The notes under the pieces were generated by a model that was not told the DNA's origin, searched no databases, and saw only the letters and a list, made by a program, of their open reading frames with translations. From contig PJRA01000263.1 in the NCBI GenBank assembly GCA_016987375.1, forward strand, positions 2,158,781-2,222,780: a stretch of DNA of 64,000 nucleotides, written 5' to 3'. Origin of the DNA: Brachionus koreanus (Eukaryota; Rotifera; Eurotatoria; Ploima; Brachionidae). Of this stretch, positions 1-64,000 are shown piece by piece; the first letter of the stretch is position 1; each line of letters starts with the position of its first letter. Both the position numbers and the translations under genes were made by a program.

Positions 1-3000
1 TAACAATTGTGGCACGTTTTCTATTGATTTAACTTCTGCCATCAGAATACCCTGGAATGTTTTCGATAAGTCTCTCAAATTAAAGGTATAATGACTTTTA
101 GCTGGAGTTGGAAGAAGCTGTGACGAAATTGTTTTGTAAACTGATATACAACTTTGAACCAAATTAGAAGCACTTTCCGAAATTTTATCATTGCTTTCTA
201 TAAAAAAAAGGTAAGTTAGAAAATTAGAAAATAAATACTATCTAATAATTACTTATCCACCAATTAAGAATAGTACCAAAAATTTTCGTCATACTAACTT
301 CTTCCATTTCGACAAAGCTTAAATGATTGAAATGTCTTGTGAGTCTGAGAGATACAGGATTACGTCCTCCACCAGGTGGACCCATAGCACAGCAAAAATT
401 AATATCGACTAAATGACGAAAATCTCCTATAGCTTTTCGATCATACCAGCCTCTAAAGTCCATCCATTGTCTTATTAATTCAATAGGAGGCTGGGCGTCA
501 TACACTTCTAAGGCAGGCATATTCAAATCATCGATAAAAAATATAAAATATTTTCCTAATGGTGGACCATAAATGCCTTTTCTTCTTTTATCAAGTTTTG
601 AATCGATCAAATCTTGGGTCTGATTGGCACTAGTCTTTGCTGAAAACACAATAAATTCAGGACTGTATTCTTTAGGCATTGTTCTGGCTAATTTATCGAC
701 AATGGTAAGTGTTTTTCCAGTACCAGTCGGACCAACACACAAAACTGTTTTGTCATTTTTCAGCAAGAATTCAATTAAATGAGCGTTACGAACATTGTCA
801 ATGGTTGGTACAATTATATCCGAAAACTTGGTATCAGATGTCATATTTAATTCTGGTAAATCTGCCATCCAATTTTTCCATTGAGTCTTTTAAAAGATTA
901 AATTTTAAATTTAAATAATTTTTTTTAAAATAATTAGTTATTACTATTTTGACTTTTTTGACCTCCTCTTCATTTTCATCTTTATTTTCTTCTTCATTCG
1001 TGAATATTCCACCATCATCAAGTATGTAGTCATAAACAAGTCCTTGAGGCGGAAAAGGCATTTTCAATTCATTTTTTTCAATTTTTTGTCTTAGCCAGTC
1101 GTTGAATTTAATGCGTCCATCATTGTCGCATGAAGCCCCCACAGACCAAACCAAAGAAAATAAAAACCAAGGCTCCAATAATTCAGGAAGCTTTTGAATT
1201 GCTTCTTCAGAAAGTGGCTTGTCATTCTAAAAAAAAAATATTAACATTAGCTTTAGATAATTTTATTTTCTAGCTAATTTGTGAAGCTATATTTATTAAT
1301 GCAATAGGCCAGTTTTTTGTTAACGATCATTCTTAATAAAAGCAAATTAATTAGCAGCTAAATTCGATTCTAAAAATCTAAAAATAAATACGCGAAAAAT
1401 GTTCTGTTATTGGGTTAGTTAAAAAAAAAAGTTAGTTTGGTTACGTAGGATTATTTAAAAATTAAAGTGTAAAATATACCCGTATTAGTTTTGATTTGTC
1501 AGATCGCTGTGATTTATTAAAAAAAAACAAAAATCAGTGATGTTTTGAAAAAAATCAAATTGTGTTATTAATAAGTAAAAAGATGGGGGAAATATTTTTA
1601 AATAGATAATATATTTAGTGTAGGGAATGGAAAATTATAGTAAAAAAAGGAAAAAATTTTTTTCATATTGTGAAAAAATGATTCCGTAAACACAACGATA
1701 TTGTATATATTTATAAAACTGAATTCTAAGCTCTGCAAAACTTGTGCCTTTTATTGCATATTTAAATCAAATGATTTTTTGATGGCATGCATTTTAAAAG
1801 AAAAATGAATGGTATTTGCATTGCTTGGAATTCAGCTGTATAAATTTGTACAATATTATACTGTTTATAGAACGATTTTTGCACAATCAGAAATAAAATT
1901 AAATCATTTTTGTACTTTAAATTTTGTACAAAAATTTCACATTATCTTTCCTTTAATTTGAGATTTTATTTTTATACAAAAGAGAAATATTAGCTTTATC
2001 ATTAATAAGAACTTTAAAATTAACTTATCTAACATTTTCTTCAAAAGTACTATCAAGTGGCTCAAAGAAAGGACAATTTCAAAGTCTTCATTTCAACCGG
2101 CCAAGGCTTTTTCTAAACTATTTAATAAATGAAAAAAAAAGATATTGATATTAGCGTAAACATTTATTTTTTAACGCTGGGCTTAAACTCAAAAATTCAG
2201 CTATTGATTTGATTTTGAATTTTTATTTTGCATTATCTTGATCAAATTTCCATTTTTTCTAATTATATTGCAGCAGAAAACTTTATGCACAATTAATGAA
2301 TTCCTGAAAAACTTATTTAAATGCATATGTCTAAAGTTGAAAGAATAATAACATGGATTGGATGGTAAACGGCGTATGTGCCAAAGCTGAATTTTTGAGT
2401 TTTAGCGCAGCGTTAAAAACAAATATTTATGGCAGATATTTTCCTTTGATATTAAAATAATATTTAATAATTTTAAATCGTTCAATTTGACTAGCATTTA
2501 ATCTAAATGTCAAAACTTTTAATTTATTAAAAATTTCAATTTTGTTAAACAAAAAATATAGTGAAAATTAGAAAAATTTAAGAAAATATTCTTGTGATAA
2601 AATTTTTTAATGTATTAAAACTGTGAAAATTTGAAATTAAAGCACAAATCCTGAAATTATTTTACCCCAAGTCTAGAATTCTAGAAAAATTGAAAATTAA
2701 AAATTAAGAAAAATTTTCAACCCATAAGAATAATTTGATCTTACCTCTTTTGGTCTATAAGGAGCGAGAAAACAGTCCATTAGTTTTAGTAAACTAAATG
2801 TCAAATTACTATCCATAGTTGGTATGATTTCTTTGACATTTTTACGAATAAATTTTATAGCAGGCTAAGAAACAAAATTTGAATAATTTAAGATTCAAAA
2901 AAATAATGAAAATACATACTTCTAAGAATATTTCAAAAAGACTATTTAATTTTTCTTGATAAGCAAAAACACTTTCAGGCAACTTTCGAATCCAACATTC

Positions 3001-6000
3001 GACAAAAGGTTTTAGACCCAATATACTAGGTTCTAAGTAGACCATACCGCATCGACTCACTGTTGCTGGACTAGCAACTGCTAGATCAGCCACTTCAAAC
3101 ATCATAGTCATAGCTTCAGTCATTTTGATAATTTCTCCATTAGTTAAGCAAAGTTTTTTATTATCGTCTAATACAGTATTCATATTCTCGATCCATACAG
3201 CATCTACCGGACCATCGAACAGATACCATCTTTTATCATCATTTTCAGCTTCTACTCCTTGGCCCATCAATACAGACAAAATACCGTCAGTCCACTCATG
3301 TGTCATTAGATCAAATTCACCATATAATTGACCCATGGTTATTGACTTTGGGTTTAATATGTAAGTATGAACAACTTCAAAAGGGGTTCCTGCAGGTGAA
3401 GGCTGACCAGCTAAAGAAGTCATGGCTGCTTTTAAAGTTTCATAGCATTTTGTTTTTCCAGAGCCCGTTGGACCTACCAACATTAGACCGTGACGGACGA
3501 CGGTTGTTTCATAGAGCTGAATACACTTTAGAATAAAATTATCAACATCTTTTATATCCAATTTAAAACATGATTTTCTAAGCGAGCTTTCCAAAGCACC
3601 ATAATCAATCGGCTCCTCTCTTAAATTAAAATTTTAAAGAAAAAATACTCAAGATTCTAATTCTTACTTTATTTTAGGAAATAAGTCTGATACTATGCCA
3701 TTAAACAGTTTTAAATCATCTTGTAAAAATTTAGGTACGTTCACATCACGAATAGCTCTTAAGCAAATTAATTCCTTATAAAAATTTTTTAGTGGCTTAC
3801 TATAATAATAAATTTTAATGAAATTTTACTTCATTCATGTCCGGATTTTGTCTCTTAAGGTTTCCAGCTGCAGAAATTACTGACTTGACAGCTCTCATAC
3901 CAAAATCATAATGGTCTTGTGAGCTAAGCTGTTCGGACGATAGTTTAAAAGTAGTTACAATTTTTTTAGCTAAAGTTTTGGCATCCGAAAAACCAAAAGA
4001 AAATAGAGATATTTCTGCGATCAAAGCATAATCCGGTACCATCATAGCAACAGGTCGAAACAAAGCCTTTTTTATAACTATTTAAAAGACGAAAAATGAA
4101 TTAATGTTTAATACTTTTAAATTGTCTGGTAATTCGGTACGGCCAGCGTATCCAGGATTCATAGTGATAAATACAGCACATGATGGCTTCAATGCTATTT
4201 CAACTCCTTCAAAAATGAATCTTTCTGCCTTTAAAATACCGATTAGCAAAAAAACTTATTGAAAATTTAAGTTAAGTGATTACTAAGCTAAATAATTAAA
4301 AGAGCATAAATTTTTTAAAATAGTCATTCAAAAATAATCTTTTTATTTTTCAGATTATTTTTGATTAAAATTCAAGAATAAGTTTTAAAAAATTTGCTTA
4401 AAAAAGCCTAGATAATTCGTTAGTTTGAAATAGATAAATACTAACTTAAAATTAAAAAATTCTAAAAAAATAATAGAAAAATGCACAAGAATTCATTCAA
4501 AGATTAAATAAAAAATGCATAAGGATAAATTAATTTCAAGTATTTTAATTTTGATCTCAGTTTTATTTATTTTTTCGAAATATTATAAATTTTTCATATT
4601 TTACAATTGAAATATTTTCCCTAATTTTTAATAGACATCATTATTAGTGAATAAAAATTAAAAATTTTTAATATTTGATTTTTGATTTTGAAAAACAACA
4701 CCAAGAAAACCTAATTGAATAATGCTAATAGGTAAAAAAAATAGATCTAAGCTAATGGGGTAATTAGTTGAGTTAGGATTTAGTTAATAAAAATTTTTAT
4801 GCTTTTCAACTTTTTTCAAATTTCAATGAAGTATTTTTGTCAATTGATCAAAAATTTTGAACAAATTTAAAAAATTAAAAAAAAATGAGATCAAATTTAA
4901 AAAAAAAATTGAAATATTACAAAATTAAGTTTGAGATGACCATAAAAAGAAAGTTCAAAATAAAATCAGGGAAAGAAATTTAGATCTAATTGAAAATTAA
5001 TAGAATTTTTATCATGCTAAAATTATTTTGGTTCAAAAAATGAACTAAAACTAATGTTTTCTGAACCAACATTCTAGATTTTCTTATAATGAAAAAAAAT
5101 ATTACGCCGCTTCGAGCCTATTAAATATTTATTTAAATAAATTAATTTTGTGCCACAGAAAAATAAAGACAATAAAGCAAACCCGTTGAGTAAGAGCTTG
5201 TTGAATCTGTTGAATTTGCTGAGCAACTACTGATAAGACTTCTATATCGATACGATTAAACTCGTCAAAGCAAGCCCAAGCACCAGCGCTAAATTAAATT
5301 TAAAAAATATTGATTTGTTAATTAGCATCTAAGTTGGATATTTTGATTTTGCCAAGGGAGGAAGAATCAAGGATAAAAGCTAAAGCTAATGCTCTATTTC
5401 AAAATATAATTGTTTAGAGCTTTTTTCACTCTTGTTTTTCTACCTTATTTCTTAAATTTTTTTGTAAATAGGATATCTGTTGTGCAACAACAGAAAGGAC
5501 TTCAATATCTATTCTATTGAACTCATCAAAGCAGGCCCATGAACCAGCACTATTTCAAGTCAAATAAATTAGTCAATTAACACTTGGCAAATTTTCTAAT
5601 ATATTTTTTTATTAAGATCACTTACCTGGCTAAGCCCTTGAAAAATTTTCCCATAGCCATAAAATCAAGCTGATCTGAACAATTGAATACCACACATTGG
5701 ATAGCCATCGCTTTAGCTAAATCTTTGGTAGTTTCTGTCTTACCAGTTCCTGCAGGTCCAGCAGGTGCACCTCCAAATTTCAAGTGCAGTGCACCAGTCA
5801 ATGTCAAATAACATCTATCTGTTAGAGGTGTGATTACCAAACGAGATGAATTTCCCAGATATTCATAACCATATAAAAATTCTGCATTCACTGCTCTGAT
5901 ATACAAATTATCATTCATATAATAATATCTTAAATTGAGGAAATAAAAATTTCAAAAAATTTTATAAATTTTTTAATTTATACCTAAGCTGACTTATCCA

Positions 6001-9000
6001 TTCAAAATCATTAACATCAGAAACTTTTTCATTAAGAAGATTGATAACTACATCCCTCGCATGTACTTCAATTACAATAAGAGCTGATAATGTTTGTCTT
6101 GCTTTAGAGCTTAATTTTCCTCGGACCAACTCTCTCAAATCGTCAAGTTCTTTTAGTTGCTTTTGATGATATTCAGGTAAATTGTTTTCTTCTAAAGCTT
6201 TACTGACAAGTGTTGTCCAGTATGTCTGACAACCGGCTATAACAACCTGACCAGGCCATTCAATTACCCAACTTGTTCTCGGTTTCTAGAAACAAATATT
6301 TATTTAAAAAAAAAAAACAGCTAAATATATTGTTTTTGAATACTGTTTTGTAATCTTCTAAAGAATCGCGAATAATTTGTCTTAAGCTTTCTTTCATGAC
6401 TCGTTCAATTTCAAGCATCCAATCTTCAACATTACCAGTGGGATATATATTTTCTCTAAATTCAACTCCCTCATTTTCGGCTGAATACATTGTTGATATT
6501 CTCATGTCTTTTTCGAATTTTACTCTATAAATGCTTTCGAAACATTTACGCAAATGTGGCTGAACAGCTTCTGGATCTTTGGTCTTTGAAAGAATTTCCA
6601 AGAGCTCATCATCGGATAAGAAGTAAAATCTCGGAAACGAAGTTCGTTTTGTTTCTAAGTATTCACTCAAGCCTTTTTGGACTTGTTCTAATAATTTATT
6701 GCATTCTTTTAGTTGGTCTCTTAAGCGCGCATCAGGACACAAGCTTATTACCTTAAAATAAGAAATTTTTTAAGTTTATTAAATAATTTTCAACAAAGCT
6801 TAATTAAATATCAATTTATTTTTTTTTAATTAACAAAGGCTTTTTGAAACTTGATATAAAAAGAACAAGACAAGATTCTAGAAAAAAAATAATATTTTTC
6901 AAATTAGCTAAAAAGGGGTCTTTACATAATAGCATATAACGAAATAGCACATAACGAAATAGCCAATCAAAAATTAATTTTTAAAAGAAAAATAAAAGTG
7001 TTTTATTAAATGTCAGAAATCAATTATCGTTTATATAAACTAATTATTTATTTGGATTTATAAGATACATGTTCGCAAATTTTCAACAATCTTTCATGTT
7101 TCAAATTATCAAAATCGTCTAAAAACGCTGCTGCTAAACTCATTTTATCTTTGAATTTTTTTTAAGCTATTATGAAAGATTTTCATTACATATTACACTG
7201 TAAGCGATCGAGGTACATAACAATGTACAAAAACTGTGAAAAAAACATATATGTGCAAAATTATAGTCTGTATTTTTTTGAAAAATATAAGTGTACATTT
7301 AGCTTGAAAAAAGAGTATAAATTTATTGATTTTAAAATATTTACTTTTTTGAAAAAAAAATTTAACAAAATATACAAAATTTTTTATATTTTTGATAAAA
7401 AATTTTGTACTTCAATGTACATTTTAAATGTATAAATATTGTGACAGAATTATTTTTTAAAATGACATCTTTTGATATGTAGAAACTAATATCGGGAGGC
7501 AACTAAATTGTTCCTAACACAAGAAGATCAGACAAAACATTAATAATTATTTTAAGATTATTTTACAATATCAAGTCATTAATTTTTTTAATTTAGAATC
7601 AATTACATCAGAAGCTTAAGCGAAAATTTTATTCAAATAGATGTGGTGACATACCCTCCGAAGAGATTGTACAAGCTCGTCTAAAGTATGCTCGAAAGAA
7701 TCCATATTCAGATAGAATAAAAAAAAAGCAATTCAGATGCAGAAATTTCAAATGAAATGGACCATTAATTTTTTTGATTTTTTAAATTTAACTTTTTTCA
7801 ATAAAAAATTAAACATAAATTATTCTTATTTTTAATTTATTCTAATAAATTATGCACAAAAAACCGTCTTTAAGATTGTACATTTAAGTGTTGAGTTCAA
7901 ATATTGAAAATTAATGTCAAAAAAGAAAAAAGTACATTTAAGTCAAAAAAATTTTGCAACATATATATACATTTTCTTTATTTGTATATTTATGTGTGTA
8001 ACACTCGAATTTTAACTTAATACACAAAAAATTGTACCTCGATCGTTTACAGTGTATCATACGTGTGCTATTTTGACATGTAATACATTACAATATAGCA
8101 GATTAATAAAAAAATGCATAATTTTAAAAAGTGTTGCTATTTCGTAAAAGTGTATAGCTATTTCGTAATGCGTGCTTGCTATTTTGTAATGGAGTTATAA
8201 TTTATGATATTTAGTAAGGAAATTTATGTGTGTATGCTATTTTGTTATGGAGCCAGCTAAAAATCAGTTCTGCTTGTACAATAAATGTTTTTGAATTAAT
8301 TGATTAGGTCTGCTATCACGTGCAAAATCTCTGACAAATGCAATGTGCTTAGTAAAATAGAAATAAATTTCTTTTTTAAGTTACAAAGTTTATGCAGATA
8401 GACTGAATTTAATTTTTAGCTACCAGGAAAATTTTTTTTAGTCTTTGAGAATTCTGTAATGTTTATTTTAGAACCAATTTTAACAAAAACATTTAAAACT
8501 TAGTAAAAAAATTTAATGTGTTTTTAAATTAAAAAAAAAAATATTATCATTTCAAAGTAAATTTTTGATATAAGCAAAAAAATCTTAATTCTAATAATAT
8601 TTTGATAGTTCACCAAAATTTCCTATTGCTAATAGTTTTTCTTATTAATATTATTAAAAATATTTTTTCATTTCTGTAAATATTATGAACTTAACAATGT
8701 AATTCTATTTTTACAATACTACATGTATATTTCAAATAAACAATAGCAAAAGGAGTTTTATAACTCAACGTCTATTTATAAATAAAAAAATCTAAAAAAA
8801 AAAAGAGACTGCGTTAAATAATCTTAGAAAAACGAACATATTCTTAATTTTTTTTAACTGAAGTTAGTAATAATTCTATTTATTTATATATAATAAAATC
8901 TAAAACAAAATAATCAAAATATAGATTTTATACAAATATAATTAGTACTTTTTTTTTTATATTTTGATAGGTATAGCGCATTAAAATTACTTCTTAATAG

Positions 9001-12000
9001 ACAATTAGCTGATTTAGATATAATTAATAAAATACTTGTGTGTCGAATAATTTTTTTGAATACTGGAAACACCAGGCATTTTTTCATGTTTTTAAAATTC
9101 AAAAATATTTTGAAAATAAACTATAGTTATCTTACTAAATAATATCATTTTTAAAGAAAATTTTAAAATTTACATAACTCAAAAAATTCAAAAAATCTAT
9201 TCAATTACAAATTAATTTTTATTTGATGCTTTTGCTGCAAAACAGCTGTTCTTATAGTAAGTCAAAAGTTCGAAAACTACAAAATGGTAGATAATTTGCT
9301 CAAACACTTGTTTTTTTTCCTAAGCTAGCCTTTGATTGTGGAGGCTGATATGAGATATTATTTGGAATTTTTCTATTAAGAACAATTTTTCTTTTAAAAT
9401 TGTGTATTTGACAAAAGTAAAAAAAATAAAATAAATGGCTAACATCAACGTTGTTTTAACTGCATTGTTGTACAGTTGAACTTTTGTTTCATTTTAATGA
9501 ATTTTTTGTAAAAAAAAATGAATCAATTTTTATTATATTTGACACTATTTTATCAATTATTTTTAAGTTAATTAAAAATAATCCTGCTTTCAGTATTTTT
9601 GTTTTATACAGTATATACATTTAATTTTAAGCGATTTATCAAAAGTGGACTTTTATACCTGATTATAAATTTTACTCTTTTGCCTATGAGGCTTGAATTA
9701 ATAAATAATAATAATACATTATACCGATAATTATTTTTAGTTAAAAATAATTAATTTCTTTCATCAATAAAAATCGAATTAAAGGATGAGATTTATCTGA
9801 TTATTGCTTTAAAATGACAAGTTAAATTTTATTAAGCAACATCTTATTTTAAGAAATATCTATTTAGTTTGAGAAAACCATAATACTTTTTTTATAAAAG
9901 AAGGTAGTTTATTAATATGTTATATTTGCTGATTTTTTTTAAGCATAAATGGTAATCAAATGTATTTTTGTCAAATATTTACTAAAACTAATAGATTAAA
10001 TGTAAAATTAGAAAATTCTGTAAGCTATGTTAACTAAAAAAACTGTCTTTAACTACTAACTAAAGTATTTTCAATTAATGATAAATATTTACTAGCTAAC
10101 TAAATTTTCCAATGATAAGAAACAAATTTAAATTATCATCCAGTTTTTAAAGATTTTTAAGGAAAAGTTGGTATTAAACGTAAGAATATTTACATTAATA
10201 ATTATCAAATTTTTTTATTGAACAGAATTTTTATTTAAATAAAAAAGTTGTGTTAATTTAAATTAATATTTGAAAAAAGAATTAACCAGTAAATTTTGAA
10301 AAAAAATAAAACCTAAAATAAGTGAAATCTCATCTTTGAAATTATCACTGAATTCGAAGAAAAAAAAATTAATTACTTTAGTATTTTTATCTATTTTGCT
10401 TTACCTTCATAATCAACTCTAGTTTCGAACTCGTCACGTCCTTGCTTATCAAATACTACAATCGTTAGAGAAAAAAATTATCACTAGTCACGAGGTATTC
10501 GAAAATGGATTCAAATAGAATTTTTTTTCTTTTAAAATAAATTTTTCTTAACCTGAATTTAAAATTTTTAAACAATGACTGAAATCGAAGTTCCCATAGA
10601 CACCACCAGACTGCTTGTCGATGGAGTTTTGGATACTTGCACAGACGAAATGCTTCAGTTGTACATTAGTCTCATAATAAATTCTGATTTGGATGAGACT
10701 TTTAAAATTGAGGAATTTCGTCGCAACAAGCGTCGAGTGATGCTTAAGTTTAATCGCAGTTTTAAGTTTGACCAAGCCATAAATAAACAAAAAAAACTAC
10801 CTGAGCTAACAGGCAATTTGATTATGTTAGATCAAGTCAGAACTCCGGATACTATCCGAGTGTCTGAGTTGGCCAACAACTGTACCAAAGAGGTCCTAAA
10901 CTTGTATTTTTCCAACTCAAAAATGAGTCAAGGTGGTGACATAAAATCAATTAAACTCTTTCCCTATGAAAATAAGGCTTTAATTCAATTTGCTGATTAT
11001 CGTGTGGTTGATCAAGTTTTGACCAAAACTCATATAATTTGCGAGAATCTTATCAAAATAGAAAAGTACTATGGCCCTATTGAAGACGAGTTTTTTCTTG
11101 ATGAAGAAGAACAAAAAACCGAAGAAAGTGAAACTTCATCTGGAAGAAAAAAATCGCTTTCCAGCATGACTAGTCTCAGGTCGTTCTCTACACCTTTAAA
11201 TACTATAGATAAAACTAAAATTGTTTTATCCAATATTCAGGAAAATATTAATATTCAACACTTGGACTTTTATATACAAATTCTATGCAATCGGCATGAA
11301 ATAAATAGCATTAATTGGAGCTTAGAAAATAAGGGTAAACTTTTAATCGATTTCAAAAAAGAAATTGATATAAACAAAGTTTTAACTGAGTTTAACACGA
11401 ATAATTTGAATAATTTAAACTCGAAACAGATTCAGATTGAGACAGTCAATGCAACTAGAGCCATAGTTGTATTGGTCAAGGACATAAAGCCCAAAGTATC
11501 ACTCAAATTAGACTCGCAGAACGAGGATGACGACTACAGGCCTGAAAATATACCAGCCACTAGAGACTTGTTGGATTTGTATTTTAGCAATAAACAAAGA
11601 AGTGGTGGAGGCGAAATAGAGTCAATAGAAAGAAAGTCGTCACGATACTGGATCATAACAGTGAAAGAGCAGCGTCTAGTCAGAGATATTTTGTCCAGAA
11701 AACACACTTTGGACGACAAGCCAATTAAAGTGTTTCCCTATTATGAAAATTTCGGCTTACCGTACATGTTCAAACCAATTTTTGATGACCTTCAAAATCG
11801 TTCTGTCATATTCAAACTTAAAATCAAAGACGAACGATTGCGCTATTTTTGTAAAGTGAAAAATTTACACAAAAAATCAAATGAGATTTTGAGCGAGTCA
11901 AATGCCGAGTCCAAATACAGCAAACAAGAGTCAAACATTTTGTATGTGAACTATATTGAACGTTTAAATTCAAAAGTTCCGTATACGGAACGAATGTGGC

Positions 12001-15000
12001 GACTTAAAGTAAAAGAGTCAATTGAATACTTTTTACAAATATATAAATTTGAAAAATTGACTCTAAGCCATCAACAATGGACGACCATTTCAAAGACCAA
12101 ACAAATTAGTAGCTATTTGATGGCAAAAAACAGCAACGCTGATGAAATCTATCAAGAAACAGACGCAATCGATGCTACTTCTGTATTAGTTGATAAGGTC
12201 AAATATATTAGTAGCAATTGTGCTATAATAAATATTAACGAAACAGCAAGCAATGTGGAAATAAATATAGTTGGGCCTAATATAGAGGTGGATCGATTTA
12301 TAGTCAAAATAAAGGATATTATTTGCAAGGCGTATTTTACTTTTGAATTAGAAGAAAAGATAATCAAATTTAAAACTTATTTATATGAATGCGAGGATTT
12401 GCTGACTAAATGGTTGAATGAAGCAGATGGCATTGAAGAAAATGAGAATGAAGTAACACTTGCTTCGGCTCGATCAAATGATAGCGACTCTTTTTCGGCA
12501 AATTACTCGAAGCGAAATGATGGTAGCAAATTGAATAAGAGCAGAAAAAATACTATCGATGAATTCCTATCCAAATTGGAACGCGATCATTTGGATATGG
12601 AGCTATCATATGGAAAATTGTTCCAGGAGTTGGGCTACACATTTTTGAGTAATGCTGGTAATCAGGATAATGAAGAAGAAGATGATGCTGACTACAAGGA
12701 TTTTAATGATCGGCTTAGCAACAGTTTAGAGGAGACTGTGATACTTAAGCCAGGCGAACAAACAGAAAGTCAAATGGATAAGATTAAATTTACGCTCGAT
12801 GACTTGAGAAACCGTATAAATGATATGAAAAAAAAATTCAGACAATTTGTTATCAAGTCAAAAAGATCGAAGGCGCTCAAAGAAACCGATTTAAGCGAAG
12901 ATGAAGAGTCTGATTTTGATGATATTGAAAATGAAACTGACAGTGATATGATTAAGCTTTGTGTTTATGTAAAAGATCAAGCTAAAATTGTTACGTTTAA
13001 CATGAACCGAAGATGTAAAGTCAAAGAACTAAAGCAAGTTTTAGTTGAAAAATGTGCTGATGCTGAAGTTGATTCTATCAATGAGCTTAAGTTAACTTTC
13101 AATAACGTAGAGCTGAGCAATAATAATTACACCATTTCAGATTATGATATTGGTGACAAGAGCACCATAACACTTGAATTCAAATAGATTAGTTTAAATC
13201 TATTAACTTTAAAACATTTTTAATATCTAATAAATTAATCGAATAATTTTTTTCTTAATTCCCTTTTAAAAAAGTCATAAATTAAAACTCAAGTTAAAAT
13301 ATAGTAAATAATTCACATGATACATTTTTATTTTAATTAAAAACTTAACTGAAATAAAAAAATTGCATTTATGAAATACTTTCAATTTTTTTCATGTTTG
13401 TAGTTTTGAGAATGGAAAGACTCTCATAAAATAAAACTATTTTGGCACTTGAGTAAATTTTCATGTCCGTGTTGGAAGAAAAAATTTGTTTCATAAAATG
13501 CAATTGGTATCCGTTATAATAATGGTTTACTTTCATTTAGACTCAAAGAATTCAGTAAGAATTAAAAAACCTGCTTTTTTCACACTTTTTTATTATTTCT
13601 TATTCTCCTAAAAAATATATTTTTGCTACTAATAAAAATAAATTTTCAACTATAATAATTATTATCCTTTATTAATGGTTTTAATCATGATAATAATTTT
13701 ATTGTAAATATAATATTATTTTTCAAAAGAAAAATGTTTGCTTAATAAAGCGGGGTTTGCAAATTTATTTAAAGATTTTATATTCAAAAACATTTAAAGT
13801 TTTTGTCAAAAATTCCTTCTGAAAATTTTATTAACTAATACCTTAGTTTGTAACATCCGAATTTTGTATGTTCAAAAACTCAGCTAGTATACAAAGAACT
13901 AATAGCAATTTTAAAAGTAAGTTGCTGAAATTTTACATAGATTAAATTTTCTTATTCCTAATGCTTTGAGATTTTTAAAAAAACTTTAATTTAGAAATTT
14001 TAATAGCCTTTGAAATGATGGGAAAAAAAGTAATTCTTAAAAACAAAAACTAACCTCTGGATTTTCTTTGGCTTGCTTCATAATCTTTCGCCACATTCTT
14101 TCCATTGTTTGATACCTTTTACTCTCAACCGGAAGCTGTCTAACTATATCCTCTGATGAAAAAATCGGCTCTAAATACAGCCATGAACGTTGACATACCA
14201 ACCATTCATCAAGTACATCCTTTAAAATAAATTAAATAAATTCAAATGAATCTTCAATAATAAAAAAAAACAAAGCGATCCACAAGTTTTACAAGTTTAA
14301 TATAAAATTGAATATCTTAGATGCTTTTTAGCAAGATTTTTTATCGCTATGTTTCTAAAAAATACAATAAAAAAAATTTACCTGAGTGATTTTTAGTTTA
14401 TTCTCCCAAGAAGAAATTCTTTCTTCAAAAGCTTTTTTAAACGGCGAAAATGACATACTCTGAGTCATTACTATATGATCATCCAACAATTGTGAAATTT
14501 CATCTGAAGCTTTGACAATAGAAGTTCCAGTGTTCTTATAGGGAAGCACTTCAAACTTAATTGATTTCCACTCGCCTTCCATTTTGTCCAAGGCTTGCTC
14601 AATCGTATATTCTTTTCCCGCTATTTCTGCAACCTTTGATATTTTATCTATGTGACGATCAAAGCCCATTTCAAGGCATTTCTTAAAAGTAAGATCTTTT
14701 TTGGGACGCACGGGGAGTTTGAGCTCCTCAGTCAACATCTCCCAATGTCTGTTTCTCATACCTGGATTACGCAAAGCTTGTATTAAAGGGATGTTAGGAC
14801 GGAAATCTTCTATTTGATTTTTTATTTCCACTGCGACATGTTGTACACCTAAAAATTGAAAGATTAATTAAAATTTTTAAATAAATTCTTTTTGTGCTTT
14901 AAAAGGATAAAATTACTTTATTTTACATATATTTACACTTTTTAATTTAAATTTTATTTACATAAAATGAAGTAATCTACCTTTTCTTTTTTGTTTTAAA

Positions 15001-18000
15001 AAAAATTAATTTAATGACACAATCATGCAAAATACATTTCAGTTCATGCATCTTATAAAATGATATGCAACTTTCTTAATATTTGGCTAACTAATATTTA
15101 ACACCTATACAAAAAATACATTTTATATCCTCGTCAAAAAATTCGTCATTATTATCTTCTGTCGCAATAAATTTGATTTAAATATTCTAGTTAAATTAGA
15201 AATCTTACTTTCAGCATCTTGAAACTGTTTTATAGCCTTATGCATTGACTTATAAGCTTCAGTAACGTTTTTTTCAATATTTTCTGCATCAATAAATGAA
15301 ATTGCATCATTCATCCAACCGTCATACCATCTTAACCAGTCTGAAGAGGTTATCCATAAATTTCTGAATGGTTCAAAGTCTTTTAATAGCTTGTTTAATT
15401 TTTCATACTTAAAAAAAAAATTATTCAAGTAAAGAAAATAAGCTTATTCTTGTTTACATTCGTGACTGGTATTCCAAATAAGCGTTCTCTGTTATTGTAC
15501 AAAGTAGCTGATTCTTGACATTCTTTAAGACTTTTATTCAAACGTCTGCATTCATTGGCCACTTCGTGTGCTTTATCTAAATTAGAATGTGAAGACAAAC
15601 CAGCAACATTCATCTTAATAATTTATTTTAGACTTTAAAATATAAAACAGTGTTTAGTCCTACAATTAAAGAGTCTAGTCTTTCATTGAGACTAGCAGTA
15701 TCATGCATTTGAAGTTTACGGAATCTTTCTTCGTCTTCGGTATGTTGCTCCTCGACTTGAATAATCATGTTATTTATCTTCCATGACCATGATAGTAGAC
15801 CCCATCTTTAAGAATTACAAAATTTTAATAAATGTTTAAATTATTTTTTTATTTAGCCAACTAAACTCTTAAATTTTAAAATTAAAAAAAGTAGTTATGA
15901 TTATTTGTATTTTCCTAGATCTGTGTCCTTTGCCAATAATTCTATAGATTAAATCTAAAATTCTTTACCCAAGAAAAAAAAATACAGTTAACTTTGTAAA
16001 ATCTCTAAGTATGATATTATTTTAATAAATATCTATTTTGAGTCTATATTGATTAAAATAAATTTATAAAAATACCTAAAAATTTTTAACTTAACTTGTA
16101 AAAAGTAAAAATAAAAATGGAAAAATTACTTCATGTTAAAATCTTCATTTGAAAGGTTGTACAAAAATTCATCAAGGAGCCCAAATTCTTCCATAACATT
16201 TGTAATATCTTCTTTTTTGTCATCTAATAAACCTGGTATTAATTTCATCCATTCACGATGCTCATGCAATTCTTCCATGTTATTTGGCTTTTCAAATAAT
16301 TTGCGCTGGATTTCTCTAAACGAGTTATTGGTCTCTTCGGCCTTAATTCGAACTTTCCGTGTCTGATAGTTAAGAACTGCTTCGGCTAACATTTTTCGCT
16401 TATTTGACAAATTTTCTCGTATTTTACTAGTAATTATATAAAATGGTCCTATTGTGATAGATGAAGGTATAACTTTTTCTAAAGCATCTCTCTCTCTTAA
16501 ATGCATTCGAACTTCTTCTCTAACTTGATCAGCAGTTTTTTCAGTTTTTTCAAAATCTTTAATATAATTATCTAAATTTAAATTCATCAATTGGGTGTAT
16601 TTTTCGTAGCTTTTTGAATAAGCTTTTAAAGGAATTATCGCTTTGCTCATTAAATCTATAATAGTTTCCTTCAATTCTACGATATGTGGTTCCATGTTAC
16701 CAACAGACTCAAGTAATGGAGTTCCTGAAAAAAATATGTCTTCCATGACAAATTTTTCTAGCTGTGGCACTGATTGAGTTGAAGCTATTGATTTTTCAAA
16801 TAAACCACAAAGTGTATTTAAAAAATTTTCATAGGCTATGTTATATCTTGGTCCATTTTTATCTATTTGTAGTTCTATCATAAATAAAGAATTTTTTTTA
16901 GGCTTAATATTTGAATTCATTAAATCCTTGTTAGGCCACTCGAACTCTTCTTGAATCTCTTTTACTTGCCAACAACTGTCGACAACCATTTGGGTGTAGC
17001 TGACCAGCGAGTCTTGTACCAAAAATCTTAATGAATCTTGCATTTCGAATTTTACAAGTTCCATAAATTTTTTTAATTTTGATATCTGATAGACTGACCA
17101 ATCTTGTTCTTTAATATTGAACCAGCCTTTTCCAAAATCCATAAATGCTGATCTAATGCCACTTCTTAGTGTATTTATCCAACTATCTTTTAGATAAAGG
17201 GCGATCTGAAAAAATGAAATTAAAATAATATTTTTAATAAATTAAACAAATAAAATTTTTAATTCAAGCCTTTTTATTTGACTTCTGTTTTTACAAAATA
17301 TCTTTTAAATTCTTTATTCTAATATTTTAATTCCTATAGTTAATTAAATTTAATTGAATAATGACTTAAGCAAAAATTTGCTGATTTTCTAAATTAAAGT
17401 GAGTATTTATATGCTACTCTGCAATAAAGCCTTTTTCTAAACATTAACTTTTTAATTAGATTTTTTAAAAAGTAGACATATTGATAAAATAAGAGCTGAT
17501 AACTCCAGAAAATATTGATTCATTGTCAAACTAATTCAAGATAAATTTATGTGGTTAAAGATTTTAATTTTTAATTTAGTTGGTAATTATTTTTCAAACA
17601 AAATTTTACATTATTTATTTCCCAATTATATCATAAAATTTTTAAACAAATCTATCCATAAATTTATTTTTGATTATTTTCGATAATTTCAACATATTCT
17701 AAATTTTGCAGTAAAAATCTGCTAACAAATTTCTTTTCTTTAATAGATCAATATTGAATCAATTCAATTTAAAAATTTTTTAATAAAAAGAAAAATGTTC
17801 AATGATGCTTTTAACTTCTATAAAATTAAAACAGAATTTCATTTTATTAAGACTTTTGAATTTTTTTTGAGTTATAAGCAATTTTATTTTTTTTATTAAT
17901 AAAACTTACTTGGGAAATTTGTTGATTTTGACTTTGTTCGAATTCATCAATTTTCATTGCCTTTATTGGAATCTGAAAGAGAGACATACTTGAGACCCTA

Positions 18001-19512
18001 TTGCATTCGACTTTGACTCTTCTTAATGCTTCAATAGATTCTTTTTTTGTCAAAAGAGAGAAAAATGAAAAATCGTAGTACTGCTTGTCAAAATCATATT
18101 TTGGTATGTCTAGGATGCATCCTTTGATCGGTGTAGTTTTTTCTTCACTTGGCGGAATTGACACAAATTTAAATGCATCTAAATGTGATGTTATTATTTT
18201 ATCAAATGTTATTTTATTGATTGTTCGTTTAAAATCAATATTTATCTCTTTTTCAAGTGAAATAACACTATCTTCTCTATTTTTTTCAGGCAAAGTTTTC
18301 AGTCCTGGATTTTCAGTCCAATTTAGCATTCTTCTAAAGGAAACTTGGTCTAAATCAAGCACTCCGTCATTGGGCATTGAGTCTATATAAAATTGATATC
18401 TTAAGTATGCTTCGGTTTTTTTTCTCTCGAAAAATGCTGCCTCGACTCTGTTTGCAAAAACACGCGGATCCTCTGCTAAAAATTGAAGTTGAATTCGAGG
18501 AATCCAAAATTGATTTGGTAATTGGATTCTAGTGCTGCTTGATTTCAAACCTTTATTTACAATTGGATTACCGTTTTGGTCTAATACTCGCTCTTCTTCG
18601 CTTAGTTTTTGAACAAGCCAGCATTTTTTATCTTCATCAAAATCAATGATTCCAACATCGTACCACTGATAAACTATTTTCGGGTCTTTTGGATCATCTT
18701 TTAAAAATTTAAATATATTTTTTTGATTAAATTAAATTGTTTCTTTTCTTACTGTAAAGATTTGATGGAATATCAGGAAGAAGAGCACGACCTGGCAAAG
18801 GCCTATAGACATTATTATCCAGTCCTTTGTCAAGCCATTCGAATGGTGTCCATACTTCATATTCTTCATTGTCAAAATAATGCAAAGGCAAAAATGGAGG
18901 AAATGGCGCAGGATCCTGACCAATTCCATTTAGAAGGATAATCTCATCAGCAGGTCTATGTATAGGCATCAATTTGTCTGGCTGTAGATTTTTTTTCGCC
19001 AAAAGTTCGCTAATATCCATTGAAAGATAAAGTCGCTTAAGACGATCAATTTGAACTTTTCGTGGCAAAGAACCAGGTGGAGTATAAAATGGAATAAAGC
19101 ATTTTGGTAAGTATCCATTAAGAGTAAAATCGGTTGTTTTTATAATTTCAGTAGTTGCACCATGAATTTGGTTTTTTAAAAGTTGAGAAAATTTTTCTGG
19201 ATCTATTGGATGAATATTTTCGTGAACCAAAGGGACATGTTTTTCTTTTTGAACTTGCCAAGCATGAGAATGACTTACATCCGGAGCTTGGTCAATTATC
19301 TAAAAAATATATTTTTTAGTATATTTTTTAGTAAATAAGAAGAAAATTTAAATCAAAATTACTCCTGTTTTCTCTACATTGTCTACACTAGCAATGTCAG
19401 AATAAAATCCTCTGAGTTTTACTAGTGGATATTTGTTACCCTTCCAATGGCTAAAACTGTCTTTTCTAGCTCTTAAGCTAGAATTTTCGTTTGTCTGGTC
19501 AAAATCAGACAT
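1..19512 (-). CDS. DNAH1: Axonemal dynein heavy chain, DNAH1 type (5' part; 3' end lies beyond the left edge)
   Basis: Motor subunit of an inner-arm axonemal dynein, which drives ciliary bending by ATP-dependent force on microtubules. Exons read on the minus strand: 19363-19512, 18753-19299, 17910-18697, 16130-17205, 15664-15805, 15458-15613, 15209-15407, 14382-14848, 14055-14219, 6344-6751, 5984-6285, 5626-5928, one of 5444-5549 or 5183-5288, 4115-4228, 3830-4066, 3668-3774, 2920-3619, 2745-2864, 945-1226, 253-886, 1-197. All phases agree and give 2,400 codons; full DNAH1 proteins exceed 4,200 residues. The order is N-terminal tail, linker ([18 protein letters not shown], then a [16 protein letters not shown] segment), AAA1 P-loop GPAGTGKT near residue 1520, AAA2 GPTGSGKT near 1800 and AAA3 GPTGTGKT near 2175. 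Near-identity to recalled vertebrate DNAH1 in AAA1-AAA3 ([20 protein letters not shown]) favours DNAH1 over DNAH3/7/12. AAA4-AAA6, stalk and C-terminus are outside the window. Confidence 0.95.
5183..5288 (-). other. DNAH1: DNAH1 alternative exon 13b (AAA1 Walker B, distal copy)
   Basis: This second 106-base exon has the acceptor TTTAG at 5290-5289 and donor CGG followed by GTTTGC. It reads [20 protein letters not shown], followed by [15 protein letters not shown], and joins in frame to [15 protein letters not shown]. This copy resembles the usual DNAH1 sequence most closely, so it is probably the ancestral form. Using both copies would add 212 bases and shift the frame, so only one can be used per functional transcript. 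Confidence 0.9.
5444..5549 (-). other. DNAH1: DNAH1 alternative exon 13a (AAA1 Walker B, proximal copy)
   Basis: This 106-base exon lies immediately downstream of the exon ending in KGLA. It has an acceptor at 5551-5550 and a weak donor, AAG followed by GTAGAA. It completes a split Ser codon and then reads [20 protein letters not shown], followed by [15 protein letters not shown]. The Walker B acidic pair in CFDEFNRI is intact. Its length and phases equal those of the distal copy at 5183-5288. Confidence 0.88.
6922..8250. mobile_element. Non-autonomous palindromic transposable element with nested inverted repeats
   Basis: The element lies inside the large DNAH1 intron. The left end carries two direct copies of ATAACGAAATAGC (6936-6948, 6951-6963). 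The right end carries four inverted copies of the same unit (8136-8148, 8157-8169, 8178-8190, 8236-8248), two with one C-to-T change. A second, inner inverted pair is nearly perfect over 22 bases: 7195-7216 against 8034-8055, around the core CGATCGAGGTAC. The interior is very A+T-rich and holds no transposase. A short open segment near 7610-7745 includes [18 protein letters not shown], which I do not recognise. No target-site duplication was identified, so the superfamily is unassigned. Confidence 0.7.
10575..13187 (+). CDS. Intronless protein with RRM-like repeats and a C-terminal ubiquitin-like domain, nested in a DNAH1 intron
   Basis: This is a single 870-codon open frame starting at ATG 10575, antisense to the host gene. 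At least three N-terminal units resemble the divergent RNA-recognition folds of PARP10/PARP14 and DTX3L-type proteins. Each has a beta strand, then a helix ending LYFSN, then a GG(D/E)I(K/E)SI strand and a (V/I)L(S/T)(R/K)(K/T)H helix: residues ~5-85, ~95-170 and ~320-395 ([20 protein letters not shown]). A weaker unit lies at ~210-300. The middle is charged with Ser/Asp/Glu-rich stretches. The last ~80 residues (from [18 protein letters not shown] to ITLEFK) have the beta-grasp pattern of a ubiquitin-like domain, without a terminal di-glycine. No macrodomain or ADP-ribosyltransferase domain follows. A role in RNA- or ADP-ribose/ubiquitin-linked signalling is only a guess; that the frame is a real gene is well supported by its length and domains. 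Confidence 0.85.
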   Translation: MTEIEVPIDTTRLLVDGVLDTCTDEMLQLYISLIINSDLDETFKIEEFRRNKRRVMLKFNRSFKFDQAINKQKKLPELTGNLIMLDQVRTPDTIRVSELANNCTKEVLNLYFSNSKMSQGGDIKSIKLFPYENKALIQFADYRVVDQVLTKTHIICENLIKIEKYYGPIEDEFFLDEEEQKTEESETSSGRKKSLSSMTSLRSFSTPLNTIDKTKIVLSNIQENINIQHLDFYIQILCNRHEINSINWSLENKGKLLIDFKKEIDINKVLTEFNTNNLNNLNSKQIQIETVNATRAIVVLVKDIKPKVSLKLDSQNEDDDYRPENIPATRDLLDLYFSNKQRSGGGEIESIERKSSRYWIITVKEQRLVRDILSRKHTLDDKPIKVFPYYENFGLPYMFKPIFDDLQNRSVIFKLKIKDERLRYFCKVKNLHKKSNEILSESNAESKYSKQESNILYVNYIERLNSKVPYTERMWRLKVKESIEYFLQIYKFEKLTLSHQQWTTISKTKQISSYLMAKNSNADEIYQETDAIDATSVLVDKVKYISSNCAIININETASNVEINIVGPNIEVDRFIVKIKDIICKAYFTFELEEKIIKFKTYLYECEDLLTKWLNEADGIEENENEVTLASARSNDSDSFSANYSKRNDGSKLNKSRKNTIDEFLSKLERDHLDMELSYGKLFQELGYTFLSNAGNQDNEEEDDADYKDFNDRLSNSLEETVILKPGEQTESQMDKIKFTLDDLRNRINDMKKKFRQFVIKSKRSKALKETDLSEDEESDFDDIENETDSDMIKLCVYVKDQAKIVTFNMNRRCKVKELKQVLVEKCADAEVDSINELKLTFNNVELSNNNYTISDYDIGDKSTITLEFK

Positions 19513-20727
19513 TTTAATTTTGGATAAATTTTGAATTGTGTTTTATCAATTTTAAAATATAATATTTTAAATTTTCTAAAGATAAAAAATTATTTTTATT
19601 TCAAAAGATTACAAAACAGCAAAGCGAATCATAAAATAATATGTTATTGAGATTTTTTCATTTATTTTTATTAAAAATCAAAAATTTCATATATTTATAG
19701 TTGCTTAGATACAATTAAGACCTCTTTTAGTGAACCAACTAAAAAAAAATTATATTTTAATTCTTGAAGATAATTTTTAACATTTTACATTGGGACACAT
19801 GCATTTTCATCTATGATCAAAATATATTTTTTTTATATTTTCATGAGAACCTAGATAGAAAAAAATTCTATAAAGATCTATCGAAATAGAAATTGAAGTA
19901 TTGTTAAAATTATTTTCTTTTTCTTATATTTATTTTTTTCCAAAATAGCAAAAAAAATTTAAATTTGATGAAATGAATTCTAAAAAATAAGAAATATTTT
20001 GGGGCTCGGATTGAGACAAGAGAACTGTCTAGTAGTTTTTTTAATTTCTTTGCTAATTTATACCAATATAATTGTAGTTTTCCATAAGCGAGTCATATTC
20101 TGAAAGCAAATACATTCAAATATAAGGTTTTTAAAAAGTTAAGAAAACAATTAGTTTCTTGAATAAAGATATAAATAAAAACCGATATTGATTGAAAAGA
20201 GAAAAATAATATATATATTAATTTAAAAAATTTAGTCTATTTAATGAGGGAAAAAAATATAAATTTAAAAAAAACCTAAATGATTGAAATGAGGAGAAAA
20301 TTAGAATGATTCATTTTTGAAAAGCGAGAATATTGGAACGTTTCACTAATTTATCGATTGATTTGACCTCCTAAACTTAGCTTAAGTCTGAATAATAATA
20401 ATTTAAGTAATATAATACTAAATTTTATAATAGCGGAGACACTCATCTTCTTTTCTAGCATCTTTTTGTATCTTGTTTGAATGCTAAGTACAAATTGAAA
20501 TGCTCCTAGTTCAATTTTCAATTTATATTTAATTAAATTTTAAGCTAACATTAAATGATTGACCGCTTATAATCGGCATAATTAAGCTGTAACCATGTAT
20601 TGAAAATTAATAGCATGAATGTTAGTGATTGTTTTTTTGAGTTTTTACTATGTTTTTTTCAGCGTTGGAATGTGATCGTTTTTGAAAACTCTATCTAAAA
20701 CAGCATCAAATGTTTCAATTAATTAAT

Positions 20728-20829
20728 GTTTTTTAATTTAATACAGCATTGACAATAGAGTTTCTGTTAAACCAAATGCACAATTAATGACAGAAGCTCT
20801 ATTGTCAATGCTGTATTAGATTAAAAAAC
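20728..20829. ncRNA. Long near-perfect hairpin, candidate microRNA precursor
   Basis: Two ~40-base arms (20728-20767 and 20790-20829) pair with only a few mismatches around a 22-base loop. The core stem begins TACAGCATTGACAATAGAG and is mirrored by CTCTATTGTCAATGCTGTA. The ~100-base total length, small loop and near-complete pairing fit an animal pre-microRNA. A short foldback transposon remnant would look the same. No known microRNA seed was recognised and the strand is undetermined. Confidence 0.4.
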
Positions 20830-20841
20830 TTTACTTAAAAT

Positions 20842-20945
20842 GCGACCCAAGACTCGAAACACAACTTTGACGCATGCACTGTAAATTAAGAATGTTTTAA
20901 CATTGGCGAGATGGTGCCAAAGTTGTGTTTCGAGTTCTGAGGCTG
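20842..20945. ncRNA. Second adjacent hairpin, candidate small-RNA precursor
   Basis: An exact 18-base inverted repeat, ACTCGAAACACAACTTTG at 20852-20869, pairs with 20918-20935. Weaker pairing extends the stem outwards by ~10 bases. The loop is ~48 bases, longer than usual for an animal microRNA, so confidence is lower than for its neighbour. The base composition is less A+T-biased than the surroundings. Confidence 0.3.
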
Positions 20946-21950
20946 CAATATCGAACGAGACAATACGGTTTATTTTAGTTCTTTTTTCTGTGACATAAAG
21001 TTTTTTTTATAATAACAACAGTCTAATTATAATTAAAATCTTATTTTTCAGCTTAAACGCTGTATAGACGCTTAACAACTACTCTACTTTACAATAGTTT
21101 GGAAAGAATATAATAATTTTTTTTTATGTTATTAATTTAATTTTTTATGGCATAATTTTGTTTAAATTTTTGTGTTTTTCTATTTATCAAAAATAAAAAA
21201 TTAGAATTAACTTCTATCTTGGCTCTTTTAACTCCCGTTTACCGGCTGTTTTTTATTTCCTTTTTCTTTTTTTATTCTTTAGGAGCTTCAAATAAACAAA
21301 CAAATAAATTCAGCCAAAAAGATTCAAGTAAATTGGCTTGCATCTTAATTTTACAAACACTTCTGTATTTAATGATTAATTAAGAAAGAAAATTGTTTAG
21401 ATTGTCAAAATACGAACAAAGTTTGTTGCTAAATCTTAGAATAACAGCAACCAAAGTTTTTTCAGAAATATTTATTAATTTTATAACTTTTAATTAAGCA
21501 TTGAAATGAGTCTTCAAAAATTAAAAGTCACATTTTTTAAATTTAGTATTAAATTTTTTTCCTTCAATTATTTAATTTTCAATTGTGAATAAACTAAAAA
21601 AAAATTTTAAAATTTTATTTAAAAAAAATACGAATTAATTCAATTGAGAAAGATAAGAGCTCGTATTTTCGAATTTAAAAGCCAAGTTGAACAATAAAAA
21701 AATAACATTACATTTTTTCATTAATTTGATAATTATAAAATTTCCTCAACAATTGTTTCTTAAACTACTAAACATAGGTTATGAGCAAAAATTACCGGGC
21801 TATAATACTATTCAAAAAGTAAATAAAAAAATCATTTAATGTAAGATCATTTGAAACAATAAATACAATAAATTAAACAAAGTGGTTATGGTTTCACATC
21901 TCGTCTTGGCTTGCCTTCTAGCTTGCACTCATTAGTTAAATCGAACTAAA

Positions 21951-24900
21951 TCACTCAATGTATAATAGATAATTTTTTATCCGTTTGGGCACTGGTAAAT
22001 CTTCAATACTTTCAGTAACCTGAATTAGACTGCTCTTGTTGTTCAAATCATTTGCCAACTTTTCGTTTTCCTTTAACCGATTGAGTATCATTCGTCTACA
22101 AATAGATCTTAACGATCGTGGACTTGCCACTAAGCGTTCCAAGTACAAATCCAGCGATTCAAGCGAATAGACTTTTTGAGTTTTGGGCAAATTTTTTTTG
22201 TGGTGAAAACTATGATGATGCTGATGATTATGATGCGAACAAATTTGGGCTTCATTCACTAAATTTTTTGCCAAAATTATCTCATTTAATTTAGCATTTT
22301 CCATCGAGTCAAACATAAGTTTGACAAATCTTTTGTAATAATTCAAAAATAGCACCATGCTATCTACGACAATATTGTTTGATTTTACATTTGAGGTAAC
22401 ACTAACTCCATTTAAATTATTAAGTGCAAGCAAAGAGACAAACGAGGGCGATGGAGTTAAAAGACAAATTGGATTGGAAAGATGATTTTTGCGAGCTACC
22501 AAATTGGGAGAAGCACAGCCTTCAGACATTCGTCTAGTTATTTCGATCTCTTTTTCGGAGATCAAAGGCGAAACATGGTGATTTAAAATGCGATCAGTGG
22601 CAGATGCATGACCTTGTTCGTTTATGGTCGCAAAAACTTTGTCTTTAAAGTAGTCATTGAAATAATTATGATGGTGATGGTGATGATGACTGTGATGATG
22701 CCTCTGCTCGTCATTTTTGTGATGAGGCCGCTGATGTCGACTCAAATTGACACTGGTCAATATTGGTGACGGTCTTTCAGTCAAAAACGGATCACATAGC
22801 TGAGCTAATATTGAATTGTTGACTTTTAAGCGATGACTGCTAGACGAGTTTAGATTAAATGGTTCCAAATTAGGATCAGCTCCATGTTGGATCAATGTTC
22901 GCATCAAATCGTACACTAGTTCCATTTGATAGCATGTCTTGCTCAAAAATACCAATTGAACACAGTGATTTAGTAAATTATTTGACTGTATGTACTCGGT
23001 GCCGGCTTGTACTTGACAAGTCGAATCGTTCGGATCGTACAACTCATTTTTGATCAATTCAATTAGTATATTTTTAATGAAATTATTTTTTTCAAATTGT
23101 TGACTTGAATTTAAAAAATTTGGATACAATATCCAATTAGTAATTAGTCGTTTAACAACTTGGGCATTTATGAGCTTTGACCAATTTTTAAATGAAGATT
23201 GAAGTTTAACTCTTAATTTATTATTTAGACACATTTGAAATTTTAGCAGTATTTTGAAAACTTCATTAGCCGAGCTAAAATCGTCTATTTGACAAACTAG
23301 CAAAAGCTCGAGATATTTTTCAATAGAGCAATCTCTTTGCGGTAATCTAAGCAAATGGTCTTGATTGTTCACAGCACTGACTGTGTTACTCAATGGACAA
23401 TTTTTGCTCAAATTTAACCTAATCGAATTTAAATCAATTACATCATTTAAAATGTATTCTAAAAATTCGATGTCCAATATTTTATGAAGATTAAATTTAG
23501 TTATCTTTGGACTTGGTCTGTTGGTGTCGATATTGGATGGTGAACGATTGCGAAAGTTCTTGCGAATCGAATGCTTCAGCAAGTTATTGAGTAGTGTTTC
23601 GACACAATTGTGGTAGCCCTCGTTTTCAAGCTCTACATTGTTTATGTTGAGAAGAAGATCAGCGCCCGACTTAAGCAACAATCGCAAACATTCCTTGAAC
23701 TCGGCCTTCCATTCGTTACGATTTACTTTATCATTCTCTTTGAAGAACACAGTCTCGATCAGCTCGTCCCATTCGAACAACGATTGTAAGCAAAGCTTTC
23801 TCTCGTTGTTCAAAGTGTTCACATGGGTCTTGAGACCGCCTTTTTTGAGCATCAAAAAAAGTATTCTCGACAAACTCTTTGGATCGTTGTACTCGGATAG
23901 AACTTTTTTGCTTCGGGAAAATTTGCTAGTCACATTTTCGTTAAACAAACAGTGCAAAGCCGTGTTGCCAGTGATCGGCTCACGCTTAGTCAAATCAAAG
24001 CCACAATTTAGAAGAACTTTGATTATTTTAGATGAACGCGTATTTTCCAATATGTAAAACATGGTATTTACATTCTTGTTAAATACGCGTCTCTTTGAAT
24101 TAGAGTCTAGTAAATTTGGCAAACTTTCACTATTCAAATTGGATAGCAAATAGACTAGGCAATTTTTGGACTGAAATTTAATGGCATAATAAATGAGCTC
24201 GTAGTCCTCATTGGGCTTGAAATAATTGAACAATAACTGATGATGTTTGTACAAACGCGAAAATATGTCCACGTCGTCCAAGCACAGCGAAGCCATGATC
24301 GGCGACAATGGTCTCAATTCAACTTCTCCAAGCTGATCCGGCTCTGAATCGACCTCGTCGCCTGTCTCACTATTGCACTCCGATTTGCTCAAATTGTACC
24401 ATTTTTTCAGCATCAATTTGGATTTTTTGTTCATTTGTCTCAAATTGCTCAAGCTTAATTTGGAAATTAGATATTTATCGGCACCGTTGTTTAGTAACAA
24501 GTCGACTAGTTTAAGTCTCAATTCATTTAGCTTTTCATAAATGAAATTATTTTTAGTACTTAAGTTGCTGCGTGTCGAACATGTGGTCGATTTTGGATTT
24601 AGGCTCTTGCAATGTTCATTTGAAGATACCAACGAATGTATCGAGGTTGATAAGGAATTTTTGGGTCTTGAATAATCAAAATAATTTTCGCTTGAGTTTA
24701 ATTTGTAACATGCTGAATTGCAATCATAGTCATATTTGTCATAGTAGTTTAGCTCATCTTTTTCTTTATAGTCGTACAAATTGGACGAGTCGACTGATTC
24801 AGAGTCCGAACCATCGTCGCTTAACTCCTCGTCCGAGTTGTTCGATTCGGTATACGAAATAGGATTGAAATTTTCGGACGATTCGGACTCGGATTTGGTC

Positions 24901-26216
24901 ATTTGGGCTTTGTTTACTTTAGCACTAGTTTTGAATAATTTTGATATGGAATCGGCTGATTTTGAATAGCAGCTTATTAGCGATGAATTAAATGAGTTAA
25001 ATGAAAGACATGAAGAAGACGAAAATGAACTGGATGAGTGGGTTTTGGTCGAACTGGAGCTGGACGACCAGAGCGAGTGCAGGTCCGAATATTCGTTGTT
25101 TATTGAATTGAGCGAGTTGGAGCGAGACAATTGATGCTTAGTGGACTTTTCAATAAATGTTTCAGTTTGAATGGTGTTTCGTCTGTGCGGCAAATAGTCG
25201 CTCACCAATGGTGGTGACACTGCATGTTGAGCTCTTTTTTTATTCAAATTTGAAAAACTTAATAAATTAGTAGAATTATATACACAGCAAATTATTAAGA
25301 GTGGCGTGTCTATTGGAATTTTGCTTAGATCACAAATGCTTTTCTCGTCTGTATGATTGGTAATTATGGCTAGATCAATGTTGGTAATGTAAGAACAGGG
25401 TGATGTCGACCTAGGCCGTGGACTTAGTCGAGTAGGTGAATTTTTTACAATTGTGTCCGCAGTTACTTCACTAGGCGTGTCTGATTCTATTTTAGTTTGA
25501 TCCTGATTAGGCATGTCGCCATCACTTGAACTTACTTCAAAATCTATGAGTACATTGTTTGAACGAAAGCTTTTATTTTCGTGAAAATTTTTTAAATTTG
25601 GCCGTTGTAGTTTGGGCGTTTTTGTGTCAAAAATCAAGTCGTTTGAGCTAGCAGATACTTCTATGCAATATTTGGTCTTGTTAGTCAAAAGCAAACCACG
25701 ATTCGGATCACACGAGTAGTTTTTGAGCAACAAAGAAAATAAGTTTAGTCGTTGACAAATCAAATAGTCATAGTCGTTTTCAATATTGGACATGTTTTTT
25801 TCCATGAAAATTTTGAAATTTTCAATCAATACATTGTGTGCAAGTTTTAGAATTGAACTGGTCATGGTCTGAATTAGATTGTAGCCGTTTTGTTTGTTGG
25901 TTATCAACAAAAGATCCTTTGACTTGAACGAATCAATATTTTGAATTAGCAAATGCATCAGGGTGCTTATGTTTTTTGAGTCGAATTCGATCAATTTTTC
26001 TAACTCGGCTATAGTCAACTTGTTGCTCATTGACAACAGATTCAACTGGGATCTATTCTGGTTCAAAAGTTTGACAAGTTCGCTCTTTGATACATAGTTG
26101 AACAACTGCTCCACTAGTTTTATGTCCGTATCGGTTAGGTCACGACCTAACAAATTATACAATAAGCTCGAGCTTAGGTCGATTACTGACAGAGCTGTGT
26201 GCCATATAAAATTCAT
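21951..26216 (-). CDS. Large intronless ankyrin-repeat protein with C-terminal SOCS box (ASB-like)
   Basis: One open frame of 1,421 codons from ATG 26216. The decisive feature is the C-terminus: SLRSICRRMILNRL (~residues 1365-1380) fits the Elongin-binding BC-box pattern (L..xC..), followed by DLPVPKRIKNYLLYIE, a Cullin-5-box LPxP motif. This is the SOCS box of ASB-family substrate receptors of Cullin5-Elongin B/C ubiquitin ligases. Ankyrin-like units are recognisable: TGNTALHCLFNE (~750), LLLKSGADLLLN (~850) and LIQHGADPNLEP (~1110). Low-complexity Ser-rich (~390-430), acidic and His-rich (~1175-1190) stretches separate them. Human ASB proteins are usually 300-600 residues, so this is unusually long. 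Its target is unknown. Confidence 0.85.
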   Translation of the reverse strand: MNFIWHTALSVIDLSSSLLYNLLGRDLTDTDIKLVEQLFNYVSKSELVKLLNQNRSQLNLLSMSNKLTIAELEKLIEFDSKNISTLMHLLIQNIDSFKSKDLLLITNKQNGYNLIQTMTSSILKLAHNVLIENFKIFMEKNMSNIENDYDYLICQRLNLFSLLLKNYSCDPNRGLLLTNKTKYCIEVSASSNDLIFDTKTPKLQRPNLKNFHENKSFRSNNVLIDFEVSSSDGDMPNQDQTKIESDTPSEVTADTIVKNSPTRLSPRPRSTSPCSYITNIDLAIITNHTDEKSICDLSKIPIDTPLLIICCVYNSTNLLSFSNLNKKRAQHAVSPPLVSDYLPHRRNTIQTETFIEKSTKHQLSRSNSLNSINNEYSDLHSLWSSSSSSTKTHSSSSFSSSSCLSFNSFNSSLISCYSKSADSISKLFKTSAKVNKAQMTKSESESSENFNPISYTESNNSDEELSDDGSDSESVDSSNLYDYKEKDELNYYDKYDYDCNSACYKLNSSENYFDYSRPKNSLSTSIHSLVSSNEHCKSLNPKSTTCSTRSNLSTKNNFIYEKLNELRLKLVDLLLNNGADKYLISKLSLSNLRQMNKKSKLMLKKWYNLSKSECNSETGDEVDSEPDQLGEVELRPLSPIMASLCLDDVDIFSRLYKHHQLLFNYFKPNEDYELIYYAIKFQSKNCLVYLLSNLNSESLPNLLDSNSKRRVFNKNVNTMFYILENTRSSKIIKVLLNCGFDLTKREPITGNTALHCLFNENVTSKFSRSKKVLSEYNDPKSLSRILFLMLKKGGLKTHVNTLNNERKLCLQSLFEWDELIETVFFKENDKVNRNEWKAEFKECLRLLLKSGADLLLNINNVELENEGYHNCVETLLNNLLKHSIRKNFRNRSPSNIDTNRPSPKITKFNLHKILDIEFLEYILNDVIDLNSIRLNLSKNCPLSNTVSAVNNQDHLLRLPQRDCSIEKYLELLLVCQIDDFSSANEVFKILLKFQMCLNNKLRVKLQSSFKNWSKLINAQVVKRLITNWILYPNFLNSSQQFEKNNFIKNILIELIKNELYDPNDSTCQVQAGTEYIQSNNLLNHCVQLVFLSKTCYQMELVYDLMRTLIQHGADPNLEPFNLNSSSSHRLKVNNSILAQLCDPFLTERPSPILTSVNLSRHQRPHHKNDEQRHHHSHHHHHHHNYFNDYFKDKVFATINEQGHASATDRILNHHVSPLISEKEIEITRRMSEGCASPNLVARKNHLSNPICLLTPSPSFVSLLALNNLNGVSVTSNVKSNNIVVDSMVLFLNYYKRFVKLMFDSMENAKLNEIILAKNLVNEAQICSHHNHQHHHSFHHKKNLPKTQKVYSLESLDLYLERLVASPRSLRSICRRMILNRLKENEKLANDLNNKSSLIQVTESIEDLPVPKRIKNYLLYIE

Positions 26217-29200
26217 TTTTTGGATTAGCTTTTTATTATGCTTGCGATTAAAATTTTTCTATTTCTTCATTTATCTAAAAAAAAAAGTGATTTAAATTAA
26301 TAATTATGCCCATGTAGTTAAAAGATTTCGTGTGTTTGTTTCTTCTTGTTGGTAAGATGGACCAATATTTCTAGCCGTGACACACCTAATAATTTGAATT
26401 GAAAAAAAATTATAAATTTTGACTAAAATTATCAAAATGATAAGGTGGTGAAAAAAAACGTGGCCGCAAAATAAAATTGCCTAGAAATGAAAAAATGTAT
26501 TTATTTTTTTTTTTGATAAATGAAACATTATTAACTGTAAACTTTGAATATAAACAAAGTAAAATATTCAATTAGACTTTGATCCAAAACAAAATTATGA
26601 ACAAAAATGCAAATTTTTGTTCAAATACGCTTGAATTAAAAATTATTTTAAATTTTTGAGATTACCGAACAAAAGAGATGGATTGTTGTTGTTCCATTCC
26701 TAAATAATTTAATTTTTGTCTTTTAAATTATTTCATAATAAATAAAATTTAAGAAAAAATCTGATGAGATTAAATGGTGTTTTAAGGCGCATTTCAAACC
26801 AATATCAAGACACTAATAGCTCTAAATTTAGGTTGCTTAAACTAAAAACTCAATATTGCTTGAGCTATGTATTTAGAGGAGAGAATCACGAGTTTCGCTA
26901 GTGAGTGAGGATATTTTATATTTATAATATTAACCTATGAATTCAATTTCGTTTTAAAATCATATGTTTTTTCTCTAACTTAAAAATGCATTTAAATCAA
27001 ATTAAACGCTATCGGATTGTTTAAGATAGTACTTTTGCGATTAATTCCTTTTTGAATGTTTAGCGATAGCGTGTCTAATTTGATAAGATAAAAATCAACT
27101 AGTCTATTCATGTTCATGAAAATTCAAGCCACTTTAAATAAATAAATAAAGTGTTATGAATAATCATGTGCTGTTTGTTATCTTTTGTTTATTAATATAA
27201 GCACACAAATCAAAAAATATGATGCAATTTTTTCATTTTATTACTCAATCACCTGGTTTCACAAATTCTGCTTTCTAGGCCGAATCTTGTAGAGAAACCA
27301 TGTCTGGAATATAAAACCTTTCAAAAGGTGTCAAAACATCAAGCTTTTATCGAAATTAAAATACCTGGTGACATTTTATCAAGTGACCGAACAGTAATAC
27401 AATCTATAAAAACAAAAATAATCACTTAAAAAAACTTGCTGTTTTTAAATTTAAAGCTCATAAAAATTCATGACCTTTTTAGAAATGAACTTAATTCTTT
27501 AACCTATATTTTTCTTAGACTAGAAAGGTTTAGACTAGAAACAGCTTGTTATGTCCTAGTTTATATGTGAATTAAATTAAGTTTAGAAAAAAAATTACAG
27601 ATATAATAGTTAAATAATATATAATAAATGATTATTAAAAACAAATGAATAGTTATATGATTATAGAATTATTAATTGAAAATGGAAGATACCGCAGGAA
27701 AAATAAATTTGCAAAGTTAAAAATTTATATATTTTTTTGGCGGTTTTTGAAAATCGATGTCAAATATATATTAATATACGAGTGAAAAAATTTATTAATT
27801 GCAAAATTGAGTTATATTTTTAGATAGCAATGAAAACTGTCTAAAGGCTTAGAGAAAAAACTAAAAATAGAAGCTATTTTGTTCGTATATGCGATATTAA
27901 AATTTGGGTGATTTCTCAATTTGGTTCTCTTCTCTAATGCTCTAATTTAACAATCATTTAAATACTATTTTTTTTTCGAATGTCGATGAAAATTTACTAT
28001 TTCTGTAAATTAAAATAGAACTTTGGTAACTAAATTTTTAATTTGTAGAAATCACTCGCTCAGCTTATGCTTTAATTAATGATACGATTCTCGAGATACT
28101 CAAATGCATAAATTATTATAGTTTTAAAATATTTAATTTAAGCCCTGCTAAAAAATAAAAAAAAAACTAAAGCGAATATTTGTAAGTCAATGAGATATCT
28201 ATTAACCATTTCAATTTATGTATTTTTTTATCTCTCTTTAAGAGAGCTTGCGTTCACCAAGTGATCAAATAAATGATCGACGCCTGATCTAAAGAAAGCT
28301 TCTGTTGCAAATCATGAGTTTTTTTTACACGATATTCAATTAAAAAAGTAAATTTTTTTTTCTAAATTTCAATAATTTTGTAAAAAATCTTCAAGTTAAA
28401 ACCACTAAGTGTAAAATTTAAAAAAATCAATTTCTTTTACGGACAAGATAATTCTTTGAAAATATTTAAAGAATTTTTTAACAACAAAAAAATTAAAACA
28501 ACTTATAAAAAAAATTAATAAAAATTTTAGATGTTTCAAGTTTTTAACACTTGTTTTTGTACACCACACAAGTCCACTGGCTTGGTGCCTCAAAAAAAAT
28601 AATTTTATAGACTTACAATGAAAAATCAAAATTAAAATTTTTGACATTTATTTGCTTTCAAGTTCATATATTTTCATCTTTAGTTTGTCGGCTTTTTGTG
28701 CGGAGTTGAAAAGAATTTACGATAATCAAAAAAATCATTTGTACTTAGATTAAGTGTTATTAAAATTTCTTAATTTTCACATTACAGAATAGCAATTAGT
28801 CAATACTTTAGAAATAAAATCAAAAGTTTAAAAGCATAATAATCAAAAATAAATTTTATTTAAATTGTCATATTGATTTTGAATATTGGTTTACTTTTTT
28901 TAACACTCAAAAACCGGATGACTTTTTTGACCCTTTTATTTAAATCATTTTATTTACTCTTTTTCAATGAAAATAAAATTATTTTATAGAAAAAATTAAA
29001 TAATTTTATGATATTTTNTTATTAAATTTATTGAATAAAAAACACATAAAGGAAGTTACAAAAGGGGTTCAAAAGACCCCTTCGGTTTTTGAGTGTTAAG
29101 CTTCTAAAGGAAATTAATAGACCATATCTCAAAAATTCATAAATATCTTTAAAAAGGATTAATTTTAAATATTTCGTATATTATTATCTTATTTAAAAAA

Positions 29201-30000
29201 GAATAAGCTTATTTTGTGAAAATAAATGAACATTTTAATTTTTCTTTTTGCAATCTTTCTTTTTCAATTTAAATCAAAATTGACACTTAAAATTATATGG
29301 TCATTATTGAAAATTTTTTCTTAATTAATATAAGATATTACCTATTATCATTTTTTTCTAGATATTTTCAGTTTAAATCACAAAAAATTGTAATTCACTA
29401 AAAAAACTTGATATAGATTATTTCAGTTATTTGAATGCTGAACCTGAGTATTTAAATTCTTTTCTAATTTAATAGAAAAGTTATTTTCTCAGTAATTTGA
29501 AATTTATATTTAAAATAAAAATTTGAAAAAATTAATCTCAAAATTCTAGAAAATACTATAAAATGATAAATTTAATTTATTACCCAAAAACTTTAGGTGT
29601 TTGAATATAGTTTATTAGTATTAAAATTTGAGAAAAAAAATAATTTTACCCTGAAGTAATTTTGGAGTAAAATTATTTTTGGTTACATAAAGATAGAGAA
29701 CCAAGATTCATTAAGAAAGCAAAATGTGAGATTCACGCTCCTTCGAAAGAATAATAAATGCTATCTTAAAACAGTATGTTTAAATTTTTTAATAATTTGT
29801 GCATAAATAAAAATGATGAATATGCTTAAATCAATTCAAAATTTAGATAAAAAATAATTTTTAAAAATTTGTTTTCAAATAAAATATTGACTTATTTTTC
29901 TTATTTAAAATTTTATTTCTAGAAAATAGCTAAATGTAAAAAATAAATATTTTAAAATCTACTATCCCATTAAAATCAAAAAGAAATTTTTAAATTAAAT
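26217..30000. other. Intergenic region between the ankyrin/SOCS gene and coronin
   Basis: About 3.8 kb of A+T-rich DNA without a convincing gene. It contains the TTAA-flanked MITE at 28904-29095, with one undetermined base at 29018. The left end should hold the promoter of the minus-strand ankyrin/SOCS gene. The right end holds the coronin 3' untranslated region, with AATAAA on the minus strand about 80-100 bases past the distal stop codon. Confidence 0.55.
28904..29095. mobile_element. piggyBac-like MITE, copy 1
   Basis: A short non-autonomous element bounded by TTAA at 28900-28903 and 29096-29099, the target site used by piggyBac-type transposases. The ends are inverted: CACTCAAAAACCGG at the left against a right end whose complement begins CACTCAAAAACCGA. 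Subterminal GACCC/GGGTC segments also face each other. No open frame is present. The A+T-rich interior matches the copy at 60564-60790. Class assignment rests on the TTAA duplication and the CAC ends. Confidence 0.7.
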
Positions 30001-36069
<6,069 letters not shown>

Positions 36070-36993
36070 TTAATTTAAATCATCAATTATTTCTTCTAAA
36101 CTAAGAGCTCTGTTGAAAATTTTAAAATCATCAATGTCTGCTTCAGCATTCGGATTACCCATGTTGCTTTTGCCAATAAAATTTAGATTTCTTTTAATTC
36201 CACTTGGAATATTCGACAAATGATTGTTTTGAAAGACACCATTAAAATAAAGTGATAGAGAATTATCTTTAAGGACAGCAGCTATGTGAAACCACTGGTT
36301 TAGTGCTACAGGTTTGATGAAAGTTGAATAGGTGAATAAATCATTCGAAGAAATTACATCAACACCAGGCTTTCCTGTACCAGCTTCAGAAAAAAATATC
36401 AAAACACTACTTCCGGTTATTCCAAAATCAAACAATCTTGAAAAACTGACCAGTTTATTTACTTTTGCCCATGCCATTACGGTAAAATCTCCACTAAAAT
36501 AAATTCCCTCAGGAACATTGTAATATCCATTTTTTAGACTAATAGCTGAGTCTAAATTACCATGTCTATCAACTGTTGGAAAGGCATTTACAGGTGAATA
36601 TAAATCTTTTCTTTCAATCACATCATTTACTTGTGAGTTATACAAAGGCCAGTAATTTATTAGACCATCTATATTTGTGCATTTATTTTTGCAATAGGCT
36701 GAATTTTTTGACTCAACCAACATACCGTAAGCATATCGTTTTAGAAGTCGACATTTATTTTCGCTTATTGATACAAATGCACAATATGAAATTTTATTAC
36801 ATTTAGAAAAACATAAAATTAGGCTCAAATTTTCATAAACTTTAATTAAATTTGTATCTTGAAAATTGGGAAAGTCTAAATTTTGAGCTTTTATGTAAAC
36901 TTTATTGATTAGTTTTGATTGACTGTTTCTAAATAGAATACTCGATTCCATAAAGAAAAAAAGACAGCATAATTCTAAGTTTTTTGAAAACAT
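36070..36993 (-). CDS. Secreted LamG/concanavalin-like domain protein with a Cys-rich N-terminal module
   Basis: Single-exon frame of 307 codons from ATG 36993. The N-terminus is hydrophobic (LELCCLFFFMESSILF) and could be a signal peptide; a second Met at residue 15 is an alternative start. Residues ~55-105 carry paired cysteines (LILCFSKCNKISYCAFVS, NKCRLL, YCKNKC) in a pattern resembling an apple/PAN-like module. Residues ~110-300 form a LamG-type jelly-roll: GLINYWPL opening, FTVMAWAKV, LNQWFHIAAVLKDNSLSLYF and a DIDDFKIFNRALSLEEI ending, all typical of Laminin_G_3 domains. Such domains bind glycans or matrix proteins outside the cell. The partner is unknown. Confidence 0.8.
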   Translation of the reverse strand: MFSKNLELCCLFFFMESSILFRNSQSKLINKVYIKAQNLDFPNFQDTNLIKVYENLSLILCFSKCNKISYCAFVSISENKCRLLKRYAYGMLVESKNSAYCKNKCTNIDGLINYWPLYNSQVNDVIERKDLYSPVNAFPTVDRHGNLDSAISLKNGYYNVPEGIYFSGDFTVMAWAKVNKLVSFSRLFDFGITGSSVLIFFSEAGTGKPGVDVISSNDLFTYSTFIKPVALNQWFHIAAVLKDNSLSLYFNGVFQNNHLSNIPSGIKRNLNFIGKSNMGNPNAEADIDDFKIFNRALSLEEIIDDLN

Positions 36994-38173
36994 TTATTTT
37001 TTTTTCAAAATTTTGTGGTGAGTAGTTTTCTTTTATATTTATAAAATTGTTTCTTATTTGCTTTTTACTGGTTACTATACTAACAAGATCTATGTTCTAC
37101 ATTGAGACAATTTAGAAATTGCATGATTTATTGAAATAAGCTCGATTTTCTAAATTATTAGATTTTAATTGCGTCACTGAAAGAATTATTGATTGATCGA
37201 AAGCTAATTATATTGAAGTTGATTTCATCTTTTTTTAAATTTTGTAAAATTAACTCTTCCTTGAAATTAAACTGAGAAAGATACAGATAAGAATTTGGCA
37301 ATTTGTCCAAATAAAAATAGAAAGAGGATATGGAAAATTAAATAAAAAAAAAAGACTTAGAAAATTTAAAATGTGTTAAGCTAAATTTAGTGGTTAGCTT
37401 TCTTTTGACAAAATAGGGGTAGGGATCAGTTTAATTAAGAGAAAATTCTTCAATTAGAATACATGTTACAGTACAGTGCTTTTCTACAAAACACCCAGAA
37501 TTGGCTAAATTTTCGTTTTGTTGAAGTGATTTAATACGTTCTAACAAACTAATTATTCAGTGAATAATGGCTTAAAACTGATCGTTACTTAATCAAAGAA
37601 CGATCGGAATAAAAAGTCGCATTAGTTTTAAATATTTATTAACTAAAATAAATTTTCAATAAATATAATTTTGTCAAAAATTTTTTGATTTTGAGTCTAA
37701 AAAAAAGTGTAATTTTTGTAAAATTATTTTAAATAAAAAGAAATGTTGAGATTTTTTTAATTTATTTAATATAAAATGAATACAAATTTTTGATATTTTA
37801 AGTACCATTTTTTTTCTCAATTATATTATCAAACTATATACGTAACTGATACGTAACTTATGGAAAAGAGTAAAACTCATTTTGCAACCTCATGCAAATT
37901 ATGTCGTAATATGGTTCATAAATTATATTAAATTTGTGTGATTTGATTTGAGTTTAAGGCCCAGCAAAAAAATTTATTGCTCACCATGTTCACTCATCTT
38001 AGATGATGAAAAGTATTTTAACTCTTTCTTTTTCACAATCTCGATGGATTAAAATGTAATAAAGATAATTCAGCCTGCATTAGTTTTTTAACCTTTTCAC
38101 GGTAGATTCCAGATACTATTAGTATTAAAATATATCAATATCAATATATCAATTTTTAGTTAAATAAAAAACA

Positions 38174-38476
38174 CTAAAAATATTTGAAAACTCCTCTCAA
38201 GCCTTCCATATACATTCTACTTTCAAAAATTGGTATCATCACAGTTAAATTTGTTGAATCAGCATAGTGTATTTGTTCTTTTAAGCAAGTACTCATCTTC
38301 AAATTGACACATTTCACCGGTTGAAGCCAATATAGTAAGAGCTTTTTTTCATTATTTTTTTTCTTTTTTTCATGATGTGAGAACACCAAAATTTCAAAAT
38401 TTTCAGTACAAATTTCATTTTTATTTAAAAGTGTTAGAATAAAATAACCTATGAGTTGTATCATTTTTATAAGCAT
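38174..38476 (-). CDS. Possible small secreted protein, unrecognised
   Basis: A 100-codon frame starting at ATG 38476 with a hydrophobic N-terminus (MIQLIGYFILTLL) that could be a signal sequence. It then has a Lys-rich stretch and a few cysteines (VKCVNLKMSTCLKEQ). No family was recognised and splicing is unknown. In DNA this A+T-rich a frame of this length can be accidental, so support is weak. Confidence 0.22.
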   Translation of the reverse strand: MLIKMIQLIGYFILTLLNKNEICTENFEILVFSHHEKKKKNNEKKLLLYWLQPVKCVNLKMSTCLKEQIHYADSTNLTVMIPIFESRMYMEGLRGVFKYF

Positions 38477-38876
38477 TCAATTTGGTTATTCTAAAAAATA
38501 GCATCAATTGAAGTTTTAGGATTTCAAAAAAATTTAACCATTTAAAAAACTTTAATTTTTTTTATTTCCGCTACGAAATAAATTCAGAAACGAAATCAAA
38601 AATTTTTTAAACAAACTACCTTTTAATATTATTAAAAACTTGAAATATCAAAAAAATTAATGAAATACTTAGTTCTGACGCATTTAATATATGAATATAT
38701 TCAAGAATAAAAGCAAACTTAAAAATTATCAATAGAGTTGATTCACTTTTATTTATATAAAAAATGAAAAATTTAAAAATGGTGACTCTGTCAATGACAT
38801 AAAGTAAAGACTAATATAAAAATGGTGCGATTTAATTTTGAGCAGATTCTACCTTAATTAAACATTAATATTTGAT

Positions 38877-38884
38877 ATAAATAC
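38877..38884 (+). promoter_or_regulatory. TATA-like box of the M1 aminopeptidase
   Basis: TATAAATA about 48 bases upstream of the ATG at 38932, a plausible core-promoter position if the 5' leader is short. In sequence of this composition such strings also occur by chance. Confidence 0.35.
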
Positions 38885-38931
38885 TTAGCATTAAAATTAC
38901 ATTCTGAATTTTACTCAATTTCAAAGGTAAC

Positions 38932-41900
38932 ATGAATTTTCGCGAATTTATTTGGATTTTCTTTATTTTATTTGTTGGATTTAACGGAGTTTCAGCGAAT
39001 GAGCCTGAGAAGAAAAGCATTCTTCAATCAATCCTTGGATTAATTCAAAATATTCTTGAAATTTGCCAAAAATGGTTAAATGATAAACAAATTATATCAA
39101 ATACGACTCCATTACCCATAATTAACTCAACTACGGATCCCTTTGCATATAGTAATCAACTAATACATTTTTAAAATCATTTTCAAAGCTTTATATTTTT
39201 TATAAATAAGATGACTTCAGGTTGCAAGATAAAACTATTCCATTCAATTATAATTTAACAATCAGAGCATATTTTAGTTCAAATTTTAAAAAAGAAGAAA
39301 ATTACTATACAGGACATGTTGTAATAAAATTTGATCAAAATTCTCCCAGCCGTATGATCTTATTTCATATAGATCCATCCTTGAAAATTCTTGACCAGAT
39401 TTCCATTGCTAGTTTATCTACAGGATTTACGCCTAAAATTATCTTTTCTCGATTATTAAATCATCAATTGTATCAAATAGTCTTCGATCAAGATATTCAA
39501 AAAGATAAATACTTGATGGAAATAAGCTTCAAAGGTGACTATGGTTCTGAAAATAATCTAGTTGGCTTTCATAAAATTAACTACTTTGAAAATGGACAAT
39601 TAAAGTAATTTTATAAAATTTAAAATTATTAATTAATATGAATTTTAATTTTTTGAGAACTATGTTAGCGACTAAATTTCAACCTGCAGATGCTAGAAAG
39701 GTAGTTTTAAAACAAAAGACAATATTTTCAGCTTATTATGAGTAATTTTAGGCTTTTCCGTGTTTTGATGAGCCAGCATTTAAGGCCACATTCGATATTA
39801 CTATAGAACATCCATCAGACACAATTGCTCTTGGAAATTGGCCACAAATTGTAAGAAGCATAAATCATATATTATAAATATTTTTGTGAATATTTTTTAA
39901 AAATGAATCTTTTTAAAATATTTGCCATTGTTTAAAAGATACAATGTGAGAAATTTTTTTTCTTTAGATAAATGAAAATTTTAGCGAAAATGGAATGACC
40001 AGGAGTAGAAAAAGTTTTGCAACTACATACAAGATGTCTACTTATCTTGCAGCTTGGTTTATTGGCCCTTTAGACTACACATCAAAGACTGCTATATCAT
40101 CTAAAAACATTACAGTAAACAGAATACTTGTTTGAAAATTTGATTATTTTTTTTTAAAGATTAAAGTATGGGGCACTAAAACTAATATTAAAAATGGATA
40201 TTTGGACTTTGCTTTGGAATTAGCTAAGAAATCATTGGATTTTCTTGAAATTAATTATATGAATAATTCAGCACCTGTTCCACCTAAATTAGGTTTTTTA
40301 ACAAAAGACAATCTTAAAAAAAATTCAATTTATTTTAATAGATATACTTTCAATACCAAGAACTCAATCAGGTGCTTCTGAAAATTGGGGTCTTATTAAT
40401 TTGAGAGAAAATTTGATACTTTATTCTAATAAAACCACAAAATTAATACAAAAACAAGCCACTTCACTTACATTGGCTCACGAAATTTCACATGCGGTAA
40501 TTTTTTTTTGCATTTTAAGGATATTTTATAAATTAATCCAAATAAAAATTAAAAAATTTAAATTTTAATGGTTTTAGTGAAATGAGCAAAAAGTTTAGTT
40601 TAAGATTATGGTTGAATAAGAAGTTAATAATTTTAAAACATCACTTGATTTTTATATTTTCGAGCCAAAATCTCGATTGATAAATTTAAAGTACCAAATC
40701 TAATTACTTTGAATAATAATTAGTAATATTATTTTTTATTACAGTGATGCCATCAACTTTGTAACTTTTTGAGATGAGGCTGAAGATTTATCAAAAAAAA
40801 TCTTTTAAATAATATATTTTGAAAATCCACCTCATCTTCAGCCTCAGTCTCATCTCAAAAAGTTACAAAATTTTAATGAAATCACTATATAGCTATTTAT
40901 GGATAAAATTCTTGAATCTTCATTCCTGAAAATTAACTGGGTCTGAACTGCTCATCTATTGTCAATGACAAAATAAAAACTAAGTATATATGTCTACTTC
41001 ATGTGATCTTTTCAATTTTCAATTTTATTTATTTAATGAAAAATTTAATATCTTGTTACCATCATAACTTGTATGGACTTTATGACATTTTATTGTAACT
41101 AAACTAGACTTTTATTCAACCAGCAAAAAATTTTTATTTTTAATAGAGCTAAGAAAAAAAAAACCAAAAAATTTTTTGAAATATTGTATTGTATTTAAAA
41201 AAGCTTTAGGGACCTGGTTTGTTTAGAAAAAAGTGCTATTTGTAATAATTTAGGTTTTAAAAGCAAAAAATATAAATAAAGCTTCAAATTATCGACTTAA
41301 GAGAATCTTTGCAAAAGAGAACATAAAAGTCAATTATATTCATGGCTTCATATGACATTAAGTACATAAAAGTCAGAGGTAGCTGTAGATGTACTATTAA
41401 AGATTCATGAAAGAGAACATAAAAGGACAAAAAATACATGGGTATATATGACATAAAGCGCATTTATTGGCAGTTGAGCAAATCGAGAAGAATTTTAGAA
41501 TCTCAGCTTACATAAAGGATATCTTCAAAATTTGTTTTTTTTTTTTAATTTTTCCATTGAAATGGATTGACCCTTTAAACCTAAATATCAGCATACTAGA
41601 TTTTATTTATTCATTGAAAATACTTCAGACTGCTTGAAATTGGAAATAAAAATTAGGAGCATTCAGGTCTCAAAATTTGCGCCACACTTTAATTAGCAAT
41701 TTCTATGGCTATTTAACTTATTAATGACATCCTTGCTATTTTAATTTAAAACATTTCATTTTTGAATCTTTTTACCCAAAATAATCAACTTTCTTTTTAG
41801 ATAATTTTGCATTAATTTAAAATGATTTGTATAAATTGGTTTTTTTTTTGTTCATTAAAATTTAAAAAAATTTAACATTTTTTTTTAAAGTGGTTCGGAA

Positions 41901-44144
41901 ATTATTTGACGGTAAAATTTTGGTAATTATCCCTTATATTTTGATAGATTTATATATTAATTAATATTACAGGGAGGATGCGTGGCTTAAAGAAGCAATG
42001 GTAAATTATAATTTTATTATCTATTTTGATAAGAGTTTTTAGTATTTGTAACAAATAAGTCTAATTTTTTGGCTTATAAAACTGTTGAAAGCATTTATCC
42101 GGATTTTGATCAAGTAAAATTTAATGAAATTTTATTACAATATATTAATGGTTAAAAAGATGCGGCAATATATAAGTACAGCAAAAGTTCCAATTATGAT
42201 GGAGGACAGCTACTCTACAACGCTTCCAGTTGCTGTTAAAGCAGATAATCTAACTCCGGATCAGATATTAAACATGTTTACAACAATCACATATGATAAA
42301 GGTGTCTCTATTTTGATAATGCTTGAAAAAATTCTTGGAGAAGAAAATTTCAAAATTTCATTGAGAGTAAATTGATTATTAAAGAAAAAAATCTAAATTT
42401 CTTTAGGAGTTTATAGAAAAATTCAGATTCGGAGTAGCTAATGCTGATTTGTTTTATGAATCAATTAAACTGGTAAGACTTTTGATGGATTAGTAAAATA
42501 ATTGTTCTAATTCTAAAAATAAGCCTGTTGAATTCAAAGAAATTTCTACCAAATCTTTTGTTGAAAATTGGCTATATCAAAAAAATTTCCCTGAACTAAA
42601 AGTTCATTTGAGCTATTCTAAAAATCGAACATGGGTGAATTTGTATCAAAAACGGTTTTTATTTAACCCTCTTAATGAAACAGATCAAGAAGATTTTCCA
42701 TCAATGTACAAGTAATAGAAAATTTTAAAAAATTTTTTTTCTTATTTAATCAAATTTTGTTTTAAGTAATGAGTGGATTATTTATTTAAAGTGTCGAGTA
42801 GGTGGAAACATGAAATCGAGACAATTATCAGGAAACACGAGAGAATTTAGCTTAGTTTTAAGTGAAAAAGAGGGAATATATGAATTAGATCAAGAGTACT
42901 TATGGATTAAATGTAATACTGATTTTCAGGGATATTTTCTAATAAATTATGACGTGGAAAATATTCAAAATCTAAATCAAATTCTTGCTGCTAACTACTC
43001 AGTACTTTAAAAAATTAAATCATTAAAATACTATTTTGATAAACTCATTTAAAGGCTTTTTCTGTGGAGGACAGAACAGAAATCGTTCATGAAATATTTT
43101 ATTTTTCATTGAAAGGAGTTAAACCATATAAACTAGTAAAAAGTATAAGTGAACTTATAGTCAAAAATGAAAATTCATTTGTTACATGGAGTGTATTTAT
43201 TTGGAATTTAAAAAAACTAGTATCACTTACCGAATTTAGACCATCTTTTAGGACATTGTCTGAATATTTGGTTCCTTTGTTGACCCTTAAAGACAGTGTG
43301 AGTGAAATGTTCAATGATCCTGAAATCCATTCGATAAGTCAAATAAAATCTGAAATTTTGGAAATTCTGTGCAGATTAGAAAGTGATGAGTGTGTTCTTA
43401 AGGCTTCTGAAAAATTTGATCTGATTCCTGAGGAATATTTTGAATCACCTAATTCAAATTCAAGTTTGAACATTCTTAAACAGAATCAACGAGCTATAGT
43501 GTACAAATATGCGGTTAAGCACTCTCCGACAACTGAAAGATGGAATTTGCTTTGGAAACTATATGTTAATTCTGAAAGTCCATCTGAAAGAGAAAATGCT
43601 TTAAATGGACTAGCTAGTTCGACTAGAATTTGGCAACTTGAAGCGTATTATTAATTTGAAAAATAATTTATTTGAAAAATTAAACTTTTTAAGTTTGTAT
43701 GAGGAAGCTTTTAAGCAGAATAGCAAAATTAGAAGTGAAGATTTTTATCCTTTGATGGCTTTAATTGGTAAAAACAATGTTGGTAGAGACTTTTTTTGGC
43801 ACAAGTTTCAAAAAGATTTCAACAAAATTGGCTTCAAGTTAGGATGCAATTTTCTAATTGAATTTTATTAAAATTTCTTTTAAGATTTGGATTTGATGTT
43901 TTTTTGATTTTAACGCTTAAAGATGTAACCGAAAATTTTGAAAACGATTTTATGTTAAAAGAGGTTTTTTTTTCTTAAAATAATTTTTTCTTATAATATT
44001 TTAATTTTTTAGCTAACGAACTCGTTTCCTCTTTCTGGAACTCCATTTTCACTCTATATTCGACACATAAGAAAATATATAATTCAAAACATATATTGGC
44101 TTCAGAATCTAGAGAAAAAAATTTTAAATACAATCAAAGTCTAA
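38932..44144 (+). CDS. M1-family zinc aminopeptidase (aminopeptidase N-like), with three apparent frame breaks
   Basis: Removes N-terminal residues from peptides, probably outside the cell. Exons: 38932-39151 (signal peptide [16 protein letters not shown]), 39211-39604, 39658-39700, 39752-39850, 39968-40114, 40160-40292, 40342-40496, 41891-41922, 41973-42000, 42060-42366, 42407-42472, 42524-42711, 42767-43001, 43055-43963, 44013-44144. Catalytic features are intact: the substrate-recognition motif reads GASEN instead of GAMEN, and the zinc site HEISH is followed 18 residues later by the Glu in WLKEAM. TYDKG and an ERAP1-like C-terminal domain ([17 protein letters not shown]) follow. Reading frame changes without a splice site near 42148, 43635 and 43868. 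The gene is therefore either a young pseudogene or affected by sequence errors. AATAAA lies at 44169. Confidence 0.82.
40742..40887. mobile_element. Tc1/mariner-type MITE in an aminopeptidase intron
   Basis: A ~146-base palindromic element flanked by TA. The left end CAGTGATGCCATCAA opposes a right end whose complement begins TAGTGATTTCATTAA. A longer shared inverted segment, TTTGTAACTTTTTGAGATGA (40759-40778), pairs with its complement at about 40850-40871. It lies in the 1.4 kb intron between the HEISH and WFGN exons and has no coding capacity. Confidence 0.65.
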
Positions 44145-45305
44145 AATGTGATTTTTTTTTGTATTTATAAATAAACAATTATATGATTTCTCAATTTAGG
44201 TTTTTATTTTCGAATGATTATTTGAAATTTTTAATCAATTTGAAAAGGCTTAACACTAACAAACAATCTTTTTTTTATAAAATTGAAACTTAAAAATTTA
44301 AAAAAAAATAAAATTTTTTAAAAAAGCTTTTAAAAATTTTTTATCTTGCTTTTAATCATCGAAATATTTTAATTTATTTCCAGAAAAATATTAAATTTGT
44401 CTCAATTCTTTTTTTTTTTATTTTTAAATTTTTAAGTTTCAATTTTATACTATTTTAATTAAATAAGCGTAAATTTATTTATTATGTTATCTCTAAGACA
44501 ATGAGCTAAGTAACTCATTAACTTTTCGAATGCTAGCCCAGTCCTTATTTTCCCTACTATTTCATACTATATGCTATATCATGTTTACTACTATTGATAT
44601 TTACTTCTAGCTCATAGACATTAATCAGCTTTTAATTTTTCATAAATGGTCCTTTTTTGTTAGCATCTCGAGAATAGACTTTTGTTTAGGCTCTACCTCA
44701 GTCCTTATAAGTTCAATAAGCAGTCTAGTTGTTAGATTTCTGATAAGTTTTTCACATTGTTAAGCATACATCAATGCTCTCAAGACCACTTGTAATAGAA
44801 AGCAGCGTGTTTCTACACAATCAATACTTAACATATAATTTTTAAATTAACAATTATGATAAAGCTGCATCTCAGATTTATCCAAAAAGTTTTTAAAATT
44901 AGGGTAAAACAATAAAGTTAAGAAATTTGAATTCAAAAATAAAATAAAATTAAAGCATTTCTTTATCATTTCTATTTTCAAAATTTTTACAAATATAGAC
45001 TTATAGATGTTTTTTCAGAGTTTCAATTTTTTCACAAAATTTTGTAGCTTTATTTTGAGCATTATTTTGTGCTTTTATTGGTTTAATTTTTATTTTTTAT
45101 TAAAAAAATGTAAAAACAATTATATTTAATTAATTTAATAAGAAAAATTCGAGGATGCATTCTATAGGATCCATTAAAAATATCGTATCAAAAACTTTTC
45201 TATTGATTTTCTAAATTTTTTGTTCAAAAAATAAAATAATATAAAAGTATAAATATTTGAAATTGAATAGAAAAATTCTCCTATCTCTTTGATATATGGT
45301 TCAAT
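44145..45305. other. Intergenic region between the aminopeptidase and the receptor pseudogene
   Basis: Mostly featureless A+T-rich DNA. Around 44500-44830 the composition becomes more even. A minus-strand stretch near 44650-44760 reads LLIELIRTEVEPKQKSILEM before a stop, which looks like a worn coding or transposon fragment but was not identified. Confidence 0.4.
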
Positions 45306-47629
45306 TCAAAGACTTTTTTTTTCGATCGAATTCAATTTTTCAAGCAAAACTTTCGAGAAAAAAATCATATGACCAAGTTTAAGAATAAACACAAAAAATA
45401 TATAGACAAGAACAACTAAGGTCATTCTAATTTGATTTTCTTCTAGTTTATTTAATCTATTTGATTTCATATTTTCTAAAGCTTTTAATTTTGTTTTGAT
45501 ATTTTTACGAAAAAAAAATAATAACAATATGTCAATAGCAATAATAATACTTATTACTATGACATCATTTATAAAAAAATTTATAAAAAATATTAAATAA
45601 AACAGAAGTGATTTATGTCCATAAAAGCTAACAATCCTCTCTCTAAATACAAAATATTGAAAAGAATTTTTAATAGGAAAACCATAGTAGTTTTTTTAGT
45701 CCATGGCTATATAATTCGTATTAATTTTAGATGAAAAAATTTTATAAACAGAAATCGGAATGCTTATAATAAGTAAAATAAATGAAATTATTTTCAAATA
45801 TTTAAAGACGACAATTGTATTTTATTTTAAAAGCAGATAAATTCGAGTAATTGATATAATATTTAAGAAGATATTTGACCAAAATTTGAGAATATTTAAA
45901 AAAAATCATAAAAAATAATTTCAAAATGCTGTATTACATAAAATCGACTTACTGTCGAATAATATATACCGTTAAAATATACACATTTGTTAATTAAATG
46001 AATCAAATATATCATAAAATAGAAAAAATTAATTATTGAATTAATCAGCATTGATTTTTCCAAAAACATCTTTCCGTATGAAAATTTTGCTTTCAAAATG
46101 TTAAGCAAAATAGATACGTTTATAAAATTGGTTATTAATCCAAAAAATGACACAAACGGAATCGAAACAACCAAAATAAAATTTATTATTTCATATTTAG
46201 AGCTACAAAACTAGTACCAAGAATTAGAAATTGGACCTACGAAGACCGACTTGCTGTCCTGTGCCTAGATACGCTCCAAGAGCGTCGTATAAGAGGCGAC
46301 ATGACCCAATTCTTTAAACTCAGCAAAGGAATGAATCAGATTAGTTGGACAGTACCTCCTGTGCCATGTAACTCATTGTCTCAAACTGGGCCTGCTCAGG
46401 GAATCATAGGGCACTTAAGAAGAATCTCTGGCCAATCCTCTAACCACTGCTTGCAAAGAATTAACTTCTTTACAAATAGAGTCGTGAAAGAATGGAATGG
46501 CCTACCCCGGGAAGTAATCGAAGTTTCTACAGTCAATCAATTCAAAAATAGATACGACGCATACAAGCACAATAAGAAGAAATTCTCTCAATCAAATAAA
46601 AGCAATAGCAGTTAAATTTTTATAGAATTAATCTATTTAAATTATCCTGAATTTGTCTTAGCCGTAACTCAATTTTTCATCTATATAAAAAATGACCGCT
46701 CTAGCTTGATGTCTTGATGAGAACCTTATCAACCAATTTTTGTTAACTAAAACATTTTCAAAATTTTCCAAATTCAATATCAAAACCATCAATTGATTAC
46801 AGTAGTCAAAAATCCTATGGCTTAAACTACTAAGCTTGCCTTTTAGTAGTAAAATTCTTATGTTTCCAAAACTGGTTTTGTCTGACGACATTGGATACCC
46901 GGAATAAATGAAAATTTTGAATGTGAGATTCATGAAAAATCAGAGGACAAGTATTTAAACTGTACTTGGTTGTAAAAGCAAAATTTAAAGTCATTATTTT
47001 ACCAAAAACTGCGTTTTTTTTTGGTGCAATTTGTGGCTTTGGCTTTAGTTGATGAAAACGCAATTTCCGCGTAATAAAAGGTTAAATAAATTTGATCATA
47101 AAATTTAAGTAATGATGTAAAAATATTTGAGTTTAAGTCAAAGCCCTTAATAAAAGCAAAATTTAAGGTTATAAGTTCAGGAAATAATGAACTCTCATGC
47201 TTTTGAGACTCAGATAATTCCAAAGACAAAGAACTATCTAATAAAAGCTTATTATTTGGAATAAACGTGAGATATAAAGACATTTTTGAATTGTCTATAC
47301 AACTAAAATTTATTCTTCTAAATGATTTATAATTTTTTTATTAATAATTTAAAGAACATGGGCCTAGTGGAAAACATTAAATTGTTACAATATTCTAGTT
47401 TAAAATTTTCTTTTAGCATTTTTGAACACTGACTGTTAATTTTAATCGCATTTCTTCTCAAATTCAATTCATTACAAAATTCATTTGGAGAAAATTGAGC
47501 TGAAAATACTAAAAAAATAAAATATTGAAATATTAGTGTATATTGAAACATAAAATTCAAATAAATTTTCTGAGTAGTTTTACTTCTTTTTAAAAAATAT
47601 AACAAATTTATATAAATCCATATCATATT
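45306..47629 (-). pseudogene. Decayed seven-transmembrane receptor, interrupted by a LINE fragment
   Basis: Scattered minus-strand segments together resemble one GPCR with a sizeable extracellular part. A possible signal sequence and Cys-containing start lie at ~47550-47330 (FQYFIFLVFSAQF, EFCNELNLRRNAIK). Ectodomain pieces lie at 47283-46650 in changing frames. Transmembrane 1-2 (FVSFFGLITNFINVSILLNI) lies at 46174-45896. Further helices lie at 45800-45540 (IISFILLIISIPISVYKIF). The last helices are at 45527-45306. The frame shifts near 45815, an in-frame stop follows MD near 45700, and the LINE fragment at 46199-46615 sits between ectodomain and helix 1. Several independent breaks make it a pseudogene. 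Rotifers have expanded GPCR families of this appearance, but no ligand class can be assigned. Confidence 0.6.
46199..46615 (+). mobile_element. 5'-truncated non-LTR retrotransposon (LINE), C-terminal end of ORF2
   Basis: The open frame starts RATKLVPRIRNWTYEDRLAV, continues LQERRIRGDMTQFFKL and ends with FFTNRVVKEWNGLPREVIEV. This is the conserved region after the reverse transcriptase in many Jockey/CR1-like LINEs. The copy starts abruptly at this point, as expected from 5' truncation during insertion, and its ~139 codons are still open, suggesting recent insertion. It is markedly less A+T-rich than its surroundings. No clear target-site duplication was found. Confidence 0.82.
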
Positions 47630-48109
47630 TATTCAAATCTTTTGAAAGGAATCATATCATTTTTCAAAAAAAGTGATTAAATATTATTAAAAATATTAAT
47701 GAAAAACAATATAGAAAACGTAAAACGCAGATTTCTATTATTTGAATTTTAAATATTTTTTCGCTTTTGAAAATTAAGAAAAATATTAATTTCTATTATT
47801 TCAAAGTGGTTTTCCTATTTTGACTATCAGTTGATCGTGAAATCTTCTTTATTTGAAATATTTTTTTTTAAAAATTTGAATTAATTGATTCTATAAAATA
47901 GAGAAAGAATTTTAGCACGTAAAAGACGCTAAAGCTTTGAAATTTTTGCGCATTTTTGATTTTAAAACAATTAACAATTAACTAAAATAAACAGTATTGA
48001 ATGAGCTTTATTTAATTAATTTGTTTATTAAATTCGAAAAAATTTTATAAAGCGAAAACTTGAAATGAAAATTTTGAAATTTTGGTCTTAATCAAATTAG
48101 TCCAGTGAA
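47630..48109. other. Spacer between the receptor pseudogene and the mariner relic
   Basis: A+T-rich DNA with no supported gene. Its right part may contain the lost N-terminal coding part or terminal repeat of the neighbouring mariner element; neither is recognisable. Confidence 0.4.
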
Positions 48110-48930
48110 AGATGAAAATGTTCTTAAAGTAAGAAGACTACAATATTGGTTTAAAAAAATTAATAGTGGTTAAACGATCCTTCAGAGAAAGGGTCAATTA
48201 AACCAGCCATTCTCAATCAGAATTCTCTCCGTAAAGCTTAGTTCTTGGCAAATATCTAATGATTTTTACGCATCACAATCGATGATATTTCGTTACCTTA
48301 ATTTGATTAACAAAGCTGACAGACTTTGCAGAATTGTTCCCCATGATTTGACAAATTTCGATACTCAACAGCCCATTGAAATTTGTAGAAATCTACTCAA
48401 AAATCCTCCTGATGAAACGCTTTTCTAGAGAGACCATTACTTGAGATGAAAATTTGATCTATTTTCGAGATTATTATAACAGAAATCAATGATTGGATTC
48501 ATCTGAACCCGCTAAGCCAGTTATGAAAATTTGCTATAAATGCAGAACTTTATTCTAATTATTAGATGAATGAATGTATGCTTCACTTCGAAAAAAACAT
48601 CCTTCTTTGGTCAACCGAAAGCTTGGTTTGTTTCTTCGAGATAAGTGCTTGAAGAACAATGACAAAAATAGAAGAATTGGAAGGAATCGAACTTATTCCT
48701 TATTCAGCATATATCTCCAGATCTATCTCCTTCTGATCATTATCTTTTTCGCTAAATGACTCATTTTCATTCAAGTCAAAGCCATTACATAACTTGTAAC
48801 TGCCAACTGTTAGACGGGCTACCCATCCAACAGTTGGCCGTCTGCTTTCTCATGGTCAAAAAAATTTTTGGCCGCATTAGAGACCGCTTGTATGGTTCCC
48901 AACACTAGTTATAAACATCTATAATATAAG
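48110..48930 (+). pseudogene. Dead mariner-family transposase
   Basis: Conserved mariner blocks occur in order but in different frames and with many stops. LQYWFKKINSG is the helix-turn-helix region, RIVPHDLTNFDTQQPIEICR is the linker with the WVPHDL-like motif, LKNPPDETLF follows, then an eroded catalytic core. The end is PDLSPSDHYLFR, where mariner transposases normally have PDL(A/S)PSDYHLF. At least eight stops or shifts show that it is non-functional. Terminal inverted repeats were not located, so the boundaries are approximate. Confidence 0.8.
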
Positions 48931-49273
48931 TAGTAATACTCTATGTAGCTCCTTTCTTTGTTAATTTTATTGATGTCTAGTAAAATGATCAAATTTTAAT
49001 GTTAGATAATTTTTGATCTCATTAAATTTTATATTTCTCGATTTTTTATCGTCGGAAATTAACCGAATTTCTATTGTTTAAAATAGTTTAAGCTTAAACA
49101 AAATAAAAATTGAATCAAACTAAAAAATGAATAAGTCACTAAAAAAAACTATCATAAAATTTTAATTAATTTTGCAATTTTTTCTCTTTTAAAAAATTTT
49201 TTTAAAACTTTTGATACTAAAAATTTTAAAATAAGATTTATTTTAGCAAGAATCAAAAACGGGAAAAATCAAA
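48931..49273. other. Upstream region of PRMT7
   Basis: About 340 bases, A+T-rich, expected to contain the PRMT7 promoter and 5' leader. A pyrimidine-rich/AG boundary just before 49248 could be the acceptor of a 5' untranslated intron, but this is not certain. Confidence 0.4.
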
Positions 49274-52200
49274 ATGTTTACTTCAAAATTTAACACAATG
49301 ACCGGTGCCCTTGATTGGGAAATTCAAAGTGATGACTATGACTATCAACAAGAACTTGCTAGAGCTGGATTCGCTGATATGCTTCATGATTACGAAAGAG
49401 TAAGTACACTTCATGATAAAGACTATAGAAATAGCTATTAATTTAATTTTAGAATCGACTTTACTATGCTGGTCTTCGTAAAGTTATTAGAAAGCTTAAA
49501 TCAGAAAACAAAACCGTCAACGTTCTTGATATTGGCACTGGAACTGGATTATTATCAATGATGGCTGTTAGCTGCGGAGCCGATACCGTTACTGCTTGTG
49601 AAGCCTTTAAGCCAATGGTAACTGTGGCCAAAAAATGTATTGAAGCAAATGGAATGAAAGACAAAATAAAAATAATTGAAAAAAGATCCACTGATATTGT
49701 CGTTGGTATTGATATGGACCAAAAAGCCAATGTTCTGGTTACTGAGGTTTTTGATACAGAATTGATAGGCGAAGGCGCTATAAGTACATTCACTCATGCT
49801 TTGGATAAATTATTGGTAGCTGATTGCTACGTTGTGCCTGATAATGCAATTATGTACGTGCAAATTGTTGATTCTCAACTTTGTCATGACTGGAATTGGT
49901 TAGATTTGAGTAAATATAACTTGAAAATTCCGGAAGATTGTAAAAAATTAGCTGGTGATGCAATTTTTGATGTTCAATTAACACAATTTCATGAATTCAA
50001 AGCTTTGACAGAACCAATTGAAGTCTTTAGATTTTCATTTTCTGGAAAGAAACCAATTTCTTTTAATGAAATGAAAATAATTGAAGCGTTTTCAAAGTAT
50101 GATGGAAGAGTAGCTGGGATATTTATGTGGTGGGTACTGAGAATGGATTACGAAAACGAAATTTTGTTATCATGTGCCCCAAGTTGGGCTCATCATGCAC
50201 CTAACGATATGCAAGTAATTGATTAAATTTTATTTTAGTATTTTTTTTATTTTTCAAAATTTTTAACTGTCGGATAGATATATATTTTTCAATAATGCAT
50301 AACTTGAAAATATTTTTATATTTTTCGATACTAAAAAAATCTTATTAATTTGGTTTTATTTAAATTAACTTAATGCCATATGAAAACCGTAGGAGACGAT
50401 TTTTTAAAAATAAAAGTAAAGACTTATTTTTTTTTTATAGACAATCGTAATCTTTTTGTATGCATGATAAGCAAAATTAATCAAAATTTATTTGCATACT
50501 GTCCTTTAGAAAAGACTAACTTTTTTATTCTTTTAGATTTCAAATCAATTTTGTGAGCTATAAACAATGAGATTATACTTTCTTAGCATTAAAAGTCTTC
50601 ATTTGTTTTCTTAATCTAGGAACCAATTTTAAATCTTTAAAACTTTCCTTCTCTTAAAAAACCCTAACCATCTCCACAAAAAGACACAAAAGAACAGTTT
50701 TAATGCTAGGAAAAAAAAAATTTATAGATAATGTACTCAAAAGGACACATAAGAATTAGATGTGCGGCCTAGGTATATAAATTATGAATTTTAAAATTCC
50801 ATAAATTTTTTAAAAACAAATAAAAATTTTAAATTTTTTATTTGAAATAATTTTTTTATTAAACTAGGGTTAAAAATCCAAAACTTAATTTAACAAAAAT
50901 AAAACCATCAAATAAACCATTAAAAAAAATTAAAAAAATTCTTTTTCGTATTCTTTACGCTTAAACGATCACTTAGCTGTAAAAACCGCCCACTAAACCA
51001 TCCATTAATCTTCGAACATAACCAACACTATTTCCAATAAAGGTTTATATATAATTTTTTTAATTTTAATTGTTAATCGATGTCAAATTTATAATTGTTT
51101 AAATTAAAATTTAAATTTTTCTTCTAAAAAGCTGAAATTATCAATAATACATAATGAGTATTATTTAAATGCACACTAAAGCTCTCGAGGTTTACTAATC
51201 CTTTTGTTTTGTGTTTACAATAAAAATATTTTTCTCCCAAATTAGAAATAAAATTAAAATTTTTTGACTTCTAGTGGAGGGATCATTGGATGCAAGCAAT
51301 TTACTTTCCTAGCGAATTGATTAATTTAAAATTAAATGAAAAATTTTTAATTTCATGCCAACATGATGAATATTCTCTAAAATTCGATGTTCACAAATAT
51401 AGTGAAAAAGAAAGGATCTTAAATTCCCAGCATAAAAATCAAGAAATAGATCTTGGAACTACTCTTGTCAGTCGAAATAGACTTGCACAATTAAATAACA
51501 AGAAAAGAAATGATTTATTTATAGAAATTTTGAAAAAGGTAATTCTTAGCTTTAAATGATTTTTTTTTAAATTTTTTAAAAAGTCATGTTTTTATTCTAG
51601 CATGAAATTGACTCCAAACAATTACTTATTGCAAATGATGATTTTTCAATTCTCCCAATATTAGCTGCCTCTGAGACCAATTATGATAAAGTATTTATCT
51701 AGAAATTAGTTTCAACATTACAAATCTCATTTTAAAACTAAGATTTATGTTTTGGAATCAAATCGATTTCGAAAAAGATGTCTAATGAGTATTTTGACTT
51801 TGAACAATCTTGAAGAAAGAGTTATAATAATAGATAAAAATTTATCTGATTTGGAGTCAAATGATTTGAAAAATGCACAAGTTTTTTTTTTTATAAAAAA
51901 AATTTTTTGCAATTTAATCAATTTTTTTTTCAGATGGATATCATTTTATCAGAATCTTCATTCAATTCTATAGTTTTGCCATGGGATAATCTGTATTTTT
52001 ACTATGGCTTAGAGCATTTGAGATCTTTGGGGTCTAATAATTCAGAAGTAATTAGAAAAATTATTCCTTATAAATTACGCTTGTTTGTGATTGCTATCAG
52101 TATGGAAAATTTGGATAAAATAAGAAGCCCTGTTGGAGTATGTGAAGGCTTTGATTTGTCTGAATTCGATAGGGTTATTCTTGTAAGTATAAAAAAAATT

Positions 52201-52668
52201 TTAAATAACAAATTTGAAGGTTGTATTTAAAAAAAATTGAAGGAAGCCTCAAGCAAATCAGATGGTTTCATGGAACCGCATCCACTCTGGGAATATCCTT
52301 CAAAGCCTCTTAGTGATTTAGTTGAAGTTTTCGAATTCAATTTTAATTCACAAGGCGTTTCAGAGCCTTTTAAAAATAACTTTAAATTTGGACTAAAAGA
52401 AAATGGTTTGCTGAACGGTTTTGCACTTTGGCATGTGCTCGAATTAGACGAAAACAATCCAAGAAATCTAATAAATACTGGATTGTTAAAAGAACCAGAG
52501 TTTGGTAAAAATCTTGTTTGGTCCAAAGAGTACAAGCAAGCCGTTCATATAATGGAAAAAAAAGTTGAAATAAACGATTCAAATAGGCTACATAGCTCTG
52601 TTGTTTGTAATGTTAGTTTCGAACCAGTTTTAGGCAAATTCAACATTGATTTTAAAATCGAAAATTAA
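49274..52668 (+). CDS. PRMT7: Protein arginine N-methyltransferase 7
   Basis: Monomethylates arginines on histones, splicing factors and other proteins using S-adenosylmethionine. Exons: 49274-49399, 49453-50214, 51275-51538, 51601-51690, 51743-51880, 51934-52182, 52243-52668. All junctions are phase 0 and give 684 residues, against 692 in human. The first methyltransferase core has the SAM-binding loop VLDIGTGTGLLSMMAVSCGA and the double-E loop TEVFDTELIGEG. The junction to exon 3 restores MQ-WRDHWMQ, as in vertebrate PRMT7. The degenerate second methyltransferase half is recognisable by LPWDNLYFYYG, RSPVGVCEGFDLSEFD and PHPLWEYPSKPLSD. Tandem domains and length exclude other PRMTs. The ~1.06 kb intron between exons 2 and 3 holds nothing I recognise. 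Confidence 0.95.
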
Positions 52669-52877
52669 ATAAAAATTTAAAACCAAATTATTTTATTTTT
52701 TATTTCAAGTCAAAATTTACAACAATTAAAAATATCTATAAGAAAAAACTCTTAAAGATTATGATAAATTTCGGATAAATAAAATCTAAGATTTAATAAT
52801 AAATTTTCATTTAGAATAATATCAATTGATTTGGATTGTGTTTTTGGTTCTGTTGTTGTTGTTGTTTTTATTTTAGT

Positions 52878-53431
52878 TTAGAATCGAAACTTTCCTTGAT
52901 AAGAATAGTCATCCGTGTCATCTTCACCAAAAGTTGTATCATACTTTTTCTTTTTCAAGTCTTTTAGAAATTTGTGTAGAAGTTGATAATTTGGATGTGC
53001 CTTAATAAAAATAATTTAGAAAGTTTTTACTAATGATCCTCGAAAATCTTGATTAAATTTTTTTTCTTATAAATAAATAAATTCATTTTTATCTTCGAAG
53101 GAACGCAAAATTTTCGCGGGATCTGTACCTTTAATTTTAAATTCGTTACTCTGATTAATTCTTTAAAAAAAGCATCTGACGGAAATAGTCTATTCTTTTT
53201 TATTTGATCTATTGACTGAAAAATAAAATTTTAAATTTTGATATTAATTTTTTAAATTTTATATACCATTGATCTCATTCTTGAATTCAAGTCACCAATA
53301 GGGTTAAATTCAGATTCATATGAACTTTGCTGATGGGAGACACTTACTGAGCACATTAATTGAAAGACTAACGCTGACAATAAGCAAAAAACAAATCTTG
53401 CCATTAGACTGTTTAATCCGATGTGTTTCAT
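52878..53431 (-). CDS. Small secreted protein, possible peptide precursor, unknown family
   Basis: A three-exon gene read from splice sites: 53267-53431, 53129-53215, 52878-53000, all phase 0, giving 124 residues. The N-terminus has a clear signal peptide whether translation starts at Met1 or Met10 (MARFVFCLLSALVFQLM). The rest has no cysteine after the signal region. It contains possible dibasic sites (QIKKNRLF, LKKKKYD), an acidic patch (GEDDTDD) and ends SYQGKFRF. The ending recalls RF-type peptides but lacks the Gly needed for amidation, so it is not a standard FMRFamide precursor. It could be a small extracellular protein instead. Convergent with PRMT7, with ~210 bases between the stop codons. 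Confidence 0.6.
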
Positions 53432-55112
53432 GAAAAATAACCTAGCTTTATTCTAAAAAAATAAATGAATTAAATAAAATTGTCATTAATTAATTTTGAC
53501 AGGAACAAATTATTTTAAAAGCTTTAACAATCAAAAAGTGGTGACGAATTTCAGATAAAATTGAACAAAAATTATTATAGATAGATTGTAAAATTATCTT
53601 TGTTATTTTTTAAAAATAGAAATTACTGAAAATTTAGTGATGAATTAAGAGATTAATAAAAATCAAAAAATTAAGCAAATTTAATTGAAATTTAAAACCT
53701 CCGTATCCAATTTATATCCAATTGATTGTAAGATATCTCATAAATCTAAAAATATAATCTAAAATCAACAAAGACTTTCTAAAATTTCCTTCTTATCGCT
53801 ATACTTAATTTTATTAATCAAGTGGGAACCTATTAAATTATATTATTTAAAAAGTAAAATGACATAACGTGTCAAATAAATATGAATAATTGTGCTTCAA
53901 CATCATATTTACAAATGTTATGTTTTAATCTATAAAATATTTTATTTTCAACAAAAAAGTCATCAAAATAAATAGGAAAAAATTGCGCAAACGATCGATT
54001 AGATGATTTAGCTTAATTGGCATGAAATATTGGAGTAAGGAAGATTTCAATATTTTAATGATTAATCGTGATTATTAAAATAAAAAAAAAATTTCTAACT
54101 AACAAGTTCCTGATTAAATTAAAAGCTGTTTTTTCCTTTTTCAATAATTAAATGCATGCTTAAGTAAAAAAAACAGGTTTTTTTTTTATTTAAATTATAT
54201 TAATCATTATTTCAATTGTAAATAAATAAACAAACAAAACTTAAAGCCAAATCTTTAAAAATAATCTAAAAAACTTGATACAATTAAACTAAAAAAGCAA
54301 CTTCCACTAACCAAAATATTTATCTTCAGAAACTTATTGGTTTGTGATAATTAAATTGATAAAAATGCAATATATTTAATCCTTTTTCATACTTAAAATC
54401 CATGAGTGTTTCTATTTAATGAAACATACAGTTGAACTAAAATTATTTTAAAGAAAAATGAAAATTTAAAATAAATTTTATCTTTATAATTTTAGTAAAT
54501 GCCGACTATTTTAAAAACAAATAACATAAATATTTTAAAAGGCCTATGTACTTTTATTTATTTGAAAATAAATAGAAGCTATGACTTGTTTTCTAGGAAA
54601 AGAAAATAATATAAGATAAGTTGCCAAAATTAAAATAATTAGATTAATTTTTATATTCAGCTTTTTGTCATCTACAAAATTTTTTTACTTCGTCATGTTT
54701 TTGCTATTTCGCACATGGATTCCAAACAAGTGATAATAAAAAATGAAATGATTAACGTCAACTAATCGGGCCTTGATTTCATTAAATAAATTTTGAATAA
54801 AACACGTATTCTGCTTATTTTGTTAGCAAAGTTATTGATTTATTAAAAAAATCAATCTAAATCACCATATGGAAACTTCTTGAGTACAAGGAATACTTTT
54901 AGTTTTTTTTTTTTAATCTAAAATGAAATCCAAAAGTTGAAGTCTAAAACCATACAAAAAAAAAAACATTTAAATCAAGCGAATTAACAAAATTTAAAAT
55001 TTCAAGACAATTTTTTGTAAACAATACAATTTAGATTATTTTTTGAAAATTTATTTTTAAAAATTCATTTGTATTTGTTTAAAGAACTAGAATAATTAAA
55101 ATTACTTTGAAA
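53432..55112. other. Intergenic region upstream of the acyltransferase-like gene
   Basis: About 1.7 kb of A+T-rich DNA between divergent genes, expected to hold both promoters. No coding signal, repeat pair or structured RNA was recognised. Confidence 0.5.
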
Positions 55113-58100
55113 ATGAATGAAGATCAAGCTTTTAAAAAAATAATTTGCCATTTTTTTGAAAAACAGGTAGATTTATATAATATGATACTTAAAACGACTA
55201 ACATAATCGACAACTTTTCAAAGGCTGATATACGCGAACCTATTTCTTTTAAATCATCACCCTCTTGGATTCTAAATGAAATTTACTCAAAATCGGGACT
55301 ATTTAAAAAATGCTGTATCGATTGCTCACCTAATAGCACTGTGACTAATATTTCCTGAATTTAAAAATTACCAAAAGAATTATTTTTTTTTAAGGTTTGC
55401 TATGACGCCAAGAATAAGTACCACCTTTTCCTAAATTTATTGAAGACTCCACGAAATTATGAGAAGCAGCAAAAGTATGATTTAGATATTAGAATTTTTA
55501 GATTAAAATTTCCTATTAATTTAATTTATAAAAAATGAACCAGTCATAAAAATATCAATTTTGTCTATATTTTATCAATCAGTAAAGCAAAAAATTATTC
55601 ATAATTTTCGGTTTTTTATTAATTTTTCACCATTTAAAATGTGATGTTTATCTACTTTTTTTAGACGCCTATTTTAGGTGCTATAATTTCCCAAATGTGT
55701 CTATTTTGCTTGACAAAAAAAATAATAAATTTTCCATAAAGGAATTCATTGAAGCGATTAAATTCCAAGCTGTTTTTTTTGCTTGACTGTGAAATGCAAT
55801 TAAATTTAAGGGTTTATGGTGAAAAAATTTTATCTAATAAAAAGTAATGGAAATCGATAAAAGTTCAAATTTTTTATTGTATCTATTTCTCAAGTGTAAC
55901 TAAAATATTGAGAAAATGTAATCGACAAAGTACACTTGAAATAATAAGCCCAAAGCAAAGTAATATGAATCCGATAGATCCAAAAATTTTAAATGTTGTT
56001 CGTAAAATAGAGTCAAATATTCAATCTAAAAGATCAATCAAGTAATTCGCCTTTTTAATATTAACTGTTTTTAATTTTTTTTCAAAACTTAGAGCAGCGT
56101 TTATTATTCTTAATTACATGTTCAAATATGTGTTTGACAAAATTATTTGCTATCAGTTACACATAAGTGCGCTTAAAACAGCACATGAGGTTATTTAAAA
56201 TTTTTTATTTAATTATTGGAAATTTATTTAATTTAATTTTCTAGAAACAATTGCCAATAGTTTATATTTTGAAATCTAATTCCATAATGGATCGTATAAT
56301 TTTACAAATGACTTTATTCATTAACAATTTAAGAATTTCAAATGTACTTTGGTGTCTCAGAAAAAATGTTCTTGATAATACGCTATCTCATAAAAAAATT
56401 TTCAAGTAATTGAAAAAATTTTGCATTAACTTTTTAATATGTTTTTAATTGAAATTTTGGCTTTTTTAATTAGATTAATTAATTTTTGCCTAAATGAGTT
56501 TTATTTTTTTTAATTATCATGCAATGCAGTATAAAATTTAACTTGAAATAATATTACGATTATTGTACGAAATTAAAAGTTTAACTTTTTTGAAATAATC
56601 AAATCATGCTTCAATTAAAAAAATAGTATTGCAATTTAAGTGATTTATAAATTTGTTCATTCAAATTTAAAAATGTCCAAAATAATACTAAAATTTCTAT
56701 TAATTTTTTTTTTTTTAAACTAAAAATTATTCTAAAATTTTTTTTCTGAAGGCATTTAATTAGTTCTGTAAACTACAACATACTTAGTTGTACAAAATGT
56801 CAAAATCTGCTAATGATGTGCAAAAGCTCTGCAAAATGCACAAAAGCCAAATTTATCTAGATTTAAAATCTGCTAAATTTGCAGAGTTGTACCAGATTGT
56901 TGAAAATGATGCAACTTTGAATGTTGAACCATGTTGCATTTACAGAACTTGCTTTTGACTTTAAAAAAATTTATAAGAATTTTTAACATTTTGTTCTGTT
57001 CTATTGTACTAAATTTCACAAAACCGTTTATTAGAACTCAATATTTTTTGGTTTATAAAACTGAATTTGGCCTTCAAAATCATTTAAAAATAAACTAAAA
57101 AAATAGGAAAAAAAATAAAAACTATTTTAAAAGACGATTTCTTTAAAATTTAATGCTGGACTGATTTAGGATTTTATAATTAATCAAATTTTTTTTTAAT
57201 ATTAAATATAAAAAATTGTTAATAATTAAAAATAAAAACTATTTTAACTAAAAATAAATTTGTCCTATCTATTAGTCTATGATTAAATAAAAATTGCCCC
57301 AATTATTCATTTTCTTGAGAAAAAAAATTTATTCTTAACTAAAATTATATAATATAAATTCATTTTCTATTTCTAATCAACATTTAAAATATTAATAAAA
57401 ATACATCTTTTTAATAGATATTTACTTGGCTTAATGAATATACGGGTGTTAAGTGAACAAGATATTTCAGAAGAAAACCAAACTAAAATAGCTGAATCGG
57501 ATAATTTGGTTAAAAACGAGGATCCAATACCAATACACAGAGAAATTGTTACACGAGTAAGATTTAAAATCTAAGAAAAAAAAATTAAATAAAATTCAAA
57601 TTCTCGAAATTAAGTATCTTTTTGAGGAGCTGAAGAATGAAAACAGCATTATGTTGCAAAATGACAGAAAGATTTTACAAAACGTAGTCAAATTTATAGA
57701 AAATGGTATCTAAACAAATCATCTTTTTTAAGTTAATTAATTTAATTTGTCAATCGTTTAATGAAATATTTCTAAAATTTAATAATTGCTGATAATATGT
57801 TTAAATCTTTGTTAAAAAAAATTAATTTCCAAGATACTTTCGTTTAAATTTAGAATAATTCTATCTTAAATATTAAAAATTCAATATGAAAATTACTCAA
57901 TTTCTATAATTAAAATATTTATAACTATTCAAAAATAGATAAATTTTTTCTTCACAGAATTGATTCACGATGTCTTGATTGTGCCAGCATCGGTTAATTA
58001 TGAAACATGTTTAAAAGATTCTTTTGCACAAAAAAGCTTTTGTCAAATAATTTTCAAATGGCTAAAATTAATTTTAAATGGAGCTTTTATGGGCAAAACC

Positions 58101-59987
58101 CTCGGACAAATTAGAGTAAATTTTGGACAACCATTTTCTCTAAATGTAAATTTCATTTCAACTTAGTTGTTTTATTAAAGCTTTTTTAAAGGAATTTATA
58201 GTCAATCAAAAAGAAAAGCTTGTTTTTAATAAATTGCCGATTGATTGGAAGCTTGAAAAACATTTGAATTTTGGTAATATTTTTCCCTATAAGGGAGCTA
58301 ATTTAATTTGATTCTTAAATTCGATGTTAATTGACACATTAACTGTCTAAGTCAATAAATTTCTAAGCATTGTTCTTTTTTACTTGATAGATATTTCACA
58401 AACGGAATCAATAATGTGTGCTAACATCATAGCTTTTATTCTAGCTATTTACCATCCTACAGTAATTAAATTTAATTGATTTTGAAAATTAAAATTTTCG
58501 AATATTTTAAATCAACAGGGATGTAATTTAATTGAACTGTGCAAAAAGATTTTAGAAATTAGAAACAACCTTGCTTTTTCCTACCAGATCGGATTCAATT
58601 ATAATTCAATAGAAGAGGTTGCTCTATATGGTCTACAATTGTTAAGTGACTTAGTTGTTGTCAAAAAAATTTCAGAGTCCCAAAACAATTAGTAATTTTG
58701 AATAAAAACCCACAATTTTCTTAATTTAAATTTTTAAAAAAAGTGACTTGATTAAACCCAGAAATGATAAATCCATAAAAAAATTATTCTATCATGGAAA
58801 AATTTTAACTGAAATATTTTTTCTTAAAAGCATAATTGGTAATTGTATTTTTTAATTTTAATAAAAATGACAATTAATAATTATCGTTAGCTAAGTCAAT
58901 AAACCAGTTGGTTAAGCATGACCTGCATTATGTTAATTTTGATCGTAGAAGATCTTGTCTTGAAATAAATGAAAATGACTTGGTCCAAAAATGTTTCGAA
59001 TTAATTAACTTGTTCCAATATGAGTTTAATATGTTCAAAAAAGTAAATGAAGAAAATTTAGTTTTAGTCAATTTATAATAGATTTTTTAAAGCCTTGTGA
59101 GACAGTATTAACTCGACTTAATAAGAATATTGTCGATCTTGTCAATATGGACATATTGATTGATCAAAATGCCAAGCAATTTGATGAGAAGTATGCTCGA
59201 TTAAATAAAGTTTTCAAGCAGCAATATGATGAGGATGATTGGAATTCTGAAGAAGAAGAGTTTTATTCAAAAAATTATTCTACTCAAGATGACTTAAATC
59301 CCGATGAAAGAGAAATTTATAATTGGAAACCTTATAAAAGACCAAAAATATACAAGGTGATTTTATTTATTTTTTACATCTGTTTTCGAAAAAATAAAAT
59401 TTGAAGTTAATTTATTCCTATCTTAAGGTAAATCGTGATCAAATATCCAAAATGATGTTTTTTGCAAGAATAATAGACCCCTATATAGAGGGTTTCTTGA
59501 GATGTATTAAAACAGTCAAATCTTTTGAGACTAATAAAATTTATACAGGTATTAATTTTATTTTTTTCTAAATTTTAGTTTAACTTTGTGTTCTTAAGAA
59601 GATGAAATTTGTAATTTAATTGAGAATGAAAGTAAAAAACAATTTCATAATGGTAAAATAAAATCTAGTAAGTAAACTATAAAAAATTTATTTTAAAAAT
59701 ACATTAAAAAATTTAACTAATTAATTGATTAATAATTTAACTATTTAATTAATAAATCAGGAATAAAATTAATTTATTTTAAAGTAATTTCAACACATAA
59801 AACTGTTTTACAAAGTGGGCTTAATTTTTGCTTAAATGTGGGAATATTAAATACAAATGAGACCAAAGAAAATGACTTAGATGATTTGGATGCTGATACC
59901 AACCAAAATAAGTTATTTATAGCATTGAATGAACAATCGACTAAAAAAGTTAATAAATACTGGTTTATTTTGAAGTCAATCATTTAA
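55113..59987 (+). CDS. GPAM-like acyltransferase with lost catalytic motifs (probable pseudoenzyme)
   Basis: Related to mitochondrial glycerol-3-phosphate acyltransferase. The start at 55113 gives KKCCIDCSPNST, matching the N-terminal Cys-rich segment of GPAM. Exons 55113-55340 and 55395-55474 are followed by poorly resolved exons up to 55860. Thereafter phases agree throughout: 55895-56041, 56093-56189, 56245-56405, 57418-57556, 57615-57705, 57958-58145, 58192-58273, 58391-58461, 58519-58691, 58744-58838, 58891-59042, 59093-59356, 59428-59548, 59599-59667, 59761-59987. This gives ~800 residues, close to GPAM (828). Fold landmarks remain: LPIVYIL, IVPASVNYET, IRVNFGQPFSLNEF, GFNYNSIEEVALYGLQLL. 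The HX4D catalytic motif is replaced by SNSIMD, and the GxxFIRR and EGTRSRSG motifs are not recognisable. Enzyme activity is therefore doubtful. The early exon junctions are uncertain. Confidence 0.72.
56762..56949. mobile_element. Short inverted-repeat element (MITE) in an acyltransferase intron
   Basis: A ~188-base element with ends AGTTCTGTAAACTACAACAT (56762-56781) and its near complement at 56931-56949. Inner inverted segments around CTCTGCAAA and TTTGCAGAG extend the palindrome. It lies in the 1.0 kb intron between exons 56245-56405 and 57418-57556 and is less A+T-rich than its surroundings. No coding capacity and no clear target-site duplication were found. Confidence 0.55.
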
Positions 59988-60563
59988 ATATTATGATTTG
60001 ATTAATATTTTTTTTCTAAAATTGTTAATTTTTCCAATTTAACTTCTATTTATAATAAATGCATGTTAGATCAAAAATACTTTAATTAAAGGTAAACAAG
60101 CATCATCATTTCAATTAATGCCATGTACATTGATTAAATCATAAAACATAAAAAATTTTAAAAAAAAATTTTCCTAAATATTTGATAATTATTGCTTATT
60201 TAAATTTATAGTAGAAAAACCGTGATTAATACTGAATTTGATGGAAATTTAATCTAAAAAGAATCAATTAACAGATAAAATACTTTAAATATATCAAAGA
60301 ATCTTAATGCTCCTAAATTAAAATATCTAAAAACCGAATATTTAAAAATTTATTGTTTGTAAAGATTTTTTAAATGATCAATTAAAAAAATTTGAATTAA
60401 TTCCTTTTTTGAAAATTAAATTCAAAATAAATTAAATAAATGTTTCTTCAATAAATCTTATAATTCAAATATTTTATTTTTTATTTTCAATTTATTTAGG
60501 TCTATAATATTTTATAAGATAAAAATATTATTCAATATGATAAATTCAAACCAATGGTTTTAA

Positions 60564-60790
60564 CATGCAAAGACCACAGGGATTTTTTCACCCATTTTAT
60601 ATGACTCATTTTTTTACTTTTTTTTAATGAAAATAAAATTTATTTGTAATCAAAATTAAATAATTTTAAAATATTTTTGATTTATGTGATTGAAAAAAAG
60701 AATTTAAAAAAATGATAAAATTATTTGAAAAAAAAAAATAAAGGATGCAACAAGAGGGGTTCCAAAAAAGACCCCTCAGACATTTGAGTG
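60564..60790. mobile_element. piggyBac-like MITE, copy 2 (diverged)
   Basis: Bounded by TTAA at 60560-60563 and a mutated CTAA at 60791-60794. It shares with the copy at 28904-29095 the AATGAAAATAAAAT and AAATTAAATAATTTTA interior segments and the GGGGTT...AAAGACCCCT subterminal part at the right. The terminal repeats have diverged (CATGCAAAGACC against a complement beginning CACTCAAATGTC), so this is the older copy. Non-coding. Confidence 0.65.
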
Positions 60791-61986
60791 CTAATTTGAA
60801 AATAATTTTTTTGTTAACTTGTTTTTATTCACAAAAATTCAAGTTTTCATGATCCTGAATCAAAAGCAAAAATATTTGATAATTTAATTAAGTGAAAAAG
60901 ATATTAATACAAATTTAGTCAAGAAATATTAGAGATATAACATTAAAATCGATTTATATAAATTATTATATTTGCCAAGTTAAATATTTTTAACAATGTT
61001 AAAATTAGATACTTAATTAATTTTGACTAGTAAGATAATTAAATGATATTAATTCGGAATAAAATCTAAGATAGATTCTATACTTTTCAAATTTAAGTAT
61101 TTTTCTTTCAAAAAGCGTAGAAGGTGATTTTTTTTTTACTTGGAATTTTTTAAATGTAAAATTTAATAAGAGTGAAAAATAAAGAAACAAAAAAATAAAT
61201 AATCATTTTTTTTATTTTTCTATTTTTTTTTATTATTTTAATAAAATCTATTTTGAATAATTATTTTAGCATTACTAAATAATCTTGAAATTTGATATTA
61301 GTATTTTTTTAAATAATTCTAAAATTAAAATTAGTTTATCAAGGCTCTTTAATATTAATCATAATTAAATCTCTAAAATTAGGAATATTAATTTAATTAA
61401 AATAAATTTTTTTTTGATATTAATCATTTTTTTTTAAAAAACCCACCGGAGCCTTCAGAAAATTAAAATTAGATTTATTATTTTTTAATAAATCAAGAAA
61501 CCATAAGGGTTTAAACTAAAAATAATAAAGGCAGTTACTGATTATTTTTAATAAGATTTTTATTTATAAAAGACGGCATTTTTTAAAATTAGTTTTGAAA
61601 ATTGTCATGAGACAGAGAGATGGCTAAAAAGAATAAATTATGTTCAAAATTAATTCTAATTTTTGAATTACTAATAAAAATTTATATTTAACTCACGCTA
61701 TTTTAGAAAAAGATTTAAGCTTACACAAATAATTGGTAACTAAAACAAAATTGCTGCTAAACGACGAAACCCCCTCTAAAAAAGCAGCCATATTTTCCGC
61801 CATACTCAGCAAACATGATTTTACTTTACTAAACGCATAGACAATCTAACTGTTGCTCTTGGCGCTGAAATATTTTGTTTGCTAAAACTTTTCCTTAGAG
61901 CTTATAACTATGCTTTTTGTTGCCATCGTTTCTAAAATTGTTTGCTTTTAAGTCAAACAACCAATTAAAATTGCTAAGAATTTTAT

Positions 61987-61994
61987 TATAAAAG
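61987..61994 (+). promoter_or_regulatory. TATA box of alpha-tubulin
   Basis: TATAAAAG followed by GAGAACGC, 112 bases upstream of the tubulin ATG. The match to the TATA consensus is perfect and lies in a locally G+C-richer stretch, as expected for a strongly transcribed gene. Confidence 0.6.
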
Positions 61995-62075
61995 GAGAAC
62001 GCTTGCTAAATTTTAATCACAATTTTAGAAAAAAACTTAAATTGAGAATCGAACATTCTCTGGAAATTTTCTTAA

Positions 62076-63461
<1,386 letters not shown>

Positions 63462-63928
63462 AAATACACTTAATCAGCTATCAACTTGACAAACATCAAA
63501 ATTTTTTTTTTATGCGTCATTTAATAGTAAAATTTTATACTCAATTAATAGTTTATTAAATACTAGACTCATCAATACAATAACAATACTTTAAAATATA
63601 ATCTTAAATAATAAAATCTTAATTTTTAAACATTGTGTTTTTATTTTTTTATTTACCTTTAGAAAATTAATTTTAAGTCAATGGTAAAACTTATTCCCCA
63701 GTTTTAAATTGAGGTCTTTTCATTTTGTTACATTTTGTTTGGTCAAAAAAGAATTTGAATTTGTTACAAGTTAATTAAACTCAAAAAAAATCTTATAAAA
63801 CTGGTAGATTGAGTTGTCTGAACGTGTGACGCTCTCAATAATCTTTTTTAATAAAAATTTAATAACATGTCAAAATGATTATTCTCAACAATGAAGCTTT
63901 TGTAAAAGCTCACACTCGTTTATTACAC
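63462..63928. other. Convergent 3' region of alpha-tubulin
   Basis: A+T-rich untranslated and spacer DNA with several AATAAA signals on the plus strand. On the minus strand AATAAA follows the stop codon at 63929 almost immediately, supporting convergence with the gene at the right edge. Confidence 0.45.
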
Positions 63929-64000
63929 TTATTTTTTTTCAAATTTAGCTTCGGCTTTTAACTTCTCAAATAAGGATTTAAAATTTGAATTTATCCGTTT
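63929..64000 (-). CDS. Possible C-terminal end of a gene entering from the right edge
   Basis: The last 23 codons before TAA (63931-63929) read RINSNFKSLFEKLKAEAKFE and end KK, a lysine/glutamate-rich helix typical of a protein tail. A minus-strand AATAAA lies just downstream. Too short for identification; it may be accidental. Confidence 0.35.
   Translation of the reverse strand, partial: KRINSNFKSLFEKLKAEAKFEKK

Follow-up and report, generated by a model that had tools for sequence, protein, structure and literature searches.

The window analyzed here, a stretch of 64,000 nucleotides of Brachionus koreanus DNA with a G+C content of 26%, comes from an assembly of 83.3 Mb in 92 contigs. Its first 19 kb are occupied by the dynein heavy chain gene DNAH1, which lies on the minus strand and extends past the window start. 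Antisense within a 7,303-nt intron of this gene (6752 to 14054) is an open reading frame (ORF) of 870 aa (10575 to 13184, plus strand) with PARP14-type RRM domains and a weak ubiquitin-like C terminus. Farther along, a minus-strand ORF of 1,435 aa (21954 to 26258) encodes a C-terminal SOCS box and one ankyrin-type match.

The DNAH1 gene and its doubled exon

A splice-aware model trained on the window initially yielded 28 exons. Two of these (11737 to 11554 and 11193 to 11120) were removed as spurious, being antisense to another ORF and breaking up the DNAH1 match, and the acceptor at 5928 was placed manually to make the split codon read RYYY. The final model, which is without the first exon or exons, comprises 26 exons and 4,151 residues, and its 35-nt intron may be wrong. 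The identification of the gene as DNAH1, an axonemal dynein heavy chain of the inner arm, made earlier in a sequence-only reading, was borne out. For the AAA1 segment, the best three of 89 matched PDB sequences are DNAH1 chains (345 to 350 bits; the next, DNAH3, scores 290.6), and over 2,977 residues the model shares 92% identity with P0004, a protein named DNAH1 in Brachionus calyciflorus.

Table 1. Exons and introns at the doubled segment of DNAH1 (positions in the window)
Feature	Position	Strand	Basis or remark
Upstream constitutive exon, 303 nt, AAA1 Walker A motif, ends in split codon AG	5626..5928	-	Gene model, hand-set acceptor
Intron before exon B, 76 nt, GT-AG	5550..5625	-	Sequence
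Exon B, 106 nt, alternative copy	5444..5549	-	Sequence; B-type exon also in Brachionus calyciflorus P0004
B-A intron, 155 nt, GT-AG	5289..5443	-	Sequence
Exon A, 106 nt, canonical rotifer-type copy	5183..5288	-	Tail close to bdelloid QQIQVINQALMQK
Intron after exon A, 954 nt, GT-AG	4229..5182	-	Gene model
Downstream constitutive exon, 114 nt, begins at codon boundary	4115..4228	-	Gene model
PS-I hairpin and sensor I stretch in downstream exon	4115..4228	-	PS-I motif per PMC4047620

The exon pair is real (Table 1). Both exons are entered after a split codon (AG/N) and left at a codon boundary, each encodes the same segment of 35 to 36 residues, and the two are identical at 70 of 106 nucleotides (66%); coordinates, lengths, and phases all agree with those first read from the letters. 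It had also been claimed that inclusion of both copies would break the frame, and this holds in the modelled protein: A alone or B alone keeps the 4,151-aa frame open, B and A together lead to a stop at residue 1566, and the absence of both leads to a stop at residue 1534. One detail had to be corrected. The copies had been said to differ directly after the Walker B acid, but the variable residues (27 to 36) begin 17 residues past the Walker B glutamate; residue 4 is the sole variable position outside them.

When exon A is searched by tblastn in the 36-kb gene region, exon B is recovered with an E value of 4.7e-15. For the other 25 modelled DNAH1 exons, the best off-target match in this region has an E value of 0.022, and no second doubled exon was found among them. 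Exon B DNA has a single match in the whole genome assembly, and this, together with the saturation of synonymous sites between A and B described below, argues that the pair is not an assembly repeat.

Doubling of the segment was not seen at other dynein heavy chain loci. Searching the genome with an 80-residue dynein sequence produced 20 matches, 3 of them at the DNAH1 pair and 17 at other loci, each of which was examined with about 1.5 kb of flank per side; 15 of the 17 carry one copy of the segment and none is doubled, while at the remaining two (L013 and L014) there is no copy, their match beginning past the segment. Two pairs of loci (L006/L007 on C2 and L019/L020 on C37/C16), lying apart in the genome, have identical Walker B segments of 40 residues; one such pair sits on opposite strands of a single contig, and these may be either recent gene copies or assembly haplotypes. 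A search with the upstream exon found 11 loci in the prokaryote genome collection and 0 in the viral collection. Ten of the 11 have one copy of the exon-equivalent segment and one (L050) has none; these loci were found in bacterial bins, have the look of protist contamination and of other dynein classes, and have no bearing on the pair. Five of the dynein heavy chain loci (L040 to L043 and L049; JAIYDP01) lie in a pond Verrucomicrobiaceae bin, which must therefore contain eukaryote contigs.

The same exon in other species' proteins

Among the hits listed by three protein searches (the best 120 each of 3,160, 3,958, and 919), there were 276 distinct proteins, and 280 segments had the searched motif. 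The comparison covers annotated proteins, as representatives of 90% clusters, which mask isoforms. Among the matches listed, most of the 280 segments have the canonical tail, and the tail QQITTIQKAQQQR occurs in 183 of them.

The sequence-only reading had proposed a comparison with related species, and a B-type exon is indeed present in one other Brachionus record. This is B. calyciflorus P0004, the sole Brachionus-named record among the matches listed and the representative of a 14-sequence cluster, in which 30 of 36 residues are those of the window's B. Farther afield, A and B together appear in gene-model form. The protein of the bdelloid Adineta steineri (P0036) has QQIQVINQALMQK, followed at once by a second, trimmed copy and then by the PS-I exon, and that of the annelid Paralvinella (P0005) has QQIATIQKALTQR, 24 intron-like residues, and then a second copy. 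Such cut or read-through models are as expected when two full copies share no frame. The odd copy is 5′ in Brachionus and 3′ in Adineta and Paralvinella, and the Rotaria record (P0014) has one copy only. The whole AAA1 module occurs twice in the Exaiptasia (P0001) and Acipenser (P0002) records, where gene-model or assembly effects are likely.

In two molluscs, an alternative version is found in a named isoform: the abalone Haliotis (P0035, "isoform X3") carries MQIMTITRAQLQK, and the clam Ruditapes (P0060, "isoform X2") carries MQIMTITRAQKAK. These two have 34 of 36 exon residues in common, compared with 28 to 30 of 36 in five comparisons of one or the other of them with Patella, Lottia, Pinctada, Mya, and Mytilus. 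In a tree of 32 sequences, built from some 1,000 residues surrounding AAA1-AAA2 minus the exon and read for topology without support values, Haliotis falls with limpets and Ruditapes with Mya. The sharing of 34 of 36 exon residues despite this separate placement would be expected of an old alternative exon. Physella, Pomacea, and Babylonia have two DNAH1-type records each, at separate places in the tree, which suggests a duplication of DNAH1 in gastropods.

Not every feature of the alternative tails need be derived. Among the matches listed, the R31 and K36 seen in the mollusc and annelid alternatives are shared by dyneins of chytrids and other non-animals; they are found in another dynein class of the B. 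koreanus genome as well (L003), and M24 is present in two otherwise canonical tails (Mya and Tubulanus). These residues may be retained rather than new.

One broader possibility, to which we would give a little less than an even chance, is that the Walker B/H3 exon is a site of splice switching across the Spiralia, whether inherited from a shared ancestor or repeatedly invented, and that through it many ciliated spiralians would make one inner-arm dynein in two mechanically different forms.

Selection, splice signals, and rival readings of exon B

A dN/dS-type comparison of the copies, as had been suggested at the outset, gave opposite results for the two parts of the exon. Codons 1 to 26 of A and B show 15 synonymous differences over 16.3 sites, which is saturated, and 3 non-synonymous differences over 61.7 sites; 25 of the 26 residues are kept. 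When the same 18 base changes were simulated under neutrality 20,000 times, the mean number of changed residues was 12.0 and the minimum was 6, against the 1 observed. With synonymous sites saturated and a single residue changed, both copies must long have been kept to a common Walker B and early H3 sequence: past purifying selection acted on both, and the exon pair is old. The pattern is reversed in codons 27 to 36, where there are 15 non-synonymous differences over 24.2 sites; the tails thus diverged while Walker B and early H3 were conserved.

The splice signals of the copies are uneven. Scored with a leave-one-out matrix from the 25 model introns, the acceptor of exon A reaches −0.04, and that of exon B reaches −4.12, which is under all 25 model acceptors (the lowest being −0.6) and is equalled or exceeded by 82% of 561 decoy AGs. 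The donor scores are 1.15 for B and −0.38 for A, the latter being third lowest of 25; since the order was reversed when A's own site was part of the matrix (−0.44 for A and −1.25 for B), the donor difference is not robust. A 12-mer at the B acceptor (5547 to 5558, minus strand), TTGAAATAGTGC, has a one-change copy, TTGAAATAGAGC, inside the B-A intron (5391 to 5402, minus strand). The copy may be a decoy acceptor, although it may also be due to chance.

Several routes to exclusive use of duplicated exons have been described, among them steric interference, secondary structure, decay, and trans-acting factors (PMC5224494). A B-A intron too short to be spliced can be rejected, because 155 nt exceeds many working introns (13 of the 25 model introns are under 60 nt), and U12-type incompatibility is not indicated, the splice sites around the pair being GT-AG. 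Nor does B have a useful alternative acceptor upstream; by eye, the only nearby one that keeps the frame runs into a stop. A search for pairing elements had been suggested for the intron of about 155 bases, but in eight comparisons among the three introns and the exons, none went beyond shuffles, the observed energy being reached by 30 to 90 of 100 shuffled sequences. Rfam gave no match at gathering thresholds over 4000 to 6800. As the intron is not too short and no pairing beyond shuffles was seen in these comparisons, use of one exon of the two is best explained by regulated choice of splice sites together with decay of frame-broken products.

Taken together, these data make it very probable that A and B are a mutually exclusive exon pair derived from tandem duplication of one DNAH1 exon. 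This had been the central claim of the sequence-only reading; its anatomical basis stands, and purifying selection, the B-type exon of a second Brachionus, and the tandem or alternative versions in a bdelloid, an annelid, and two molluscs speak for it.

The most serious alternative is that exon B is a decaying duplicate which once worked and is now rarely or never spliced in this species. Its weak acceptor suits decay of B as well as regulated choice. Comparison of the two Brachionus proteins also shows 6 changed residues out of 36 in B and 17 out of 500 in its flanks (one-sided P = 0.003), with an F-to-L change beside the Walker B acids among the differences in the P0004 exon; B is less constrained than its neighbors. 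However, the frame of B is open, its GT and AG are intact, and it has kept Walker B and early H3 in spite of saturated synonymous sites. When neutral drift of B was simulated at 0.3, 0.5, 0.8, 1.0, and 1.5 substitutions per site, which are assumed values rather than estimates from the two species, 0 of 4,000 runs at each distance had six or fewer changes and no stop, so B is still far from neutral unless the two Brachionus species are very close. Moreover, a B-type exon is used in the protein record of B. calyciflorus. On balance, we consider decay of B unlikely.

Exon B might instead be a regulatory (poison) exon, mostly joined to A, that lowers DNAH1 output through the early stop at residue 1566. 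The intron between them is, as noted, long enough to splice. Such a role would not require conservation of the protein, yet B has kept nearly all residues of its first part, and B alone gives an open frame; we regard this reading as very improbable. An assembly artefact or misjoined allele is hardly credible, since at 66% DNA identity A and B are too distant for alleles, exon B matches only once in the assembly, and similar pairs are found in records of other species. A recent non-functional duplicate or an artefact was what the sequence-only reading had itself named as the outcome that would count against it, and both are opposed by the evidence of selection, the B. calyciflorus exon, and the records of other species.

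Proposed use of the two exons in the motor, and known systems

If A and B are mutually exclusive, each working DNAH1 mRNA would carry one or the other, flanked by the Walker A exon and the exon for PS-I and sensor I. Exon A would probably be the default choice, and B, with its poor 3′ splice site, would probably need an activating factor in certain ciliated cells. Where B is chosen, its donor would be joined to the downstream exon and A would be skipped; transcripts with both exons or neither, which stop early, would presumably be removed by nonsense-mediated decay, and use of one of the two would thus be enforced.

The exon encodes the AAA1 Walker B strand and helix H3, with the variable tail at the end of H3. 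If the Walker B glutamate of yeast dynein is taken as residue 1849, the exon would end within about 1 residue of the start of the PS-I insert. That insert spans residues 1874 to 1892 (table in PMC4047620), and the start of the next exon fits the PS-I motif by eye. The two proteins would therefore share the Walker B strand and the first part of H3 and would diverge over the final ten residues of this helix, from which the chain passes into the AAA1 PS-I hairpin, close to AAA6. Of the two tails, that of B is the more basic (K31, R34, and K36, compared with only R36 in A) and has Asn in place of Ala at residue 32; we infer that it likely alters the coupling of the AAA1 ATP site to AAA6 and to movement of the ring. 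Such motors would form a natural pair differing almost solely in ten residues beside the PS-I hairpin, through which the role of PS-I could become testable.

Axonemal dyneins are usually thought to have diversified by copying of whole genes. If the present reading is true, exchanging one exon of the main ATPase module would offer an inexpensive way of equipping different cilia with different motors, and the finding of the same exon doubled or varied in the records of other spiralians adds to its interest. Males are not known in bdelloids, and a pair that worked in Adineta would therefore argue against a role confined to sperm. A 2016 survey by Kollmar, said to cover dynein evolution, may hold an earlier mention of such a switch. 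In the open literature, judged chiefly by titles and the openings of abstracts and including PMC2674883, we found no description of such a switch at this position in DNAH1.

The type of system, a tandem exon pair for mutually exclusive use, is a known one, of which the DNAH1 pair would be a new instance. Exons Ab and 3 of U2AF1 are described as likewise duplicated, with uneven splice signals, and their double-exon transcripts as lowered by decay (PMC5224494); that gene, however, encodes a vertebrate splicing factor with studied regulators, and for the DNAH1 pair none are known. Substitutions of tandem duplicated exons in human genes, as summarized in PMC9741552, resemble the DNAH1 pair in being old copies with a conserved core, and they are reported to have evolved independently in orthologous genes; "DNAH" and "dynein" are absent from the main text of that paper. 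The exon clusters of arthropod muscle myosin heavy chain also swap part of a motor domain, and are said to tune mechanochemistry (PMC3228551), but there are several well-studied clusters per gene, in contrast to one dynein pair known from its letters. The closest known system is the mutually exclusive exon pair that the same source describes in SmDHC1 of Schistosoma mansoni (PMC3228551). SmDHC1 is a cytoplasmic dynein, not DNAH1, and its exon has split codons at both ends, whereas the DNAH1 exon has one only at its 5′ end, so that the two are not the same exon in phase; what they have in common is a pair of equally long homologous exons midway along the dynein heavy chain gene of a spiralian animal.
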